DNA of 64,000 nucleotides, from positions 186,001 to 250,000 of the forward strand of contig JAJDTU010000013.1 of NCBI GenBank assembly GCA_022826965.1, read 5' to 3'. The stretch is from Dehalococcoidia bacterium. GTDB taxonomy: Bacteria > Chloroflexota > Dehalococcoidia > Bin125. A program made the translations under genes and the position numbers. Position 1 is the stretch's first letter, and every line of letters starts with the position of its first letter. The notes beneath the pieces were generated by a model. The model ran no database searches. It had not been told where the DNA came from and worked only from the letters and a program-made list of their open reading frames with translations. Below, in pieces: positions 1-64,000 of this stretch.

Positions 1-506
1 GCGTAGCGTCCGTCGGCCTCCGAGAAATGGCCGAATCCACCCGGAATCTGCGTCCGCGATACGCCGCCAAACCTGGGCCGCTCAGCCAGCCCCGACGCCG
101 CAACCTCCGACAGATCACCCTCGATCCCGGCGTACAGGTCCTCAAGGTTCTCGCGCACGATGACGTAGTCGATGCCCTCCGGCTGCGCCAGCGGCGAGCG
201 GAATCCCGGCCGCCACTTGATCGGTCGCACGTTGGCGTAGGTCTGCTTGCCCCAGCGGAAGTATCCGACGCCGGGCGTCTGACCGTTGGTCGAACCGAAC
301 AGCACCGTGTCGCAGCGCTCGGCCGTGTCGATCACCAGCCGCTCGCCCTCGGCACGCGGCATCTCACGCGCGAGCTCCGCACCGTCGGGCAGGACGGTAA
401 ACGAGATCGGCAGCTCCATCGCTTGCAAGACCGCCATCGAGGCATGCACCGCTTCGGGAGCGGCGTCGTCGCCGGGCACGACTCCGACCGTCGGTTGCTC
501 AACCAT
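1..506 (-). CDS. Isocitrate/isopropylmalate dehydrogenase family protein, C-terminus cut by window edge
   Basis: About 168 N-terminal residues are visible and the frame runs off the window at base 1. The start is an ATG at 506, two bases after the TGA of the upstream gene. The translation carries the family signature RENLEDLYAGIEG, the substrate-loop stretch YANVRPIKW and an early FGSTNGQTPG. These are typical of NAD(P)-dependent beta-decarboxylating dehydrogenases (isocitrate, isopropylmalate, tartrate/homoisocitrate types), which oxidise a 2-hydroxy acid and decarboxylate it. The substrate cannot be decided from this fragment. It is the last visible gene of the fic-mrr operon, which is an odd place for a central-metabolism enzyme; it may simply be read through from upstream. 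Confidence 0.8.
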   Translation of the reverse strand, partial: MVEQPTVGVVPGDDAAPEAVHASMAVLQAMELPISFTVLPDGAELAREMPRAEGERLVIDTAERCDTVLFGSTNGQTPGVGYFRWGKQTYANVRPIKWRPGFRSPLAQPEGIDYVIVRENLEDLYAGIEGDLSEVAASGLAERPRFGGVSRTQIPGGFGHFSEADGRY

Positions 507-508
507 GC

Positions 509-1285
509 TCAGTCCCCGTCCCGGATCAATCGATCGCGCTCCAGATCGCGGAACCAGGATTCATCGATGGCCGTCACCCGACCGATCTCGTCGAACACCA
601 GACCCAACCGGTTGGTATGCATCAGATCGATGAGATCATCCCCGTCGACCAGGTCGATTGGAGCGTCCCCTTCGTCCGCCTCGTCAACCGCCGATGACGA
701 AAACTCGCCATTGGTGATGAAAATCCCTTCGGCGGCGTTGCCCTCCATCAGCGCCTGCAGGTCGCGCACCTGGTTGGCGCCCAGCGATCCGAACGAGCGC
801 CGGCAGACCGCGTACACCGACGCCCGCTCCTCGTCGTCGTGCACGCCCGTACATTCCACGGCGCCGTCGAAGGCAACCCGTACGACTTTCACGTCGACGA
901 TGCCCAGCGCATCAACGATGCGAAGCGTGAACTGCTCGAATGCATCGCGGCCCAGGTTACGAATCGAGGACTCCAGCCGGGACCGCCACTGGTAATCGTC
1001 CATCGGCGGATCCTCCACCCGTTCAACCTCGCCCCAACCTGGCCGCTCGCGCGGCTCCTCACCCTCTTCGGCCTGCCGAGCCTCCTGCTCCCGCCGCTGC
1101 CGCCCCCGCCGAAGCGTCCGCCAACCGAGATACAGCATCGCCAGAACCAGAGGAGCAATCGAAACCCAACCCGGAGCCGCCTCCCCCTCCTCCACCCCAG
1201 CAATCCGAGCAAAGATCGCCCCACCCGCAATCAAAATGATCAACGCAACCAGAACATCAAGCAGTACCGCGCGCATGTTGTTCAT
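509..1285 (-). CDS. Membrane-anchored protein with degenerate Mrr-type nuclease domain
   Basis: 258 residues. Two hydrophobic segments (about 8-28 and 43-59) are followed by a charged Arg/Glu-rich linker (60-95) and a domain (about 112-230) that aligns with the Mrr catalytic fold of the upstream neighbour. The shared order is FEQF near 116, then a DG motif at 140, then EGIFITNGEFSSSA near 187, then IDLVDGDDL. The catalytic signature is eroded: the DGGIDG of the neighbour reads DGAVEC here, and the FQCKR motif reads AVCRR, so Gln and Lys are replaced by Val and Arg. It starts inside the mrr stop (4-base ATGA overlap), so the two are probably translated together. I infer a membrane-tethered, probably inactive paralogue that regulates or anchors the true Mrr. 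Confidence 0.7.
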   Translation of the reverse strand: MNNMRAVLLDVLVALIILIAGGAIFARIAGVEEGEAAPGWVSIAPLVLAMLYLGWRTLRRGRQRREQEARQAEEGEEPRERPGWGEVERVEDPPMDDYQWRSRLESSIRNLGRDAFEQFTLRIVDALGIVDVKVVRVAFDGAVECTGVHDDEERASVYAVCRRSFGSLGANQVRDLQALMEGNAAEGIFITNGEFSSSAVDEADEGDAPIDLVDGDDLIDLMHTNRLGLVFDEIGRVTAIDESWFRDLERDRLIRDGD

Positions 1286-2169
1286 TGAGAGTCCTCGAAC
1301 TGGTCGAAGTACGAGCTATCGACCGTAACCTGTTCCACCATCTCAGTGCGTACGCCCAACTCATGCTCTTTGAGCAACTCCGCCAGACGGTTGCCCGAAA
1401 TGAGATCGACGGGAAGGGCACCTGGCCGACTTGCTTGACCCTCGGCGTCCTTTGTGAAGTAGCTGGTCGTGATTATGATTCCCCGATCGCTCTGTCCCTG
1501 AATTGCACCCTGAAATGCCTGCACCTCTGGCGCCCGAACTGGAGCATCTCTCCAGCGTTTGCATTGGAAGCTCGTGCGAAACGAGATCAAACCTGAAGGT
1601 CGATACGTCCCAACTCCGTCGATTCCTCCGTCTCGACTCGCTCTTGTCACCTCAACCTCATCAAATCCAGCCTTGAGCAGTAGCTCCTTGGCCAGTCGCT
1701 CGAAACCGGTAGGCGAAATGGCGTGTAGCCGATTCAGGAGTTCATCAACCCAGTCCGACTCAGTCTCTTCGCTTGAATCGCCGGGATCTTCGTCTGAGGC
1801 GGCTTCTCCTTGGCCACCTCGATTGCGGTGATACTCCGCCCGTGCGGCCGAGACCCGCCGCTCCACTTCATTGAACTCTATGGATCTCCCCTCATCTGTC
1901 AGGCTCCAAGAGCCCCGGGTCACATTGTCGACTGCGCGAGCTTGCTTCAAGAAGCTCAATGCCCAGCCGACACGGTCCATGTACTCCGGCATACTGCCAT
2001 TGGCGCACGGGACGGCTCGTTGATCTTCGGAGAGATTCAGGGCATCCGCAACGTGCTCGTAGACCTCGGATCTACTTGCTGGCAGCGCAATCTGGCGCAT
2101 CGTTCCCAGCGTCACTCGCCGAAGCTCCGGGTAAAGCGGTAGTCCAGCTTGTTCTCGACGCGAGGCCAT
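1282..2169 (-). CDS. mrr: Mrr-family restriction endonuclease
   Basis: 295 residues with the full two-domain Mrr layout. An N-terminal winged-helix Mrr_N region (about 10-95) is followed by an acidic linker (about 118-140) and a PD-(D/E)xK nuclease domain (about 150-275). The active-site pattern is intact: FERLAKELLLKAGF from 156, DGGIDG at 180-185, and FQCKRW at 201-206 with Gln202 and Lys204. Family members cleave modified (often methylated) foreign DNA without a cognate methylase, and none is present here. The gene lies 23 bases downstream of fic and overlaps the degenerate Mrr-like gene by four bases, so all three look like one transcription unit. The DNA modification it recognises cannot be told from sequence. 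Confidence 0.88.
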   Translation of the reverse strand: MASRREQAGLPLYPELRRVTLGTMRQIALPASRSEVYEHVADALNLSEDQRAVPCANGSMPEYMDRVGWALSFLKQARAVDNVTRGSWSLTDEGRSIEFNEVERRVSAARAEYHRNRGGQGEAASDEDPGDSSEETESDWVDELLNRLHAISPTGFERLAKELLLKAGFDEVEVTRASRDGGIDGVGTYRPSGLISFRTSFQCKRWRDAPVRAPEVQAFQGAIQGQSDRGIIITTSYFTKDAEGQASRPGALPVDLISGNRLAELLKEHELGVRTEMVEQVTVDSSYFDQFEDSQ

Positions 2170-2192
2170 CGCTCACTCCTCCACTCCGCAGA

Positions 2193-3530
2193 CTACCCGC
2201 CCACCCTCTCTTTGAGGTTCGACGTGGCTCGGAACTGAAGCCGTCTGCCGACTCGCTCTCTTTCGAGCAGTCCTCGTTCCACGAGATCGGCCAGATCTCC
2301 GTGGGCGACGGCGTAACTGACTCCGTTCGTTCGCCGATGACGGGCGATAGTGATGTAACGCGTTGGGTCGCCGAGCAGTTCCGCCAGCAGGTCCGATTGG
2401 CGCTCATTCAGCCCCGTCTCGTTGTCGGTGACGCTTTGCGCCTTCCGCATCCACGAGCGGATGCCGGCCACATGTTCTTCCAGCCTCGCGACTGCCCGCT
2501 CGATCACGTCCAGTTGATGCAGCAGGAAATGGGTCGCGTCGTTGGCGTCGGCATGAACGAACTGATACGCCCTCGAGTACTGCCCGGGCGCCGCTAGGAG
2601 AAACTCCGAGATCGGCAGGTATTGGGAAATCCAGACCCCAGACCGCAGCAACGACCAATAGAAGAGCGCCCGTGCCGTGCGACCGTTGCCGTCCGCGAAC
2701 GGATGGTCGTAGCCGATCATGAAGTGCACGATGATCGCCTTGATCATTGGGTGCAATGCGCTCGCAGCAGCCGATTGATTCTCAAACTCGCACAGCCGCG
2801 CCATTCGTTCCGGCAGCTCGGCGGCCGGCGGCGGCTCGTGGACGACTTCACCGCCTCGACTCACCACGTACACCCGCGGATCCCCTGGCACCTGCAATCG
2901 CCCGATGTCGGCGGCGCGAAGCGTTCCGTCTGTGACGACCCGATGCACTTCAAGAATGTGATCGACGTCGAACGGATCATCCCTGGTCGTCCAGGCACTG
3001 ATCAGCTCCATCGCGGCATAATTGTTTGAGATCATGCGCTCGCCATAGTCCCTTGGACGGCGACCGTCGCGCAGCATCTCCAAGGCGACCTCTCGCGTCG
3101 TGTTGGCTCCCTCCAAGCGACTGGACTGAATCGACTCGTACATCTGCGAGGCCACTCGAAGCTGGCTTCGCTCGGCGTCGCGCAATCCCAGGTCGCGATG
3201 GACGTCATATGCCGACGTCGCGTCGTCCCAGCGCTTGAGATAGCCGGCAAGCGGACCGGTCTCGCAGAACCAGAACGGCTGGCCACCGCGGCCAAGCAGT
3301 GCAAGCTGATGACGAGCAGCGCGGCGCGCGGTGAACAGGCTCAGCCACCATTGTCTTCGCGTGAGCCCGGCAGGCGGCTGACGGTAGCGAACTGCGTCCC
3401 ACGGCAGGTAGCGTCTCTCAGCGTCAACCGGGGAGAGCGTCCCGAGCAAGCGAGCACGCTCCTTGAAGCTGAGCGCATCGAAGTCAACCTGCAGGGAACT
3501 GAGCGGCGGAGCGATATCCGGAAGTACCAT
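2193..3530 (-). CDS. Fic/DOC-family AMPylator-type protein with C-terminal winged helix
   Basis: 445 residues. The Fic active-site motif HPFADGNGR is at 276-284 and the self-inhibitory helix motif SSRLEG is at 136-141, N-terminal to the Fic core, as in class II Fic enzymes. Such enzymes transfer AMP or another nucleotide from a nucleotide triphosphate to a target hydroxyl, and the inhibitory Glu blocks ATP gamma-phosphate binding. The last 60 residues look like a winged helix (NGVSYAVAHGDLADLVERGL), suggesting DNA binding and possible autoregulation. Two palindromes lie just upstream. It is the first gene of the fic-mrr operon. The target protein is unknown. Confidence 0.9.
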   Translation of the reverse strand: MVLPDIAPPLSSLQVDFDALSFKERARLLGTLSPVDAERRYLPWDAVRYRQPPAGLTRRQWWLSLFTARRAARHQLALLGRGGQPFWFCETGPLAGYLKRWDDATSAYDVHRDLGLRDAERSQLRVASQMYESIQSSRLEGANTTREVALEMLRDGRRPRDYGERMISNNYAAMELISAWTTRDDPFDVDHILEVHRVVTDGTLRAADIGRLQVPGDPRVYVVSRGGEVVHEPPPAAELPERMARLCEFENQSAAASALHPMIKAIIVHFMIGYDHPFADGNGRTARALFYWSLLRSGVWISQYLPISEFLLAAPGQYSRAYQFVHADANDATHFLLHQLDVIERAVARLEEHVAGIRSWMRKAQSVTDNETGLNERQSDLLAELLGDPTRYITIARHRRTNGVSYAVAHGDLADLVERGLLERERVGRRLQFRATSNLKERVGG

Positions 3531-3548
3531 CGCTACCCTCGAGCCGAA

Positions 3549-3584
3549 CTATCGGCTTGCTATCGGAAACTATTGATCCGATAG
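3549..3584. promoter_or_regulatory. Palindromic operator-like site upstream of fic
   Basis: CTATCGG occurs at 3549-3555 and again at 3560-3566, and its inverse CCGATAG at 3578-3584. The second and third arms form a perfect palindrome with an 11-base spacer, centred about 40 bases before the fic start at 3530. The site shares its core TATCGG-N11-CCGATA with the one at 3636-3662. It is probably bound by the winged helix of the Fic protein itself; this is inference from position and symmetry. Confidence 0.6.
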
Positions 3585-3635
3585 TAGGGCGTCCTGCTCG
3601 GGCGCGAGTCTCAGGATTGGCCTAACTGTCAGTTT

Positions 3636-3662
3636 GTTATCGGGAACCGTCAATCCGATAAC
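3636..3662. promoter_or_regulatory. Second palindromic operator-like site upstream of fic
   Basis: Perfect arms GTTATCGG (3636-3643) and CCGATAAC (3655-3662) enclose an 11-base spacer, the same geometry as the site at 3560-3584. The spacers differ (AAACTATTGAT versus GAACCGTCAAT), so the arms are what is conserved. A smaller inverted repeat AACTG-T-CAGTT precedes it at 3624-3634. Centre-to-centre distance between the two operators is about 77 bases. Confidence 0.6.
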
Positions 3663-3676
3663 AATGCCGCTTGGCT

Positions 3677-4813
3677 CTACACCGGCAGAGCGTTCACGTC
3701 GATGTTGTAGAGCTTCTGCACGTTGCCCCAGACCATCTTCTCGACATCCTCCTCGGGGACGTCCTCCATGATCTCATCGAGAATCCGGCGCGAGTTCGGC
3801 CAGATCGCGTCGTGGTGCGGGTAGTCGTTGCCCCAGAGCAGGTTGTCGACCCCGATGCCCTCTCGCGTCTGCACCCCGATCGCGTCGTCCTCGAAGGTGA
3901 CCATGAAGTTGCGGTGGAAGTACTCCGACGGCAGCATCTCCAACTCGGGCGTGCGGTCGACCGCGCGGGCGCGGTAGTAGGCGTGGTCCCAGCGCTCGAG
4001 CGTGTGCGCAATCCAGCCGGTCTCCCACTCGGCCATGACGAACTTCAGGCCCGGGTGCCGTTCGCAAACGCCTGAGGTCACGATGTTGGAAATCGTATTC
4101 CAGGCGGCCGAGTGCGCCAGCGTGTAGCTGACCACTTCGTCCCACTCCTTGGGCAAACCCATACCCGGCTCAGCTCCGCAGAAGATGTGCATCGTCAGCG
4201 GCAGCCCCGTCTCTTCGGCCGCCGTCCAGAACGGCTCGTAGTACGGATCCGAGTACGGCTTGTCCTTGGGCGCGGTGCAGGGGATGGCGACGCCCTTGAT
4301 GCCCATGTTGGCGCAGCGCTCGAGCTCGGCGATCCCGACCTCGACGTCGCGCAGCGTCAGACAACCGACGCCGATCAGCCGTTCCGGCGAGTGCGAGCAG
4401 TAGTCGCGGATCCAGTCGTTGTGCCGCTGGAAGACGGCGTTCACCACCTCCACGTCGTCGACCATGTACGTGAGCATGTTGATCGAGGGATACATCACCT
4501 CGCCGACCACGCCGTCGGTGTCCTGCTCGGTCAGGCGCGCCACGGGGTCCTTGACGCCCGGGTTGATCAGATCCCAGCCGCGTTGCATCTTCTCCTTGGT
4601 CTCCGGCAGATTCAGGTTCGCCCCGGCGATCCCCAGCCGGCCGACCAGCATGGCGAAATCGATCTGCGGCCAGGCAAGGTACACCCCCTGGCGGCCCTTC
4701 CACCCGTCGACCACGCGCGGCGCGCGGTCGCCGTACTTCTCCACCAACCCGTCGAAGACCTCCGGACCCTCAACTACGTGGGAGTCGCAGGAATAGACAA
4801 TCTCGCTGACCAT
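3677..4813 (-). CDS. Amidohydrolase family 2 (TIM-barrel metal-dependent hydrolase)
   Basis: 378 residues. The N-terminus contains CDSHVVE, the D-x-H-x-x-E form of the first metal-binding strand in the Amidohydro_2 / ACMSD-like family. His in TMHIFCG and the final WGNDYPHHD carry the later metal and catalytic positions. These enzymes hydrolyse or decarboxylate cyclic or aromatic acids in the cytoplasm and are expanded in soil and marine degraders. It is transcribed alone, ending about 15 bases before the fic operator region and divergent from the HNH nuclease gene. The ATG at 4813 puts the metal motif close to the N-terminus, as usual. The substrate is unknown. Confidence 0.85.
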   Translation of the reverse strand: MVSEIVYSCDSHVVEGPEVFDGLVEKYGDRAPRVVDGWKGRQGVYLAWPQIDFAMLVGRLGIAGANLNLPETKEKMQRGWDLINPGVKDPVARLTEQDTDGVVGEVMYPSINMLTYMVDDVEVVNAVFQRHNDWIRDYCSHSPERLIGVGCLTLRDVEVGIAELERCANMGIKGVAIPCTAPKDKPYSDPYYEPFWTAAEETGLPLTMHIFCGAEPGMGLPKEWDEVVSYTLAHSAAWNTISNIVTSGVCERHPGLKFVMAEWETGWIAHTLERWDHAYYRARAVDRTPELEMLPSEYFHRNFMVTFEDDAIGVQTREGIGVDNLLWGNDYPHHDAIWPNSRRILDEIMEDVPEEDVEKMVWGNVQKLYNIDVNALPV

Positions 4814-4902
4814 GACACTCGTCCTCTCGGCTTCCGAATCAGGATAGAGCGCCGACTAGGCTGACGTGTGATGCGAAGGCGGGCGGACGAGCGGCAGAGT
4901 GA

Positions 4903-5934
4903 ATGAATCGGCGCAACGTCGGTCTGGCCCTGGCCGCGCTGGTCGTGGTGATCATCATCGCCGCCATCTTCAGCGGCGATGAAACCGAGCCGCAGCAGCA
5001 ACAACAGAGCCTCCGACAGCAGGCTGCTGCTCAACCGACCGTGTCCCAGCCCCAGGCGTCGAAGCAACAGCAGCGGGAACCGCCGGAACAACAGGCCCGG
5101 ACTGACGAGCAGCCTCAACCAGAGCCTGATCCGTACGAAGAACTCCTCTCCCAACTGACGATCGCCCCGGAGTCGGACGCCGGCATCGACTACGACCGCG
5201 ACCTCTACATGCCCGACGGTTGGCTCTTGACCGATCGTCCACGCTGCAATGTGCGCGAACTCGTCTTGATCGCCGAAGCAGATTCGATTTCGGAAGTCAA
5301 CCAGGACTGCCGGCCCCTCGACGGCCTCTGGCTCTCCTGGTACGACGGCGAGACGTTCGACGACCCCTCCGATCTCGACATCGACCACATGGTCCCGCTC
5401 GCCGAAGCGCACGACTCCGGCGCGGCCGGCTGGACCGCCCGGCGCCGGTCCGCCTTCGCCAACGACCTCCACCTCCCCGCCTCCCTGACCGCCGTCTCCC
5501 GGTCGAGCAACCGAACCAAGAGGGCAGACGATCCCGCCGAGTGGAAGCCGCCCCTCAGAAGCGCCTGGTGCCGGTACGCCCGCGACTGGATCGCGGTCAA
5601 GATCAAGTGGTCTCTCAGCGCCGACCGTGCCGAAGTCGATGCACTGCGCGTGATGCTCAACACGTGCCCCGCCGACTACGAACGGCCGCCCGAGTACCCG
5701 GATCGAACCCCGACCGTCGTCCAGATCGAAGAACAGCAACAGCAAGCTGATCAAGCTGAGCAATCGTCGGACACCGCCGAAACGCCCGAGGGCGTCTACG
5801 CATCCTGTGACGAAGCGGAAACCGCCGGCCTCGAGCGACAACGAGGCTCGAAAGGCAACAGCCGAGGCTTCCCTTCGGAGCTTGTGCCCTCCGCTCGAGA
5901 CGGAGACGGCGACGGCGTGGTCTGCGAGGAGTGA
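4903..5934 (+). CDS. Secreted or membrane-anchored HNH nuclease with Excalibur domain
   Basis: 343 residues. A signal anchor (about 7-23) is followed by a Gln/Pro/Glu-rich linker (30-76) and an HNH-type nuclease domain (about 77-256) with [19 protein letters not shown] at 159-177 and [11 protein letters not shown] plus [12 protein letters not shown] behind it, as in GmrSD-like/DUF1524 HNH proteins. A second Gln-rich linker (about 276-286) leads to a C-terminal Excalibur calcium-binding domain ending [11 protein letters not shown]. Two Cys pairs suit an exported, disulfide-bonded protein. Its likely role is extracellular or envelope-bound DNA degradation for nutrient uptake or competition. It ends 6 bases before the convergent Ldh gene. 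Confidence 0.8.
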
Positions 5935-5940
5935 ACGCTG

Positions 5941-6993
5941 CTAAACGCCCAGCGGAATGTCCATCTCCGCCGACAAATCGCGCAGCTCCTGCAATGTCGA
6001 CGCCGGATACACCACGTGACCCTCCGCAATCCGTTCCTCGTACGCCCGTTGTTCGATCTCTCCGGGGGCGAACACCTCATCAACGTCGGGCAGCGGGTCG
6101 GCCGACTTGATCTGCTCCACCATCGAATCGACCTTCTCGGCAAACTCGTTCGCGTCGCCGAAGATCTCGGGATCGATCACGAGCAGGAACTGTCCTCGCT
6201 TGCCGATATTCACGTCTCCGGAGTGATATCCGCCCGGTAGGGCTCCGGCGAGCAGGTTCATGAACATGCTCAGACCCACGCCCTTGTACGCCGCGACCGC
6301 GCCCAGCGCCGGGATGATGCCCGAGAGCGCCGTCTCCGGATCGGTCGTCGGCAACCCTTCGATATCGAGGAAGCCCCAATCCTCCGGAATCTCACGGCCC
6401 TCCGCCTTGGCCCGCATCACCTTGCCCAGCGCGACCGGCGTAAGCGCCATGTCGAGCACGACCGGCGGCCCCGACGCGCGCGGCGCGGCGAAGGCCATCG
6501 GATTGTTGCCCGAGATCCTGGTTCGAGAGCCGAACGGCGCGATGTTCGGCACGCTCGTCGTCGTGCAGAACGAGACGAAGCCCTCGGCCGCCGCCATCAT
6601 CGGATAGAACGCGCCCATCCCCCAGTCGTTGCTGTTGCGCAGCGTCCCAAGTGCCAGACCGGTCTCTTTGGCCTTGGCGATCGTGCGCTCCATCGTCCGC
6701 GCGACAATCAACTGACCGATCCCCCGGTCGCCGTCGACCACGTGCGAGACCGGCGTCTGCTTCAGCACCTCAAGACTCGGCGTCGGGTTGTACCGACCGG
6801 CCTGCAAGTGTCCCGCGTACCAGCCCAGACGCTGGAAGCCGTGCGTGTCGACCCCACGCAAGTCGGCCGTGAGTTGAATCTCGACGGTGAATGCCGCATC
6901 GTCTGAGGGAACGCCGCACGCCTCATAGACCTTCGTCCCGAACTCGCGCAACGGCTCGAGCGGGACGACCTCCGTCGCATCCTGGTCGGCCAT
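5941..6993 (-). CDS. Ldh-family NAD(P)-dependent oxidoreductase (malate/L-lactate dehydrogenase type)
   Basis: 350 residues from the ATG at 6993; a longer in-frame reading to 7182 exists but would overlap the cupin gene, whose TGA shares one base with this start (TGATG). Family landmarks are DTHGFQRLGWY near the N-terminus (D-x-HG-x-x-R), SGNNPMAFAAP in the cofactor-binding part and a C-terminal AAYKGVGLSMFMNLLAGAL. Ldh2 enzymes reduce 2-oxo acids or oxidise 2-hydroxy acids (malate, sulfolactate, ureidoglycolate, imines) with NAD(P)H. The substrate is not assignable. The coupled cupin suggests a small catabolic cassette. Confidence 0.87.
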   Translation of the reverse strand: MADQDATEVVPLEPLREFGTKVYEACGVPSDDAAFTVEIQLTADLRGVDTHGFQRLGWYAGHLQAGRYNPTPSLEVLKQTPVSHVVDGDRGIGQLIVARTMERTIAKAKETGLALGTLRNSNDWGMGAFYPMMAAAEGFVSFCTTTSVPNIAPFGSRTRISGNNPMAFAAPRASGPPVVLDMALTPVALGKVMRAKAEGREIPEDWGFLDIEGLPTTDPETALSGIIPALGAVAAYKGVGLSMFMNLLAGALPGGYHSGDVNIGKRGQFLLVIDPEIFGDANEFAEKVDSMVEQIKSADPLPDVDEVFAPGEIEQRAYEERIAEGHVVYPASTLQELRDLSAEMDIPLGV

Positions 6994-7478
6994 CAGTCGT
7001 CTCCCCCGTCGCTGGATGCCAGCAGGCCGTCGTCCGACATGCCCCGCGCCTCCCGCTGCGTCTGCGCCGCGCAGACGATGAACTCCAGGTCCTCGGGTCC
7101 CTGGCTGTAGATCTGATGCGCAATATCGGCCGGGAAGAAGAGGAAGTCGCCGGCCGTCGCCGTCGTCCGCCACGGCCCGCAATCGATCTCGGCGTTGCCC
7201 TTGAGGAAGTAGTAGACCTTCTCAATGTCCTCATGAATGTGCCGCACGTTCGTCTCGCCGACCGGCAGCACGTTGTAGAGCACAAACTGGAAGGAGCTCT
7301 CGAAGCGACCCTCGGCCGTGGTGAACATCCGCCGAGATTGAATGTTCCGCCCCACGCTGACGGGCGTCTCGGCGATCGGCTTGATCACGAAGCGCGAGTC
7401 ATCGGGCGGGGGGACCGGGTCTCCCTCGAGGGCGGGGGCCACGGGCGGCATGTTGCGTTCGGGAGTCAGTTGGGTCAT
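6993..7478 (-). CDS. Cupin domain protein
   Basis: 161 residues from an ATG at 7478 preceded by AGGAGG, which decides the start over a longer reading to 7613. The single beta-barrel cupin domain shows motif 1 as RHIHEDIEKVYYFLKG and motif 2 as GDFLFFPADIAHQIY, with the metal-binding His-x-His, Glu and final His in place. It may be a metal-dependent dioxygenase, isomerase or decarboxylase, or only a ligand-binding protein. It precedes and overlaps the Ldh gene by one base, so it probably acts on the same small organic acid. Confidence 0.8.
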   Translation of the reverse strand: MTQLTPERNMPPVAPALEGDPVPPPDDSRFVIKPIAETPVSVGRNIQSRRMFTTAEGRFESSFQFVLYNVLPVGETNVRHIHEDIEKVYYFLKGNAEIDCGPWRTTATAGDFLFFPADIAHQIYSQGPEDLEFIVCAAQTQREARGMSDDGLLASSDGGDD

Positions 7479-7596
7479 CGCGTCCTCCTCGTCAGTACGT
7501 TCGGCTCGCAGGATAGACAGGGTTGTCAAAGCTCCCCTTCCGGGTGAGCGGTGGCGCAGCGAACGAGGGGCGCCTCCACCAGAGCGACAGATCCCC

Positions 7597-8277
7597 TTAG
7601 AACGGCAACCCAATCGCCCTGGCCAGGAACGCCATCCAATCCTTCGACTCCTTGAACCGCTCGATCGTGTACTCGACGAAATCGGGCGCGGTCACGTCCT
7701 CGATGTCCATCCGGTGGGTGACGATAAAGTGCTTGCGCTTGATGTCTTCGATCATCGGATCGTCGGCCGAAAAGCCCCGCGGCGGACGCTTCAGCATGTC
7801 GTGGTGGCCGTCGAGGTTCCACTCCCCGGACTCCGTCATCTGCTTCAGCGCGAGCCATTCGCTGGGATGCTCGGAGACCGCGCGGCGGTAGGCGAGCAGC
7901 GCGTCTCGGTCGGGCATCCAACTCCCCGCGCCGATGAAGCACTCCTCGATCGAGATGTGTACGTAGTAGCCGGGCGCGTGCACGTCCTTGCCCGACTCGT
8001 GCCGGAACTGAATGCCCACGTTGGTCTTGTACGGCGACTTGTCGCGCGAAAAGCGGACATCGCGGTAGATCCGCATCAGAGACCCACCCTGCTTGCGGTC
8101 CGATGCGCGAACGTGCGGCGAGATATCCGCCAACGGTTCGCCGACCTCCCGGATGTAGTCGAGCGCCGGCTCGCGCAGGACGGACTCGTAGACATCCTTG
8201 CGCGCGTTGAACCACTCGCGGTTGTTGTTGGCCGACAGTCCGACCAGGAAGTCGATCAGTTCCTCGCTGAACACCAT
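7597..8277 (-). CDS. DUF2461 / TIGR02453 family protein
   Basis: 226 residues, the usual length for this family. Conserved blocks visible are the N-terminal LIDFLVGLSANNNREWF, then RIYRDVRFSRDKSPYKTN and PGYYVHISIEECFIGAG. The family is widespread in bacteria and some eukaryotes with no established biochemical function. It lies between the MFS gene and the cupin operon with 118 bases to the latter, so it may be expressed alone or with the MFS gene 25 bases upstream. Confidence 0.85.
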   Translation of the reverse strand: MVFSEELIDFLVGLSANNNREWFNARKDVYESVLREPALDYIREVGEPLADISPHVRASDRKQGGSLMRIYRDVRFSRDKSPYKTNVGIQFRHESGKDVHAPGYYVHISIEECFIGAGSWMPDRDALLAYRRAVSEHPSEWLALKQMTESGEWNLDGHHDMLKRPPRGFSADDPMIEDIKRKHFIVTHRMDIEDVTAPDFVEYTIERFKESKDWMAFLARAIGLPF

Positions 8278-8302
8278 GGTTGCCCCCGTGCGATTGGCGC
8301 TC

Positions 8303-9655
8303 TCAACTGACGAGAGTATCGGGCGCGTGATCGGGAGCCCGATAACGGCTGATCGAGCGCCACAGCAGACCGATCAGCAGAGTCGCGGCCAGGCCAATCA
8401 CGCCACCCAGGAAGTACGTGTTGTCGACCCCGATCTCATCGCCCCAGAACCCCACCCAGATGATCCCCAGGTTGTTCGCCGTCTGCGCCATCAGCACCAT
8501 CACCGAGAAGGCGCGTCCGCGCATTTCGTCGGGCGTGGTCAGATGGACCGTCACCTGACGCACGGCCACCGTCACGGCGTCGGCCGCCCCCAGCATCGCG
8601 ATCACGATCATCCCCACCCAGAGCCAGGGCGCCGCGCCCAGCGCAAACAGCAGCGCCGCGTAGAACGCCGACGCCGCCAGCACCATGATCCCCTTGGCTC
8701 GGTAATTGACCAGGAACAGGGCCAGCAGCATCCCGCAGGCCGAGCCCACCGCGTTGACCGTGCCCAGCGCACCCGCCGCGCCCACCCCCGCCATGAAAAG
8801 CCCGGTCGCCAGCAGCGGCAGGATCTCGCGGTAGTAGGAGATCACCGTGATCCCCCAGTCGAGGATGAACAGGCCGGGCAGGATCGGGTGACGCACGACG
8901 TAGCGCGTCCCCTCAATCACCATCCTCAACGTCGACTGCCGCTCCGACACCGCCCGCGCCGATGTCTTGATCAACGCCGGCATGATCGCCGAGACCAGCG
9001 CGAACCCGGCCGCAACCCAGAGCATGCCGATCGCGTCGAGTCCCACGGCCAGGGCAGTGACGATCAGTCCGCCGAGGATCCAACCCGTCATTTGCGTGCT
9101 GGTATCGAGGGTCACGGCGGCGCTGAGGTAGCGCGGCGGAACGACGCGCGGAGTGATCGTGGCGCGCGCCGGGGCGACGAATGTGGCTAGCCCTCCGAGC
9201 GCGCCGAGCGCCACCCAGGCCATCCAGAACTCGAGCAGATCCAGCGTCGCCGCGGTCGCCACAGCGACCAGGATCGCGAGGACGGCCGCATTGGCCGCCG
9301 CCATGAGCCAACGCCGGTCGAAGCGGTCAGCCAGAACGCCGCCGTAGAGCACGCCGAACGCCTGGACCGGCAACTGGACGGCGCCGATGATCGCCACCTC
9401 CGTGAATGACTCGCCGCCGGTCTGGTCGACGAACCACTGCGGAATCGCGACGAAGCGAATCATCTGCGAGATGATCATGCAGAGCGCGGCCAGCCAGAGC
9501 ACGCGGTAGTCGCGAATCCGGAACAGGCTGCGCAGCGGCGGCCGGGCAAACGCGGGCCGCTGACTCACGAACCGGGCCGCTTCGACACTGCGTCGGGCAT
9601 ACTGTTCGGCGAACGGGAAATCAGTCGGGGCATATCTGCCGAGGGTATCGCCCAC
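8303..9655 (-). CDS. MFS transporter, exporter-like
   Basis: 450 residues in the frame opening at a GTG at 9655. A soluble stretch of about 45 residues precedes the first membrane helix (LWLAALCMIISQMIRFVAIP), and about a dozen hydrophobic segments follow. The cytoplasmic loop GGVLADRFDRRWLM is the MFS motif A after helix 2. The layout resembles EntS/MFS_3 type exporters. Because only 23 bases separate this start from the divergent luciferase-like gene, a later GTG at 9568 is a possible true start. No neighbour identifies the cargo. Confidence 0.85.
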   Translation of the reverse strand: MGDTLGRYAPTDFPFAEQYARRSVEAARFVSQRPAFARPPLRSLFRIRDYRVLWLAALCMIISQMIRFVAIPQWFVDQTGGESFTEVAIIGAVQLPVQAFGVLYGGVLADRFDRRWLMAAANAAVLAILVAVATAATLDLLEFWMAWVALGALGGLATFVAPARATITPRVVPPRYLSAAVTLDTSTQMTGWILGGLIVTALAVGLDAIGMLWVAAGFALVSAIMPALIKTSARAVSERQSTLRMVIEGTRYVVRHPILPGLFILDWGITVISYYREILPLLATGLFMAGVGAAGALGTVNAVGSACGMLLALFLVNYRAKGIMVLAASAFYAALLFALGAAPWLWVGMIVIAMLGAADAVTVAVRQVTVHLTTPDEMRGRAFSVMVLMAQTANNLGIIWVGFWGDEIGVDNTYFLGGVIGLAATLLIGLLWRSISRYRAPDHAPDTLVS

Positions 9656-9678
9656 GGTGGAACCGGAAGGAGCATCCC

Positions 9679-10563
9679 ATGAAGGTCGGCATCTACCTGC
9701 CGCAGGTCGGCGGCGTGGCCAGCCCGGAGAACGTCAAGCGAGTGGCGATGGCGGTCGAAGCGAACGGCTACGACTCGCTCTGGACCTTCGACCACGTCGT
9801 CCTGCGACCCGACCAGGGTTCCGACTACCCCTACTCCGAGGACGGCCGATTCCTGATCCCGGCCGAAACCGCGTTCCTTGAGCCGCTCACGCTGATGACC
9901 TTCGCCGCGGCCGTGACCGAGCGGGTCGAACTGGGCACCGCCGTGCTGGTCGCGCCGATGCGCGCGCCCGTACTGCACGCCAAGCTGATGGCCACACTCG
10001 ACCACCTCGCCGGCGGTCGACTAATCCTCGGCGCCGGCGTCGGCTGGTGGAAGGAGGAGTTCGAGGCGCTCTCGATGCCGTTCGACCGCCGCGGCGCGCG
10101 GATGGACGAATACCTCCAGGTCCTGCGTGATCTCTGGGAGAATGAGATCGGCACGTTCGAAGGCGAGTTCTACAACGCCAAGGGCTGGTACAGCCGGCCG
10201 CAGCCGCCGCGTCGAGTCCCCATCCTGTTGGGCGGCAACAACGCCCGCCAGCTCCGTCGCGCCGGCCGCTTCGCCGACGGCTATCTCGCCAATCCCGCGA
10301 TGCTCGACACGCTGGAAGAGGATTGGGCCCTGGTCAAATCGACCGCCGAATCGCACGGACGTGACCCGTCTCAGTTCACGCTCGCGATCAACCGGATCAC
10401 GGTCCTCGCCGAGGACACGATTGACGAAGCCGCCGAGACCCTCAATGAAATGAAGTCAAGAGGCTTCGACCACGCGATCGCCAACCTGCATCCGGCGGCG
10501 GACGCCGAGGCCGTCCTGGCCGAGTTCGCCGGCAAACACCTGCAAGGCCTGCAGAGCGGATAG
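9679..10563 (+). CDS. LLM-class flavin/F420-dependent oxidoreductase
   Basis: 294 residues. The sequence opens MKVGIYLPQVGG and continues with the luciferase-like TIM barrel: SLWTFDHVV, RVELGTAVLVAPMR, LDHLAGGRLILGAGVGWWKEEF and VPILLGGNN. The GVGWWKEEF block is typical of the F420-dependent TIGR03619-like branch. Members oxidise or reduce small organic substrates with FMNH2 or F420. A Shine-Dalgarno GGAAGGAG precedes the ATG. It is monocistronic in appearance and is followed directly by the repeat array of the second fic gene. Confidence 0.88.
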   Translation: MKVGIYLPQVGGVASPENVKRVAMAVEANGYDSLWTFDHVVLRPDQGSDYPYSEDGRFLIPAETAFLEPLTLMTFAAAVTERVELGTAVLVAPMRAPVLHAKLMATLDHLAGGRLILGAGVGWWKEEFEALSMPFDRRGARMDEYLQVLRDLWENEIGTFEGEFYNAKGWYSRPQPPRRVPILLGGNNARQLRRAGRFADGYLANPAMLDTLEEDWALVKSTAESHGRDPSQFTLAINRITVLAEDTIDEAAETLNEMKSRGFDHAIANLHPAADAEAVLAEFAGKHLQGLQSG

Positions 10564-10575
10564 GAAGCCGCTTCA

Positions 10576-10800
10576 TATTCCGCTTTCGCCGGAACACAGA
10601 AATAACGCGCTTCCCTATTCCAACTTTCGGGATAACTGACTCGGTTATTCTGCTTTCGATGGAAAATCACAATAACCTCGATCACTATTCCAACTTCGAG
10701 AACAGTACTCCATGCTATTCTGACTTCACCATGAACTCCAAATAACTTAACCAGCTATTCCAACTTCGAGAACAGGAGCGACCGCTATTCCAACCTCGCT
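10576..10800. repeat. Seven operator-like direct repeats with strict 40/30-bp alternation upstream of fic
   Basis: The core TATTC begins at 10576, 10616, 10646, 10686, 10716, 10756 and 10786, so steps are 40, 30, 40, 30, 40 and 30 bases, a 70-bp composite unit repeated about 3.5 times. The best-kept copies read CTATTCCAACTTCGAGAACA (10685 and 10755). The copy at 10615 is nearly palindromic (TATTCC-N7-GGGATA), suggesting an ancestral TATTCC-N7-GGAATA operator. The copies at 10576, 10646 and 10716 are followed by AATAAC about 25 bases on. No gene fits in 10564-10862; the array fills it up to about 75 bases before the fic start. Confidence 0.75.
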
Positions 10801-10874
10801 GCTCAACCCAAACCAACGGCGATCTTCCTCTACACGGACCGACAACGATTAAGCGCAGCCTCGTGAAGCGAGCA

Positions 10875-12029
10875 ATGACCGGCCGCTACGAGACGACCTT
10901 CTTCGCCGAGGAACAGGTGCGGGCCTTCGTCCCGGCGCCCATGCCGCCGACGCCGCCGATCGACTTCTCCAACCTGCATCGACCGCTCGAACAGGCGACC
11001 ATGGCCCTCGGTTCGCTGAATGCCGTGACCCGCCACCTGCCCGACCCCGACCTCTTCATCTACTCCTACGTTCGGCGCGAAGCGCAGCTCTCGTCCGAGA
11101 TCGAGGGTACCCAGTCGTCCCTCTCCGACCTGTTGGCGTTCGAACTCGGCAACAGACCTGCAGCGTTGGTCGACGACGTCACCGAAGTGTCCAACTACGT
11201 CGCTGCGCTCAGCCACGGACTGCAGCGCATGCGCGACGACGACTTCCCCCTGAGCAATCGATTGCTCCGCGAACTGCACCGCCTGTTGCTGCAAAGCGGA
11301 CGCGGCTCTGAGAAACAGCCGGGAGAGTTCCGCCGCTCGCAGAACTGGATCGGCGGCCGCCGCCCCGGTGTCGCGCTCTACGTCCCACCACCGCACGACC
11401 AGGTCGAGCCGTGCATGGGCGAGCTGGAGCGCTTCATTCACGCCACCGATGACGGCTTGCCGTCTTTGATTCGCGCCGGCCTCGCGCACGCCCAGTTTGA
11501 GTCGATCCATCCCTTCCTCGACGGCAACGGGCGGGTCGGCCGGATGCTCATCGCGTTCATCCTCGTCCAGTCCGGAGCGTTGCGCGAACCGATCCTCTAT
11601 CTCAGCCTCTATCTCAAGCAGTTCCGCTCGACCTACTACGACCTGCTCAATCAGCTGCGCGACGACGGCGATTGGGAAGCCTGGCTGCAGTTCTTCCTCG
11701 AAGGCGTGCGCCTGACCGCCCATCACGGCGTCGAAACGGCGCAACGGTTGACCGGCTTGTTCGAGGCTGACCGGCAACTGATTGCGGTCTCCGGACGCCG
11801 GGCCAACTCCGCGATTCGAGCGCATCATGAGTTCATGCAGCGTCCGCTACTGACGATCTCCGCCGTTCGAGACGGAACCAAGCTCTCATTTTCTGCTGCC
11901 GACGCCGCGGTTCAGCACCTAGAGGGTCTGGGCATCGTCGAAGAGATCACTGGTCGCCGGCGAGATCGGCGCTATGTCTACTCGGACTATCTCAACACCC
12001 TCAACGAGGAGCTCAATCCCTTCTCCTAG
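10875..12029 (+). CDS. Fic-family protein with N-terminal Fic_N and C-terminal winged helix
   Basis: 384 residues from the ATG at 10875, chosen because family members usually begin with a short M-x-x-RY; a GTG at 10863 in frame would add four residues. The inhibitory motif SSEIEG is at 73-78 and the catalytic HPFLDGNGR at 212-220. The C-terminal 90 residues (PLLTISAVRDGTKLSFSAAD, then EEITGRRRDRRYVY) form a winged helix. It probably transfers AMP to a protein target and may bind the upstream repeat array. It differs clearly from the Fic protein at 2193-3530, so the two are not a recent duplication. No antitoxin gene is adjacent; inhibition is probably intramolecular. Confidence 0.9.
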   Translation: MTGRYETTFFAEEQVRAFVPAPMPPTPPIDFSNLHRPLEQATMALGSLNAVTRHLPDPDLFIYSYVRREAQLSSEIEGTQSSLSDLLAFELGNRPAALVDDVTEVSNYVAALSHGLQRMRDDDFPLSNRLLRELHRLLLQSGRGSEKQPGEFRRSQNWIGGRRPGVALYVPPPHDQVEPCMGELERFIHATDDGLPSLIRAGLAHAQFESIHPFLDGNGRVGRMLIAFILVQSGALREPILYLSLYLKQFRSTYYDLLNQLRDDGDWEAWLQFFLEGVRLTAHHGVETAQRLTGLFEADRQLIAVSGRRANSAIRAHHEFMQRPLLTISAVRDGTKLSFSAADAAVQHLEGLGIVEEITGRRRDRRYVYSDYLNTLNEELNPFS

Positions 12030-12102
12030 CTCGCGCTTACCAGGCCGCATCGGCGGATAGGCTGGATCGAACTCGTCGCGCAGACACATCCTGGAGGTTC
12101 CG

Positions 12103-12870
12103 ATGGGCGACACCGTCACCTATGAGCGCAGCGGCCGCATCGCCACGATCACCTACAACCGTCCCGAGGCGCTGAACGCGATTAACCACGAACTGCGCTC
12201 CGACCTCAACGCGGCCTGGGAGGAATTCCGCAACGACGACGACGCCTGGGTCGGGATCGTCACCGGAGCGGGCCGCGCCTTCTCCGCCGGCGCCGACCTG
12301 CGCTCGCCCGCGCCGCCTGAGGAACACACCTTCTGGGAGGCTCCCTCGCTGACCTCCCTCGAATCGGGCATGGAGGTCTGGAAACCAACCATCGCGGCCG
12401 TCAACGGCTATGCGCTTGGATTCGGCCTGACCATGGTCGCTGCGTGTGATTTCGTGATCGCCTCCGACAGAGCCCAATTCGGCTTTCCCGAAGTCCAGAT
12501 CGGCGTGCCCACGATCCAGGGCGCGATTCGCATGCCCAAGCGGGTCGCCTGGCACTACGCGATGGAACTGCTCCTGATCGGCGACCGCGTCGACGCTTGG
12601 CGAGCCAAGGAGATGGGTCTCGTCTGGGAGATCGTCCCGCACGACGACCTGATGGAGGCCGCCAACAACCTCGCGCAACGGCTCTGCACGGGCGCGCCGC
12701 TCGCCGTTCGCGCGACCAAGGAAGTCGCCCACCGCGGCCAGGAACTGCCCTTCGTCCAGGCGATCCGCTTCGGTGAGACCATGCGCCGCGTCTCCAGGCA
12801 GACCGCGGACGCCAAGGAGGGTCCGCAGGCCTTCCGCGAGAAGCGTTCGCCGAACTGGGGCGCCCACTGA
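12103..12870 (+). CDS. Enoyl-CoA hydratase/isomerase (crotonase) family protein, atypical active site
   Basis: 255 residues, normal length for a crotonase. The oxyanion-hole segments are present: GAGRAFSAGADLRS and NGYALGFGL, then AACDFVIAS and FGFPEVQIG. In hydratases one catalytic Glu lies in GGG-x-E before the ACD motif; here that position is Thr (GFGLTMVAACD), while the second Glu (FPEV) is kept. It may therefore be an isomerase, CoA thioesterase or C-C lyase rather than a true hydratase. An RBS (CTGGAGGTTCCG) precedes the ATG. The stop shares one base with the downstream amidohydrolase start (TGATG), so the two are coupled. Confidence 0.85.
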   Translation: MGDTVTYERSGRIATITYNRPEALNAINHELRSDLNAAWEEFRNDDDAWVGIVTGAGRAFSAGADLRSPAPPEEHTFWEAPSLTSLESGMEVWKPTIAAVNGYALGFGLTMVAACDFVIASDRAQFGFPEVQIGVPTIQGAIRMPKRVAWHYAMELLLIGDRVDAWRAKEMGLVWEIVPHDDLMEAANNLAQRLCTGAPLAVRATKEVAHRGQELPFVQAIRFGETMRRVSRQTADAKEGPQAFREKRSPNWGAH

Positions 12871-14111
12871 TGGCGGACCCGGAGCGCCGCTTCTACCGAG
12901 CCGCGCGGGTCGCCAACCAGGCGATGGACGGCTGGCTGCCCGACCACGCGGTCGGTGTCGCCAACGGGAAGATCGTCGATGTCCTTCCCTCCGCCGACGC
13001 TCCCGCGCACGAGACCGTTGACCTTGGCGACGTTTCGCTCCTGCCCGGCCTCGTCGAGGGCCACACCCACATCCCCTGTCCGCCCCGGGTAGACGCCTTC
13101 GACATCATTTCGGTGGAACCGAATGAACCGGCCCTGATGCGCGCCGCCCACGCCGTCGGACTCGCGCTGCGCAGCGGGATCACCACGATGCGCGACCTGG
13201 GGTCGAAGAACGAGGTCGTCTTCGCCGTCCGCGACGCGATCGCCTCGGGCGTCATTCCCGGACCGCGACTGCTTGCCGCCGGCGCGCCGATCACCCGCAC
13301 CATGGATCACTGCTGGTTCTGGGGCGGCGAGGCCGACTCGCCCGAGGCGGTGCGCGCCCAGGCGCAAGTGACCGTCGACGACGGCGCGGACGTGCTCAAG
13401 GTGATGGCCTCGGGCGGGAACTTCACGCCAACTTCGAACCCGCGCGACCGTCAGTATCCGCCGGAGACGATCCGCGAGATCGTTGAGGCCGGCAAATCAA
13501 CCGGCATCGAGGTCGCCGCGCACACCCACGCCGCCGAGGGCATTCGCGCCGCCGTCGAAGGCGGCGTCAGGCACCTGATCCACTGCCGCTGGCTGTCCGC
13601 CAATCCGGAAGAGGGGTTCAAGTACGAGCCCGAACTCGCCCAGCGGATCGCCGACGAAGGCATCTGGGTCAATCCGACCATCGGCCTCGGCCTGCTCGCC
13701 GCCGAAGCGCGACAGCGCGGCGACACTGCGCCGCGTCGCAACCCCAATCTGCAAGGACCGTCGCCGCGCCAGCAGGGGCTTGAGATCCTTCGCGACATGC
13801 GCGATCGAGGCGCCCGCTTCACGTCCGGCCTCGACATGGGCATGGCCTACGCCGACTTCAACCGGGCGACGGCCGAGGCCTGGGCCTTTGTCGAGGACAT
13901 CGGGCTCAGCGAGTGGCACGCGCTGCGGATCATGACCTGCGACACCGCCGCTGCCATCGGAGTCGGAGATCAGGTCGGCCGGCTCCAGCCGGGTTTCGGC
14001 GCCGATCTTGCCGCCTTCACAGGCGATCCCGCCGCCAACATCCGCGACCTCGATCAGCCGGTGTTCGTGATGCAGGGCGGCGCTATGGTCGTCGGGGAGC
14101 CCTCACCCTAA
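12870..14111 (+). CDS. Amidohydrolase family protein (imidazolonepropionase/prolidase-like)
   Basis: 413 residues. It has the Amidohydro_1 composite barrel: a short N-terminal beta domain, the metal pair in LPGLVEGHTHIP, a Lys in DVLKVMASGGN for the bridging ligand, then EVAAHTHAAEG and LIHCRW for the later His residues. SGLDMG carries the final Asp and LQPGFGADLAAF closes the fold. Typical substrates are cyclic amides, ureas or carboxy-peptides. It is translationally coupled to the crotonase gene. The final codons (Ser-Pro-stop) lie inside a hairpin repeat element, so the C-terminus was apparently reshaped by it. Confidence 0.87.
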   Translation: MADPERRFYRAARVANQAMDGWLPDHAVGVANGKIVDVLPSADAPAHETVDLGDVSLLPGLVEGHTHIPCPPRVDAFDIISVEPNEPALMRAAHAVGLALRSGITTMRDLGSKNEVVFAVRDAIASGVIPGPRLLAAGAPITRTMDHCWFWGGEADSPEAVRAQAQVTVDDGADVLKVMASGGNFTPTSNPRDRQYPPETIREIVEAGKSTGIEVAAHTHAAEGIRAAVEGGVRHLIHCRWLSANPEEGFKYEPELAQRIADEGIWVNPTIGLGLLAAEARQRGDTAPRRNPNLQGPSPRQQGLEILRDMRDRGARFTSGLDMGMAYADFNRATAEAWAFVEDIGLSEWHALRIMTCDTAAAIGVGDQVGRLQPGFGADLAAFTGDPAANIRDLDQPVFVMQGGAMVVGEPSP

Positions 14112-14190
14112 CCCTCTCCCAGAGGGAGAGGGGCCGAAACTCCCGCTCCCGGTTGCCCCCTCTCCCTGAGGGAGAGGGCTGGGGTGAGGG
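14100..14190. repeat. Family A hairpin repeat pair, inverted, between convergent genes
   Basis: Two copies face each other: CCCTCACCCTAACCCTCTCC from 14100 and its inverse ending GGCTGGGGTGAGGG at 14190. Each holds its own hairpin, CTCTCCC-AGA-GGGAGAG and CTCTCCC-TGA-GGGAGAG. It separates the convergent amidohydrolase and thioredoxin/NHL genes and could terminate transcription in both directions. It fills the gap between them. Confidence 0.75.
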
Positions 14191-14199
14191 CCGGCCGCC

Positions 14200-15705
14200 C
14201 TACAGTTTCAACACGATCTCCCGACTCTGCCGCGAGTCCAGGTCCAGATGCACAATCCGGTGGTTGTTCGTGTCGGCCACCAGCAGTGAGCGGCCGGGAC
14301 CGTTGGTCAGGCCTCCGGGTTCGTCGAGCTGAACCTCGCTGAAGCTGCCCAGCGCGTCGCCGTGGCCGCCGACCAGCGTGTTCACGTTCTCGGTCTTCGG
14401 ATAGACCTGTTTGATCTTGTGGTTGAAGGTGTCGGCGACGTACAACTCATCGCCGACGCGCGCCACATCGAGCGGATGCTGCAGCTTCGCCACCGAGCGG
14501 CCGCCGTCGGCGTCACCGAAGTGGAACAGCCCGCCCTGACCGGTCTTGCCGATGAAGGTCGTCGTCCGACCGTCCGGATCCCAGCTAATCTCTCGCACGC
14601 CGCTCGATTCTGAATCGGCGAAGGCGAGACCGCTCGGACCAGGGGCCAGACCGGAGACCTGAGCCAGCTCCGACTGCATCCGAGGGCCATCGACGATTCC
14701 TTCGCGGCCGGAACCGCCCCAGGGACCGACGTAGGAGGCGTCACCAGCCTGGTCCCCGAGCGGCAGCCGCCAGATCTGGTGGATCCCGGCCATCGCGATG
14801 TACAGGTCGCCGTCGTGCACTGCGACATCCCATGGCGAGCTCAGCGCCGTCCGCGTCGCGGGCTCGCCCGAGGGCATCATTCGCGCCTGCTCGCCCGTGC
14901 CGGCGATCGTCGACACGCTGCCGTCGCTCAGATCGATCCGCCGCAGGGCGTGGTTCTCGTTGTCCGCGACGAACACGTAATCGCCGTAGACTTCGACCCC
15001 CTGCGGCTGATTGAACTGCGCCTCCGACGCTGGCCCATCCTTGAAGCCCGCCTCCGACCCACCGATCACTTGCGACACGTTTCCGTCGACGTCGGCCACG
15101 ATGATCCGGTCGTTGTTGCTGTCCGAGACGACCAGCCGACCCGAGGCGTCATCCCAGGCGACTTTGCCCGGGAACGACAGCGCGCTGTCGCGACCCGTCT
15201 CCCTGACCAGGCCCAGATCCTTGCGCGTCAGCAGCTGCTCGGCCTCGTACTCAGCCAGCCAGCCGTCGATCAGCGGCGAGGCCATCTCCTCGGTCAGTTC
15301 GCCCTCGTGAATGCCGAGCACGTTGCCGCGCGGATCGATGAAGTACAACGTCGGCCAGGCACGCGCGCCGAAGGTCTGCCAGTACTTGAAGTCGGCGTCG
15401 TTGAGCACCGGATGCTCAATCCGCAGCCGCAGGATGGCCTGGCGCAGATTCTCCGTCTCGCGCTCAGTCGGGAATTTGGGCGAGTGGACGGAGACGATCT
15501 GCAGGGTGTCGGCGTAGCGTCGTTCGAGCGTCCGCAACTGCGGAAGGACATGGAGGCAATTGATTCAAGCGTAGGTCCAGAAGTGCAGGATCAAGAGCCG
15601 TCCACGGAAGTCGTCCATCGACATCTCGCGACCGGTGTTGAGCCAGGTCATGCCGTCGGGCACGGCGGGCGCGGGTGTCTTGCCAAATGCGCGTGAAGTG
15701 GTCAT
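14200..15705 (-). CDS. Thioredoxin-fold / NHL beta-propeller selenoprotein (TGA read as Sec47)
   Basis: 501 residues if the in-frame TGA at 15565-15567 is decoded as selenocysteine. From the ATG at 15705 the frame stays open on both sides of this single TGA. The local sequence is FWTYA-U-INCLHVLPQL, while homologues of this thioredoxin-NHL family (NHLRC2-like) read FWTYCCINC there; the TGA falls exactly on the first Cys of the redox CxxC, giving UxxC (U47, C50). A thioredoxin-like domain (1 to about 150) precedes six or so NHL blades (about 160-500) such as VVSDSNNDRIIVADVDG and ADTFNHKIKQV. No signal peptide is seen. The reading from 15537 alone would lack the first strands and the redox motif. 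No sel genes are in the window. A nonsense mutation is the alternative, made less likely by the exact placement. Confidence 0.8.
15532..15567 (-). promoter_or_regulatory. Candidate bacterial SECIS element downstream of in-frame UGA
   Basis: The UGA codon is at 15567-15565. On the coding strand, CCGC-AGTT-GCGG (15543-15532) forms a short stem with its loop 25 nucleotides after the UGA, within the roughly 16-37 range described for bacterial SECIS elements. The second loop base is G, as those elements require. The stem is only four pairs (five if the A-T pair closes), with a possible GT/AC extension across a bulge, so support is moderate. Confidence 0.5.
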
Positions 15706-15772
15706 GCGAATCTCGTTTCGTGTGGTCTCAGGCTAGGGCCTGTTTACCGACCGCCGCCGCGGAGCGCCGGAC

Positions 15773-15893
15773 CCTCACCCTCTCCCTCTCCCAGGGGAGA
15801 CCTGCGCGTAAACCAACCAAAGTCGGCCCCGCGCAGGCGGGGCCGCGCAGCGCCTATCTGGTAGCGTGGCCCCCGCCTGCGCGGGGGCGACTT
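15773..15893. repeat. Family A remnant plus inverted family B hairpin repeats
   Basis: A partial family A copy (CCCTCACCCTCTCCCTCTCC, from 15773) is joined to GCGCGTAAACCAACCAAAGT and a family B hairpin GGCCCCGC-GCAG-GCGGGGCC (15825-15844). An inverse family B copy ends with GGGGGCGACT at 15893, so the two B copies form a near-perfect inverted repeat of about 25 bases. It lies between the selenoprotein gene start and the end of the PQQ dehydrogenase gene. Nothing else is seen in 15706-15943. Confidence 0.7.
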
Positions 15894-15943
15894 CGTGCTG
15901 AAGTTGCGTGCAGTTCTCCAGGGCGAGAGGGAATTGGACGGCG

Positions 15944-17329
15944 CTATCGACGTTCTGGGGCGAGCTTGAGGATGGGGCCGTTGAAGACGAGGACGTAGAT
16001 CTCGCCGTCGTTGTCTACCGCGAACGACGCGATGTTCTGACCGCTCTCCAGAATTGCTGCTCGTGCCCATCCCGTCTCGGCGACGTCGTCCGGCCAGAGC
16101 CCCCAGATGGTGCCGGAGCAAAAGTCGCCGAAGATGTACACTCCTGACAGGTGGGGCAGCGCCTCGCCTCGATAGACCATCCCGCCGGTGACCGAACAGC
16201 CTTCGTCGTGACCGTAGGAGCCGACCGGCGCAACGGCGTCGGTTAACTCGGCGCATTCGTCTTCGCTGCGGAAGCACTCGTCGCCCTCGAAGGCGTTCCA
16301 GCCGTGGTTCTCTCCGGCCACGACAATTGCGACTTCCTCGACCCGGTCCTGGCCGACATCGGCCACCCAGAGCAGATCGGTGACCGGATCAAAGGCCATC
16401 CGCCAGGGATTGCGCAGTCCCCAGGCCCAGATCTCCGGCCGCACACCGGCGATCCCCACGAACGGATTGTCCGTCGGGATCCGATAGGGCGTTGAGGTAT
16501 CGATCCCGTCGACGTCGATGCGAATGATGGTCCCGAGCAGCGTCTCGCGGTTCTGGCCGTGGCCCTGCGGGTCATTGGCTGCGCCGCCGTCGCCGAGGCC
16601 GAGATAGAGCATGCCGTCGGGGCCGAAGCGAATCGCGCCGCCGTTGTGGTTAGAGTACGGCTGCGGAATCTCGATGATCACCAGTTCCGACTCGACGAAC
16701 GCCTGTCCCTGGACGATGCGGAACCGCGACAACCGAGTGATGCTCTCACCGCTCGGTGAGTAGTAGACGAACAGATACGGATGCTCCTCGTAATCGGGAT
16801 GCAGCGCCATGCTCAGCAACCCTTGCTCCCCGCGGAACGTGATCGACTCGGTAAGGTCGAGGATGCCGAATTGCTCAATCTCGCCGTTGTCGTCGACGAA
16901 GCGGGTGATGTAGCCGCGCTGCTCGGCAACCAGCAACGAGCCATCGGGCAGCTCCAGCAGCTCGATGGGCTGGTGAAACTGGCGCCCATCCAGGATCGGC
17001 CGGAGGGTCGGCAGCGGCGGCGGTTGCTGTTCGACGACCTGCTGCGGAGCGTCGGCGGGTTGGGCTTGCTGCTGGGCTTGCTCTTGCCGGGTCTGTGGTT
17101 CCGGCTGGGCAGCGCTGGTTTGGAGTGTTTCCTGCTGCTGGGGTTGCCGGCCCGGGGTGTCCTGTTGATCCTGCTCTGGCCGGGCTGGCGGGTGCTGCGG
17201 AGTCTGTTGTTGGTCTTGCCGGATCGGAGCGGGCGGCGGATCGTCGGCGGCGCAGGCGGTGATGAGCAAGGCGGCTGCGATGGCGAGGACGCAGAGGATG
17301 CGGAGCCCCCCTCCATCCCTACGGGACAC
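15944..17329 (-). CDS. PQQ-dependent sugar dehydrogenase-like lipoprotein
   Basis: About 461 residues from a GTG at 17329; readings from 17389 or 17422 are open but overlap the upstream DUF35 gene. The start gives a short basic n-region, a hydrophobic segment (LRILCVLAIAAALLITAC) and a lipobox Cys. A long Gln/Pro-rich linker is followed by a six-bladed beta-propeller of the soluble aldose sugar dehydrogenase (YliI/GdhB-like) type: LPDGSLLVAEQRGYITRF, GEQGLLSMALHPDY, NHNGGAIRFGPDG, LYLGLGDGG, GWNAFEG. Such proteins oxidise sugars or alcohols outside the membrane with PQQ. The chosen start codon lies within a family C hairpin repeat. Confidence 0.83.
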   Translation of the reverse strand: MSRRDGGGLRILCVLAIAAALLITACAADDPPPAPIRQDQQQTPQHPPARPEQDQQDTPGRQPQQQETLQTSAAQPEPQTRQEQAQQQAQPADAPQQVVEQQPPPLPTLRPILDGRQFHQPIELLELPDGSLLVAEQRGYITRFVDDNGEIEQFGILDLTESITFRGEQGLLSMALHPDYEEHPYLFVYYSPSGESITRLSRFRIVQGQAFVESELVIIEIPQPYSNHNGGAIRFGPDGMLYLGLGDGGAANDPQGHGQNRETLLGTIIRIDVDGIDTSTPYRIPTDNPFVGIAGVRPEIWAWGLRNPWRMAFDPVTDLLWVADVGQDRVEEVAIVVAGENHGWNAFEGDECFRSEDECAELTDAVAPVGSYGHDEGCSVTGGMVYRGEALPHLSGVYIFGDFCSGTIWGLWPDDVAETGWARAAILESGQNIASFAVDNDGEIYVLVFNGPILKLAPERR

Positions 17330-17354
17330 GACCCCCCGCTGCGCGGGGGGACGG
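17305..17354 (-). repeat. Family C hairpin repeat overlapping the start of the PQQ dehydrogenase gene
   Basis: Read on the minus strand it contains CCCCCCGC-GCA-GCGGGGGG, then TGTCCCGTAGGGA and AGGGGGGC. This matches the elements at 43934-43986 and 45236-45283, apart from the loop triplet and a few linker bases. It overlaps the first codons of the lipoprotein gene and may supply its GTG start. Confidence 0.65.
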
Positions 17355-17372
17355 TGATCAGGGAGTTCGGCG

Positions 17373-17792
17373 CTACGAAGCCGGTTCATAGCGCAGGAGC
17401 GTCGTCTCCGTACCCGTAACATCCTCGAACACCGGCCGGACCCGCATCCCTACCTCGATCTCGTCCTCGTCAACGTTGACCAGCGTCGAGGTCAGACGCG
17501 GACCCTCATCCAGCTCCACCACGGCGATGATCTGCGGCTCGTCGCCGGCGAAGTCGGGCGCCGTTGGGCGGCGGGCGATTGTGTAGGTGTAAAGCGTCCC
17601 CTGGCCAGAGATCTCGCGCCACTCGAGGTCGTCTGCCAGCGTCAGCGGAGCATGCGATCGCGGATAGAAGACCCACCTGTCGCTCGAGGGCGAGTACTGG
17701 ATCCTGACCTTGCGCTCCCGCAGTCCATCCCAGAACGGCTGCGTCCGATCAATCGGCGTCGGCAGCGGGCGCTGCGATACATCGGCCGACAT
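17373..17792 (-). CDS. DUF35 (Zn-ribbon/OB-fold) acyl-CoA-binding protein lacking the zinc cysteines
   Basis: 139 residues. The OB-fold half is typical (GQGTLYTYTIARRPTAPDF, IIAVVELDEGPRLTSTLVN, VGMRVRPVFE). The preceding rubredoxin-like zinc ribbon, normally with four Cys, reads IQYSPSSDRWVFYPRSHAP: the scaffold is recognisable but every Cys is gone, and the whole protein has none. DUF35 proteins partner SCP2-like thiolases and form a channelled complex for acyl-CoA condensation or cleavage. The gene starts on the last base of the thiolase stop (TGATG), supporting a stoichiometric complex. Confidence 0.85.
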   Translation of the reverse strand: MSADVSQRPLPTPIDRTQPFWDGLRERKVRIQYSPSSDRWVFYPRSHAPLTLADDLEWREISGQGTLYTYTIARRPTAPDFAGDEPQIIAVVELDEGPRLTSTLVNVDEDEIEVGMRVRPVFEDVTGTETTLLRYEPAS

Positions 17793-18991
17793 CAGTCGCC
17801 CTCCAGGATTAGCGCGACCTGCTCGGACATCAGACCGCCATTGCCTGTGATGAATGCCACGTCTGCGTCGGGCACCTGGTGATCCTCGCCGCGCCGCATC
17901 ACCTGCCGCGCGCCCTCGGTGATGTGCGACATCCCGCCGGCCAGTCCGGCCTGACCGAATCCAAGCTGTCCGCCGTGCGTGTTGCAGGGGAAGTCGCCCT
18001 TGAAGGAGAGGTCGTGCTCGCGGACGAACGGTTGTCCTTCGCCTCGTGGACAGAAGCCGCCGTCCTCGATCGTCATCAGCACCGTGATCGTGTAGCAGTC
18101 GTAGACCGAAATCAGGTCGACCTCTTCGCGCGAACGCCCGGCCATGCTGAAGGCCTGGTCCGCCGCCGGAATCAGCGCCGTCGAGAGCATGTCCTCCGCA
18201 TACGTCGGCGTCTTGTGCAGCACGCGCTCGCCGAAGCCTGAAATCCAGGCGGGGCGATGCTTCGAGCGGCGGGCTATGTCCTTGCCGGCCACAACGATTG
18301 CCGCTCCCCCGACGCAGGGCATCACGATCTCCAGCATGTGAATCGGGTCGGAGATCATCGGCGAGTTGAGTACGTCTTCGACTGTGATCGGCACGTTGTG
18401 GAACACCGCCGCTGGATTGTGATTGGCTGACACGCGCTGATCGACGGCGATCTTGGCCAGTGCCTCAGCGTCGTAGCGGTACTCGGCGCCGTACTTCATC
18501 GCGATCTGGGCGTAGCCGCAGTTCTGGGCGACGTTGCCGTAGGGAATGTCGAACTCGGCCTGCGGCGACCCATAGTTCGCCGAGGACGCGCCGTAGCGCC
18601 AACTACTCGGACCGGTCGGCGGAACCGGCGGCCTCGGCGAGGGCCACGACGGCGCCCCAATCACCACCACATTGCAGAGACCCAGCTCAATCGCGGCCGC
18701 CGCCCGCCAGACCATCGCCGCGCAAGACGCTCCGCCCAGGTCCACGACCTCGGCAAAGTTGACCTGCATGCCCAGATACTCGGCGATCGTCGAAGGCACG
18801 AACGAGTCCGATTCCCGGATATTGGTGCAGCAGATCCCGTCCACTTCCGACGGATCAATCCCCGCGTCATCCAACGCCTCACGCGTCAGCTGAGCCCACT
18901 GCTCCAGGGTGAACATCGGCGGCGCCGTGGGGCGGCGTTCCGGTTTCCACTCGGCAATGCCGACGATCGCTGCTTCTCCACGAAGGCCCAT
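17792..18991 (-). CDS. SCP2-type thiolase (acetyl-CoA acetyltransferase family)
   Basis: 399 residues. It carries a reactive Cys in DLGGASCAAMVWRAA, a catalytic His in NTHGGQLGFGQAGL and a C-terminal ITGNGGLMSEQVALIL. These fit the non-decarboxylating lipid-transfer-like thiolases that pair with DUF35. The enzyme cleaves or forms 3-oxoacyl-CoA or steroid/aldol-type CoA thioesters. Overlap with DUF35 by one base indicates a complex. With the nearby CaiB, crotonase and acyl-CoA dehydrogenase genes it suggests catabolism of branched, cyclic or aromatic acids. Confidence 0.87.
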   Translation of the reverse strand: MGLRGEAAIVGIAEWKPERRPTAPPMFTLEQWAQLTREALDDAGIDPSEVDGICCTNIRESDSFVPSTIAEYLGMQVNFAEVVDLGGASCAAMVWRAAAAIELGLCNVVVIGAPSWPSPRPPVPPTGPSSWRYGASSANYGSPQAEFDIPYGNVAQNCGYAQIAMKYGAEYRYDAEALAKIAVDQRVSANHNPAAVFHNVPITVEDVLNSPMISDPIHMLEIVMPCVGGAAIVVAGKDIARRSKHRPAWISGFGERVLHKTPTYAEDMLSTALIPAADQAFSMAGRSREEVDLISVYDCYTITVLMTIEDGGFCPRGEGQPFVREHDLSFKGDFPCNTHGGQLGFGQAGLAGGMSHITEGARQVMRRGEDHQVPDADVAFITGNGGLMSEQVALILEGD

Positions 18992-19052
18992 AGGATGGCT
19001 CCTGTTCCAGTGTCGGAAGCAGTTTACGGCGGTGGTCGATCGCCGGAGAGCG

Positions 19053-19541
19053 CTAACTCCCAGATCCAGCGATGATCGCCTCCGGTGGCGAGGCGACAGG
19101 ACAGTCTTCGACGATCAGTTCGCGCCCAACGGCTGACAAGGCACGGCGCACCGTCGTGATGTGGCTTCGATAGAGCGGGTTGAGCAACTTCTGGATGGCT
19201 TGTCCGTCGATCTCCAGACGCTCAGCGAGTTGTTCCGCTGTCACACGTTGCTCTCGCATGGCGTTGTACAGGGCCAACTTCGCGGCGACAGTTGGCGTCG
19301 TGGAGATCATCACTTCGCCGGCGCGCAAGGAACTCGGCGTGGGCAAATCAAGCCCGCCATCGGTGTAGAAGGTCAGTGCAACGTGCAGGCAATCCTGGGC
19401 CATCTCCAAAGCCTCGGCCCACGACCATCCACATGAGTTTGCACCCCGAATCTCGCGGAACGAAATCACATATGCTTCACGACCCGTCGCTTCAAGCTCC
19501 TCGAGGTCGCGTTCGATGAGGCATGGGTACGCGTATCGCAC
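19053..19541 (-). CDS. hicB: HicB-family antitoxin with C-terminal DNA-binding region
   Basis: 162 residues. The N-terminal half is the partially degraded RNase-H-like HicB fold (YAYPCLIERD, WSWAEALEMAQDCLHVAL). The C-terminal half is a helix-turn-helix (AMREQRVTAEQLAERLEI, then IQKLLNPLYRSHITTVRRAL), which would repress the locus. It starts 3 bases after the hicA stop; the toxin-first order is usual for hicAB. It should bind and inactivate HicA. It ends 61 bases before the thiolase gene. Confidence 0.88.
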   Translation of the reverse strand: MRYAYPCLIERDLEELEATGREAYVISFREIRGANSCGWSWAEALEMAQDCLHVALTFYTDGGLDLPTPSSLRAGEVMISTTPTVAAKLALYNAMREQRVTAEQLAERLEIDGQAIQKLLNPLYRSHITTVRRALSAVGRELIVEDCPVASPPEAIIAGSGS

Positions 19542-19544
19542 GGC

Positions 19545-19751
19545 TCAGAATTCCTTCGGTTCGATCTCGAGATCTTTCAGCATTGAGCGAAGCGTACCGG
19601 GGGCGATTTCTCCATGTGGGATCGTGGTCCAGTTTAGGCCCAAGTACAGCCTCGCGTGGCTTCCCTTGCCTTCGTCAGGCCTGAATCGAATATCCAACCG
19701 CCTCCTCCGAGCGTACCTCCGGGCTCTTCTCAGAAACTCCCGATCGTTCAT
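19545..19751 (-). CDS. hicA: HicA-family mRNA interferase toxin
   Basis: 68 residues from the ATG at 19751. The dsRBD-like HicA core is clear: REFLRRARRYARRRRLDIRF, the catalytic His in GKGSHARLYL and the closing TTIPHGEIAPGTLRSMLKDL. HicA cleaves mRNA independently of ribosomes when HicB is lost. The start codon overlaps the CaiB-fusion stop by four bases (ATGA), so toxin synthesis may be coupled to that enzyme. A longer in-frame start at 19775 would lie inside the CoA-transferase gene and is less likely. Confidence 0.88.
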   Translation of the reverse strand: MNDREFLRRARRYARRRRLDIRFRPDEGKGSHARLYLGLNWTTIPHGEIAPGTLRSMLKDLEIEPKEF

Positions 19752-22162
19752 TCCAACTCGACCGGCTCCGACCACACCACTCCCGCCGATCGCAGACTCT
19801 CAATCTCGCCGCCTCGACCGATCTCCTCAAGAATCTCATCCGTCTCCTGACCCGCCAGCACGCCCGGACCGTAGTCGTCACGACCGCCGGCCATCGTCGT
19901 CAGCGCCCCCCAACGACGCACATCGCCCAGGCGCCGATGATTCGCCACCGGACTGAACCCGTTGGCCAACACATGCTCATCCCTGATCAGGAACTCCCCA
20001 ACCGGCCCGGCGTCGGCGCGAACGCAGCCCACCCCGACGGCGGTCAGCCGAGACTCCCACTCGGACGCCGGAGCCTGAGCGAACAGCTCAACCAGCGCAG
20101 TCGTCAGGGCATGCTCATCCACTGAGTCTCGGTCCTCAAGCGCCGGCGCCGCCTTCCGACAAAACGCCGTCCATTCCTCATCCCTCAGCGCCGCGAAGAA
20201 GATCCAGCCCTCCGACGCCTCGTACAGCCGATACCAGGGAGCCGTCCCGTACAGTTCGCCGTCGACCTGCCGACGCGCCGGCTTGCCTTCGTATTGCAGG
20301 AAGTCGTCGCTGTTGGCGTAGGCGTTGGCGGTCAGCATGTTGACGTAGATCTCCTGGCCCACGCCGTAGCGACGCTGCGCATACAAGCCCAACAGCGTCG
20401 CTGAGGCGACCAGCAAGCCCGTGTTGGGATCCGGATTCGCCTCGTTCGCCCGCATCAACTGACGCGAGGCCTCGCGGATCTCCTCAATCGTCTCGCAGCC
20501 CGGCGGCGGCATCGCCGATCCCGCCTGGAACAGGGCTCCGCCGATCGCTGCGCCCGGAATCGGGTGCGCGGACGGTCGGCGGGCACCCGGCGCATCGGGC
20601 CCGTACCCATTCGCCGAGACCCAGACAATCTCCGGATTGATCGCTTTCGCCGTCTCGTAGCCGATCCCCAATCGATCCGGAACGCCCGGCCGATAGTTAT
20701 GCACGATCGCATCCGCCTGCGCGATCAGATCGGCGACGATCGCCTGTCCGTCGGGATCCTTGAGGTCGATGCAGATCGATTCCTTGGCCGCGTTCGTCTT
20801 GGCCGCCAGCAGCCCGCGCAGCGGTCCGCCGCCCATGCCGCGGAACGGATCGCCGCCGATCGGCTCGACCTTGATCACCCGCGCTCCGAGATCGGCCAGC
20901 ATCGAGACTCCGATCGGCGTTGCGATAATCGTCGCGAACTCCAGGATCGTGAAGCCGTCCAACGGCTTGCCGGACGGTGTGGTGCCATTCGGCGTTGTCA
21001 TCATCGGGACATCGCCATTGTGGCCGTTCCGTGATGTCCACGAGTACCCGTTCGCCTCGCCGAGCCTCGGCGCTGGCCTCGAAATCTCCGCAGGTGTTTC
21101 GCGCAGATGCGCGATGGCGCCGACCTGTTTGACGGGACCGAGGTCAGGATCGTCAATCTCAATCGTGTCGCCATTCGCGGCCATGTCGAGGTTGTCGACC
21201 GCGTCGTGGGTCGGCGTGAACGGCTCCGCGGCGACGTTGCCCTGGGCGCGGAAGATCTCCATCCACTCGTCGCAGGTCTTCTCCTGCATCCGCTCGAGGA
21301 TACGGTCGCGCATCTCTTCGGTCGCCTCGGGCGTCCACTCCGCCTGACCGCCCTGCCATTGCTCCTCGGCGAACAGCAGCGTCAGGTCGGCGGCGTCCAT
21401 GAACGCGTAGAAGAGGTGCTCGAGCAGGTTCCCGAGCTGGATCCAACGACCGTCCCGCGACATTACCGGGTGATAGTTCAGAGTCGGCATCCCGCCGCCG
21501 ATGTTGAAGATCTGCGGATAGACCTCCGGCTCGCGCTCCGCGAGTTGGGTTAAGAGGAGGAGCAGCAGGTCAAACGGCATCAGACCCTGGAGCAGCGACG
21601 TCTCGACGATCTGCCCCAAACCGCAACGCTGTCGCTCGATCAGCGCCGCCAGGATCCCCTGCACCGCACCCTGCGACGCCCCGTGCGCCCCGACCGGTAC
21701 GGCAGCGAAGCCGGGGCCCTCGCGCAGGCGCTGGCCCGAGAACGACAGCATCCGACCGGACTTGGCCGAGACCAGGGCCTCGTACGCGGGATACTCCGCA
21801 TATGGCCCCGTCGGACCAAAGCCAGTAATCGAGCAGAAGACCGCGGCCTCATTCAGCGCCCGGACATCCGGGTATTCCAACCCCCGAGCTCGCGCCTGGG
21901 CCGGTGAATCCGTCGAGACCACCACATCCGCCTCTCGGATCAGCTCCTCCAACCGTCGCCGCTCAGCTTCCACATCCAACTCCACCGACCGCTTCCCCCG
22001 AAGCCACATCGGAGCGGCCGCCAGAGACCGCCACGGATCGCCGCCGACCGGCTCCACCTTGACCACTTCCGCCCCAAAGTCGGCGAGCACCATCGTCGCG
22101 ATGCCCCCGACGGAGCCAGCGGAGAGGTCGAGGACTCGGGTGTCGGTGAGCGGTGGGGCCAT
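19748..22162 (-). CDS. Fused double-domain CaiB/BaiF CoA-transferase, one domain lacking the catalytic Asp
   Basis: 804 residues from the ATG at 22162, which has a good RBS (GAGGA, seven bases upstream); a longer reading to 22426 would cross the divergent higB gene. Two full family III CoA-transferase domains are fused: about 1-365 and 400-804, each opening with L-x-LSA or LEFAT and VVKVEP or VIKVEP. The catalytic Asp (Asp169 in formyl-CoA transferase) aligns with Asp578 in the C-terminal domain (PDPNTG) but with Ala159 in the N-terminal one (VGAHGAS). Normal enzymes are interlocked dimers of single domains, so this chain may fold as an internal pseudo-dimer with one live site. Substrate unknown; CoA transfer between organic acids is expected. 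Confidence 0.87.
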   Translation of the reverse strand: MAPPLTDTRVLDLSAGSVGGIATMVLADFGAEVVKVEPVGGDPWRSLAAAPMWLRGKRSVELDVEAERRRLEELIREADVVVSTDSPAQARARGLEYPDVRALNEAAVFCSITGFGPTGPYAEYPAYEALVSAKSGRMLSFSGQRLREGPGFAAVPVGAHGASQGAVQGILAALIERQRCGLGQIVETSLLQGLMPFDLLLLLLTQLAEREPEVYPQIFNIGGGMPTLNYHPVMSRDGRWIQLGNLLEHLFYAFMDAADLTLLFAEEQWQGGQAEWTPEATEEMRDRILERMQEKTCDEWMEIFRAQGNVAAEPFTPTHDAVDNLDMAANGDTIEIDDPDLGPVKQVGAIAHLRETPAEISRPAPRLGEANGYSWTSRNGHNGDVPMMTTPNGTTPSGKPLDGFTILEFATIIATPIGVSMLADLGARVIKVEPIGGDPFRGMGGGPLRGLLAAKTNAAKESICIDLKDPDGQAIVADLIAQADAIVHNYRPGVPDRLGIGYETAKAINPEIVWVSANGYGPDAPGARRPSAHPIPGAAIGGALFQAGSAMPPPGCETIEEIREASRQLMRANEANPDPNTGLLVASATLLGLYAQRRYGVGQEIYVNMLTANAYANSDDFLQYEGKPARRQVDGELYGTAPWYRLYEASEGWIFFAALRDEEWTAFCRKAAPALEDRDSVDEHALTTALVELFAQAPASEWESRLTAVGVGCVRADAGPVGEFLIRDEHVLANGFSPVANHRRLGDVRRWGALTTMAGGRDDYGPGVLAGQETDEILEEIGRGGEIESLRSAGVVWSEPVELE

Positions 22163-22272
22163 CAGGAAATCCTCTACAGCGGCAGATACGAAGCCGAGTA
22201 TATGACTGCCTCGTGAGACTTCCGTCTCTTGGGGACGTTGCGTGACGCACTCGGCGGGGGTAGCCGTCAGCG

Positions 22273-22293
22273 TACTAACGCATTGCGTTAGTA
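22273..22293. promoter_or_regulatory. Perfect 21-bp palindrome, probable HigA operator
   Basis: Arms TACTAACGCA and TGCGTTAGTA surround a single T. It ends directly before the first possible higB start codons and also lies in the divergent promoter region of the CoA-transferase gene. HigA-type antitoxins bind such palindromes to repress their own operon. The higBA transcript may be leaderless or very short-leadered. Confidence 0.75.
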
Positions 22294-22302
22294 TTGTGGC
22301 CA

Positions 22303-22581
22303 GTGAGGCGATTCCGAAACCGCGACACGGAACAGCTCTTCGAGGGGAGTCACGTCCGTCGACTGCCACCAGACATCCAACGTCGAGCCCGCATGCGTCT
22401 CCAACGCGTTGTCGCCGCTGCCGCACTCAGCGACCTGCGCCTACCTCCATCGCATCGCTTGGAAGCCCTACGCGGTGATCGCGCTGGCGAGCACAGCATT
22501 CGCATCAACGACCAGTGGCGGATCTGCTTCATCTGGACAAATGAAGGCGCGATGGAGGTTGAGGTCACTGACTATCACTAA
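22303..22581 (+). CDS. higB: HigB/RelE-family toxin
   Basis: 92 residues from the GTG at 22303 (VRRFRNRDTEQLFEG); a TTG at 22294 is in frame but would add MWP, unusual for the family. The RelE fold is recognisable by LHRLEALRG-like packing (SHRLEALRGDRAGEHSIR) and the C-terminal NDQWRICFIW, whose Arg and Trp are typical of HigB-type ribosome-dependent mRNA interferases. Toxin-first gene order matches higBA. The adjacent palindrome implies autoregulation by HigA. Confidence 0.88.
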   Translation: MRRFRNRDTEQLFEGSHVRRLPPDIQRRARMRLQRVVAAAALSDLRLPPSHRLEALRGDRAGEHSIRINDQWRICFIWTNEGAMEVEVTDYH

Positions 22582-22591
22582 GGCCACCGCC

Positions 22592-22882
22592 ATGAGCACG
22601 CAAGACCCCATCCACCCCGGTGAACACCTCGCTGAGATCCTCGACGAGCTGAGCATTACCCAGTATCGGCTGGCCAAGACGATCGGCGTCCCCCAGGTGC
22701 GTATCGGCGACATCGTCCATGGCCGACGAGCAATCACCGCCGATACGGCTCTCCGCATCGGACGAGCCTTGGGCACCACGCCCGACTTCTGGCTCAATCT
22801 TCAGCGCATGTACGATCTCGACATTGCCCGCTCAAAGGTCGACCTGGATGAGATTCTTCCGCTGGTAAGCGGCCCGAACTAA
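22592..22882 (+). CDS. higA: HigA-family antitoxin, XRE HTH
   Basis: 96 residues. It begins with the HigA signature IHPGEHLAEILDEL, then an XRE helix-turn-helix (ITQYRLAKTIGVPQVRIGDI, HGRRAITADTALRIGRALG) and TPDFWLNLQRMYDL. It binds and neutralises HigB and represses the operon through the palindrome at 22273-22293. The ATG at 22592, ten bases after the higB stop, is chosen over longer readings. It is convergent with the beta-propeller gene. Confidence 0.92.
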   Translation: MSTQDPIHPGEHLAEILDELSITQYRLAKTIGVPQVRIGDIVHGRRAITADTALRIGRALGTTPDFWLNLQRMYDLDIARSKVDLDEILPLVSGPN

Positions 22883-22916
22883 GTCCCACAGTGTCGCCGC
22901 GAACGAGTCCGATCGG

Positions 22917-24941
22917 CTACTCAGGCGAGACCGGGAGCCAGCGGGTATCCCATTCGGGGGCGAAGCTGAGGGCGCCCAGGTCGGCGTCGTCCTCGAGGGC
23001 GTAGGTGCGGACCTCCTCGTCGCTGAGGAGGTGGATTCGCTGGCCCAGCGGGATGGCGCGGCGGGCTTCTCCGTGGATGCGGAGGGTCGATTCGTGGGTC
23101 AGGCCGTCGGTGGATACTCGGACGCCGAAGAAGGCGCCGTCGTGGTTCTGGCGCAGCCAGTAGTCGTTCGGGCCAACCGGAATCCAGGCGACGCCGTCCT
23201 GGTAGCGGAAGGCGCGGTGGTCGTGCTCGACCGGGCTGAAGGCGTCGTCGCCCAGCGGGAGGACGGCAATCTGCGTCGGATTGGCCGGGTCCGAGACATC
23301 GAACAGCGTCGCCTGTAGACCGAGCTCCCAGCCGGTCTGCGGGTCAGCGTCGCGCCCGACCCCGAACAGCAGCCCGCCGCTGAGCGGATGTAGGTAGCGC
23401 GAGAACCCGGGAATCTTCAGCTCGCCAACCTGCTTCGGATCGGTCGGCTCGGAGAGGTCAAGCACATACAGCGGGTCGACCTGGCGGAACGTGACCACGT
23501 AGCCGACATCGCCGGCGAAGCGCACGGCGAAGATGCTCTCTGTCGCCCCCAGGCCCGTGACTCGTCCGACCTCCTGCAGGGAACCCGTCGGCCTCGTCGT
23601 ATGGTCGTCGTCCGACTCATGCGCGACTGCCTCCAGCACGGTCACGCTGCTCACCGTCGGCCACTTGCTCCAGTCGGTCGCGGCAACGCGCAGGTACCCC
23701 TCGTGCTCGGACAGGGACCATTGTGAGAGCAACTGTCCGGTTACGATCGCGCCTCCGAAGTAGGTCGGCTTCAGCGGATCAGAGATATCGAAACGGTGGA
23801 TCGCCGTGTCGCGCCACCAGTGATTCGGCGCCGCGAGGTAGAGCGAGTCGCGGGACGCATACACCGTCGGGTTGGTCGCCATGCCCAGCACCGCCACGCT
23901 GCCCCACGCGCCGAGTCCCTCGCCGTCCTCACTGATGTCGAACGATAGCATGAAGGCCGTGCTCGGCAGCTCGCCCCGGCGCGTCGGCAGCCGATCCTCG
24001 GGCGCGAACGTCTGCCCGCAGTCGACCGCGTAGCCGTGTGAGAACGTGCTCGCGGAGTGGTTCTGAAGTCCGAACAGCGGGAACCACTGTCCCAGCCGAA
24101 ATGCCTCTTGTAGCGCCACACTGTATCGCTCCGCGTCCCGATGCCTGGACCACGTGTCGAAGGCCCACGGCGATATCCAGGGAATCACGGAGCTGTGCTG
24201 CATCGCCACCCGCAGATCGTCGCCGACCAGTCGCGCGCTCAGGAAACGTCCGTCCAGGTTCAGTTCTCGCACCAGTTGCGGCAACGCGGCGTCGCTGATG
24301 TCGATCTCCAGGACTTCCGCCTGCTCCCGGTAGTACGTCAATGGATGCTGCGGTTTGGGCAGGTCGTCATCGTCAATTTCAAACGTCGCTTCCACGCCGT
24401 TGAGTTGCCGGACCACGATGGCCTTGCCTGCGCCAATCAACAGTTCCTGTCGGTGTCCAAGCTCGCGGAAGTCAATCCGGCCCACCTCGACCAGCGGCCC
24501 CTCCTCAGAGATCTCCGCGATTAGCAGGGACTGCGGTCGAAGAATGTAGAAGTGTGTCCCGTCGGTCTTGATGATGTCCGACTCGTCGACTCCACGCTCC
24601 TGCACATTGGTCCCGGTCTCCGACACTTCTCCCTGGTCGGCGGGAACCGACGTCGCATCTTCGCCGGCCGCTGCTTCTGGACCGCCACCGGTCTGGGGGA
24701 AGCCGGCATCGGAGTCGTCCGCCATCGCCTCTTCTTCCGCTTCTTCCTCCACTTCGTACGCATCCTCGCGCGCGCTCTGAATCGAGAGCTTCAGGTAGTG
24801 TTCGTGCAACTCGGCGCAGGTTGTAAAGCCGCGCAGGGTCGCGGAGTCGCCGGACTGGGCGAACGCGAAGTGCTGAGTCGCCAGGACCCCCACCGCGATC
24901 AACGGAGCCAACGCAACCAGCAAGAGTCGGGATCGGGTCAC
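22917..24941 (-). CDS. Secreted beta-propeller domain protein (Beta_propel family)
   Basis: 674 residues. A signal peptide (about 1-29, ending AFAQS) is followed by an acidic, Glu-rich segment (about 60-105) and the family hallmark TNVQERGVDESDIIKTDG. The remainder is a long propeller with repeated hydrophobic/Asp blocks such as VLDLSEPTDPKQVGEL and LFDVSDPANPTQIAVL. Members are exported proteins distantly related to WD-40 propellers, found in archaea and bacteria with no settled function. It is convergent with higA and followed upstream by an unrelated lipoprotein gene. Confidence 0.85.
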   Translation of the reverse strand: MTRSRLLLVALAPLIAVGVLATQHFAFAQSGDSATLRGFTTCAELHEHYLKLSIQSAREDAYEVEEEAEEEAMADDSDAGFPQTGGGPEAAAGEDATSVPADQGEVSETGTNVQERGVDESDIIKTDGTHFYILRPQSLLIAEISEEGPLVEVGRIDFRELGHRQELLIGAGKAIVVRQLNGVEATFEIDDDDLPKPQHPLTYYREQAEVLEIDISDAALPQLVRELNLDGRFLSARLVGDDLRVAMQHSSVIPWISPWAFDTWSRHRDAERYSVALQEAFRLGQWFPLFGLQNHSASTFSHGYAVDCGQTFAPEDRLPTRRGELPSTAFMLSFDISEDGEGLGAWGSVAVLGMATNPTVYASRDSLYLAAPNHWWRDTAIHRFDISDPLKPTYFGGAIVTGQLLSQWSLSEHEGYLRVAATDWSKWPTVSSVTVLEAVAHESDDDHTTRPTGSLQEVGRVTGLGATESIFAVRFAGDVGYVVTFRQVDPLYVLDLSEPTDPKQVGELKIPGFSRYLHPLSGGLLFGVGRDADPQTGWELGLQATLFDVSDPANPTQIAVLPLGDDAFSPVEHDHRAFRYQDGVAWIPVGPNDYWLRQNHDGAFFGVRVSTDGLTHESTLRIHGEARRAIPLGQRIHLLSDEEVRTYALEDDADLGALSFAPEWDTRWLPVSPE

Positions 24942-25041
24942 AGAACGCTCCCATCAATCAGTGGCGACAATCTATCGCGCCTGACGATCAGACGACGGCG
25001 GACCGTGCTGGGTTCCCCGCAGCCCGCTAAGCCGATCTTGG

Positions 25042-26157
25042 TCAGCCCTTGCCGTCGGCCGTGTAGAAGCCGCAGTGGTTCAGGTTGTTCTGGACTGGAG
25101 TAGAGAACATCTCATGGAGATCGACGATCATCGCTTGAATGCCGAACTCCGGCAGCGATACCGAGAACGTTGACGATCGGACCATTGCCTGCATGAGGGA
25201 CCATGGCGCCGGAGCGTGGGCCTCGACGCCATCGCTGAGCGAGTAGATCGCCCACTGCTCCTTGCTCGCCGGTTGACGGTCGAACCTGAGCACGACGTCC
25301 GTGTCCCAGGGCGGAACCTCCCTCGAGTCACGAGGGCGAGGCAGATTGGCCAACTCGACGTTGAAGTGGCCGTCCGGCTTGCAAGTCAGGACCAGCTCAA
25401 CCGGGCCCTGCCGCGTAACGACGTTCGGATCGGCAAAGGTGACCGTCGTTTGCAGCCGAGCTCTCCGCAGGTTCTCCGACCTGTACGACACCCTGTCCGA
25501 CACCTTGCCTTCGGCGACAGTGAGCGGCTGATGGTCCGCCGGCGGTTCGATCACCTCGAGCGGCTCCTCTTCGCCGCAGCGTTCGAGATGAGCTTGGACC
25601 GGGGTTGAGAACAGAGTGGCGAGATCGAACTTTGCCGGTCCGACGCCGAGCTGAGGGATATCAAGCACAGCGACCGAGGCTTTGGCCAAATCGGAGAAGA
25701 GAATGTCCGGTTCGGTGACGGTGGCGTCGTATCCGAGTGTCGCTGCGTAGGCTCTGGAGACACTCCAGGACTGTCGCAGCGGAGCGTCTCCATCCAAGCT
25801 CACGTTGACCGTGACAGGATCGAGGGACGTCTCCGGCAGGTAGTAAAGAGAAATCCCCAGGTCTCCGTCGTCGCAATAGACGTTCAAGGCCGACAACCCG
25901 TACCTGCCACCATCTGCGGAAACCAAAAGGGTCACGCTAATGAGGGCACCGCCGGCGGCTTCAGGTGCGGCATAGTAGAACACAGGGCCGAATGCGGGAC
26001 CAGATGGACCGGAGGGGCCTTCATCGGCAACCCCGGCGAGCTCGTCCTCGGCTCGACTCATGTCAATGGTCGACTCCGGCTCGTCGTCGCGGCAGGAGAT
26101 CGCCAACAGTGCGAAGGCTGCAATCATCAGGAGCACGCTGAGCGCTCTGCACCACAC
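25042..26157 (-). CDS. Lipoprotein with two paired-Cys modules of unknown function
   Basis: 371 residues from a GTG at 26157, which puts a hydrophobic signal (RALSVLLMIAAFALLAISC) at the N-terminus and leaves the upstream hairpin outside the gene; an ATG at 26223 would make that hairpin coding. After a Pro/Gly-rich spacer come two copies of the same module (about 92-196 and 262-365). Each begins with a Cys in a hydrophobic strand (NVYCDDGDLG, LTCKPDGHF) and ends with a Phe-Ser-Thr-Pro-Val-Gln block and Cys-Gly (LFSTPVQAHLERCG, MFSTPVQNNLNHCG). The lipoprotein at 48747-49808 carries a third copy. The Cys pairs probably form disulfides outside the membrane. No known family recognised. Confidence 0.72.
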   Translation of the reverse strand: MWCRALSVLLMIAAFALLAISCRDDEPESTIDMSRAEDELAGVADEGPSGPSGPAFGPVFYYAAPEAAGGALISVTLLVSADGGRYGLSALNVYCDDGDLGISLYYLPETSLDPVTVNVSLDGDAPLRQSWSVSRAYAATLGYDATVTEPDILFSDLAKASVAVLDIPQLGVGPAKFDLATLFSTPVQAHLERCGEEEPLEVIEPPADHQPLTVAEGKVSDRVSYRSENLRRARLQTTVTFADPNVVTRQGPVELVLTCKPDGHFNVELANLPRPRDSREVPPWDTDVVLRFDRQPASKEQWAIYSLSDGVEAHAPAPWSLMQAMVRSSTFSVSLPEFGIQAMIVDLHEMFSTPVQNNLNHCGFYTADGKG

Positions 26158-26191
26158 CTGTACGACTTCCTGAAATGAAGGTAGGCACGAA

Positions 26192-26217
26192 TCAGGGCGG
26201 CCAATCGGCCGCCCTGA
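26192..26217 (-). terminator. Strong hairpin after the acyl-CoA dehydrogenase gene
   Basis: A perfect 11-bp stem (TCAGGGCGGCC and its inverse) with a four-base loop lies 25 bases past the acyl-CoA dehydrogenase stop. No T-run follows, so it is either a rho-assisted or imperfect intrinsic terminator, or an mRNA-stabilising structure. Confidence 0.5.
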
Positions 26218-26242
26218 CTGCATTTCGCCCCTGCAAACCGCG

Positions 26243-27418
<1,176 letters not shown>

Positions 27419-27540
27419 GCTGAACCCCTTCTGCGGGTCGTCCCTGGTTCGTCCAATCGCATCAAGTCTAACGCCTGCTTCGATCGATACCGTCCCGCCG
27501 AGCTGCCCAATCGCTGGTAATGTGAGCTTGAGCGGGGCGA

Positions 27541-29949
27541 GTGGACAAGCCGGGCATGGGCGACGTGCCACCTCTGCGAAACCTGACATCGGGCGTATGG
27601 TTGTCGGCGCTGCTGACGCTCGCCGCGCTCGTCCTCAGCGGCTGCATCTTCGGCGGCGAATCCGAACGCGATCTGTCCAAGCACTTCCCCGCGCCCGCCG
27701 ACGAACAGGCAGCGCCGGTCGAGCAGCAAGCCGCGACAGCCGCCCAGGGCGATGGCTCAACCGATTCGGCTGACGGAGCGTACACTCCTCCCGCGGAGGA
27801 ACTCGAGAATCTCGACGTCGCGCCCCCCAGCGCCCGCTTCGCCGTCCAGAGCTTCTTCCACCTCGTCGCCACCGGCGATCTGTTGAGCGCATACCAGCGG
27901 ACATCGACCGAGACGAAAGAAGCGATCTCCGCTGAAGCGTTCGTGCAGCGCTACAAGGACGTCTGGGCCGAGGCGACGATCGGCGGCTTCACCTGGGAAG
28001 TCGTGGCCCAGGAGGACGAAAACGCATCCTCGCACGAGGTCATCCTGCGCTACCAGACCACCTTCTTCGGCGAGATCGAGGAAATCGTCCAGGCGCGCAC
28101 ATTGCGACAGCCCCACTGGGTCGTCAACTGGACGCCCGACCTGATGTTCAGCGGCCTCGGCTCGCCCGGTTACCTGATCAAAGCGCTGGTCGAGACGCCG
28201 CCGCGAGGACAGATTCTCGACCGAAACGGAGTGGTCCTGGCGGGCGAGACGGAAATCATCATCGTCGGCGTGCATTGGGACTCGATCTCAAACGAAGAGT
28301 TCGTGCTCAGCTTCTTCACCGACCGGGTCGGACTCGAGGAAGAGGATGTCCGCGCGATCATCTACCAGGACGTGCCCTCATATCAGTTCATACCCGTCGC
28401 CGCGCTGGCCCTCGACACCTCAGCCGCGGTCATCGCAGAGTTCGAACAACTCGCCTCTCAGGGCATCCTCGTCACCCGCGAGTCCCGCCGTTTCTATCCG
28501 TATGGCGACCTCGCCTCGCACGTGATCGGCTATCTGCAGGAGATCAATCCGGAGGAACTGACCGAGTGGTTCGTCGAGGGCTATCGCGCCGGCGACATGG
28601 TCGGTCGCGACGGCATCGAGCAAGCGTTCGAGCGCGCCCTCGCCGGCCGGCGCGGCGGCAGCCTGTTGGTCGTCGACGGAATCGGCCGTCCCGTGCGCGA
28701 AATCATCAGCCGACCGGCAAGTCCGGGGGCCGACATCCGTCTCACGATCGATGTCCGCGTCCAGCAACTGGCCGAGGAAGCGCTGGGCGAAGAATCGGGA
28801 GCCGTAGTCGCCATCGACCCGCGCAGTGGACACGTGTTGGCGATGGCCTCGTTTCCCCGCATCGATCCGAACACGATCGTGGACGGCGTCACCCAAGAGG
28901 AGTACGAGACCTACTTCTTCGACGAGCGCCAGCCGTTCATCAATCGGGCCGTCGAGCAGGTCTATGCGCCCGCCTCGACGTTCAAGACCGTCACCCTGGC
29001 CGCCGCGCTCGAAGGCGGCGGCTACGAAATCGCCGACCGCGTCTCCTGTCCCGCCCAATGGATGAAGGTCGGCGATGAGCCCTTGCGCAACTGGAAGGAC
29101 ACCGACCAGGGGCGCATCACCCTCTCCCAGGCGCTGGCCGAATCGTGCAACACCGTGTTCTACGAGGTCGGCTTGACCCTGGACCGGATCGATGAAGATC
29201 TCTTGCCATCCGTCGCGTCCGGGTTCGGGTTCGGACGACCGACGGGAATCATCGGTCTGAACGAGGAAAGCGGCGTCAGTCCCGGACCATCCTGGAAGAC
29301 GGAGCAGCTCGACGAAGCCTGGTACACGGGCGACACGATCAACATGAGCATCGGTCAGGGCTTCGTCGCCGTCACCGCCCTGCAGATGGCGAACGCCTAC
29401 GCCGCCGTCGCAACCAATGGCGTGGTCAACACGCCGATCATCGCCCAATCGATCGAGCCGGCCGGTCAACCGCCGACCATAACCCAGCGGCGCTCGATCA
29501 GCGTGCTACCGGTCTCCGCCGACACCCTGGAGCAGCTCCAGGCCGCGCTGCGGACGACGATCTCCCAGCCCTACGGCACCGGTTTCTACGTCTATCAGGG
29601 CAGCGTCCTCAGAGTTGCCGGCAAGTCGGGCACGTCCGAGGACCAGATCCTCGATCCGGAAGCCCTTGAGGAACTCGAACAGGACGCAGCCGACGAAGCC
29701 CAGCAACAGCAAGAGATCGAAGTCGAACTCAACAGCGACGATTCGAGCTCGGATCAGGCGGAGCAATCGGACGAAGACGAGAACGAACAGTCCTTCAACA
29801 ACGTCTGGTTTGCGGGTTGGGCGAACTTCGAGGAACCTCGCCTCGTGGTAGCCGTCGTACTCGACAGCGCCCGCTCGGGCTCAGATGACGCGGGCCCTGT
29901 CGTTCGACGCGTCCTCGAGGGAACCATTCTCAACAACTGGGTACCTTAA
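27541..29949 (+). CDS. Penicillin-binding transpeptidase with NTF2-like domain and lipobox
   Basis: 802 residues. The N-terminus has a hydrophobic segment ending LVLSGC (Cys35), so it may be a lipoprotein rather than a simple membrane anchor. A Gln/Ala-rich linker precedes an NTF2-like MecA_N domain (about 98-200), a PBP dimer domain (about 215-390) and the transpeptidase: STFK near 479, SCN near 535 and KSGT near 694. It cross-links peptidoglycan; the layout resembles class B PBP2a/PBP3-type enzymes. Between KSGT and the last strand (VWFAGWANF) sits a roughly 50-residue acidic Gln-rich insertion, which is unusual. GTG at 27541 is used; ATG at 27556 is possible. Confidence 0.88.
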   Translation: MDKPGMGDVPPLRNLTSGVWLSALLTLAALVLSGCIFGGESERDLSKHFPAPADEQAAPVEQQAATAAQGDGSTDSADGAYTPPAEELENLDVAPPSARFAVQSFFHLVATGDLLSAYQRTSTETKEAISAEAFVQRYKDVWAEATIGGFTWEVVAQEDENASSHEVILRYQTTFFGEIEEIVQARTLRQPHWVVNWTPDLMFSGLGSPGYLIKALVETPPRGQILDRNGVVLAGETEIIIVGVHWDSISNEEFVLSFFTDRVGLEEEDVRAIIYQDVPSYQFIPVAALALDTSAAVIAEFEQLASQGILVTRESRRFYPYGDLASHVIGYLQEINPEELTEWFVEGYRAGDMVGRDGIEQAFERALAGRRGGSLLVVDGIGRPVREIISRPASPGADIRLTIDVRVQQLAEEALGEESGAVVAIDPRSGHVLAMASFPRIDPNTIVDGVTQEEYETYFFDERQPFINRAVEQVYAPASTFKTVTLAAALEGGGYEIADRVSCPAQWMKVGDEPLRNWKDTDQGRITLSQALAESCNTVFYEVGLTLDRIDEDLLPSVASGFGFGRPTGIIGLNEESGVSPGPSWKTEQLDEAWYTGDTINMSIGQGFVAVTALQMANAYAAVATNGVVNTPIIAQSIEPAGQPPTITQRRSISVLPVSADTLEQLQAALRTTISQPYGTGFYVYQGSVLRVAGKSGTSEDQILDPEALEELEQDAADEAQQQQEIEVELNSDDSSSDQAEQSDEDENEQSFNNVWFAGWANFEEPRLVVAVVLDSARSGSDDAGPVVRRVLEGTILNNWVP

Positions 29950-29953
29950 CCAA

Positions 29954-30385
29954 ATGCGCCGCTCCCGATTTCGACGCCTCGTTCAGCGTGCCCTTGACGA
30001 GATTCCTGAGGAACTCGCGGGACGTATGGAGAATGTGGTCATCCTCCTGCGCAATCAGCCGACCGAGGAGGAGCTGGAGTCGCTCGGCCTGGGACCGCGG
30101 CAAACCCTGCTCGGCCTCTACGTCGGCCGCCCGCTGACCAGCCGAGGCTGGTACGGCGAAACCCTGCCCGACCGGATCATGATCTATCAGCAGCCGATCG
30201 AGAGCATCTGCCGCAGCGAGGAGGAAGTGATCGAGCAGGTGCGCGAGACCGTACTGCACGAAGTCGCCCATCACTTCGGGATCGATGACGACCGCCTCGA
30301 CGAGATCGGCATCGCGCCGCCGCCCAGGAACCACGTGCGCGGAGCGATCAATCTGACCGAGCGGCGCACGCCCTACCTCGAGTAA
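29954..30385 (+). CDS. Minigluzincin-like metallopeptidase family protein
   Basis: 143 residues from the ATG at 29954, four bases after the PBP stop. The zincin motif LHEVAHHFGIDDDRLDE gives His102, Glu103, His106 and a downstream Asp ligand, as in the Zincin_1 / possibly-zinc metalloprotease family. The preceding MENVVILLRNQPTEEEL and GLYVGRPLTSRGWYG are family blocks. The physiological substrate is unknown. It probably forms an operon with the penicillin-binding protein. Its end overlaps the convergent glycerate kinase gene by 13 bases. Confidence 0.87.
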   Translation: MRRSRFRRLVQRALDEIPEELAGRMENVVILLRNQPTEEELESLGLGPRQTLLGLYVGRPLTSRGWYGETLPDRIMIYQQPIESICRSEEEVIEQVRETVLHEVAHHFGIDDDRLDEIGIAPPPRNHVRGAINLTERRTPYLE

Positions 30386-31491
30386 CGCCGCAGCAACCGT
30401 TCCGCCGCAGCCGACACCAACTCGTCGGCCCGCGACATCGCCTCGTCTACCGACATCCCCGCGGGCGTAGATGCCTCGTTGTCCAGCAGTCCCGGCAGCT
30501 TCGCCGAGCCCTCGACCAGACCGGCCACCGCGAGGCACGGCACGTTCGCATCTCTCGCGAGCGCAGCCACGCCGGCCACAGTCTTCCCATATGCCGATTG
30601 CGTATCCAGACGCCCCTCGCCGGTGACCACCAGGTCGGCCTCGGCGATCCGGGCGGCCAACTGCACCGCCTCGGAGACGGCGGCGAACCCGGACTGCAAC
30701 GTCGCGCCGCAGAATGCCATCAGCCCGGCCCCGAGTCCTCCGGCCGCTCCGGCGCCGGGGATCTCGGCGACCCTCGCGTCGAGGTCGCGCTCGACGATCG
30801 CGGAGAAGTTGGCCAGCGCACGGTCGAGCTCAGCGACGCACACCGGATCGGCGCCCTTCTGCGGCCCGAATATGGCGCTGGCCCCTTCGCGACCGAGCAG
30901 GGGATTCTGCACATCGCACAAGACGGTCACACCGATGGTTGCAAGCCCGGGGTCCAGATCGCGGACATCGATGCGCGCCAGACGCGCCAGCGCCGCCCCA
31001 CCGGGAGGCAACCGATGTGCCTCGTCGTCGAGCAGGGCTGCGCCCAGCGCTTCCGCCATGCCCGCGCCTCCGTCGTTGGTAGCGCTGCCGCCGACCCCGA
31101 CCAGGATTCGCTCCACACCCGCGTCGAGCGCGTGCTTGATCAGTTGCCCGGTGCCGTACGTCGAAGCCCGTCTCGGGTCGAGTTGATCGGTCTGCAGAAG
31201 GCTCAGGCCGGACGCCGCAGCCATTTCGATTACCGCGCAACGGCCGTCATCGATGCGCCCCCAGCGGGCATCGACCGGCGCCCCCAGCGGTCCATCCACT
31301 CGCGCGATCGATGTCCGACCACGCGCCGCATCGACGATCGCCTCGACCGTGCCCGGCCCGCCGTCCGCCATCGGCGCAGTGTCGATTGCTGCGTCAGCGA
31401 ACACCGCCTCGACGCCGCGCCGCAGGGCGGCCGTCGCTTCCACCGCCGTCAAGCTGCCCTTGAACTCCTGCGGCGCGACGACGATGCGCAT
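30373..31491 (-). CDS. Glycerate kinase (GlxK/GarK type)
   Basis: 372 residues, the family length. It opens with MRIVVAPQEFKGSLTAVEA, followed by PMADGGPGTVEAI, VGVGGSATNDGGAGMAEALG, CDVQNPLLG and VTGEGRLDTQSAYGKTV, all diagnostic of the bacterial glycerate kinase family that phosphorylates D-glycerate, usually to 2-phosphoglycerate. It links glyoxylate or sugar-acid breakdown to glycolysis. It lies three bases after a small membrane-protein gene and 13 bases into the convergent metallopeptidase gene. Confidence 0.92.
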   Translation of the reverse strand: MRIVVAPQEFKGSLTAVEATAALRRGVEAVFADAAIDTAPMADGGPGTVEAIVDAARGRTSIARVDGPLGAPVDARWGRIDDGRCAVIEMAAASGLSLLQTDQLDPRRASTYGTGQLIKHALDAGVERILVGVGGSATNDGGAGMAEALGAALLDDEAHRLPPGGAALARLARIDVRDLDPGLATIGVTVLCDVQNPLLGREGASAIFGPQKGADPVCVAELDRALANFSAIVERDLDARVAEIPGAGAAGGLGAGLMAFCGATLQSGFAAVSEAVQLAARIAEADLVVTGEGRLDTQSAYGKTVAGVAALARDANVPCLAVAGLVEGSAKLPGLLDNEASTPAGMSVDEAMSRADELVSAAAERLLRRYSR

Positions 31492-31494
31492 CGT

Positions 31495-31680
31495 TCAGTC
31501 GCCCGTGCCGATCCCGAGTATGCGCAAGATGCCGATGATCAGAATGGCCACGACCGCCAGCAGAAGGGCCAGCCTGATCCGCCGATAGAACGAGACCAGG
31601 TTGCCGAGGCTCAGAAGCCCGCGCATGTAGAGGACGGTGATCAGCACCGCCAGGACGACGATCGCAATGAGGATGGTCAC
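31495..31680 (-). CDS. Small membrane protein, two predicted helices
   Basis: 61 residues from the GTG at 31680 (VTILIAIVVLAVLITVLY). Two hydrophobic segments flank a short basic loop (FYRRIR). The gene is packed three bases upstream of the glycerate kinase start and four bases downstream of a small zinc-ribbon gene, so it belongs to that transcript. No family recognised. A start at 31731 would overlap the zinc-ribbon gene and add polar residues before the first helix. Confidence 0.6.
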   Translation of the reverse strand: MTILIAIVVLAVLITVLYMRGLLSLGNLVSFYRRIRLALLLAVVAILIIGILRILGIGTGD

Positions 31681-31684
31681 TGCT

Positions 31685-31852
31685 CTATCGTACGTGCCGC
31701 CGGAAAATCCGCGGTCGAGCGCCGAATCCACAGATCACGCACACGACCCGGCGTCCGTGAGACGCGGTCGGGCCGGCGCAGCGCGGACAAACGGAACTGC
31801 CCTTGAGCGGTCGCGGCGAAGAAACCCTGGGAGCGTCAATCGGCTGGAGCAT
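31685..31852 (-). CDS. Small zinc-ribbon protein
   Basis: 55 residues from the ATG at 31852. Four cysteines in a CPRC...CVIC arrangement (SSVCPRCAGPTASHGRRVVC, then VICGFGARPRI) suggest a zinc ribbon with a basic C-terminal tail (RIFRRHVR). It stops four bases before the small membrane-protein gene that leads to glycerate kinase. An ATG at 31915 in frame is possible. Function unknown; support is the motif and the tight packing. Confidence 0.45.
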   Translation of the reverse strand: MLQPIDAPRVSSPRPLKGSSVCPRCAGPTASHGRRVVCVICGFGARPRIFRRHVR

Positions 31853-32026
31853 CAGCGGCAGTTGGGCGCCGCGAGCGATCGGGCCGGAGGCTGAACCATG
31901 TACGCTGCTCGACATCTTCGCATCCTGTACGTACGTTCTGTTAACTCAAAAGTTAGTACGCACGTGCAGCGTTGTCAATTGTGTCAGTTGCCTGGGTGAC
32001 ACAGCACCGGAACGGAATCGACGGCC
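31853..32026. promoter_or_regulatory. AT-richer intergenic region with two inverted repeats
   Basis: It holds TAACT-CAAA-AGTTA (31942-31955) and TGTGTCA...TGACACA with a ten-base spacer (31980-32003), next to GTACGTAC (31927-31934). It lies upstream of the minus-strand zinc-ribbon operon, so the repeats may be operators or a promoter region. No known regulator site recognised. Confidence 0.4.
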
Positions 32027-32161
32027 CTACTGCTGCTGATCCTCTGGTCGATCGAGCCAGTCCACGAAATCGCGCATCTTCTCGTTCAGCGTGTCGTAGC
32101 GGCCGCGATCGGCGGCGACGAGAATGCTGACGAACAGGATTGCCAGACCGATCTCAACCAT
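32027..32161 (-). CDS. Short hydrophobic-headed protein, 44 residues
   Basis: The frame from the ATG at 32161 has a strong RBS (GGAGG, six bases upstream). The product starts MVEIGLAILFVSILVAA, one short membrane-type segment, followed by a charged amphipathic tail (NEKMRDFVDWLDRP) that ends DQQQ. It is divergent from mtaB, 43 bases away. No family recognised; the RBS and coherent membrane-plus-helix layout are the support. Confidence 0.5.
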   Translation of the reverse strand: MVEIGLAILFVSILVAADRGRYDTLNEKMRDFVDWLDRPEDQQQ

Positions 32162-32204
32162 GTCACGCCTCCGTTACCGCTGCTTGTCGGTATCGTAGTT
32201 GGGC

Positions 32205-33491
32205 ATGAGCCCGAGTGCATCCTCCACCCGTTCCTCGAGCCCACCCGTCGTCGCGACCCTGACGCTCGGCTGCAAGCTGAACCAGGCCGAGACTCAGCAG
32301 GCCGCCCGCGAGCTGCAACGGCACGGCTGCGTCACCATCGACCGACCGTCCCGCGCCGACGCCTTCCTGATCAACACCTGCACCATCACCCACGTAGCCG
32401 ATCGCAAGGCCCGACGCCTGGTTCGGCTCGCGCACAAGCTCTCGCCCCGGGCGCCCGTCGTCGTCACCGGTTGCTACGCCGAACGAGACGCCGCCGCGTT
32501 GGCGAAGCTCGGCAACATCGAGGTGCTGCCAAACAGCCGCAAGCAGGACGCCGCCTCGACACTCCTCTCCGCCCTCGACGGAGCGGAGCCGGCCTCGGGG
32601 AACTTCACCACGTCCGTCGATCGAACCCGCGCGTTCATCAAGATCCAGGAAGGCTGCGACGATGTCTGCGCCTTCTGCATCGTCCCCTATGTCCGCGGCC
32701 GCGAGCGCGCCGTCCCCATCGACGAGATCGTCCGCCTGGCGCACGAGCGCGTCGCAGAGGGCGTCCAGGAGATCGTCCTGACCGGCACCCAGCCCGGCGC
32801 CTACGGCCGCGACCGCTCCGACGGAACCACGGCTGGCGCACTGATAGAAGCACTGCTGTCCGATACCGATGCTCCCCGGATCCGCTATTCCTCAATCCAG
32901 CCGCAGGACATCACACCGCAACTCCTCGCCTGCTGGGACGACGCGCGGATGTGCCGCCACTTCCACCTGGCACTGCAGAGCGGATCGGACGCGGTGCTCG
33001 CCCGCATGCGGCGTCGATATTCGGCCGAACAGTTCCAGGATGCCGTCCGCAGAATCCGCGCGGCCGTGCCCGGCGCATCGATCACAACCGACATCATCGC
33101 CGGATTCCCCGGCGAGACCGAGGCCGATCATCAGGGGACCCTGTCGATGATGCGCGAACTGCGATTCACCGATGTGCACGTGTTTCCCTACTCGCAACGA
33201 CCCAATACCTCGGCGTCGCTCCTGGACGATGACGTCCCGCCCGACATCAAGCGTTCGCGAGCCGCCGCGTTGCGCGATCTCGGCGAGCGTCATCGCCGGG
33301 ACGCGTTGCAAGAGCGAGTCGGCGCCATCGAATCCGTCCTGTTTGAGGACGCACAAGCGGGCCTGACCGACAGCTATCTGCCGGTCCGCGTCCAATCCAG
33401 CGAAGACCTGACCAATCAGCTACGCAGCGTGCGAATCATGTCTGTCCAGGAACCCCAGGAAGCGACCCTGGTCGGCGAGTTGCTCGGATGA
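32205..33491 (+). CDS. mtaB: tRNA t6A37 methylthiotransferase MtaB-like
   Basis: 428 residues from the ATG at 32205 (a TTG two codons earlier is less likely). The N-terminal UPF0004 domain begins VATLTLGCKLNQAETQ with cluster Cys also in NTCTITH and VTGCYAE. The radical-SAM motif is IQEGCDDVCAFCIVPYVRGR, and a TRAM-like C-terminus follows. LGCKLNQAE and the CxxxCxxC spacing point to the MtaB branch, which adds methylthio to t6A at position 37 of ANN-decoding tRNAs, rather than MiaB. Its stop overlaps the scpB start (ATGA). Confidence 0.88.
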   Translation: MSPSASSTRSSSPPVVATLTLGCKLNQAETQQAARELQRHGCVTIDRPSRADAFLINTCTITHVADRKARRLVRLAHKLSPRAPVVVTGCYAERDAAALAKLGNIEVLPNSRKQDAASTLLSALDGAEPASGNFTTSVDRTRAFIKIQEGCDDVCAFCIVPYVRGRERAVPIDEIVRLAHERVAEGVQEIVLTGTQPGAYGRDRSDGTTAGALIEALLSDTDAPRIRYSSIQPQDITPQLLACWDDARMCRHFHLALQSGSDAVLARMRRRYSAEQFQDAVRRIRAAVPGASITTDIIAGFPGETEADHQGTLSMMRELRFTDVHVFPYSQRPNTSASLLDDDVPPDIKRSRAAALRDLGERHRRDALQERVGAIESVLFEDAQAGLTDSYLPVRVQSSEDLTNQLRSVRIMSVQEPQEATLVGELLG

Positions 33492-34069
33492 CGACGGATC
33501 CAACCGAGCCGCTGCCGCCGCCCGAGAATCTCCACCAGACGATCGAAGCGCTGCTACTCGTGGCCGAAACCCCGCCCAGCCCGCGCACCCTCGCCCGCGT
33601 GACCAGCGTGACCGAGGCGCAGGTCGAAGCCGTGCTCGATGAGATCGAGTCGGACCCCGATCGCGGCATCCGCCTGCGCAGGCACGAAACCGGTATCGCC
33701 CTGGTCTCCGCGCCCGAGGCGGCGCCCTACGTCGAGCGCCTGCTCGGATTGGACACGCCCGCCCGACTCTCGAAAGCGGCCCTCGAGACCCTCGCAGTGA
33801 TCGCCTACCACCAGCCCGTCACCCGTGACCAGATCGAGCGCGTCCGCGGCGTCGGAGCCTCCAGCGTGATTCGCTCACTGCGCGCCCGCGACCTGATCGC
33901 GCCCAGCGGCCGGCTCGATACGGTCGGCCAGCCCCTGTTGTGGAGCGTGACCCCCCGCTTTCTCGATCACTTCGGTCTCTCCGCGCTGGACCAGCTTCCA
34001 CCGCTCGACGAGCTCGAACCGCCGGCCCAGCAGTCGATACTGCCGCTCGAGTCGGACGAACACGAATGA
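33488..34069 (+). CDS. scpB: Segregation and condensation protein B
   Basis: 193 residues with the two winged-helix ScpB layout: IEALLLVAETPPSPRTLARV, then LSKAALETLAVIAYHQPVTR and RGVGASSVIRSLRARDLI. ScpB partners kleisin ScpA and Smc in the condensin complex that compacts and segregates the chromosome. scpA is not beside it. It sits between mtaB and DUF503 with ATGA overlaps on both sides, an operon-like arrangement. Confidence 0.93.
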   Translation: MTTDPTEPLPPPENLHQTIEALLLVAETPPSPRTLARVTSVTEAQVEAVLDEIESDPDRGIRLRRHETGIALVSAPEAAPYVERLLGLDTPARLSKAALETLAVIAYHQPVTRDQIERVRGVGASSVIRSLRARDLIAPSGRLDTVGQPLLWSVTPRFLDHFGLSALDQLPPLDELEPPAQQSILPLESDEHE

Positions 34070-34359
34070 CCTTCGTCACGGTCCTCACCGTGGAACTGCT
34101 GATCTTCGAATCCGCCTCGCTCAAGGACAAGCGAGCGGTGGTTCGGCAGGTCATTCAGCGCACGCGCAACAGGTTCCCCGTGGCCGCCTCCGAGGTCGAC
34201 AGCCAGAACGATCCCACCCGAGCCACGCTGGCCTTCGCCGCCATCGCCTCCGACTCGCAGATCTCCCACGCCACCACCCAGAAGGTGCTCGCCTTCATCG
34301 AGGATCTGCGATTGGATTGCCAGGTCGGCGAGGTCGGAACCGAGACGATCGCCCTCTAG
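34066..34359 (+). CDS. DUF503 family protein
   Basis: 97 residues from the ATG at 34066, overlapping the scpB stop. The sequence MTFVTVLTVELLIFESASLK followed by DKRAVVRQVIQRTRNRF and a C-terminal strand is the YlxP/DUF503 ferredoxin-like fold, often encoded near translation or ribosome-maturation genes. No firm function is known. Its TAG stop is embedded in a CTAG palindrome shared with the convergent rimO stop. Confidence 0.9.
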   Translation: MTFVTVLTVELLIFESASLKDKRAVVRQVIQRTRNRFPVAASEVDSQNDPTRATLAFAAIASDSQISHATTQKVLAFIEDLRLDCQVGEVGTETIAL

Positions 34360-35642
34360 TCGACCACCTCAGCCCAGAGGTCGTGCCCGAGCGATTCGGC
34401 AATCCGCACAGTCGGCATGTCCCCGGGATTGCCCTCGCCAAGCGCAAACACCAGACCGTCCACCTCCGCAGCCTCCCGATACGTCCGTCCGGCGATGATC
34501 GGCTCCCCGTCCTCGGTCGTTTGACCCGGCTCAGACTCGACCAGCATCGGCAGCGCTCGGCCGACCTGCCGTTCGTTCCTCGCCGCCGACACCTCCGCCA
34601 GCAGCGCCATCAGTTCTTCATGCCGGCGCTGCTTGGTCGCCTCGGGGATCTGGTCGTTCATGTCCGCAGCCGGCGTGTCGTTCTGCGGTGAGTAGATGAA
34701 CGCGCCGGCCCGATCGAAGGCCGCTTCCTCGGCGAAGCTCAGCAGTTCCCCGAACTCCCGCTCCGTCTCCCCCGGAAATCCGACGATGAACGTCGTGCGA
34801 ATCGCAATCTCCGGCATCGCCCCGCGCAGACGCTCGAGCGTCCCATGGACCATCGCCATGTTGTGCGGCCGCTTCATCCGCTTCAACACGCTCGGCGAAC
34901 CATGCTGCAAGGGAATGTCCAGGTAGTGGCAAACCTGTGGCGTCTGAGCCATCACCTCGATCAGAGCCGGCGTGATGAACCCCGGATAGGCGTACATCAA
35001 ACGCAGCCACTCCGCGCCCGACTCGGCGGCCAGACGCTCGAGCAAATGCGCCAACCCGTTCGCATCGCCCCACTCGGCCCCGTAGGCCGTGCTGTCCTGA
35101 GCCACCAGCACGATCTCCCGCGCGCCGCGCGCAACCAGTTCCCGAGCCTCCCGCACCAGCGCCTCAGGCTGCGCGCTGCGAAACTGGCGACCCTTGATTC
35201 CCGGGATGTTGCAGAACGTGCACGGTCGAGCGCAGCCGTCCGAGATCTTCAGGTACGCAGACGGGCCGACTCCCAGCGACGTTTCGGGAATGTCCCGTTC
35301 CGCCTCAACCTCGCCGGCGTGCTGGGCGATCTCCTGCCAGGCCTCGATCCCGAACGCGGCGTCGATCCCATCGATCTCGATTACCTGTTCCCGCTCGATC
35401 TGCGACCAGCAGCCAGTCACGATCACCTGCTGAGCGCCGGTCCGCTCCGCGCCCAGGATCTCCGCCGCCTGACGCGATTCCTCACGCGCGTCGTCAATGA
35501 ATCCGCAGGTGTTGAGGATGACCAGGTCCGCGCTCCGCCGATCTTCGACGGCGCGATGACCCGCCTGCTCAAGCGTCCGCGCGATCCGGTCCGAGTCCGT
35601 CGTGTTCTTCGGACAGCCAAGCGTCACAATCCGGTAGCGCAT
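34356..35642 (-). CDS. rimO: Ribosomal protein S12 methylthiotransferase RimO
   Basis: 428 residues. YRIVTLGCPKNTTDSD is the RimO-specific N-terminus, with cluster Cys also in LNTCGFIDDA and VTGCWSQ. The radical-SAM motif is KISDGCARPCTFCNIPGIKG, and a C-terminal TRAM domain ends near AESLGHDLWAEVVD. The enzyme adds methylthio to an Asp of ribosomal protein S12. It starts on the last base of the RodZ-like gene stop (TGATG) and ends interlocked with DUF503. Confidence 0.93.
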   Translation of the reverse strand: MRYRIVTLGCPKNTTDSDRIARTLEQAGHRAVEDRRSADLVILNTCGFIDDAREESRQAAEILGAERTGAQQVIVTGCWSQIEREQVIEIDGIDAAFGIEAWQEIAQHAGEVEAERDIPETSLGVGPSAYLKISDGCARPCTFCNIPGIKGRQFRSAQPEALVREARELVARGAREIVLVAQDSTAYGAEWGDANGLAHLLERLAAESGAEWLRLMYAYPGFITPALIEVMAQTPQVCHYLDIPLQHGSPSVLKRMKRPHNMAMVHGTLERLRGAMPEIAIRTTFIVGFPGETEREFGELLSFAEEAAFDRAGAFIYSPQNDTPAADMNDQIPEATKQRRHEELMALLAEVSAARNERQVGRALPMLVESEPGQTTEDGEPIIAGRTYREAAEVDGLVFALGEGNPGDMPTVRIAESLGHDLWAEVVD

Positions 35643-36400
35643 CAGTTGCTGCCGGCCGTGCCGTTGGGACGCGGTCCGAGGCTCACCACGAGCATGATCA
35701 CCGCATCCTCTGTCGGTTCCGCGCCCGGCGCCGGCGACTGCACCAGCACCGTGCCGACCGGAGAATCGTCGTAGATCGAAAGCACCGTAAACGGCGCGTT
35801 GAGCAGCTTCACGTAGTTGATCGCTTCACGCGAGCTGTAGACCCGCAGGTCGGGCAGCGGGTCGAAGTTCGCATTCGCCGGAGTGCCCGAACTCGCCGAT
35901 TCAACGGCCGTCGTCACATCGTCAATGCCCGGAACGTCCCGAGCCGGCTCCACCGGTTCAACCTCGTCGCGCAGGCTGACCACGGCGACAACCCCCGCGA
36001 TGATCACCAGGATCACCACCGCCGCCGCCAGCCACGGCCCCAGGCTGATCCGTGATGGCCTTAGCTCCTCTCGCGGACCGTGCGAGCGCTCCGCCGCCTG
36101 AAACGACTCGATCGTTTCGTCGCTCAGTTCCAGGCCTTCGCCGGGCGTGCTCGGCGCGAACGGGAACCGCTCCAGCAGCGGCCCGTCGTCAAGCCCCAGG
36201 TATTGCGCGTACGAACTCAGGAACCCGCGGGCGAACGGCGCCGCCGGCATCCGATCCCAGTCCTCTTCCTCCAGCGCCTCCAGGTAGTGCCTCGCGATGC
36301 GCGTCGCCTGGTGCGCCTGCGCAATCGAGCGGCCGCGCCGAATCCTCGTCTGGCGCAACTCCTCGCCGATCCCGGTGTAGCCGTAGTCGCCCCGCATCAT
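35642..36400 (-). CDS. RodZ-like HTH membrane protein with PASTA-type C-terminus
   Basis: 252 residues. The N-terminal cytoplasmic HTH (about 10-75: GEELRQTRIRRGRSIAQAHQ, FARGFLSSYAQYLGLD) matches the HTH_25/RodZ type. One membrane helix (about 122-145) precedes an outer region ending in a PASTA-like fold (about 185-245, NYVKLLNAPFTVLSIYDDSP, VGTVLVQSPAPGAEPT). RodZ proteins link MreB to the cell-wall machine; PASTA domains bind muropeptides. It lies between an alcohol dehydrogenase gene and rimO with almost no spacing. Confidence 0.82.
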   Translation of the reverse strand: MMRGDYGYTGIGEELRQTRIRRGRSIAQAHQATRIARHYLEALEEEDWDRMPAAPFARGFLSSYAQYLGLDDGPLLERFPFAPSTPGEGLELSDETIESFQAAERSHGPREELRPSRISLGPWLAAAVVILVIIAGVVAVVSLRDEVEPVEPARDVPGIDDVTTAVESASSGTPANANFDPLPDLRVYSSREAINYVKLLNAPFTVLSIYDDSPVGTVLVQSPAPGAEPTEDAVIMLVVSLGPRPNGTAGSN

Positions 36401-36402
36401 GG

Positions 36403-37437
36403 TCAGGCGTCCGGCAAAACCGCGGTCTTGAGCACAGCGGGATCGTCGCGCGACGTGTATGCCTGATCAGCCGAGGACAACGCGAACCGGTGAGAGACAA
36501 TCCGATCGACCGCATCGAGCGTCGGCAGCAGCGCCGCCGTTCGCCGGAACTGGTCCGGCGTCGCGTTCTGCGTGCCGGTCAGTGAGACCTCGCGGTAGTG
36601 CAGGTCGTTAACATCGACGATCGCAGACGACTCCGGCGGAAAGCCCGCGAACAGGTTGACGCTGCTCTGCCGACCGGCCACCTGCAGCGCCGCCTCCGTC
36701 AGTCCGTTCAGTCCGACCGAGACGATCACGATGTCGCAGCCGTTGCCCTCGGTCGCTTCGTCCACCACCGCGCGCACCTCATCCACATCCCCGCCGCACA
36801 GATGCGTCGCCCCAATCTCGGCAGCGGCTTCACGCCGCACCGCGACCGGTTCCGCCACGACGATCTCGGCCGCGCCCAGCGCTCGGGCGAGCAGCACATG
36901 CAGCAGGCCCATTGGTCCCGCGCCCAGCACGGCGACGCTCACGCCCGCGCGAAAGCGGCACGACTCCAGCGAGTTCAGCACGCAGGCCGTCGGTTCCGTC
37001 AGCGCCGCCCGGCCCCAGTCCGCCCCCTCGGCCAGTTTGACCGCGTGACCCTGCGCGACCAGCGAGGCCGGCAGCAGCACCTGCTCGGCCAATCCACCGT
37101 TGGCGTCGTAGCCCAGCGTCTGTCGGGACGTGCAGCGGTTGCGCAGCCCACGGCGGCAAAATGCGCAGCCGCCGCAGGCAATGATTGGATAGACCGCCAC
37201 CCCGTCTCCGAGGCTGAGCTCACTCACCCCGGCTCCCAACGAGACGACCGTGCCCGCGAACTCGTGCCCGGGAACCACACCCGGCTTGGCGTACTTCTCG
37301 CCCCGGTAGACGCGCAGGTCCGAGGCGCAGACGCTGGCCGCGCCCACCTCGATCACGACCTCGCCCGGCCCGGGCTCCGGCGACGGAACATCCGCGACCC
37401 GTATGTCACCGGGTCGGTCGAAGATCAGAGCTCGCAT
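36403..37437 (-). CDS. Zinc-dependent medium-chain alcohol/polyol dehydrogenase
   Basis: 344 residues. The MDR GroES-like domain has the catalytic zinc Cys in SVCASDLRVY and His in GHEFAGTV, plus the structural zinc loop CGGCAFCRRGLRNRC with four Cys. The Rossmann motif is VAVLGAGPMGLLHV. Closest in look to sorbitol/threonine dehydrogenase-type enzymes that oxidise polyols or hydroxy amino acids with NAD+. It lies two bases upstream of the RodZ-like gene and 42 bases downstream of rpsT; the grouping has no obvious functional logic. Confidence 0.88.
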   Translation of the reverse strand: MRALIFDRPGDIRVADVPSPEPGPGEVVIEVGAASVCASDLRVYRGEKYAKPGVVPGHEFAGTVVSLGAGVSELSLGDGVAVYPIIACGGCAFCRRGLRNRCTSRQTLGYDANGGLAEQVLLPASLVAQGHAVKLAEGADWGRAALTEPTACVLNSLESCRFRAGVSVAVLGAGPMGLLHVLLARALGAAEIVVAEPVAVRREAAAEIGATHLCGGDVDEVRAVVDEATEGNGCDIVIVSVGLNGLTEAALQVAGRQSSVNLFAGFPPESSAIVDVNDLHYREVSLTGTQNATPDQFRRTAALLPTLDAVDRIVSHRFALSSADQAYTSRDDPAVLKTAVLPDA

Positions 37438-37479
37438 GTGGGGACCTGTTGCGAGATGTGCGGCCGGGAGCCGCTCGAA

Positions 37480-37812
37480 CTATGGCGTGCGCGCAGGCTC
37501 GGGAGGTCGGCTGCGAGGACGCCGCACCACGTCGGGGTTTCGCGATGTGTGGTACTGCCTCAGCAGCCGCGACTTGCGCCGCGCCGCCGTGTTGGCGTGA
37601 ATCACGCCGCGCTGAGCCGCCCGGTCGAGCGCGCTGACCGCCCGCTGGATCGCGCTGTCGGCGTCGGTCCATTCCTCGCTGTCGACGGCGTCGTCGATCG
37701 CGTCCAGTGCGTCGCGAACGCTGCTGCGCGCGAACGTCCGAACGGGCTTGTTGCGCATGCGCCGCTTCTGGCTCTGGCGCAGATACTTGATGGCGGCAGC
37801 CTTGTTGGCCAC
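37480..37812 (-). CDS. rpsT: 30S ribosomal protein S20
   Basis: 110 residues. MANKAAAIKYLRQSQKRRMR and ALDRAAQRGVIHANTAARRK are diagnostic S20 blocks; the protein binds 16S rRNA and helps assemble the small subunit. It is longer than usual (about 88) through a basic, Pro/Arg-rich C-terminal tail. It is divergent from murJ, 139 bases apart, which leaves room for both promoters. Confidence 0.93.
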   Translation of the reverse strand: MANKAAAIKYLRQSQKRRMRNKPVRTFARSSVRDALDAIDDAVDSEEWTDADSAIQRAVSALDRAAQRGVIHANTAARRKSRLLRQYHTSRNPDVVRRPRSRPPEPARTP

Positions 37813-37951
37813 GGAAACCCCTCTTTCTCGGTCCGATTCATCGTAACAGTCGATCCCGCACTGTCCACCGCGCCCGAACCGTCAACACATGCCCGCAGCT
37901 CTCCTCAATCCGCAGGGTGCATGATTCGCTGCAGTTTGCGACAGTGAACAC

Positions 37952-39583
37952 GTGAGTCTCAATGCTCCGAGCTCGTTAGGCGGACGCCTCTTCAGCAGCC
38001 GCAGCGGCATCATCGGCGCCGTGCTGCTGATCGGCCTCTCGTTCCTCGGCTCGCGCCTGCTCGGTGCGGCGCGAGCCGTGGTGATCGCCGACGAGTACGG
38101 CGCCACGGTCGAACTCGACGCCTTCTGGGTCGCCATGCGGCTGCCCGACCTCGTCTTCCAGTTACTCGCCGGCGCGACGCTCGCCTCCGCATTCATTCCC
38201 GTCTATGCCCGCGTCCTGCAGAATCGAGGCGAGCGGGAGGCCTGGCGCTTGGCCAGCATCGTCCTCAACTGGGTCCTGCTGGGCACCATCGCCCTGGCCG
38301 CGGCCGTGTTCTTCGCCGCCGACCTGATCGTGCCGGCGCTCGCCCCCGGTCTGGGCGAAGACTCGGGCATCCAGGACGCGATCATGGAGGACGCCGTCTT
38401 CCTCACTCGGGTGCTCCTGCTCTCGCCCATCCTCTTCGCGATCAGCGGCATGCTCACCGGCATGCTCCACGCCCGCCGCCATTTCCTCCTGCCCGCCATC
38501 TCCCCCCTGTTCTACAACCTGGCGATCATCCTCGCCGCCTTGCTGCTGCCCGAGGAACTCGGCGTCGAGGCGCTGGTGATCGGCGTGATCGCCGGTTCCG
38601 GTCTGCATCTGATCATCCAGTTACCGGCGCTCTCGGCGGCGTTGTCGTCGTCGCGAGCGGGTCTCGGACTGCACTTCAATCTTGGCGATGTCGAAGCGAG
38701 GGAGGTGCTGCGCCTGATGGCGCCTCGAACCTTGGGCCTCGCCGCCGCGCAGATCAACCTGATCGTGCTGACCTTCTTCGGCTCGCTGGTCGGCGACACC
38801 TCGATCTCGGCGCTCAACTTTGCCTGGCTCCTGCTGATGTTCCCGGTCGGCGTCTTCGGGATGTCGCTGGCAACCGCGATCTTCCCCAGCCTGGCCGAGG
38901 AGGCGGCCCGCGGCGGACCGCGCGCCGTCCAGGCGATGGTCTCTCGGACGCTCCGCTTCACCCTCTTCCTCGCCATCCCCGCCTCGGTCGGGATGTTGTT
39001 GTTACGTGAATCGATCGTCACGACGCTGCTCGAACACGGTGCCTTCGACGCCGCCGCGACCCAGCTTGTCAGCGACGCCCTGCTCTTCTATTCGATCGGT
39101 TTGTTCGCCCACGCCGCGATCGAAATCGTCTCTCGCGGCTTCTACGTGCTCGGCGACACGCGGACCCCCGTTGCGCTCGCCATCGCCTCGATGCTGCTCA
39201 ACATCATCCTCTCGGCCCTGCTCGTCGGACCCTGGGAACTGAAGGGACTGGCCCTCGCCCTCTCGATCTCGGCGATCGCTGAATTCGCGCTCCTCCTGCT
39301 GCTGCTGAACCGCGCGATGGCTGGCCGGTTGATCTCTCGCCCGTTGGTGCTGTCGACCCTCAAGACGATCGTCGCTACGGCGATCATGGGCCAACTCGTC
39401 TGGCTCCTGATCGAAATCCTCGTCGGGCTGGACTTCGAGCGGGATTCCTGGCTCAGCCTGCTGCTCGGCGTGTCCGGCGGCGCTGCCGTCTACTTTGCGC
39501 TCAGTCTGATCATGCGGCAGGACGAAGCCGAGCTGCTGATTCTTCGCCTGCAGACTGTCGCCGCGCGTGCACTCCGCCGATGA
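37952..39583 (+). CDS. murJ: Lipid II flippase MurJ
   Basis: 543 residues, multi-pass. The first helices (IIGAVLLIGLSFLGSRLLGA, ARAVVIADEYGATVELDAFW, RLPDLVFQLLAGATLASAFI) are the MviN/MurJ signature, and fourteen or so membrane segments follow. It flips lipid II across the membrane for peptidoglycan synthesis, fitting the penicillin-binding protein and RodZ-like genes in this window. The start is a GTG at 37952. Confidence 0.92.
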   Translation: MSLNAPSSLGGRLFSSRSGIIGAVLLIGLSFLGSRLLGAARAVVIADEYGATVELDAFWVAMRLPDLVFQLLAGATLASAFIPVYARVLQNRGEREAWRLASIVLNWVLLGTIALAAAVFFAADLIVPALAPGLGEDSGIQDAIMEDAVFLTRVLLLSPILFAISGMLTGMLHARRHFLLPAISPLFYNLAIILAALLLPEELGVEALVIGVIAGSGLHLIIQLPALSAALSSSRAGLGLHFNLGDVEAREVLRLMAPRTLGLAAAQINLIVLTFFGSLVGDTSISALNFAWLLLMFPVGVFGMSLATAIFPSLAEEAARGGPRAVQAMVSRTLRFTLFLAIPASVGMLLLRESIVTTLLEHGAFDAAATQLVSDALLFYSIGLFAHAAIEIVSRGFYVLGDTRTPVALAIASMLLNIILSALLVGPWELKGLALALSISAIAEFALLLLLLNRAMAGRLISRPLVLSTLKTIVATAIMGQLVWLLIEILVGLDFERDSWLSLLLGVSGGAAVYFALSLIMRQDEAELLILRLQTVAARALRR

Positions 39584-39689
39584 CCACACCGGAACGCTCC
39601 ACGGGCTCTGATAGAGTTGAGCATATTCCGCCGCTGATCGGCCTCTCGAACGTCCGCCCAGCTACAACTCAACGACACAGCGAGTAACC

Positions 39690-40163
39690 ATGGCCCTGCA
39701 AGATCGTATAATCCTTTGCCGCGACTGCGGAAAGGACTTCGTCTTCACCTCCGGCGAGCAGGAGTTCTACCAGTCCAAGGGACTGCAGAACGATCCGGTG
39801 CGCTGCCCGGAGTGCCGTGCCGTACGCAAGTCGATCCGCACCTCGCCCGAGGCCGAGTCCGGCTACGTGCGCTACGGCGGCGCAGCCTCCTTCGGCGGCC
39901 GCACCCCGCGCCAGATGCACCCGGCGGCCTGCGCCATGTGCGGCGACATGATCGAGGTCCCCTTCCTGCCCCGCGGCGATCGGCCGGTCTTCTGCACCAC
40001 CGTCAAGCGGATCATGACGCTCGGCTACCAGATGGACGAGATACAACAGCGCTGGGGGATTCACCCGTGCCAGGTCGAGGGCATCAACCAGGACCTGCGC
40101 CGCGGCTTGATCCCGCCCAAGCCCGGGGTCGATATCCCCGACTTCGAACGCACTCGCTCGTAA
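39690..40163 (+). CDS. Zinc-ribbon protein with zf_Tbcl-type N-terminus and partial second ribbon
   Basis: 157 residues. The N-terminal ribbon is intact (ILCRDCGKDFVF, then RCPECRAVRKS). A second site in the centre begins CAMCGDMIEVPFLP but the expected closing C-x-x-C reads FCTTVKR, so the fourth Cys is missing. Such small proteins are common next to translation or cell-division genes in Chloroflexota and Actinobacteria; function unknown. A 106-base gap before it, after murJ, likely holds its promoter. Confidence 0.78.
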   Translation: MALQDRIILCRDCGKDFVFTSGEQEFYQSKGLQNDPVRCPECRAVRKSIRTSPEAESGYVRYGGAASFGGRTPRQMHPAACAMCGDMIEVPFLPRGDRPVFCTTVKRIMTLGYQMDEIQQRWGIHPCQVEGINQDLRRGLIPPKPGVDIPDFERTRS

Positions 40164-40212
40164 ACATCGACCGCCCGCGCCCGGGTGGATGTACAGGGAT
40201 GACGGCAGCACG

Positions 40213-40533
40213 ATGGTCGAATCGACGGCGCAGCGCTGGATGCGCCTGATGGGCGGTCAGGGTCGGCCCACCGCTCGGCCGCCGAGCGATGCCGACGTCG
40301 CCGACAACGTCTCCCGCTATCCCGAACGCGCCGCTCAGGCGCTGGTCGACCAGTCTCGCCGCCAGGGCCAGGCCGCCTCCGCCCGACAGGCCCGTGGCTG
40401 GATTAGCGAGCAGCTCGATGAAGCTGCCGAACTGCTCGACCAACCAACCCGCGAGCGCATCGCCGCACTGGCCGAGGCGCAGATCGCGAAACGATTCCCC
40501 GAGGATTCATCACACGATGGCCCAGACAGCTAA
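40213..40533 (+). CDS. Small hypothetical protein upstream of ileS
   Basis: 106 residues from the ATG at 40213; an ATG at 40189 in frame adds eight. It is Ala/Gln/Arg-rich and mostly helical (RYPERAAQALVDQSRRQGQA, QLDEAAELLDQPTRERIAAL), with no membrane segment or Cys. It overlaps the ileS start by 17 bases in another frame, so translation may be coupled. No family recognised. Confidence 0.6.
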   Translation: MVESTAQRWMRLMGGQGRPTARPPSDADVADNVSRYPERAAQALVDQSRRQGQAASARQARGWISEQLDEAAELLDQPTRERIAALAEAQIAKRFPEDSSHDGPDS

Positions 40534-43500
40534 ACACTCGACGACCGACGCCGTGAGCGGCGAGCCCGACCCATCTACATCAGCCTCCGCCGACCAGCCC
40601 TTCCGACCCGTCGGCTCGATCATGCCGCACCTCGAGCTCGAACAGCGCATCCGCGACTTCTGGCGCGAGCGCGACATCTTCCGCCGCTCGGTGGAAGAGC
40701 GGCCCGAGGACGACATCTTCTCCTTCTACGAAGGCCCGCCCACCGCCAACGGCACACCGGGTGTCCACCACGTACTTTCACGCGTGTTCAAGGACCTCTT
40801 CCCGCGCTACCAGACCATGCGCGGCAAGCGCGTCCCGCGCAAGGGCGGCTGGGACACCCACGGCCTGCCCGTCGAGATCGAGGTCGAGAAGATGCTCGGC
40901 CTCGACAGCAAGCCCGCGATCGAGAGCTACGGCATCGCCGAGTTCAACCGTCACTGCCGCGAATCCGTGATGGAGTACGTCCAGCAGTGGGAGGACATGA
41001 CCGACCGCGTCGCGTTCTGGATCGACATGTCCGACGCCTACCGCACCTACACGCCCGAGTACGTCGAATCCTGCTGGTGGATCTTCAAGACCCTCTGGGA
41101 CGTCGGCCTGATCTACGAGGCCCGCCGCACCACCCCGCATTGCCCGCGCTGCGAGTCCTCCCTCTCCAGCCACGAACTCTCCCAGGGCATGCAGGACGGC
41201 GTCCGCGACCAGGCCGTCACCGTCCGCTTCCGAGCCCACAACGATTCTCTGCCCGAGCAATTGCGCTGGGACGGCGCGACCGACTTCCTCGCCTGGACCA
41301 CCACGCCCTGGACCTTGCCGGCCAACTCCGGCCTCGCACTTAATGCCGCCGAGACCTACGCCGTGGTCGAGGTCTCGCCCACAGAGCGCCTGATCCTCGC
41401 CCGCCAACTGATCGCAGAGTCGCTCGACGGCATCGTCGACAACCCGACGGTCGTGGGCGCCGTGCCGGGCGCGGAACTGGTCGGCGTCACCTACGACGGC
41501 CTCTACGACCCCGACCGCTGGGGCGTCCCGACCTATCGCTTCGACGGCGCGCGCCTGCTCGAATGCCCGCCCGACGACGGCCCCCTGCCCCGGCGTCACG
41601 TCGCCGCCGCCGACTTCGTCGAGATGGAGAGCGGCACCGGCATCGTCCACATCGCGCCTGCCTTCGGTGAGGACGACTACCTGCTCGGCCGCGAGGTCGG
41701 ACTGCTCTTCCGCCAGCCGGTAGACCTCAGCGGCGGCATCGTCGGCGATCCCGACGCCGCCGACGCCCCCCCGTTCGTCGGCAAGTGGGTCAAAGACGCC
41801 GACCCGATCATCATGGATGACCTCGAGTCGCGCGGCCTGCTGCTGCGCAAGGACATCTACGAGCACACCTATCCCCACTGCTGGCGCTGCGACACGCCGC
41901 TGCTCTACTACGCCAAGCCGAGCTGGTACATCGCCACCTCGCAGGCCAAGGACTCGCTGACCAGCTCCAACGCCGACCTCATCCACTGGCACCCCGAACA
42001 CACCGGCACCGGACGCTACGGCGACTGGCTCGCCAACAACGTCGACTGGGCCGTCAGCCGCGAGCGCTACTGGGGCACCCCCCTCCCCTTCTGGCGCTGC
42101 GATGAGTGCAACGACGTCTCCTGCATCGGCTCATTCGACGAACTCCGCGAGCGCGCCAAGGCCTTCAGCGGCGTCGAGCCCGACCTCTCCGATCCGCACC
42201 GACCGTTCGTCGACGAGATCGAGATCGGCTGCGACAAGTGCCCGGGCGCCGCGCGCCGCTGCCCGGAAGTCGCCGACGCCTGGTTCGACTCCGGCGCGAT
42301 GCCCTACGCCCAGTGGCACTACCCCTTCGAGAACCAGGACCGCTTCGACGAGCGCTTCCCCGCCGATTTCATCTGCGAGGCCGTTGACCAGACCCGGGGC
42401 TGGTTCTACTCGCTCCACGCCGAGGCGGCCATGCTGCACCGCGCCGAGGCGGTGCCCGAACCGATCTCCTTCCGCCACGTGATCTCGCTTGGCCACATCC
42501 TCGACGAGGCCGGCGAGAAGATGTCCAAGTCGAAGGGCAACGTCGTCGACCCCTGGGAAGTGCTCGACGAAAGCGGCGCCGACGCTCTGCGCTGGTACTG
42601 CTACGTCGCCTCCCCCGCCGGTAACCCGAGACGCTTCTCACCACGCCTGGTCGGCGAAGCCCAGCGCCGGTTCCTCCACACCCTCTGGAACACCTACTCG
42701 TTCTTCGTCACCTACGCCAACATCGACAACTGGCAACCGACATCGCACGATGCACCGCCGGCCGTCGAACTCGATCGCTGGATCCTCAGCGAGTTGCACA
42801 GCCTGATCGGCCGCGTCACCGACGCCCTCGACGACTACGACGCCACCACAGCGGCACGCGAAATCGACCTCTTCGTCGACTCGCTCTCCAACTGGTACGT
42901 GCGACGCAGCCGCCGCCGATTCTGGTCGTCGGCCCGCAGTGGCGGCGCTGCCGACCTTGGCGCCAAGGAGAGCGCCTACCGCACGCTCTACGAGGTCCTG
43001 ACCACGCTAGCCAGGATGCTCGCTCCACTGACCCCCTATCTGGCCGAGGACATCTGGCGAAACCTCGCCGCCGAAGTCGATGCCGGTGCCGCAGAGTCCG
43101 TCCATCTCGCCGCCTGGCCGGTCGCCGACGCCTCCGCGATCGACGAACCGCTGAACCACGAGATGCAACTCGTCCAGCGCGTCGCCTCGCTCGGACGCTC
43201 GGCCCGCAGCGCCGCAGGGATCAAGGTGCGCCAGCCGCTGCCCTCAGTCAGCGTCGCCGTCCGATCGGCACAGGACGCCGAAGCCGTCGAGCGTCACCGC
43301 GACACCATCGCCGAGGAACTCAACGTCAAGTCCGTCACCCTCGCCGACGCCACGGCCGACGCCCGCCGCTACACGATCAAGCCCAACCTCCGCGTGCTCG
43401 GCCCCCGGATCGGCGCGAAGATTCCGGCCCTGCGATCGGCCCTGGCCGACCTCTCCCCGGAGCTCGCCGCGCAGATTGCGCAAGCGGCCGAAGCCGATCA

Positions 43501-43909
43501 GCCGATCGAAATCGAAGGCGTCCAACTACAGCCCGGCGATCTGCTCATCGAAGTCGACACCGACTCTGCCGCCGACGCGGCCTCAGCTGAGGACGAACGC
43601 TGCGCGGTACAGCTCTCCACCGAACTGACCGCCGACCTCGTCGCCGAAGGCAAAGCCCGCGAGGTGATCAACCGCGTCCAGTCCCTGCGCCGAGACTCAG
43701 GCCTCGATCCCGACGACCGTATCTCGCTGCAGATGGCCTCGGCTGATCGCGGACTCAACTCGGCTGTGTCAGAGTTTGAATCGTTGATCGCCGCCGAGAC
43801 GCTCGCCACCAACATCTCGGTCAACGGCGCAGACATGCAGCTCGCGGAACACCACACCGAAGCGGACATCGATGGCGCAGCAATCACCCTCGCGCTCGAC
43901 CGCGCCTAG
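40517..43909 (+). CDS. ileS: Isoleucyl-tRNA synthetase, type 2 (eukaryotic-like)
   Basis: 1130 residues from the ATG at 40517. The class I signatures are PPTANGTPGVHHV (HIGH region, 73-85) and KMSKSKGN (near 671). GGWDTHGLPVEIEVEK is the sequence typical of type 2 IleRS, where type 1 reads GWDCHGLP, and the CP1 editing region follows. DAWFDSGAMPYAQWHYPF lies before the KMSKS loop. A roughly 40-residue N-terminal extension precedes the core. It charges tRNA-Ile. Type 2 enzymes are commonly insensitive to mupirocin (known of the type, not tested here). Confidence 0.95.
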   Translation: MAQTAKHSTTDAVSGEPDPSTSASADQPFRPVGSIMPHLELEQRIRDFWRERDIFRRSVEERPEDDIFSFYEGPPTANGTPGVHHVLSRVFKDLFPRYQTMRGKRVPRKGGWDTHGLPVEIEVEKMLGLDSKPAIESYGIAEFNRHCRESVMEYVQQWEDMTDRVAFWIDMSDAYRTYTPEYVESCWWIFKTLWDVGLIYEARRTTPHCPRCESSLSSHELSQGMQDGVRDQAVTVRFRAHNDSLPEQLRWDGATDFLAWTTTPWTLPANSGLALNAAETYAVVEVSPTERLILARQLIAESLDGIVDNPTVVGAVPGAELVGVTYDGLYDPDRWGVPTYRFDGARLLECPPDDGPLPRRHVAAADFVEMESGTGIVHIAPAFGEDDYLLGREVGLLFRQPVDLSGGIVGDPDAADAPPFVGKWVKDADPIIMDDLESRGLLLRKDIYEHTYPHCWRCDTPLLYYAKPSWYIATSQAKDSLTSSNADLIHWHPEHTGTGRYGDWLANNVDWAVSRERYWGTPLPFWRCDECNDVSCIGSFDELRERAKAFSGVEPDLSDPHRPFVDEIEIGCDKCPGAARRCPEVADAWFDSGAMPYAQWHYPFENQDRFDERFPADFICEAVDQTRGWFYSLHAEAAMLHRAEAVPEPISFRHVISLGHILDEAGEKMSKSKGNVVDPWEVLDESGADALRWYCYVASPAGNPRRFSPRLVGEAQRRFLHTLWNTYSFFVTYANIDNWQPTSHDAPPAVELDRWILSELHSLIGRVTDALDDYDATTAAREIDLFVDSLSNWYVRRSRRRFWSSARSGGAADLGAKESAYRTLYEVLTTLARMLAPLTPYLAEDIWRNLAAEVDAGAAESVHLAAWPVADASAIDEPLNHEMQLVQRVASLGRSARSAAGIKVRQPLPSVSVAVRSAQDAEAVERHRDTIAEELNVKSVTLADATADARRYTIKPNLRVLGPRIGAKIPALRSALADLSPELAAQIAQAAEADQPIEIEGVQLQPGDLLIEVDTDSAADAASAEDERCAVQLSTELTADLVAEGKAREVINRVQSLRRDSGLDPDDRISLQMASADRGLNSAVSEFESLIAAETLATNISVNGADMQLAEHHTEADIDGAAITLALDRA

Positions 43910-43933
43910 GCGAATCCAAAGCACAGCTCCCTT

Positions 43934-43986
43934 CCCCTCTCCCCCCGCGGAGCGGGGGGAGATGTCCCGTAGGGACAGAGGGGGGC
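43934..43986 (+). repeat. Family C hairpin repeat, copy 1
   Basis: It contains CCCCCCGC-GGA-GCGGGGGG followed by GTCCC-GTA-GGGAC and ends AGAGGGGGGC. It lies between the convergent ileS and yihY genes, where it may serve as a two-way terminator. Copy 2 is on the other side of yihY, in the same orientation. Confidence 0.7.
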
Positions 43987-43997
43987 ACTCCCCCGCC

Positions 43998-45116
43998 TCA
44001 CTCGTCACCAAGCCGCTCGCTGCGCTCCGCCGCGCGACGTTCGACTCGCGCCGACCGAGCCTCCTCGTCGGGCGCAGCGGTGGGGATGGGCTGATCGTGG
44101 ATCAACTGACGAGCCGCCACGTTGAGCACCCGCTCGCGCAACGACGCGGCTTCGGCCTCTTCCGCTTCCTCTTCGTCGTAATGGCCGTACATCACACGCG
44201 GCCACTCCGCCGCAATCTCCGCGCCGAAGAGCAGCACGCAGGCAGCCAGGTAGACGAAGAAGAGCAGCGCGATCGCGGCGCCCAGCGAACCGTAGATCGC
44301 GTCATAGTTGGTGAAGTTGCGCAGGTAGAACGCGAATCCGTGCTTCAGCGCTTCGAACAGCAACGCGCCGACCAGCGCTCCCGCGACCACATCGCGCACC
44401 CGCGTCGTCACGCTCGGGACCACTTTGTAGATGATCGTGAACGTCGTCCACGTGAGCAGGAACGGCAGCAGGACCGTGACCACGCGGAAGAACCCACTCG
44501 CCTCCGCCCCGAACGGACCCAGCGAATCCGACACCGAGTCGGACACGTCCGTGCCGACCTGCAGCACCGCCGTCGCGCCGATCGATATCGTCAGCAACCC
44601 GCCCACACCCAGCACCAGGCCCAGGTCGACCAGCTTGCCCCGCACGAACGGTCGGCGGAACTCGAGATCCCACGCCGTATCCAGGCTGAAGCGCAGCGCC
44701 GACATCATCCCCGTCGCCGCCCAGATCAGACCCAGGATCGAGATCACGCCGACCGCCGAGCGTCCGCTCGCGATCGGCTCGATCAGCGCCTCGAGATCCT
44801 CCTTGCCCGCGCCGGACTGCAGCGGCAGCAGGTCGAACAGCCCGTCCACCACCTGTTCGCGCAGGCCGTCGTCGGTCAGCAGCACGCCCGCGATCGAGAC
44901 CACCAGGATCGCCAGCGGGAAGAGCGAGAAGAAGACGTAGTACGACATCGAAGCCGCGAGCTGCGCGCAGTGGTCATCCAGAAACTCCGACACCGAGCGC
45001 TTGGCCAGCAGTTGCAGGTCGGTCCGCCACCAGCCCAGGTGCAGAACCAACCACCGCCGCCAGCGCGCCCAGCGCCGCCGAAGCGACTCAATATCAATCG
45101 GCAATGCCCATCTCAT
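43998..45116 (-). CDS. YihY/BrkB family membrane protein
   Basis: 372 residues with six or more membrane segments. Family blocks are CAQLAASMSYYVFFSLFPLA, IWAATGMMSALRFSLDTAW, and NYDAIYGSLGAAIALLFFVY. The C-terminal tail is acidic then Arg-rich. Often labelled virulence factor BrkB or RNase BN in error, its real function is unsettled. The gene stands alone between two family C repeats and is divergent from proB. Confidence 0.9.
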   Translation of the reverse strand: MRWALPIDIESLRRRWARWRRWLVLHLGWWRTDLQLLAKRSVSEFLDDHCAQLAASMSYYVFFSLFPLAILVVSIAGVLLTDDGLREQVVDGLFDLLPLQSGAGKEDLEALIEPIASGRSAVGVISILGLIWAATGMMSALRFSLDTAWDLEFRRPFVRGKLVDLGLVLGVGGLLTISIGATAVLQVGTDVSDSVSDSLGPFGAEASGFFRVVTVLLPFLLTWTTFTIIYKVVPSVTTRVRDVVAGALVGALLFEALKHGFAFYLRNFTNYDAIYGSLGAAIALLFFVYLAACVLLFGAEIAAEWPRVMYGHYDEEEAEEAEAASLRERVLNVAARQLIHDQPIPTAAPDEEARSARVERRAAERSERLGDE

Positions 45117-45235
45117 ACCGCCATTATCTGCTCTCTACGCGAACACAAGAAGTCCGCTTCCCCCTCTGGTGCGAGACTCGCCGGCCCCTTCGGTTTTCTC
45201 CCCCCGTTGGGGCAGATGCCGCCCCCTCCCCTTTT

Positions 45236-45283
45236 CTCCCCCCGCTCCGCGGGGGGAGATGTCCCGTAGGGACAGAGGGGGGC
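45236..45283 (+). repeat. Family C hairpin repeat, copy 2
   Basis: It contains CCCCCCGC-TCC-GCGGGGGG, then GTCCC-GTA-GGGAC and AGAGGGGGGC. The first stem is identical to copy 1 while the loop triplet differs (TCC versus GGA). It lies in the yihY-proB divergent promoter region (45117-45334), where nothing else is evident. Confidence 0.7.
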
Positions 45284-45334
45284 TCCCCACCCCACCGCCA
45301 TCAATGACACCAACCGCAACACCCCTCTAGCGCC

Positions 45335-46462
45335 ATGACCGACCCCCAACCCCGCCGCATCATCTGCAAGCTCGGCACCAACCTGCTCACCTCCGGCAGC
45401 GACCGACTCGATCCGGGCGTACTGCAAGAGGTCGTGCGGCAGGTCGCCGATCTGCGCAGCGAAGGCGCGCAGGTGGCGGTGGTCACCTCCGGCGCGGTCA
45501 CCGCTGGGCAAGCCCGCGTCGGCGTCACCCGCACCCGCTCCTCCGTCGGAGCCCGGCAGGCCCTGGCTGCCATCGGCCAGGCCCAGCTCGTCCAGCGCTA
45601 CGACTCCCTCCTCCAGCGCTACGGCCTCACCGCCGCCCAGGCGCTGATCACGCGAGGCGACGTCGCCGAACGCCGCGGCTACCTCAACGTCCGCAATACC
45701 CTGCTGCGCCTGCTCCAGTACGGCGTCGTGCCGATCATCAACGAGAACGATGTCGTCGCCGACGAGGAGCTGCGCGGCGGAGCGTTCGGTGAGAACGACG
45801 CCCTCTCTGCCCTGATCGCCAACCTGATCGACGCCGACCTCCTAATCCTGCTCAGCGATGTCGATGGCGTCTACGACCGCGACCCACGCGCGCACGACGA
45901 CGCGCGCCTGATTCCCATGCTCCGCAATCCCGCCTCGATGATGCAGGCCGCCGGTGATGTCGACGAACGCAGCCGCGGCGGCATGCGGGCCAAGCTCGAG
46001 GCCGCCCGCCGCGCCTCGGCCGGCGGCGCCGAAGTCGTCATCGCCTCCGGACACGAGCCCAACGTGATCGTCCGGATCGCCGGCGGCGAACGCCTGGGCA
46101 CCCTGATTCCCGCCGACACGACGGTCCGCGACAGCCGAGAACGCTGGCTGCTCGCCGGTCTGCACAATGGCGAAGGGATCGACCTCGATCACGGCGCCGT
46201 CCTCGCCCTGACCACGCAGGGACGCAGCCTGCTCCCCGCCGGTATCACCAACGTCCGAGGGCAGTTCGAGCGCGGCGACATCATCCAGCTTTACGGCGAC
46301 GACGACATCCCGGTCGCTGTCGGAATCAGCAACTACTCCTCCGCCGAGACCATCAGGATCCGCGGCAAGAAATCCTCCCAGATCGCCGACGAACTCGGCT
46401 ACAACTACGGCTCCGCCGTCGTCCACCGCAACAACCTCGCCCTGCTCCCCAACCCCGACTAA
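45335..46462 (+). CDS. proB: Glutamate 5-kinase with PUA domain
   Basis: 375 residues. The amino-acid kinase domain (1 to about 260) shows RRIICKLGTNLL, VVTSGAVTAGQARVG and IINENDVVADEE, the last from the Glu-binding loop, and a C-terminal PUA domain (about 280-370) ends with a strand pair. It phosphorylates glutamate in the first step of proline synthesis. proA is not in the window. The gene stands alone, downstream of a repeat-bearing intergenic region. Confidence 0.93.
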   Translation: MTDPQPRRIICKLGTNLLTSGSDRLDPGVLQEVVRQVADLRSEGAQVAVVTSGAVTAGQARVGVTRTRSSVGARQALAAIGQAQLVQRYDSLLQRYGLTAAQALITRGDVAERRGYLNVRNTLLRLLQYGVVPIINENDVVADEELRGGAFGENDALSALIANLIDADLLILLSDVDGVYDRDPRAHDDARLIPMLRNPASMMQAAGDVDERSRGGMRAKLEAARRASAGGAEVVIASGHEPNVIVRIAGGERLGTLIPADTTVRDSRERWLLAGLHNGEGIDLDHGAVLALTTQGRSLLPAGITNVRGQFERGDIIQLYGDDDIPVAVGISNYSSAETIRIRGKKSSQIADELGYNYGSAVVHRNNLALLPNPD

Positions 46463-46484
46463 CCAACCTCGACCCCGCCACACC

Positions 46485-46690
46485 AAAGTCGGCCCCGCGA
46501 AGGCGGGGACCTCGCGCACCCAAACACCTCAAAGTCGGCCCCGCGAAGGCGGGGCCCCGCACCGCTGCCCCTATCCCCGCTCCCCCTCTGACCCCCTCTC
46601 CCTCTGGGAGAGGGCTGGGGTGAGGGCTCCCCGCTCCCTCTGGGAGAGCCTGCCCCGTGCTTGACACGGGGACTGGGGTGAGCCCCCCTC
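46485..46690 (+). repeat. Composite repeats: two family B hairpins and two family A copies before the HTH gene
   Basis: AAAGTCGGCCCCGCGAAGGC occurs at 46485 and 46531. The second is followed by family A, CTCTCCC-TCT-GGGAGAG with GGCTGGGGTGAGGG, ending at 46626, and by a truncated family A copy to about 46690. The stretch 46531-46626 recurs at 47509-47605 with the same order of elements. The 46463-46772 gap holds only these repeats and the HTH gene RBS. Confidence 0.7.
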
Positions 46691-46772
46691 CGACAACCAC
46701 AACACACCAACACCGAACACCCATTCGCTATAGTCAACAGAACACATGTGCCATCTAGCGAAGGAGCCAGCC

Positions 46773-47468
46773 ATGTCCATCCCGCCCAAACGACGCCGCC
46801 GCGCCCTCAGCATCCACCTCCTCACCCAGCGCGGATTCGACCAGCAGAAGATCGCCCTCGCCCTCAACGTCTCCCGCGCCACCGTCCGCTCAGACCTCCA
46901 GCTGGTCGAAACCCACTGGAGCCAGCTCGCCGCCGCCGCGGCCGATGACCTCTTGCTCCAGTCGCTGCAACTGCTCCAGTCCCGGCTGGTCATGGCCCTC
47001 GGACACGACCCCGTCGACCACAACGCCGACCGTCTCACGCCGGTCGACTACCTCCGCGCCCGCGACGCCCGCGAGACCCAGTTCAACAGTCTCTCCCGCG
47101 AAATCCGCCGCACCGTCCACGACGTCCACCGCCGAGCGGAACAGCGAGTCGACCAGCCCGAGCTGTTCGAGGACCTGGCCGGCGAAGCGCAAGAACCTGC
47201 AGAAACCATGCCGGATTTAAGCAAAATTGACCACCCCAACTCCACGATCTCCAGTCCAGAGCAGGAGATCGTCCCGTCCGAGGCCTCAGAAGAAAAAACG
47301 CCGCCCGAACCCACCGAACCCGACGACACCGACGCCCTGATCCGCGAAGCCGTCCAGCGCTACCACCAACTCCAGGGCCGACCACAGGAGGAAATCCTCG
47401 AATCCATCCACCAACTCACCCACCCAACCAACCAGGAGCCCCCCATCTACGCCAATGCCGCCGGCTAG
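46773..47468 (+). CDS. Helix-turn-helix protein of unknown function
   Basis: 231 residues from an ATG with a strong RBS (AAGGAG). The N-terminal third is a DNA-binding HTH (RRRALSIHLLTQRGFDQQKI, ALNVSRATVRSDLQLVE), followed by a helical region and an acidic Pro/Glu-rich segment, then a short Gln-rich C-terminus. No signal peptide or catalytic motif. It may resemble small DNA-packaging or resolvase-like HTH proteins, but no family is certain. Near-identical composite repeats flank it on both sides. Confidence 0.6.
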   Translation: MSIPPKRRRRALSIHLLTQRGFDQQKIALALNVSRATVRSDLQLVETHWSQLAAAAADDLLLQSLQLLQSRLVMALGHDPVDHNADRLTPVDYLRARDARETQFNSLSREIRRTVHDVHRRAEQRVDQPELFEDLAGEAQEPAETMPDLSKIDHPNSTISSPEQEIVPSEASEEKTPPEPTEPDDTDALIREAVQRYHQLQGRPQEEILESIHQLTHPTNQEPPIYANAAG

Positions 47469-47486
47469 CCCCTCCCCCTCCGTCTG

Positions 47487-47820
47487 GAGACCCGCGCGTA
47501 AACCAACCAAAGTCGGCCCCGCGAAGGCGGGGCCCCGCGCCGCGCTCCCTGCGGTCCCCGCTCCCTCTGATCCCCTCTCCCTCTGGGAGAGGGCTAGGGT
47601 GAGGGATCCCCTTTCCCGCTGGGAGAAGGGCAGAGCCTGCCCCTACCTACGCGGGGACAGAGGATCCCTCCCGTTTCCCTCTCCCCCCGCTCCGCGGGGG
47701 GAGATGCCGAAGGCAGAGGGGGGCACGCCCCAATCGCCCCGTCCGCCCCCCTCCCCTTCCGGTCCCCTCTCCCTTTGGGAGAGGGTTAGGGTGAGGGCTC
47801 CCGCTGGGAGAGGGCTAGAG
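47487..47820 (+). repeat. Composite repeats after the HTH gene: families A, B and C
   Basis: GCGCGTAAACCAACCAAAGT leads into family B (GGCCCCGC-GAAG-GCGGGGCC) and family A (ends near 47605). A family C copy at 47677-47724 has its second hairpin changed from GTCCC-GTA-GGGAC to GCC-GAA-GGC. More family A copies follow to about 47820. The 47469-47865 gap contains no gene, only these repeats. Confidence 0.7.
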
Positions 47821-47865
47821 CCTGCCCCAGGCTGCGCGAGACCGATCACCCTTTACGATCTCCTC

Positions 47866-48744
47866 ATGACCCAACTCACCGACTATCCCGCCTCTCAGAT
47901 CTACTTCTCCCAACGCCTGCGCCTGCACTACGTCGACTGGGGCAACCCGACCGCTCCGGCCCTGATCCTCGTCCACGGAGGGCGCGACCATTGCCGCTCC
48001 TGGGACTGGGTCGCGCTGGCGCTCAAGGACCGCTACCACGTGATCGCTCCCGACCTGCGCGGACACGGCGACTCGGAGTGGGTCAACGGCTCCGGCTACG
48101 CGATGATCGACTATGTGTACGACCTTGCGCAGCTCGTCCGCCAGAAGCATCTTGCGCCCGTCACACTCCTCGGACACTCGCTCGGCGGCCGCATCTGCCT
48201 CGAGTACGCCGGCATCTATCCCGAGCGGGTGGCGAAACTGATCGCCGTCGAGGGCCTGAGCCCCTCCCGCCGGGTTACCGACACGCATTCCGCCGTCCCT
48301 GCTCACCAGCGCATGTCCGAGTGGGTGTCCGAGACCCACCGCTTCGCCGGCCGCTTGCCTCGCCGCTATCCCACGCTCGAAGACGCCGTCGAACGGATGC
48401 AGGAAGCCAACCCCCGTCTCTCGGACGAACAGGCGCTCCACCTCACCACTCACGCCGTGCATCAGAACGAGGACGGCACGTTCATCTGGAAGTTCGACAA
48501 CTACGCCCGCTCGTCTTCGCCCTATCCGTTCAACGAGACCGACGCCGAAGAGATCTGGTCCAGGGTCCGAATGCCGACCCTCCTGATCGCCGGACTCGAA
48601 TCCCAGGGCGACCCCAACGAAGACGAGCGCACCAGGTCCTTCCCGCAGGCGAAGAGAGTGGGAATCGCGGACGCCGGTCACTGGGTCCACCACGACCAGC
48701 TGGATGCCTTTCTCAGCGAAGTGAATACGTTCCTCAAGGGGTAG
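47866..48744 (+). CDS. Alpha/beta-fold hydrolase
   Basis: 292 residues from the ATG at 47866. The oxyanion motif ILVHGG, the nucleophile elbow LLGHSLGG with its Ser, a late Asp (SQGDPNEDERT region) and a His in DAGHWVHHDQ complete the triad of the fold. The product likely hydrolyses esters, lactones or C-C bonds, or removes halogen. It is 2 bases before the next lipoprotein gene, so the two may be co-transcribed. Confidence 0.87.
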   Translation: MTQLTDYPASQIYFSQRLRLHYVDWGNPTAPALILVHGGRDHCRSWDWVALALKDRYHVIAPDLRGHGDSEWVNGSGYAMIDYVYDLAQLVRQKHLAPVTLLGHSLGGRICLEYAGIYPERVAKLIAVEGLSPSRRVTDTHSAVPAHQRMSEWVSETHRFAGRLPRRYPTLEDAVERMQEANPRLSDEQALHLTTHAVHQNEDGTFIWKFDNYARSSSPYPFNETDAEEIWSRVRMPTLLIAGLESQGDPNEDERTRSFPQAKRVGIADAGHWVHHDQLDAFLSEVNTFLKG

Positions 48745-48746
48745 CA

Positions 48747-49808
48747 GTGATTCGGTTGCTTGCTGGGTGGATGCTTCTGGTTGTTGGCGTAGCGATGGCG
48801 GCTTGCGCAGCGGACGAGGACCAACAGTCGAGCCAGCCAGCCCATTCAGCAGCGGCTGCTCAGGATGAAGAGCAACAGGCCGCTGAGCCAGCGGCACAGC
48901 AGACAGCCGAGGCACAACGGTCTGCACCGACACCGCAAGTAGCCGAAGAGATCGAAGAGCAGGAAGAGCAGCCAGCGGTGCCGAACCAACCGCCTGTCGC
49001 TGACGCAGGTGAAGACGTCCAGTTCAGTCTCGATGTGGGGTTGGTTCAACTGTCTGGCGGCGGCAGTCTTGATCCAGAAGAAGAACAGTTGACGTTTTCA
49101 TGGGAGCAAACGTTTGGGCCTGAGGTCCAATTGCTCATCGACGATGCTTCTCCCTCGGAAGCTACGTTTGAGCCTCCCGGTGAAGAAGGAGTCGTGGTCT
49201 TTGTCCTCACAGTCACAGATCCTCATGGCGCGACTGACACGGCGCGGATACAGGTCTCGTTCAAGGAGATATCCGCGCTTGCGACGGAATCGTCTGATGG
49301 CGAAACAACAACCAGCGCTTCAGCGTTTTCCCCCACGATCACGCACCAGTCCCACGAGCCCTTCGCTACCTATCCCAACGGCATTCTGTACAAGGCATTC
49401 AGCGATCCGGAGGCGGGAACGACCAGCACGCAAATCAGCATGGACGGCATGTACGGCAATCTGACCCTGGATCTGGTCTGCGCTCGGAGGCAGGCTCTAG
49501 CGGGTTTCAAGATGCACGACCCCCTGGCTCTCCTAGCAGGTCACAGTGAGGGCGACTTCTTGTCTGTCGAGCTAAGCGGACCGGGCAATCTGCGTCGTTG
49601 GTGGATGGTGATTTACGTCGTAGACATGCCAACGGTTCTACTATCGGACGCCTTTGACGGCTTCTCTCCGGTATGGCAGCGACTGCTCCGAGGCGGAAGG
49701 TTGACAGTGCAGGTAGAGTCATCTCCTCTGCAGGCAGACTCGTTTGAGTTGGATTCACTACTCGACGTCCCGGTGTTTCCCAACTTGGTCAACTGCGGCA
49801 CCTACTGA
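48747..49808 (+). CDS. PKD-domain lipoprotein with a C-terminal paired-Cys module
   Basis: 353 residues from a GTG with an AAGGGG RBS. A signal (IRLLAGWMLLVVGVAMAAC) and lipobox Cys are followed by a Gln/Glu/Ala-rich linker, a PKD-type domain (about 90-175; PPVADAGEDVQFSLDV, FVLTVTDPHGATDTARIQV) and a module ending LVNCGTY that matches the two modules of the lipoprotein at 25042-26157. The module opens with Cys in LDLVCARRQ. Probably a cell-surface binding or structural protein. Function unknown. Confidence 0.75.
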   Translation: MIRLLAGWMLLVVGVAMAACAADEDQQSSQPAHSAAAAQDEEQQAAEPAAQQTAEAQRSAPTPQVAEEIEEQEEQPAVPNQPPVADAGEDVQFSLDVGLVQLSGGGSLDPEEEQLTFSWEQTFGPEVQLLIDDASPSEATFEPPGEEGVVVFVLTVTDPHGATDTARIQVSFKEISALATESSDGETTTSASAFSPTITHQSHEPFATYPNGILYKAFSDPEAGTTSTQISMDGMYGNLTLDLVCARRQALAGFKMHDPLALLAGHSEGDFLSVELSGPGNLRRWWMVIYVVDMPTVLLSDAFDGFSPVWQRLLRGGRLTVQVESSPLQADSFELDSLLDVPVFPNLVNCGTY

Positions 49809-49840
49809 CGGGCACGTGCTCCGCGCGTATCCTCAGCGCC

Positions 49841-50941
49841 ATGACCACGCGCCCCGCTCCAAGGTTCAGTTGGTTCGTGCCGATCGACGGCGACGGCGAC
49901 CGCATCGGCTCCCTGCGGGCCCAACGCGAGCCGACCTTCGCCTACCTCCGCGACGTCGTCCTCAACGCCGAGCGACTCGGCTATCACTCACTGCTCATCC
50001 CCACCCGCTTCGCCAACGGCTCCTTCGAACACTCCGCTCCCCTCGCCGAAACCTGGACCACGGCCTCCGCCCTCTGCGCCGTCTCGTCCAGGATTCGGCT
50101 GCTGATCGCGGTCCGTCCCGGTATCACCCCGGTCGGCCTCTTCGCCCAGCAGGCGGCCACCCTGCACGAGATCTCCGGCGGACGGATCGACATCAACATC
50201 GTCCCCGGCGGCATCCAGGGCGACAACGAGCGCCTCGGCATCAGCGGCTCCCACGCCGACCGCTACGCGCAGGCCGACGAGTTCATCGACGCCTGCGCCC
50301 AACTCTGGGCATCTGGGGGACCACTTGACTTCAACGGCAAGTCGGTGCGGCTCAACGGGGCCGTCGTCTCGCCAACGCCACGACCGCCGGCGCCGGAGTG
50401 GTATCTCGGCGGAGCCTCCGAGGCCGCCCTGCGCCTGGCCGCCGAGCGAGCCGACGTCCTGCTCTGCTGGATTCAGCCGCGAGACGCGATGGCCAGGCTC
50501 GTCGAGCGCGCACGCGACGCCTTCGCCCTCGCCCGGCGGCAGCCACGCTTCGGGCTGCGAACCCATCTGGTCGTGCGAGAAACCGAGACCGAGGCCTGGG
50601 ATGCGGCGTCGCAACTCCTCTCGGACGCTCATCCCGAGGTGCTGGCTCAGCGGGCCGCCGCCGTCAAATCAACTGCCATGGTCGGCGCGGCCGCGCAGGC
50701 CCGGAGGGTTGAGGACGACCGGCTGGGAGATCGCCTCTGGAACGGAATCTCGCGTGTCCGCGTCAATCTCGGCACCGCGATCGTCGGCACGCCGCAGCAG
50801 GCGGCCGATGAACTGAGCGCCTACTGGCGAATGGGCTTCGACGAATTCATCCTCTCGGCCTATCCCCATCTGGAAGAGGCGGAACGCATCGCTCGCGACA
50901 TCATTCCGCATGTCGGCGCCGGGCAAACGTCGCGCGCATAG
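49841..50941 (+). CDS. LLM-class flavin monooxygenase, alkanesulfonate monooxygenase (SsuD)-like
   Basis: 366 residues. The order of elements is FSWFVPIDGDGD, ERLGYHSLLIPT, RIRLLIAVRPG, LHEISGGRIDINIVPGGIQG and APEWYLGGASEAALRLAAE, as in SsuD-type FMNH2-dependent enzymes that cleave sulfonates to aldehyde and sulfite. The sulfite-release role is inferred from family. It is followed 11 bases later by an arylsulfotransferase-like gene, suggesting a joint role in organosulfur handling. Confidence 0.83.
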   Translation: MTTRPAPRFSWFVPIDGDGDRIGSLRAQREPTFAYLRDVVLNAERLGYHSLLIPTRFANGSFEHSAPLAETWTTASALCAVSSRIRLLIAVRPGITPVGLFAQQAATLHEISGGRIDINIVPGGIQGDNERLGISGSHADRYAQADEFIDACAQLWASGGPLDFNGKSVRLNGAVVSPTPRPPAPEWYLGGASEAALRLAAERADVLLCWIQPRDAMARLVERARDAFALARRQPRFGLRTHLVVRETETEAWDAASQLLSDAHPEVLAQRAAAVKSTAMVGAAAQARRVEDDRLGDRLWNGISRVRVNLGTAIVGTPQQAADELSAYWRMGFDEFILSAYPHLEEAERIARDIIPHVGAGQTSRA

Positions 50942-50952
50942 GAGCACGAACC

Positions 50953-52149
50953 ATGGGCTGGCCGATTCATCGTCCTACCGGTCTCACGCATTACGACCCG
51001 TTCAAGTCGTGCAAGGGTTACACACTGATGTGCGGAACCAACGCTCACGACGCAGTGCTGCTCGACATGCAGGGCCGGGTCGTGCATCGCTGGCACATCG
51101 ACGAGCGGCGCTTCTTCACGGTCGAGTTGCTGCCCAACGGCAACCTGCTCGCTCTGGTCGCGCCGATCGAGCCGCCCGCGCCGCGCACCGCCGGCAACCA
51201 GGACCGGTTCTCGGTAGACCCGGGCGGACCGCCGGAGATCTTCAACATGCTCGGCGGTCGCGGCAACGGACTCTGGGAACTCGACTGGGACGGCAACGTC
51301 GTCTGGCAATACGACAATCCCGGCATCCATCACGACTTCCACCGTCTCGAGAACGGCAACACGGTCTCGCTCGAGTGGGTCGAGATGACCAAGGAGATCG
51401 AAGAGTCGGTGATCGGTGGCGGGCGCCAACCCGATCAGCCGATGCCGCCGATCATGATGGGCGACGACATCATCGAAATCGACGCCGACGGCAACGAGGT
51501 CAGCCGGATCAACCTCTGGAAGGTCCTGAAGCCCGAGGACGCGATCATCTGTCCGCTGGAGAACACCTGGGAGTGGACCCACGTCAACAGCATCGAGCAG
51601 ATGCCGGACGGCGGCCTGCTCTTCTCAGCCCGCAATGTCAGCACCATCGGCATCGTCGACCCGCCCAAGGACGACGGTCCGGGCAGCCTGCGTTGGCGCT
51701 TCGGACAGCCCGAGATCTCGCATCAGCACCACGCGACCTGGCAGGACGACGGTCGAGTGCTGGTCTACGACAACGGCATGCATCGACTGCAGGACCTGGC
51801 CTACTCGCGCATCCTCGCGATCGACCCGGATACGGACGAAATCGACGTGATCTTCCAGGGCGATCCGCGCGAGCAGTTCTTCTCGGCCCACATCTCAGGC
51901 GTCGCCCGGCTGCCCAACGGCAATCACCTGATCACGGAAGGCGCCGCCGGTCGACTGTTCGAGATCGACTCGAAAGGCGCCGTCGTCTGGGAGTGGATCT
52001 CGCCGTTCCAGATGAAGCAGCGCGGAGATCTCTGCAACTGGGTCTTCCGCGCCTGGCGCTACGACGCCGACTACCCCGGGCTGACGGGCCGAGAGCTAAA
52101 CGCAGATCGGTGGGCAGACTTCAATCGCCTGCACGGATTGCTCGATTGA
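50953..52149 (+). CDS. Arylsulfotransferase (ASST)-type propeller protein
   Basis: 398 residues with an AGGAGC RBS. The N-terminus SCKGYTLMCGTNAHDAVLLD and the blocks LLPNGNLLAL, IHHDFHRLENGNTVSL and TWEWTHVNSIEQMPDGGLLF are typical of the ASST/arylsulfotransferase_2 six-bladed propeller. These transfer sulfate from phenyl sulfate donors to phenol acceptors without PAPS. No signal peptide is seen, so this copy may be cytoplasmic, unlike most exported ASSTs. Coupled to the SsuD-like gene. Confidence 0.8.
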   Translation: MGWPIHRPTGLTHYDPFKSCKGYTLMCGTNAHDAVLLDMQGRVVHRWHIDERRFFTVELLPNGNLLALVAPIEPPAPRTAGNQDRFSVDPGGPPEIFNMLGGRGNGLWELDWDGNVVWQYDNPGIHHDFHRLENGNTVSLEWVEMTKEIEESVIGGGRQPDQPMPPIMMGDDIIEIDADGNEVSRINLWKVLKPEDAIICPLENTWEWTHVNSIEQMPDGGLLFSARNVSTIGIVDPPKDDGPGSLRWRFGQPEISHQHHATWQDDGRVLVYDNGMHRLQDLAYSRILAIDPDTDEIDVIFQGDPREQFFSAHISGVARLPNGNHLITEGAAGRLFEIDSKGAVVWEWISPFQMKQRGDLCNWVFRAWRYDADYPGLTGRELNADRWADFNRLHGLLD

Positions 52150-52165
52150 TCCGTTGCTGGGATGG

Positions 52166-52200
52166 CGCTCCGCCGGACCCTCACCTAGAGGGAGAGCGGA
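52166..52200. repeat. Family A repeat remnant
   Basis: GCGCTCCGCCGGACCCTCAC and AGAGGGAGAGC resemble the family A copy at 15760-15790 but without a complete hairpin. It lies between the arylsulfotransferase gene and the convergent acetyltransferase gene. Confidence 0.5.
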
Positions 52201-52791
52201 TCAAGCGCCAGAGCGCGGAGACTTCATCCGCCGCGTGGCGATCAGCAGGTCGTGGGTCTTGCCGTCGGCGTCGATCACGTAGTCCCAGAGCACGGCCTCG
52301 CGCTGGAAACCGAGTCGGCGAAAGACGGACTGCGCGGCGGCCTGGTCGAGCACCATGCGAGCGGTCAAGAGTTGCAGCTCGAGCAACTGCGCGATCGCGT
52401 AGATCTCTTCGGCCAGCACGCGCCCCAGCCCTCGGCCGCGCGCGTTGGGGGAAAGCAACAGGCGAATCTCGCCCAGGTGCCGGGTCCAGTCGGCGGACGA
52501 GTAGTTAAGGTCGCCCTCGCCCAGCAGTTCGTCGCCGTCGAAGCCGAGCACGGTGAACGTGCGCTGCTCCACGACTTCCTGCATCCAGCGATCGACCGAA
52601 GACGGCTGCGTGATGTCGCGGCGCAGGAAGAGCAAATCATCGGCAGGCAGGGAGCGCGCGAAGTTGAGGATCAGGTCCTCGTCGCCGGGCGCCATCAATC
52701 GCAGCGAGATGCGGTGCCCGTCGCGTAGCGAAGCGGAGCGCGGGTAACGGACGGCAATCTGCTGGTGGGCCTCGGCGACTGTGGTGGTCAT
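52201..52791 (-). CDS. GNAT-family acetyltransferase
   Basis: 196 residues from the ATG at 52791 (RBS GAGAGG). The acetyl-CoA binding loop is LSPNARGRGLGRVLAEEIYA, preceded by a beta-hairpin (LLGEGDLNYSSADW) and followed by RMVLDQAAAQSVFRRLGFQR. It transfers an acetyl group to an amine; the substrate may be an amino acid, antibiotic or protein. The 52792-52999 gap upstream contains no gene, and is AT-richer near 52815-52860, a likely promoter. Confidence 0.85.
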   Translation of the reverse strand: MTTTVAEAHQQIAVRYPRSASLRDGHRISLRLMAPGDEDLILNFARSLPADDLLFLRRDITQPSSVDRWMQEVVEQRTFTVLGFDGDELLGEGDLNYSSADWTRHLGEIRLLLSPNARGRGLGRVLAEEIYAIAQLLELQLLTARMVLDQAAAQSVFRRLGFQREAVLWDYVIDADGKTHDLLIATRRMKSPRSGA

Positions 52792-52999
52792 GTCGACCAG
52801 CCTCTCATGATGTTGTGAATTTCTGCACGAACTATGAAACCGTGATTGCAACAGAATATAGAGGCGGATCGACACACACAGCGAATGAACGCCTTCCCGA
52901 GAGAGGCGCTCAATCGCGTGGTTTACGTTTCAAGCCGTCAAACCCGGGGGCTCGAGCAGTTCAACAGGCAACCAGGGTGGTCGATACCGTCCTGAATCC

Positions 53000-54154
53000 C
53001 TAGTCGCCGCCACCTGCGGCGGCGAGCAGGCCGACCTCTTCGACCGCGTCGAAGTCAGGCAGGCGGGTCAGCGGCGCACGCTCGGGCTCTTCGAAGGCGG
53101 GCATCACTTCGCGCGCGAAGAGTTTGAGCGAGGCGAGAATCTTCTCATGGGGGACGACCTGATCGAAGTTGATCAGGAAGACCATCCGGTCGACGCCGAT
53201 CTCCTCCCACTGGCGCAGCGCCGCGATGACCGTGTCGGGGTTGCCGATCGGTGTGCCCTGCTGGAGCGGATTGATCACGTCACCGGGGCGATCGCGGAGC
53301 TGGATCGCCGAGGCCTGTGAACTGTAGGCCGGCGACGGATAGATGCTGCCCACACCGACCAGGTGCGCGGCGGCGCTCATGAACGCCATCGCGCCTGCCC
53401 CGCCGAGCGCGAGCGCTTCCTCGTCGGTCTCGCCGCAGTACATCCAGCCCACGCCGTTGACGCAGTTGTTGACGAACTTGCCGACCGGGTCGGCGTTACG
53501 GATCACGCGGCGGTAGTCGGCGATCCGTTGCTCGTACTGCGCCGGCGTGCCGATCGACACACCGAGCAGGCCCATGCCGCGCTCGGCGGCCTGGATCGCT
53601 GTCTCGGGGCTGGAGACCGCCACCCACATCGGCGGGTGCGGCTTCTGCACCGGCTTGGGGATGATCGCGCGCTCGGGCATCGAGAAGTACTTGCCGTCCC
53701 AGCCGGCAATCTCGTTGGTCCACATATGCGGGATCGCGCGGATCACCTCGTCCCACATGTCCTTGGTGTCGTCGGGCTCGACCTGGAAGCCGCCCAGCTC
53801 CGTCCAGGTCGCGGCGCGGCCGGTGCCGAACTCGAGCCGGCCGTTGGAGATAATGTCGAGCGCCGCGGCGCGCTCGGCCACGCGAGCGGGATGGTTGACC
53901 TGGGGCAGGCAGAGTGCGATGCCCTGGCCGATGTGGATGTTCTCCGTCATCGCCGCAGCGGCGGAGAGGAACACCTCCGGCGCGGGCGAGTGGCTGTACT
54001 CCTCGAGGAAATGGTGTTCGACTTCCCAGACCTGATCAAAGCCGAGTTCGTCAGCCAGGCAGATCTGTTCCAGCGCCTGATGGTAGACCCGCCATTCCGA
54101 GGTTTCGGTCCACGGGCGCTGTACGGAGTGTTCGTAGAAGATGCCGAATTTCAT
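53000..54154 (-). CDS. LLM-class flavin-dependent monooxygenase
   Basis: 384 residues from the ATG at 54154, with MKFGIFYEHSVQRPW. Other blocks are VWEVEHHFLEEYSHSPAPEV, IHIGQGIALCLPQVNHPARV, ALDIISNGRLEFGTGRAATW and QKPHPPMWVAVSSPETA. The EVEHHF segment resembles bacterial luciferase-type alkanal or long-chain-alkane oxygenases. It needs FMNH2 from a separate reductase, not found here. It is divergent from degV, 78 bases away. Confidence 0.87.
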   Translation of the reverse strand: MKFGIFYEHSVQRPWTETSEWRVYHQALEQICLADELGFDQVWEVEHHFLEEYSHSPAPEVFLSAAAAMTENIHIGQGIALCLPQVNHPARVAERAAALDIISNGRLEFGTGRAATWTELGGFQVEPDDTKDMWDEVIRAIPHMWTNEIAGWDGKYFSMPERAIIPKPVQKPHPPMWVAVSSPETAIQAAERGMGLLGVSIGTPAQYEQRIADYRRVIRNADPVGKFVNNCVNGVGWMYCGETDEEALALGGAGAMAFMSAAAHLVGVGSIYPSPAYSSQASAIQLRDRPGDVINPLQQGTPIGNPDTVIAALRQWEEIGVDRMVFLINFDQVVPHEKILASLKLFAREVMPAFEEPERAPLTRLPDFDAVEEVGLLAAAGGGD

Positions 54155-54231
54155 GGGAAACCTACCAACCGCTCGCCACCTGCGAGTTGCGCGAAATGCT
54201 AGCATCTTCGGCGCAAGGGAACGGTGTGCCG

Positions 54232-55092
54232 ATGTCCGTCGCCATCGTCTGTGATTCGTCTGTTGATCTCACGCCCGAACTGCTAGCGGAACGAGGCTTG
54301 CGCACCGCGCCGGTTGGCTACAGCCTCGGCGCGACGTACTACAGCCAGGGAGAACAGAGCCACGCGGAGTTCTACGAAGCCCTTGGTCGAGGAGAGCGGT
54401 TGACGCTGAACGGCGTCACGTCCGAGGATTGGGAGTCCGCGTTCCTGGAAGCAGCGGCCGAGACCGACGAACCGGTGATCTGCCTCTGCCAGGCGTTCGG
54501 ATCGTCCAGCCCCTCGTTCGACGCCGCGGAGTTCGCCTCGCGACGCATTGAACACTTCCACGAGCGCACCGTGCGGATCCACCAGACGCCTCGTTCGACC
54601 GCCGCGCAGGCGGCGATCGCGATCGCGCTGGCGCGAATCGCGCAGCGCGGAGGCGATCGCGAGGCCGTCGAACGTGCGCTCGACGAGGTCACCGGGAGTG
54701 CCGACATCTTCATGCTCGCGCCGGACGTGGACGGTCTCGAGCGGGCTGGCGAACTGTCCGCCGTGCAGTCGCAGAGCGGCATCGGCTCGCTCGACTTCGG
54801 CGTGCCGGTCTTCCGCGCGCGCGACCGGATCAAGGCGATTCATCTTGCCGACGACGCCGAGGCAGCCGAGGGAATGCTGCTCGATCAGGCCGCCGAAATC
54901 CTCGGCGACCAGCCGGCCATCCTCGTGGTCACTCATGCGCTCGCACACGAGGCAGCCGAGCGCCTGCGCGACAAAGCGTTGGCGCGGCTGTCGGTCGACG
55001 AAGTCCATCTCACGGAGCTGGGACCAACAGTCGGAGGACTGCTCGGCGCGGGCGCATGGGGAATGGGGTTCTGCCAGGCGCCAACCGCCTGA
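54232..55092 (+). CDS. DegV family protein
   Basis: 286 residues from the ATG at 54232 (GTG at 54226 also in frame). MSVAIVCDSSVDLTPELLAE and the central GVTSEDWESAFLEAAAETDE are DegV-type; such proteins bind a fatty acid in a cleft between two domains and supply the FakB role to fatty-acid kinase. The CDSS motif and the closing VGGLLGAGAWGMGF fit. No FakA gene is beside it. Confidence 0.85.
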   Translation: MSVAIVCDSSVDLTPELLAERGLRTAPVGYSLGATYYSQGEQSHAEFYEALGRGERLTLNGVTSEDWESAFLEAAAETDEPVICLCQAFGSSSPSFDAAEFASRRIEHFHERTVRIHQTPRSTAAQAAIAIALARIAQRGGDREAVERALDEVTGSADIFMLAPDVDGLERAGELSAVQSQSGIGSLDFGVPVFRARDRIKAIHLADDAEAAEGMLLDQAAEILGDQPAILVVTHALAHEAAERLRDKALARLSVDEVHLTELGPTVGGLLGAGAWGMGFCQAPTA

Positions 55093-55145
55093 ACAGCCGA
55101 CGCCAAATCGGCCGGGACCGACTCACCCGGCGGGAGGGAAGCATC

Positions 55146-55859
55146 ATGCCAGAAACCGGTCTGATCGAGAGCGCCAACCTGCCCGCCGTCAACGTCGACA
55201 GCGACGCACCGGCGCCTCCCTGGGAGATCGGCGAAGCGCTGGTCCAGCACATCACCTATGAGATCCCGGTCATGAATGCCCGCCGCAGCCTCCCCGATGT
55301 CGTCACGCGCTCTGCCCCGACGTACGGCCGAGTCAGCGTGATCGAGCGCGCCGACAGTCCCGTCGGCCCGTTCCGCGAGGCGCTCCTGATGGTAGGCTGC
55401 CGCGTCGGGATGATTCCCGCGCTCTACGTCGTCGATGCCGTGGTCAACTCGGAAGCGGCGCGCGACGCGATCGCGGCGCACTGGAAGTACCTGCCCAGCG
55501 TCGGCGAGATCAATGTCGAGCGCGCCGACGACGCCATCACCTCCAGCTTCGATGTCGGAGACGGACTGACGGTGACCCTGCACTCTCCGACCACCGATGC
55601 GGCGGCGGTCGCGATCGTGCGATACGACCCGCTGCTGGTCGTGCAGCCCAGCAACGGCAGCGGCGCAGCGTCGGAGATTCCCTGCGAGCACGATGTGCGC
55701 CAGGCCTGGCTGTCGAGATCCAGCACGCTGAGCTACGACGGCGGTTCACGGCGTCATCCCTGGATCCAGCTGCGCTCGTCGAACGCGATCACGGCTGTGG
55801 CGGCGGTTGAGGGTCAGACGATCGAGGCGGCCGCGGCGATCGAGCTGCCGGGCGGCTGA
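55146..55859 (+). CDS. Acetoacetate decarboxylase-like protein
   Basis: 237 residues from the ATG at 55146 with a GGGAGG RBS. The EIPVMNARRSLPD region, GPFREALLMVGCRVG and a Lys-bearing AAHWKYLPSVGEI correspond to blocks of the ADC fold, whose catalytic Lys forms a Schiff base. The Lys assignment is tentative. ADC-like proteins in such genomes act as decarboxylases, aldolases or hydrolases. It follows degV and precedes an MFS gene. Confidence 0.55.
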   Translation: MPETGLIESANLPAVNVDSDAPAPPWEIGEALVQHITYEIPVMNARRSLPDVVTRSAPTYGRVSVIERADSPVGPFREALLMVGCRVGMIPALYVVDAVVNSEAARDAIAAHWKYLPSVGEINVERADDAITSSFDVGDGLTVTLHSPTTDAAAVAIVRYDPLLVVQPSNGSGAASEIPCEHDVRQAWLSRSSTLSYDGGSRRHPWIQLRSSNAITAVAAVEGQTIEAAAAIELPGG

Positions 55860-55982
55860 TCCCCTGCTCCGAGCCCTCAATAGCAAGCGACATAGGCTGC
55901 GGGCGCCGAGCCGCGATAGAATTCGGCTGTTCGCCCGTCCACAGGGCGTCGAGAACGCGCCGATGGGCTGCCTGAGACCTCC

Positions 55983-57398
55983 GTGATCACCAAACTGCGC
56001 AACGCCTACTACGGCTGGTACATCCTGGTCGCGGCGGTGATCGGCATGGCGATCGCATCCGCCGTGTCGTTCTGGGTCCTGGGTTTCTACGTGACGCCGC
56101 TGGAGCAGGAGTTCGGCTGGTCGCGCACGCTGCTGCAGACCGGCATCTCGATTTCCCTGTTCATCAGCGGGATCGGCTCGCCAATCGCGGGCAAAGTGAT
56201 CGACCGATACGGTCCGCGGCGCTCGATCATCTGGGGCACCGTGCTGACCTGCGGCTCGTATCTCTTGCTCGCCACGACATCTTCGCTGGTCGAGTGGTAC
56301 CTCTACTTCTCGATCAACTCGTTCTTCCGCGGGTTCATGTTCTACATCCCCTTCCAGGTACTGATCTCGCGCTGGTTCGAGCGCAAGCGCGGGCGGGCCG
56401 TCGGGATCATGGCGATGGGCTTTTCGCTCGGCGGTTTCCTGATGCCGCTGATGCAGTGGATCATCGACGATGTCGGCTGGTCGGAATCGTTCATCTTCGC
56501 GGCGATCGTGCTGGCGCTGGTCTTCCTGCCGATCGGCCTGTTGATCGTCCGCGATCACCCGCGCGACAAGGGCCTCGAGGTCGACGGCGAACCCCGTCCG
56601 CACGCACTCGACGGGCGCGCGCCTCCGCCCGCGGCCGGGCTCACGGTTCGGGCGGCGATGCGAACGTGGAATTTCTGGGTCATCGCGTTGGCGTTCGCCA
56701 CGTTCTTCTACGCCATGTTCGGCTGGATGTTCAACGGCCCGCCGGTCTATGAGTGGATGGGCGTGAGTCGCGAGACGATTTCCCTGATTCTCCTGTTGCA
56801 GGCTGCGGGCGGCCTGATCTCCCGGCCGGCATTTGGTCTGCTGGCCGAACGGATTCCATCGATCGAACTGGCGTCAGTCGGGCTCGGCGCGACAATGGCC
56901 GTGGGCATGTTGATCATGCTGCTCCTGTACGACGTCAATCTCACTCTGGCGATCACGCTCTTCCTGTGCTGTTGGCTGATCGGCTCCGCCGGCGGGCCGG
57001 TGCTGGAACCGCTGATCCTGCCAAAGACGTTCGGTCTGGCGCATTTCGGCGCGATCATGGGCACGCTGTTCATGTTCGAGACGATCGGCCAGTTCCTGGT
57101 CCCAACCGTCGGCGGCGCGATCTACGAACTGACCGGCGGCTACGATTTGCTGCTGGTCGTGAAGATCGGCTGCCTCATCCTGTCGATGGGCTTCTTCGCG
57201 CTGGCGCACTACATTCCGAATCCGCGGATACCGAGTCCGTCGATCAGATTCGTACGGCCGTTGGTGGCGAACCTCGTCGCTCGGACGGAGCCACAGCACC
57301 AGTTCTCGAACGGTGCGCGAGCTGCCTCAACCAATGGCGCGGGGGCGGGGGAACCGAGCGGGTCTCCGATTGAATCGGGGACGAGAACGGCTGACTAG
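55983..57398 (+). CDS. MFS transporter, oxalate/formate antiporter-like
   Basis: 471 residues from the GTG at 55983. Twelve hydrophobic segments are visible, beginning YYGWYILVAAVIGMAIASAV, with motif A in PIAGKVIDRYGPRRSI. The FYVTPLEQEFGWSRTLLQTG segment is typical of the monocarboxylate/oxalate-formate branch. It probably imports a carboxylate; its TAG stop is interlocked with that of the convergent sufT gene in CTAG. Confidence 0.87.
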   Translation: MITKLRNAYYGWYILVAAVIGMAIASAVSFWVLGFYVTPLEQEFGWSRTLLQTGISISLFISGIGSPIAGKVIDRYGPRRSIIWGTVLTCGSYLLLATTSSLVEWYLYFSINSFFRGFMFYIPFQVLISRWFERKRGRAVGIMAMGFSLGGFLMPLMQWIIDDVGWSESFIFAAIVLALVFLPIGLLIVRDHPRDKGLEVDGEPRPHALDGRAPPPAAGLTVRAAMRTWNFWVIALAFATFFYAMFGWMFNGPPVYEWMGVSRETISLILLLQAAGGLISRPAFGLLAERIPSIELASVGLGATMAVGMLIMLLLYDVNLTLAITLFLCCWLIGSAGGPVLEPLILPKTFGLAHFGAIMGTLFMFETIGQFLVPTVGGAIYELTGGYDLLLVVKIGCLILSMGFFALAHYIPNPRIPSPSIRFVRPLVANLVARTEPQHQFSNGARAASTNGAGAGEPSGSPIESGTRTAD

Positions 57399-57700
57399 AA
57401 GATTCCGAGTTCGAACTTTGCCTCGTCGGAGCACATTTCGCGGGGATCCCAGGGCGGGGAGAAGACGATCTCGGACTCGACGTGGTCAACGCCTTCGACC
57501 GTTGAGGCGGCCTGCTCGATCTGAGCCTTGATCATCGGACCGACCGGACAGGCGGGGGATGTGAGTGTGAACTCAACCTTGACGCTGTCGTCGGTCGGCG
57601 TCTCGACCGCGTAGACGAGTCCGAGGTCGACGATGTTGATGCCGATTTCCGGGTCGAAGACCGTCTTGAGCGCCTCGAGCACTTCCTGTTCGCTGGCCAT
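57395..57700 (-). CDS. sufT: SufT/MIP18-type DUF59 iron-sulfur assembly protein
   Basis: 101 residues from the ATG at 57700 (MASEQEVLEALKTVFDPEIG). INIVDLGLVYAVE and TSPACPVGPMI with its conserved Cys are the DUF59 signature; MCSDEAKFELGIF closes it. It helps deliver Fe-S clusters to target proteins. It ends the suf operon, 35 bases after sufU. Confidence 0.9.
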   Translation of the reverse strand: MASEQEVLEALKTVFDPEIGINIVDLGLVYAVETPTDDSVKVEFTLTSPACPVGPMIKAQIEQAASTVEGVDHVESEIVFSPPWDPREMCSDEAKFELGIF

Positions 57701-57735
57701 GTGGGTCTCCTGTCCCTGTTCTTCGTGTTCAGAAT

Positions 57736-58245
57736 CTACCCGCTGGTGACGCGGGTGGGAATGTCGCTGTCGTCGTTGACGGCTTCGCCGCTGGCGTTGG
57801 CCAGCGCCTGGTCGAGCACCTTCCAGGCCAGTAGCCCGCACTTGATCCGCACCGGAAACCTGGCCACACCGGAGAGCGCTTCGAGGTCGCCGAGGTCGAC
57901 GGAGTCAAGGTCGAACGTGTCGTCGGTCAGCATCTGCTGGACGTGCTTCGACATCTCGCGCGCGGAATCGAGTGTGCGTCCGGAGAGCGCTTCGGTCATC
58001 ATCGAGGCCGAGCTCTGCGAGATCGAGCAGCCGCTGCCGCCGAAGCCCAAGCCGTTCAGTGTGCCGTCCACAATCGCCACCGATAGCTGGATTTCGTCGC
58101 CGCAGGACGGGTTGAAGCCCTCCGCGGAGACGGTTGCGTCGTCGCGAACGCCGCGATTGCGGGGACTGCGGTAGTGATCAAGAATCACGTCTCGATAGAG
58201 ATCGTCGAGGTCAACGGGGTTCTGGGCCTCGCGGTTGCTCGCCAT
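57736..58245 (-). CDS. sufU: Fe-S cluster assembly protein SufU
   Basis: 169 residues. The zinc/sulfur-transfer residues are Cys48 and Asp50 (NPSCGD), Cys73 (GSGCSIS) and Cys136 (RIKCGLLAW). SufU accepts persulfide sulfur from SufS in organisms without SufE. It lies two bases after sufS and ahead of sufT, the standard Gram-positive-like order. Confidence 0.93.
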   Translation of the reverse strand: MASNREAQNPVDLDDLYRDVILDHYRSPRNRGVRDDATVSAEGFNPSCGDEIQLSVAIVDGTLNGLGFGGSGCSISQSSASMMTEALSGRTLDSAREMSKHVQQMLTDDTFDLDSVDLGDLEALSGVARFPVRIKCGLLAWKVLDQALANASGEAVNDDSDIPTRVTSG

Positions 58246-58247
58246 GG

Positions 58248-59507
58248 CTACGCTCCCCGCTCGAAACCGAATCGTTCGCCGGCTTCCAGCAGGCCGTCCA
58301 CGAGCGCGTCGACCTCGGAGCGCTCGTTGTACAGATAGAACGAGGCGCGAGCGGTCGCGGGCACGCCGAGCGTTCGCATCAGCGGCTGGGCGCAGTGGTG
58401 TCCGGCACGGACAGCGATGCCGCTGCGGTCGAGAATGGTCGCAACGTCGTGCGAGTGGATGTCGCGGTAGTTGAATGCGACGACCGCGGAGCGCTCGGCC
58501 GGATCGGAGGGGCCGTAGATGTCCAGTCCCTCGAGCCGGGAGAGCTGCTCAACGGCGTAACCAGTCAGGTCGGCATCATGCGCGGCGATCGCGTCCATGC
58601 CGACGTCGTTGAGGAACTCGATGGCCGCACCGAACGCGACGACGTCGGCAATATTCGGCGTGCCGGCCTCGAACTTGTGCGGCAGTGCGGCCCAGGACGA
58701 TTCTTCGCGCGTGACCACGCTGATCATCTCGCCGCCGCCGAGGAAGGGGTCGAGGTCGGCCAGCAATTCCTGCCGCCCCCAGAGCACGCCGACGCCGGTC
58801 GGTCCAAGCATCTTGTGCGCGGAGAAGGCGAGGTAGTCGACGCCGAGTTCTGCGACATCGATTGGCAGATGCGGCGCGCTCTGCGCCGCGTCAACGATCA
58901 TCGTCGCGCCGACCGATCGGGCCATCTCGGAAATCTCCGCAACTGGGGCAATACTGCCGAGCACGTTGGACATGTGAACAATCGAGACGATTCGCGTGTT
59001 GGCGTTAATCGCGGCTCGGGCCGTATCCACGTCGATTTGCTGGTCGTCGTTGAGCTCGATGAAACGGAGCACCGCGCCGGTGCGCTGGGCGACCAACTGC
59101 CAGGGAACGAGGTTGGAGTGATGCTCAGCGGAGGTCAGGACGATTTCGTCTCCCGGCCTCAACCGAGCACCGAGCGTGTAGGCGAGCAGGTTCAGCGACT
59201 CCGTGGTGTTGCGGGTGAAGACGACCTCGCGATGGCTCGACGCTCGGATGAACTCGGCCACCTGTTTGCGAACGTCCTCGTAGGCTGCGGTCGCCTCCTC
59301 CGCCAAGGTGTGTAGTCCGCGATGAATGTTGGCGTTCATCGTCGAGTAGTAGTTGGCCAGCGCGTCGATCACCGATTGCGGCTTCTGCGTCGTCGCGGCG
59401 TTGTCGAGGTAGACCAGCGGTCGGCCGTGGACCTCGCGCGAGAGGATCGGGAACTGCGCACGAATGGCGACGGTGTCCAGTGGAGTCTCCTTCGTCATGG
59501 CCGTCAT
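58248..59507 (-). CDS. sufS: Cysteine desulfurase SufS
   Basis: 419 residues from the ATG at 59507, one base after the Rieske stop; an internal ATG at 59498 is possible. PLP-binding Lys232 is in SAHKMLGPTG and the persulfide Cys372 in AGHHCAQPLM. N-terminal YLDNAATTQKP and ANIHRGLHTLAEEAT are family blocks of the group II desulfurases. It moves sulfur from cysteine to SufU, for SufBCD. Confidence 0.94.
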   Translation of the reverse strand: MTAMTKETPLDTVAIRAQFPILSREVHGRPLVYLDNAATTQKPQSVIDALANYYSTMNANIHRGLHTLAEEATAAYEDVRKQVAEFIRASSHREVVFTRNTTESLNLLAYTLGARLRPGDEIVLTSAEHHSNLVPWQLVAQRTGAVLRFIELNDDQQIDVDTARAAINANTRIVSIVHMSNVLGSIAPVAEISEMARSVGATMIVDAAQSAPHLPIDVAELGVDYLAFSAHKMLGPTGVGVLWGRQELLADLDPFLGGGEMISVVTREESSWAALPHKFEAGTPNIADVVAFGAAIEFLNDVGMDAIAAHDADLTGYAVEQLSRLEGLDIYGPSDPAERSAVVAFNYRDIHSHDVATILDRSGIAVRAGHHCAQPLMRTLGVPATARASFYLYNERSEVDALVDGLLEAGERFGFERGA

Positions 59508-59508
59508 G

Positions 59509-59820
59509 TCAGTCAACTTCGATCTGAACCTGACCGTCGTCGACCGTGACGGCGTAACAGCGCACTTTGCCAATCGCGGGCAGGGTCACCGCGCGTCCCG
59601 TCGTGACGTCGAAGAGCGCGCCGTGGCGCGGACATTCGATCCGGTCACCATCCAACTCACCCTCGCCCAGCGGACCATCGTCGTGAGTGCAGCGGTTTTC
59701 GATCGCGTACAAATCGCCATCTTCAACCCGGCAAAGCGCGATGCTCCGACCTCCGACATCGACGACTCTCGCCGTGCCGGGTTCGATCTCGTCCAGAATG
59801 CCGACCTGTTCGAGGCTCAT
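59509..59820 (-). CDS. Rieske [2Fe-2S] ferredoxin-type protein
   Basis: 103 residues. The cluster ligands are Cys44 and His46 in NRCTHDDGPLG and Cys63 and His66 in ECPRHGALFDV. It resembles the ferredoxin component of non-heme dioxygenases, but no oxygenase is near. It starts inside the sufD stop (ATGA overlap) and leads directly into sufS, so it is a full member of the suf operon and may supply electrons for assembly. Confidence 0.92.
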   Translation of the reverse strand: MSLEQVGILDEIEPGTARVVDVGGRSIALCRVEDGDLYAIENRCTHDDGPLGEGELDGDRIECPRHGALFDVTTGRAVTLPAIGKVRCYAVTVDDGQVQIEVD

Positions 59821-61202
59821 GTGGTAGCCCCTGCCGGTTCGAGTTGAATCTCCACCAGTTCATCGATCACATCGCGCATGTGCTCGTCCGGCACACCATC
59901 GGCGATCTCCGAGAGGAATCCCCTCACGACCATTCGCTCAGCCACGCTAGGTGGGATCCCGCGCGCTTGCAGGTAGAAGAGCTGATCAGGGTCAACCGGA
60001 CCGACCGCAGCGGCATGCGAACACTTCACATCGTCCGCTTCGATCTCCAGCATCGGGATCGGGTCGGCGCCGGCGCCGTCGTCAAGCAGCAGATTGCGCA
60101 TCGTCTGGTGGGCGTTGGTCTGCTGGCCTTCCGGCTCGATCCGAATCAGGCCGTACTGCACGGCTTGCGACTCGTCGGTCAGGACCCCGCGGATCAGCAG
60201 GTCGCTGGTCGCCCCGACGCCTTGATGGTGCTGTCGCGTGATGTGCTCAATGTGCTGGTTGCCGTCACCGACGAACAGCCCGCGAATCTCGCCGTAGCCG
60301 CCGCTCTGCGAGAAGTCCAGATCGATTCGCTGCTTGTCGAGGTCGGCGCCGAACGCGGCCGTCGTCACGTGGACCGACGCGTCGCGCCCGACCCGGGCGC
60401 GGGTGGTCGAGATCGCCGCTGTCTGACGGTGCCAGCGCTGGACCGATGCGAAGCGCAGGTTCGAGCCATCCTCCGCAATCAGCTCAACGGACGCATGGAG
60501 CAGTGGCGTCTCATCGAGCTCCACGCGTCGATCGTCCGCGTCGCCGCCGTCGATCAGCGAGAGTTGCGATTCGCGTTCGGCGACGACGAGCGTGTAATGC
60601 CAGTGGTCGCCCGCAGTCGCGTCCTGGGTGACGAGGTAGAAGAGGGGTTCGTTGACGACGACGCCGCGCGGCGCGTAGACGAAGACGCCCTGGGTCCAGA
60701 GCGCTCGGCCGTAGGCGTCATACCGATCCTGCGGCGGACCGACAGCTCCCAACCATTCCTGGATCAGTGCCGGATGCTCTCGAGCAGCCGTCGAGAGCGG
60801 CATGATGATCACACCCTCGGTGGCCGCCTGCTCTTCGAGGTCGGAGGCGACCAGACGGCCGTCGTACTGCTGGACCAGGCCTGCGTGCGCATCGGGCGCG
60901 AAGACGTGCGATGGCACGATCGCCGCGGTGCCGTTGGCCGAGCCATCGGCCGGGCCCCGCACCTGACCAACCCGCGCACGTCGCGGCAGTCGCTCTCGAG
61001 GTGTGCGCCGCCAGGATTCTTCCTGGCCGGTCCACCATTCCATCCCCAGGGCCTGCTCGAGGCTCGCCAATCGAAAAGCGAGCAGCCAATCGGGCTCGCT
61101 GTTCGATCGGCTCAGCGCCGACACCTGGGCGCGCAGATCGTCAGGCTTGAGATCGGCATCGGGCCGCCCGGCTGATTCTGCGTCCATCGTTGCCTGCGTC
61201 AT
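59817..61202 (-). CDS. sufD: Fe-S cluster assembly protein SufD
   Basis: 461 residues from the ATG at 61202 (RBS GAGGGG); a GTG at 61223 is in frame. The right-handed beta-helix core has HHQGVGATSDLLIRGVLTDE, then QTNAHQTMRNLLLDDGAGAD and KCSHAAAVGPVDPDQLFYL with the His (equivalent of E. coli His360) needed at the SufB interface. It forms the SufBCD scaffold. It overlaps the Rieske gene by four bases. Confidence 0.92.
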   Translation of the reverse strand: MTQATMDAESAGRPDADLKPDDLRAQVSALSRSNSEPDWLLAFRLASLEQALGMEWWTGQEESWRRTPRERLPRRARVGQVRGPADGSANGTAAIVPSHVFAPDAHAGLVQQYDGRLVASDLEEQAATEGVIIMPLSTAAREHPALIQEWLGAVGPPQDRYDAYGRALWTQGVFVYAPRGVVVNEPLFYLVTQDATAGDHWHYTLVVAERESQLSLIDGGDADDRRVELDETPLLHASVELIAEDGSNLRFASVQRWHRQTAAISTTRARVGRDASVHVTTAAFGADLDKQRIDLDFSQSGGYGEIRGLFVGDGNQHIEHITRQHHQGVGATSDLLIRGVLTDESQAVQYGLIRIEPEGQQTNAHQTMRNLLLDDGAGADPIPMLEIEADDVKCSHAAAVGPVDPDQLFYLQARGIPPSVAERMVVRGFLSEIADGVPDEHMRDVIDELVEIQLEPAGATT

Positions 61203-61253
61203 CGACCGCCCCTCACTGTCCACATGACGCCACCACAGAGACCGGGGATGTGC

Positions 61254-62669
61254 TCAGCCAATGGCGCCGTCCATCTGCAACTCAATCAAGCGGTTCATCT
61301 CGACCGCGTACTCGAGCGGCAGGGACTTGATGATCGGCTCGACGAAGCCGTTGACGATCATTTTCGTCGCTTCCGCCTCGGACAGCCCACGGGCCATCAA
61401 GTAGAAGAGTTGCTCGTCGCCGACCTTGGAGACCGTCGCCTCGTGCCCGATATCGACGCGCTTCTCGTCAATCTCCATCACCGGGTAGGTGTCGGAGCGG
61501 GAATGCTCGTCCAACATCAGCGCGTCGCAACGGACGTTGGAGCGGCAGCCGTCGGCGCCGTCGTAGACCTTCAGCAGGCCGCGGTAACTCGAGCGGCCGC
61601 CGTCCATCGAGAGCGACTTCGATGTGATCACCGACGTCGTGTTGGGCGCAGCATGGACAATCTTGGCGCCGGCGTCCAACTGCTGGCCCTGGCCCGCCGA
61701 TGCAATCGAGAGGACCTCTCCGTGCGCACCGGGCTCCATCAGGTAGACGGCCGGGTACTTCATCGTCAGCTTCGAGCCGAGGTTGCCGTCGACCCAGGTC
61801 ATGACCGCGTCCTGGTAGGCGGTCGCGCGCTTCGTGACGAGGTTGTAGACGTTGTTCAACCAGTTCTGAATGGTCGTGTAGCGGACGTTGGAGCCCGCCT
61901 TGCAAACGATCTCAACCACGGCTGAGTGGAGCGAGTCGGAAGAGTAGATCGGAGCCGTACAGCCCTCGACGTAGTGAACCTGCGCGCCCTCGTCGGCGAT
62001 GATCAACGTGCGCTCGAACTGACCCATGTCCTCGGAATTGATCCGGAAGTATGCCTGCAAGGGGATGTCAACGGTCACGCCCGGCGGCACATAGATGAAC
62101 GAGCCGCCCGACCAGACGGCGGTGTTCAGCGCAGCGAACTTGTTGTCGTTGGGCGGGATCACGGTGGTGAAGTATTCCTTCACCAGGTCGGGATACTCGC
62201 GCAGCGCCTGGTCGGTGCCGAGGAAGAGCACGCCTTTCTCTTCGAGGTCCTCGCGGATGTTGTGGTAGACGACCTCGGAATCGTACTGCGCGCCGACGCC
62301 GGCCAATAGTCCCTGCTTCTCTGCCTCGGGAATGCCCAGCTTGTCGTAGGTGTCCTTGATGTAGTCGGGGACGTCTTCCCACGACGACTCGTCCCGGTCG
62401 GTGGCGCGGACGTAGTAGTGGATGTCGTTGAAGTCGATATCGCTCAGGTCGCCGCCCCACTCGGGCATCGGTCGGGCGTTGAAGTGGTCGAGCGCCTTCA
62501 GACGCAGCTTGCGCATCCAGTCGGGTTCGTCCTTAATGTCGGAGATCGTATTGACGACCTCGCGAGACAGACCCTTGGGCAGCTTGACCAGCGCCTCGAC
62601 GTCGTCGTGGAATCCGAATTCGTAATCGGCGCTCGGCGAGACCGGCGCTTCGGACGCAGGTGTGGTCAT
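61254..62669 (-). CDS. sufB: Fe-S cluster assembly protein SufB
   Basis: 471 residues. The scaffold-defining [18 protein letters not shown] holds the conserved Cys at which sulfur enters, and [20 protein letters not shown] is the C-terminal signature. SufB receives sulfur from SufS-SufU and assembles the cluster with SufD and the ATPase SufC. Start overlaps the sufC stop by four bases; sufD follows 51 bases later. Confidence 0.95.
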
Positions 62670-63433
62670 GAGCTCAACACCTCTGCTTTCGTTCGTTCCA
62701 TGAACGGTTCGTAACCGTCCCGCTCAAGCCGTTCGGCCAGACTGGCGTCGCCCGACTCCACGATCTGCCCGTCGATCAGGACATGCACGTGGTCAGGCTG
62801 CACATAGCGCAGGATGCGCTGGTAGTGGGTAATCAGGAGAATCGCGTTGTCATCGGAGTGGAAGGTGTTGATCCCTTCGCTGACGATCCGCAGCGCGTCG
62901 ATATCGAGGCCGGAGTCGGTCTCATCCATCACCGCGACGAGCGGCTGCAGCAACCCAAGCTGCAAGATCTCAGCGCGCTTCTTCTCGCCGCCCGAGAAAC
63001 CGTCGTTGACGTAGCGGCGGACGAACTGCTCGTCCATCTGCAGTCGACCGAGGACTTCATTGAGCAGTTGTCGGTACTCGCGAACGGGAATCTCCTCGCC
63101 GCGGCGCGCGCTGATGGCGCGGCGCAGGAAATTGATCATCGAGACGCCGGGAATGTCGGTGGGATATTGGAACGCGAGGAATAGGCCGGCCCGCGCTCGC
63201 TCGTCGGGAGGCATCTCGACCACACTCTCGCCCTGCAGGCGGATGTCGCCGCCGGTGATCGTGTAGCGCGGATGGCCCATCAGCGAATTGGCCAGCGTGC
63301 TCTTGCCGGATCCGTTGGGACCCATGATCGCATGCACCTCGCCAGGACGCAGGGTCAACGAGAGTCCGTTGACTATCTGCTTGTCCTCAACGGCGACTTG
63401 CAGCTTGTCAATCTCGAATAGCGGTGGAGGCAT
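62666..63433 (-). CDS. sufC: SufBCD complex ATPase SufC
   Basis: 255 residues. Walker A is GPNGSGKST at 38-46, the ABC signature [14 protein letters not shown], and Walker B ends [13 protein letters not shown]. The Glu-Lys-Lys-Arg after the signature is the SufC form. Its ATPase activity drives conformational change of SufB/SufD. It is the first structural gene of the operon, 58 bases after the regulator gene. Confidence 0.95.
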
Positions 63434-63491
63434 TCACCGTTTGCTTTCTATGTCGATGCTCGTGCGTCGCTTTGCACCGGGTGTTGTCTGC

Positions 63492-64000
63492 TCAAACAGC
63501 CTGCTTGAACTCCGGGTCGAGCGAGACGGGGTGCAATGGGACGACGTAGACGCATCCGTCGTCGCCCTGGGCCAGGCGTTGGTTTTGTTCAACCTCTACG
63601 CCGAGGAGCTTTTCGATCACCAGTCGATCGGCGTCGCAGACGCAGGAGTTGGTCGTCGCGGCGCCAATGTACGGACAGGCGTTGTTGACCAGCATCAGCT
63701 CACTCTCGGTCCGCTGCCAGTGGTCAAGGATGCCTTCCGGACGGAGAGCGTCCACCACGGCACCCACGCGTTCCTCCAGCGGTCCGGAAGGCACCTCGGC
63801 ACGGTGCGCTTCGGCCACCTGGTCGGCGAGCGCTTCGGAGATGGCCGACTGCTCGATCTGCAGACGCGACATTTCGCTCAGCAACCGTTCCGCCAGTTCG
63901 GGTGTATGGTCCCGAACCGTGCGGACGCCTTCATCGGTGGCGCGATAGAGATAGGACGGCCGACCTGGTCCTCGTCGCAGGGCCTCGACCTGGAGCAGCC
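63492..64000 (-). CDS. sufR: SufR-like iron-sulfur-sensing transcription regulator, N-terminus outside window
   Basis: The frame is open to base 64000, giving about 169 residues. The visible N-terminal part shows the winged-helix wing GPGRPSYLYRATDEGVRT. The C-terminal part has four Cys: NNACPYIGAATTNSCVCDAD and DDGCVYVV, which would bind a cluster as in SufR. SufR represses suf genes when clusters are sufficient. Upstream position to sufC matches the known arrangement. ATG at 63884 is internal to this frame, not the true start. Confidence 0.85.
   Translation of the reverse strand, partial: LLQVEALRRGPGRPSYLYRATDEGVRTVRDHTPELAERLLSEMSRLQIEQSAISEALADQVAEAHRAEVPSGPLEERVGAVVDALRPEGILDHWQRTESELMLVNNACPYIGAATTNSCVCDADRLVIEKLLGVEVEQNQRLAQGDDGCVYVVPLHPVSLDPEFKQAV

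Follow-up and report, generated by a model that had tools for sequence, protein, structure and literature searches.

A probable selenocysteine-containing member of the NHLRC2/SOQ1-type thioredoxin-NHL proteins in a Dehalococcoidia genome

The DNA analyzed here, referred to as the window, is a 64,000-nucleotide stretch of a Dehalococcoidia genome (G000, contig C2, positions 186001–250000). It contains a minus-strand thioredoxin-NHL gene which, we are confident, encodes a selenoprotein: an in-frame UGA would be read as selenocysteine (Sec) under the direction of a hairpin within the gene, giving a product with a Sec47/Cys50 redox pair (Table 1). An earlier note on this DNA had proposed a selenoprotein at this locus, and the decoding machinery of the genome, the alignment of Cys and TGA among homologues and the presence of a SECIS-type hairpin all favored that interpretation.

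Table 1. Positions in the window of the thioredoxin-NHL gene and its features.
Feature	Position	Strand	Remarks
Thioredoxin-NHL (NHLRC2-like) gene, probably Sec-containing	14200..15705	(-)	ATG 15705, TAG 14200; 501 residues with TGA read as Sec
Putative selenocysteine codon, in-frame TGA	15565..15567	(-)	Residue 47, the U of UxxC (UINC)
Cys50 codon	15556..15558	(-)	Putative resolving Cys of UINC; residue nearly invariant
Thioredoxin-like domain (Thioredoxin_8 / AhpC-TSA)	15241..15678	(-)	Residues about 10–155
Six-bladed NHL beta-propeller	14212..15180	(-)	Residues about 176–498
Bacterial SECIS-type hairpin, CUUCCGC-AGUU-GCGGACG	15529..15546	(-)	Begins 18 nt after UGA; in frame, codons for LPQLRT

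Inspection of the reading frame confirmed that the TGA is the sole stop between the ATG and the TAG, at the coordinates the earlier note had given. When the codon was read through, the surrounding sequence was LILHFWTYA-U-INCLHVLPQL, and the product had a Thioredoxin_8/AhpC-TSA domain and NHL repeats. This protein aligned end to end with human NHLRC2 (6gc1; E 3.8e-101, residues 12–493) and with Arabidopsis SOQ1 (7djj; E 2.4e-99). In these alignments the TGA lay opposite the first Cys of C-I-N-C in YCCINC, as the earlier note had claimed in assigning it to the first Cys of the family's CxxC. The start that a mechanical ORF caller would pick is a TTG at 15537, the position that the earlier note had given for a truncated annotation. 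A window-wide mechanical collection of TGA-containing frames in which a Cys codon lay three codons from the TGA yielded 20 candidates, and one, the codon in Table 1, was protein-like on both sides by eye. The neighboring genes, for an amidohydrolase and a glucose/sorbosone dehydrogenase-like protein, do not indicate a substrate. Both flanking intergenic stretches (window positions 14099–14191 and 15764–15893) contain GC-rich, REP-like inverted repeats of the types CCCTCTCCC...GGGAGAGGG and CCCCGCCTGCGCGGGG.

The earlier note had reasoned that an organism with such a gene must possess selA, selB, selC and selD, and the full set was present in this genome (3.0 Mb in 14 contigs, 97% complete). 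A tRNA-Sec gene (selC) with anticodon TCA was located at C2:185296–185389 (70.2 bits against a cut-off of 47), approximately 0.6 kb to the left of window position 1 and approximately 15 kb from the thioredoxin-NHL gene. The other three genes were on three further contigs: SelA on C11 (522.9 bits, cut-off 267.9), SelD on C12 (351.9 bits, cut-off 125) and SelB on C4, as a 695-residue ORF whose winged-helix domain matched with an E value of 1.3e-17. In addition, selD (G000:C12:264989–265930; L038:1501–2442) has its own in-frame TGA, in the sequence ARCGGUGSK, which we take to be the known Sec site of a known kind of selenoprotein. Together, these findings indicate that the genome is able to decode UGA as Sec and that it carries a second, classical selenoprotein gene.

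Comparisons with relatives showed that the TGA is a recurrent state of this codon. Named records placed the close relatives in the Dehalococcoidia (Chloroflexota), and isolate names suggest that several derive from sponge metagenomes. Within a set of 61 near-relative genomes, the TGA was found in all 14 other genomes of the same genus (in one, the gene is split over two contigs), as well as in four more genomes of the family and one genome of another family, in keeping with the earlier argument that a chance nonsense mutation was unlikely. Among 393 genomes sampled across the class, a homologue with a single TGA was found in 44 and one without any TGA in 49, as counted by hand from the table with the Cys forms limited to those covering the thioredoxin region. 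One TGA was present in 58 of 81 matches from a sample of 400 genomes of the phylum, and in three of eight matches from 198 genomes of the class to which a Gemmatimonadetes hit belongs. Within the Chloroflexota, TGA forms spanned many further families. The earlier note had suggested checking homologues for Cys or TGA at this codon, and at approximately 140 loci it was TGA, TGC or TGT with a single exception. That exception, L156 (Candidatus Anammoxibacter), has Ser in the sequence FWTYCSVNC. In the A2 alignment position 47 was invariably Cys or Sec, and Cys50 was nearly invariant. The active-site motif was AUINC in the window protein and CU(I/V)NC or GUINC in the other Sec forms.

SelA co-occurred with the TGA. 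In the class sample SelA exceeded the threshold in 43 of 44 Sec-form genomes, the 44th (G356) having a fragment; among the 49 Cys-form genomes, 37 had it (Fisher p 0.002, scoring G356 as SelA-negative and ignoring relatedness). A tree built with the Sec/Cys residue masked contained one group (SH-aLRT 98) of 47 Sec rows and four Cys rows. The nested Cys rows, L042 (G167), L188 (G655), L081 (G187) and L073 (G336), are best read as reversions from Sec to Cys. G655 lay beside the Sec form of G685, G187 and G336 lay beside that of G458, and G167 had neither a detectable SelA nor the hairpin. The Gemmatimonadetes Sec row stood apart from the Sec clade on a long, poorly placed branch, which may reflect either transfer or independent gain.

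To be read as Sec, the UGA would depend on the hairpin downstream of it. The published bacterial SECIS model has a small loop with a G among its first two nucleotides, a UGA-to-loop distance of 16–37 nt and an energy limit of -7.5 kcal/mol (PMC13188914). The window hairpin agrees with this model, having the loop AGUU, with G in its second position, a UGA-to-loop distance of 25 nt and a minimum free energy of -7.6 kcal/mol, which is weaker than in its relatives and barely passes the limit. The window copy differs from the CUUCCGC-AGUU-GCGGAAG of relatives by its ending, GCGGACG, and as a result has one U.C mismatch and five contiguous base pairs compared with seven in most relatives.

A hairpin with at least four contiguous pairs from the loop was present in 62 of 64 distinct Sec sequences and in none of 66 Cys sequences (Fisher p 2e-35, kinship ignored). 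The two exceptions, L185 and L190, had a mismatch inside the stem. All seven pairs were kept in 57 of the Sec sequences, and the loop was AGUU or GGUU in every one of the 64. This contrast and the pairing counts are partly built in, since it was the Sec sequences that defined where the hairpin lies, and these are related and not independent. The more independent part of the hairpin evidence comes from double changes and quiet synonymous sites. Across 34 representatives, 97.1% of pair cells were standard, and four of the seven pairs had changes on both sides (C-G to U-A; U-A to G-C; C-G to U-A or G-U; and G-C to C-G). The covariation was matched by none of 500 shuffles, and sliding the partner by 1–3 columns reduced pairing to 34–71%. 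The synonymous sites of the hairpin were quiet to a degree equaled in two of 115 six-codon windows. The peptide sequence there is dictated by the hairpin, being PQLR(K/R/T/E) with hardly an exception in Sec forms, whereas Cys forms mostly had PDL, PEL, DEL or EDL.

The hairpin signal is local and comparative, as 71 nt around the TGA folded as one piece had an energy that was not unusual (z 0.49). An Rfam search of the window gave no match. The exact hairpin core, CCGCAGTTGCGG, occurred once more in the genome, in what looks like an ordinary biotin-carboxylase-like reading frame where no in-frame TGA precedes it; by itself, therefore, the core is not a selenoprotein marker.

We considered whether the UGA might be decoded as Cys or another ordinary amino acid, by a suppressor tRNA or by sulfur taking the place of selenium. 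Most homologues have Cys at position 47, from which it follows that Cys is chemically workable there. We nevertheless regard this explanation as unlikely given the canonical tRNA-Sec and selA, selB and selD in the genome, the co-occurrence with selA, the restriction of the SECIS-type hairpin to TGA forms and the in-frame TGA at the Sec site of selD.

Selection was estimated on either side of the codon in 16 near relatives. The pN/pS ratio was 0.148 over the 44 codons upstream of the TGA and 0.103 over the 120 codons downstream, which indicates that purifying selection acts on both sides. The conservation of the upstream part disfavors both a decaying gene, a condition that the earlier note had raised as a possible refutation and of which we found no sign, and a downstream fragment that functions alone.

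These values bear on a second explanation, regulated readthrough, under which termination is normal, or the product is the downstream part translated from the TTG and devoid of the first strand and the active site. Termination competes with Sec insertion in bacteria generally, and the TTG is available as a start. We consider regulated readthrough very improbable, however, as the 44 upstream codons are conserved as protein (pN/pS 0.15), Cys homologues are full-length, and a thioredoxin fold would be expected to break without its first strand and active-site helix. The downstream part alone was rejected as the product on the basis of the upstream conservation. A pseudogene, or a sequencing or assembly error, with the TGA a nonsense mutation or a miscall, would fit a frame broken by a stop codon in data from metagenome assemblies, but was rejected as hardly credible when the same TGA recurs in independently assembled genomes from many projects, strikes the one codon that is otherwise Cys and is flanked by sequence under purifying selection; this repeated, codon-exact conservation also answers the sequencing error that the earlier note had named as a risk.

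The selenoprotein reading is also consistent with the predicted structure. An AlphaFold2 model of the window protein, built with 25 homologues of the locus, had a pLDDT of 94.5 and a pTM of 0.93, and its best PDB matches were NHLRC2 (TM 0.91) and SOQ1 (TM 0.93), with both domains covered. The model has the NHLRC2/SOQ1-type architecture of a thioredoxin-like domain followed by a six-bladed NHL propeller, with residue 47 immediately preceding the first thioredoxin helix (48–63). The CCINC of NHLRC2 is situated in the inter-domain cleft, the region in which conservation is concentrated (PMC6107167).

Based on these observations, we propose that SelB and tRNA-Sec decode the UGA as Sec, directed by the hairpin downstream. 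Sec47 and Cys50 would then constitute a UxxC redox pair, sited at the N-terminal end of the first thioredoxin helix and turned toward the inter-domain cleft as in NHLRC2 and SOQ1, a placement transferred from the NHLRC2 structure. Most likely, Sec47 would make a nucleophilic attack on a disulfide or other oxidized group of a propeller-bound partner, after which Cys50 would resolve the mixed selenide-sulfide so formed. Human NHLRC2 was inactive when assayed for insulin reduction (PMC6107167), so a catalytic role of the family is presumptive.

Human NHLRC2 (6gc1) has the same two-domain order and fold as the window protein over its whole length, with 40% identity in the structural alignment. The active-site position and a conserved WPT with a cis-Pro are shared with NHLRC2 and with the bacterial Cys-form CC(I/V)NC homologues. 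The window protein differs from these at two active-site residues, with Sec in place of the first CxxC Cys and Ala in place of the Cys before it (AUINC rather than CCINC), and from NHLRC2 in having no C-terminal domain. It consequently departs from the strict CC(I/V)NC active site of the NHLRC2/SOQ1-type family, a motif that is not universal there, as GCINC occurs among the Cys homologues. The lumenal domains of Arabidopsis SOQ1 (7djj, 7djk) likewise combine a thioredoxin-like domain and an NHL propeller, at 38–40% identity (TM 0.93 for 7djk), but SOQ1 is a Cys form with three further parts: a HAD domain, a membrane helix and a C-terminal domain. Bacterial UxxC selenoproteins of thioredoxin fold (thioredoxin, the Prx-like thiol:disulfide oxidoreductase and the thiol:disulfide interchange protein) and TlpA/ResA-like UGC proteins resemble the window protein in having an N-terminal Sec in the redox motif and an in-gene SECIS-type hairpin, but none of those listed has an NHL propeller.

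A review from May 2026 catalogs, in its Table 1, 119 prokaryotic selenoprotein families or subfamilies; a thioredoxin-NHL protein is not among them, and "NHL" is absent from the text of the review (PMC13188914). NHL was likewise unmentioned in a 2022 review, a Sargasso Sea study and a 2025 predictor paper. A search confined to the open literature, with subscription journals and preprints outside its scope, found no NHL selenoprotein, and none of the NCBIfam models (June 2026) reached its cut-off on the window protein (P0001).

As far as the open literature shows, the protein is thus a new Sec variant within a protein family already known, and it adds an entry to the bacterial selenoproteome. 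We think it probable that it represents an unreported family, the Sec form of NHLRC2/SOQ1, which is ancestral in much of the Chloroflexota and also occurs in the Gemmatimonadota, and in which Sec marks the catalytic nucleophile and so, as a more reactive, trappable natural variant, would make the chemistry of NHLRC2 and SOQ1 testable. That Sec has been selected for at the first active-site Cys is an argument for genuine redox enzyme activity in the family and for the residue at this position being the one that attacks. Standard gene callers would truncate a large number of Chloroflexota genes. The near-invariant hairpin and the nested reversions, including at least one in a genome with no detectable selA (G167), offer a good natural series for the study of Sec/Cys exchange. 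The Sec form is widespread in the phylum, and its human relative, NHLRC2, is indispensable in mice and carries mutations in FINCA disease of humans (PMC6107167).
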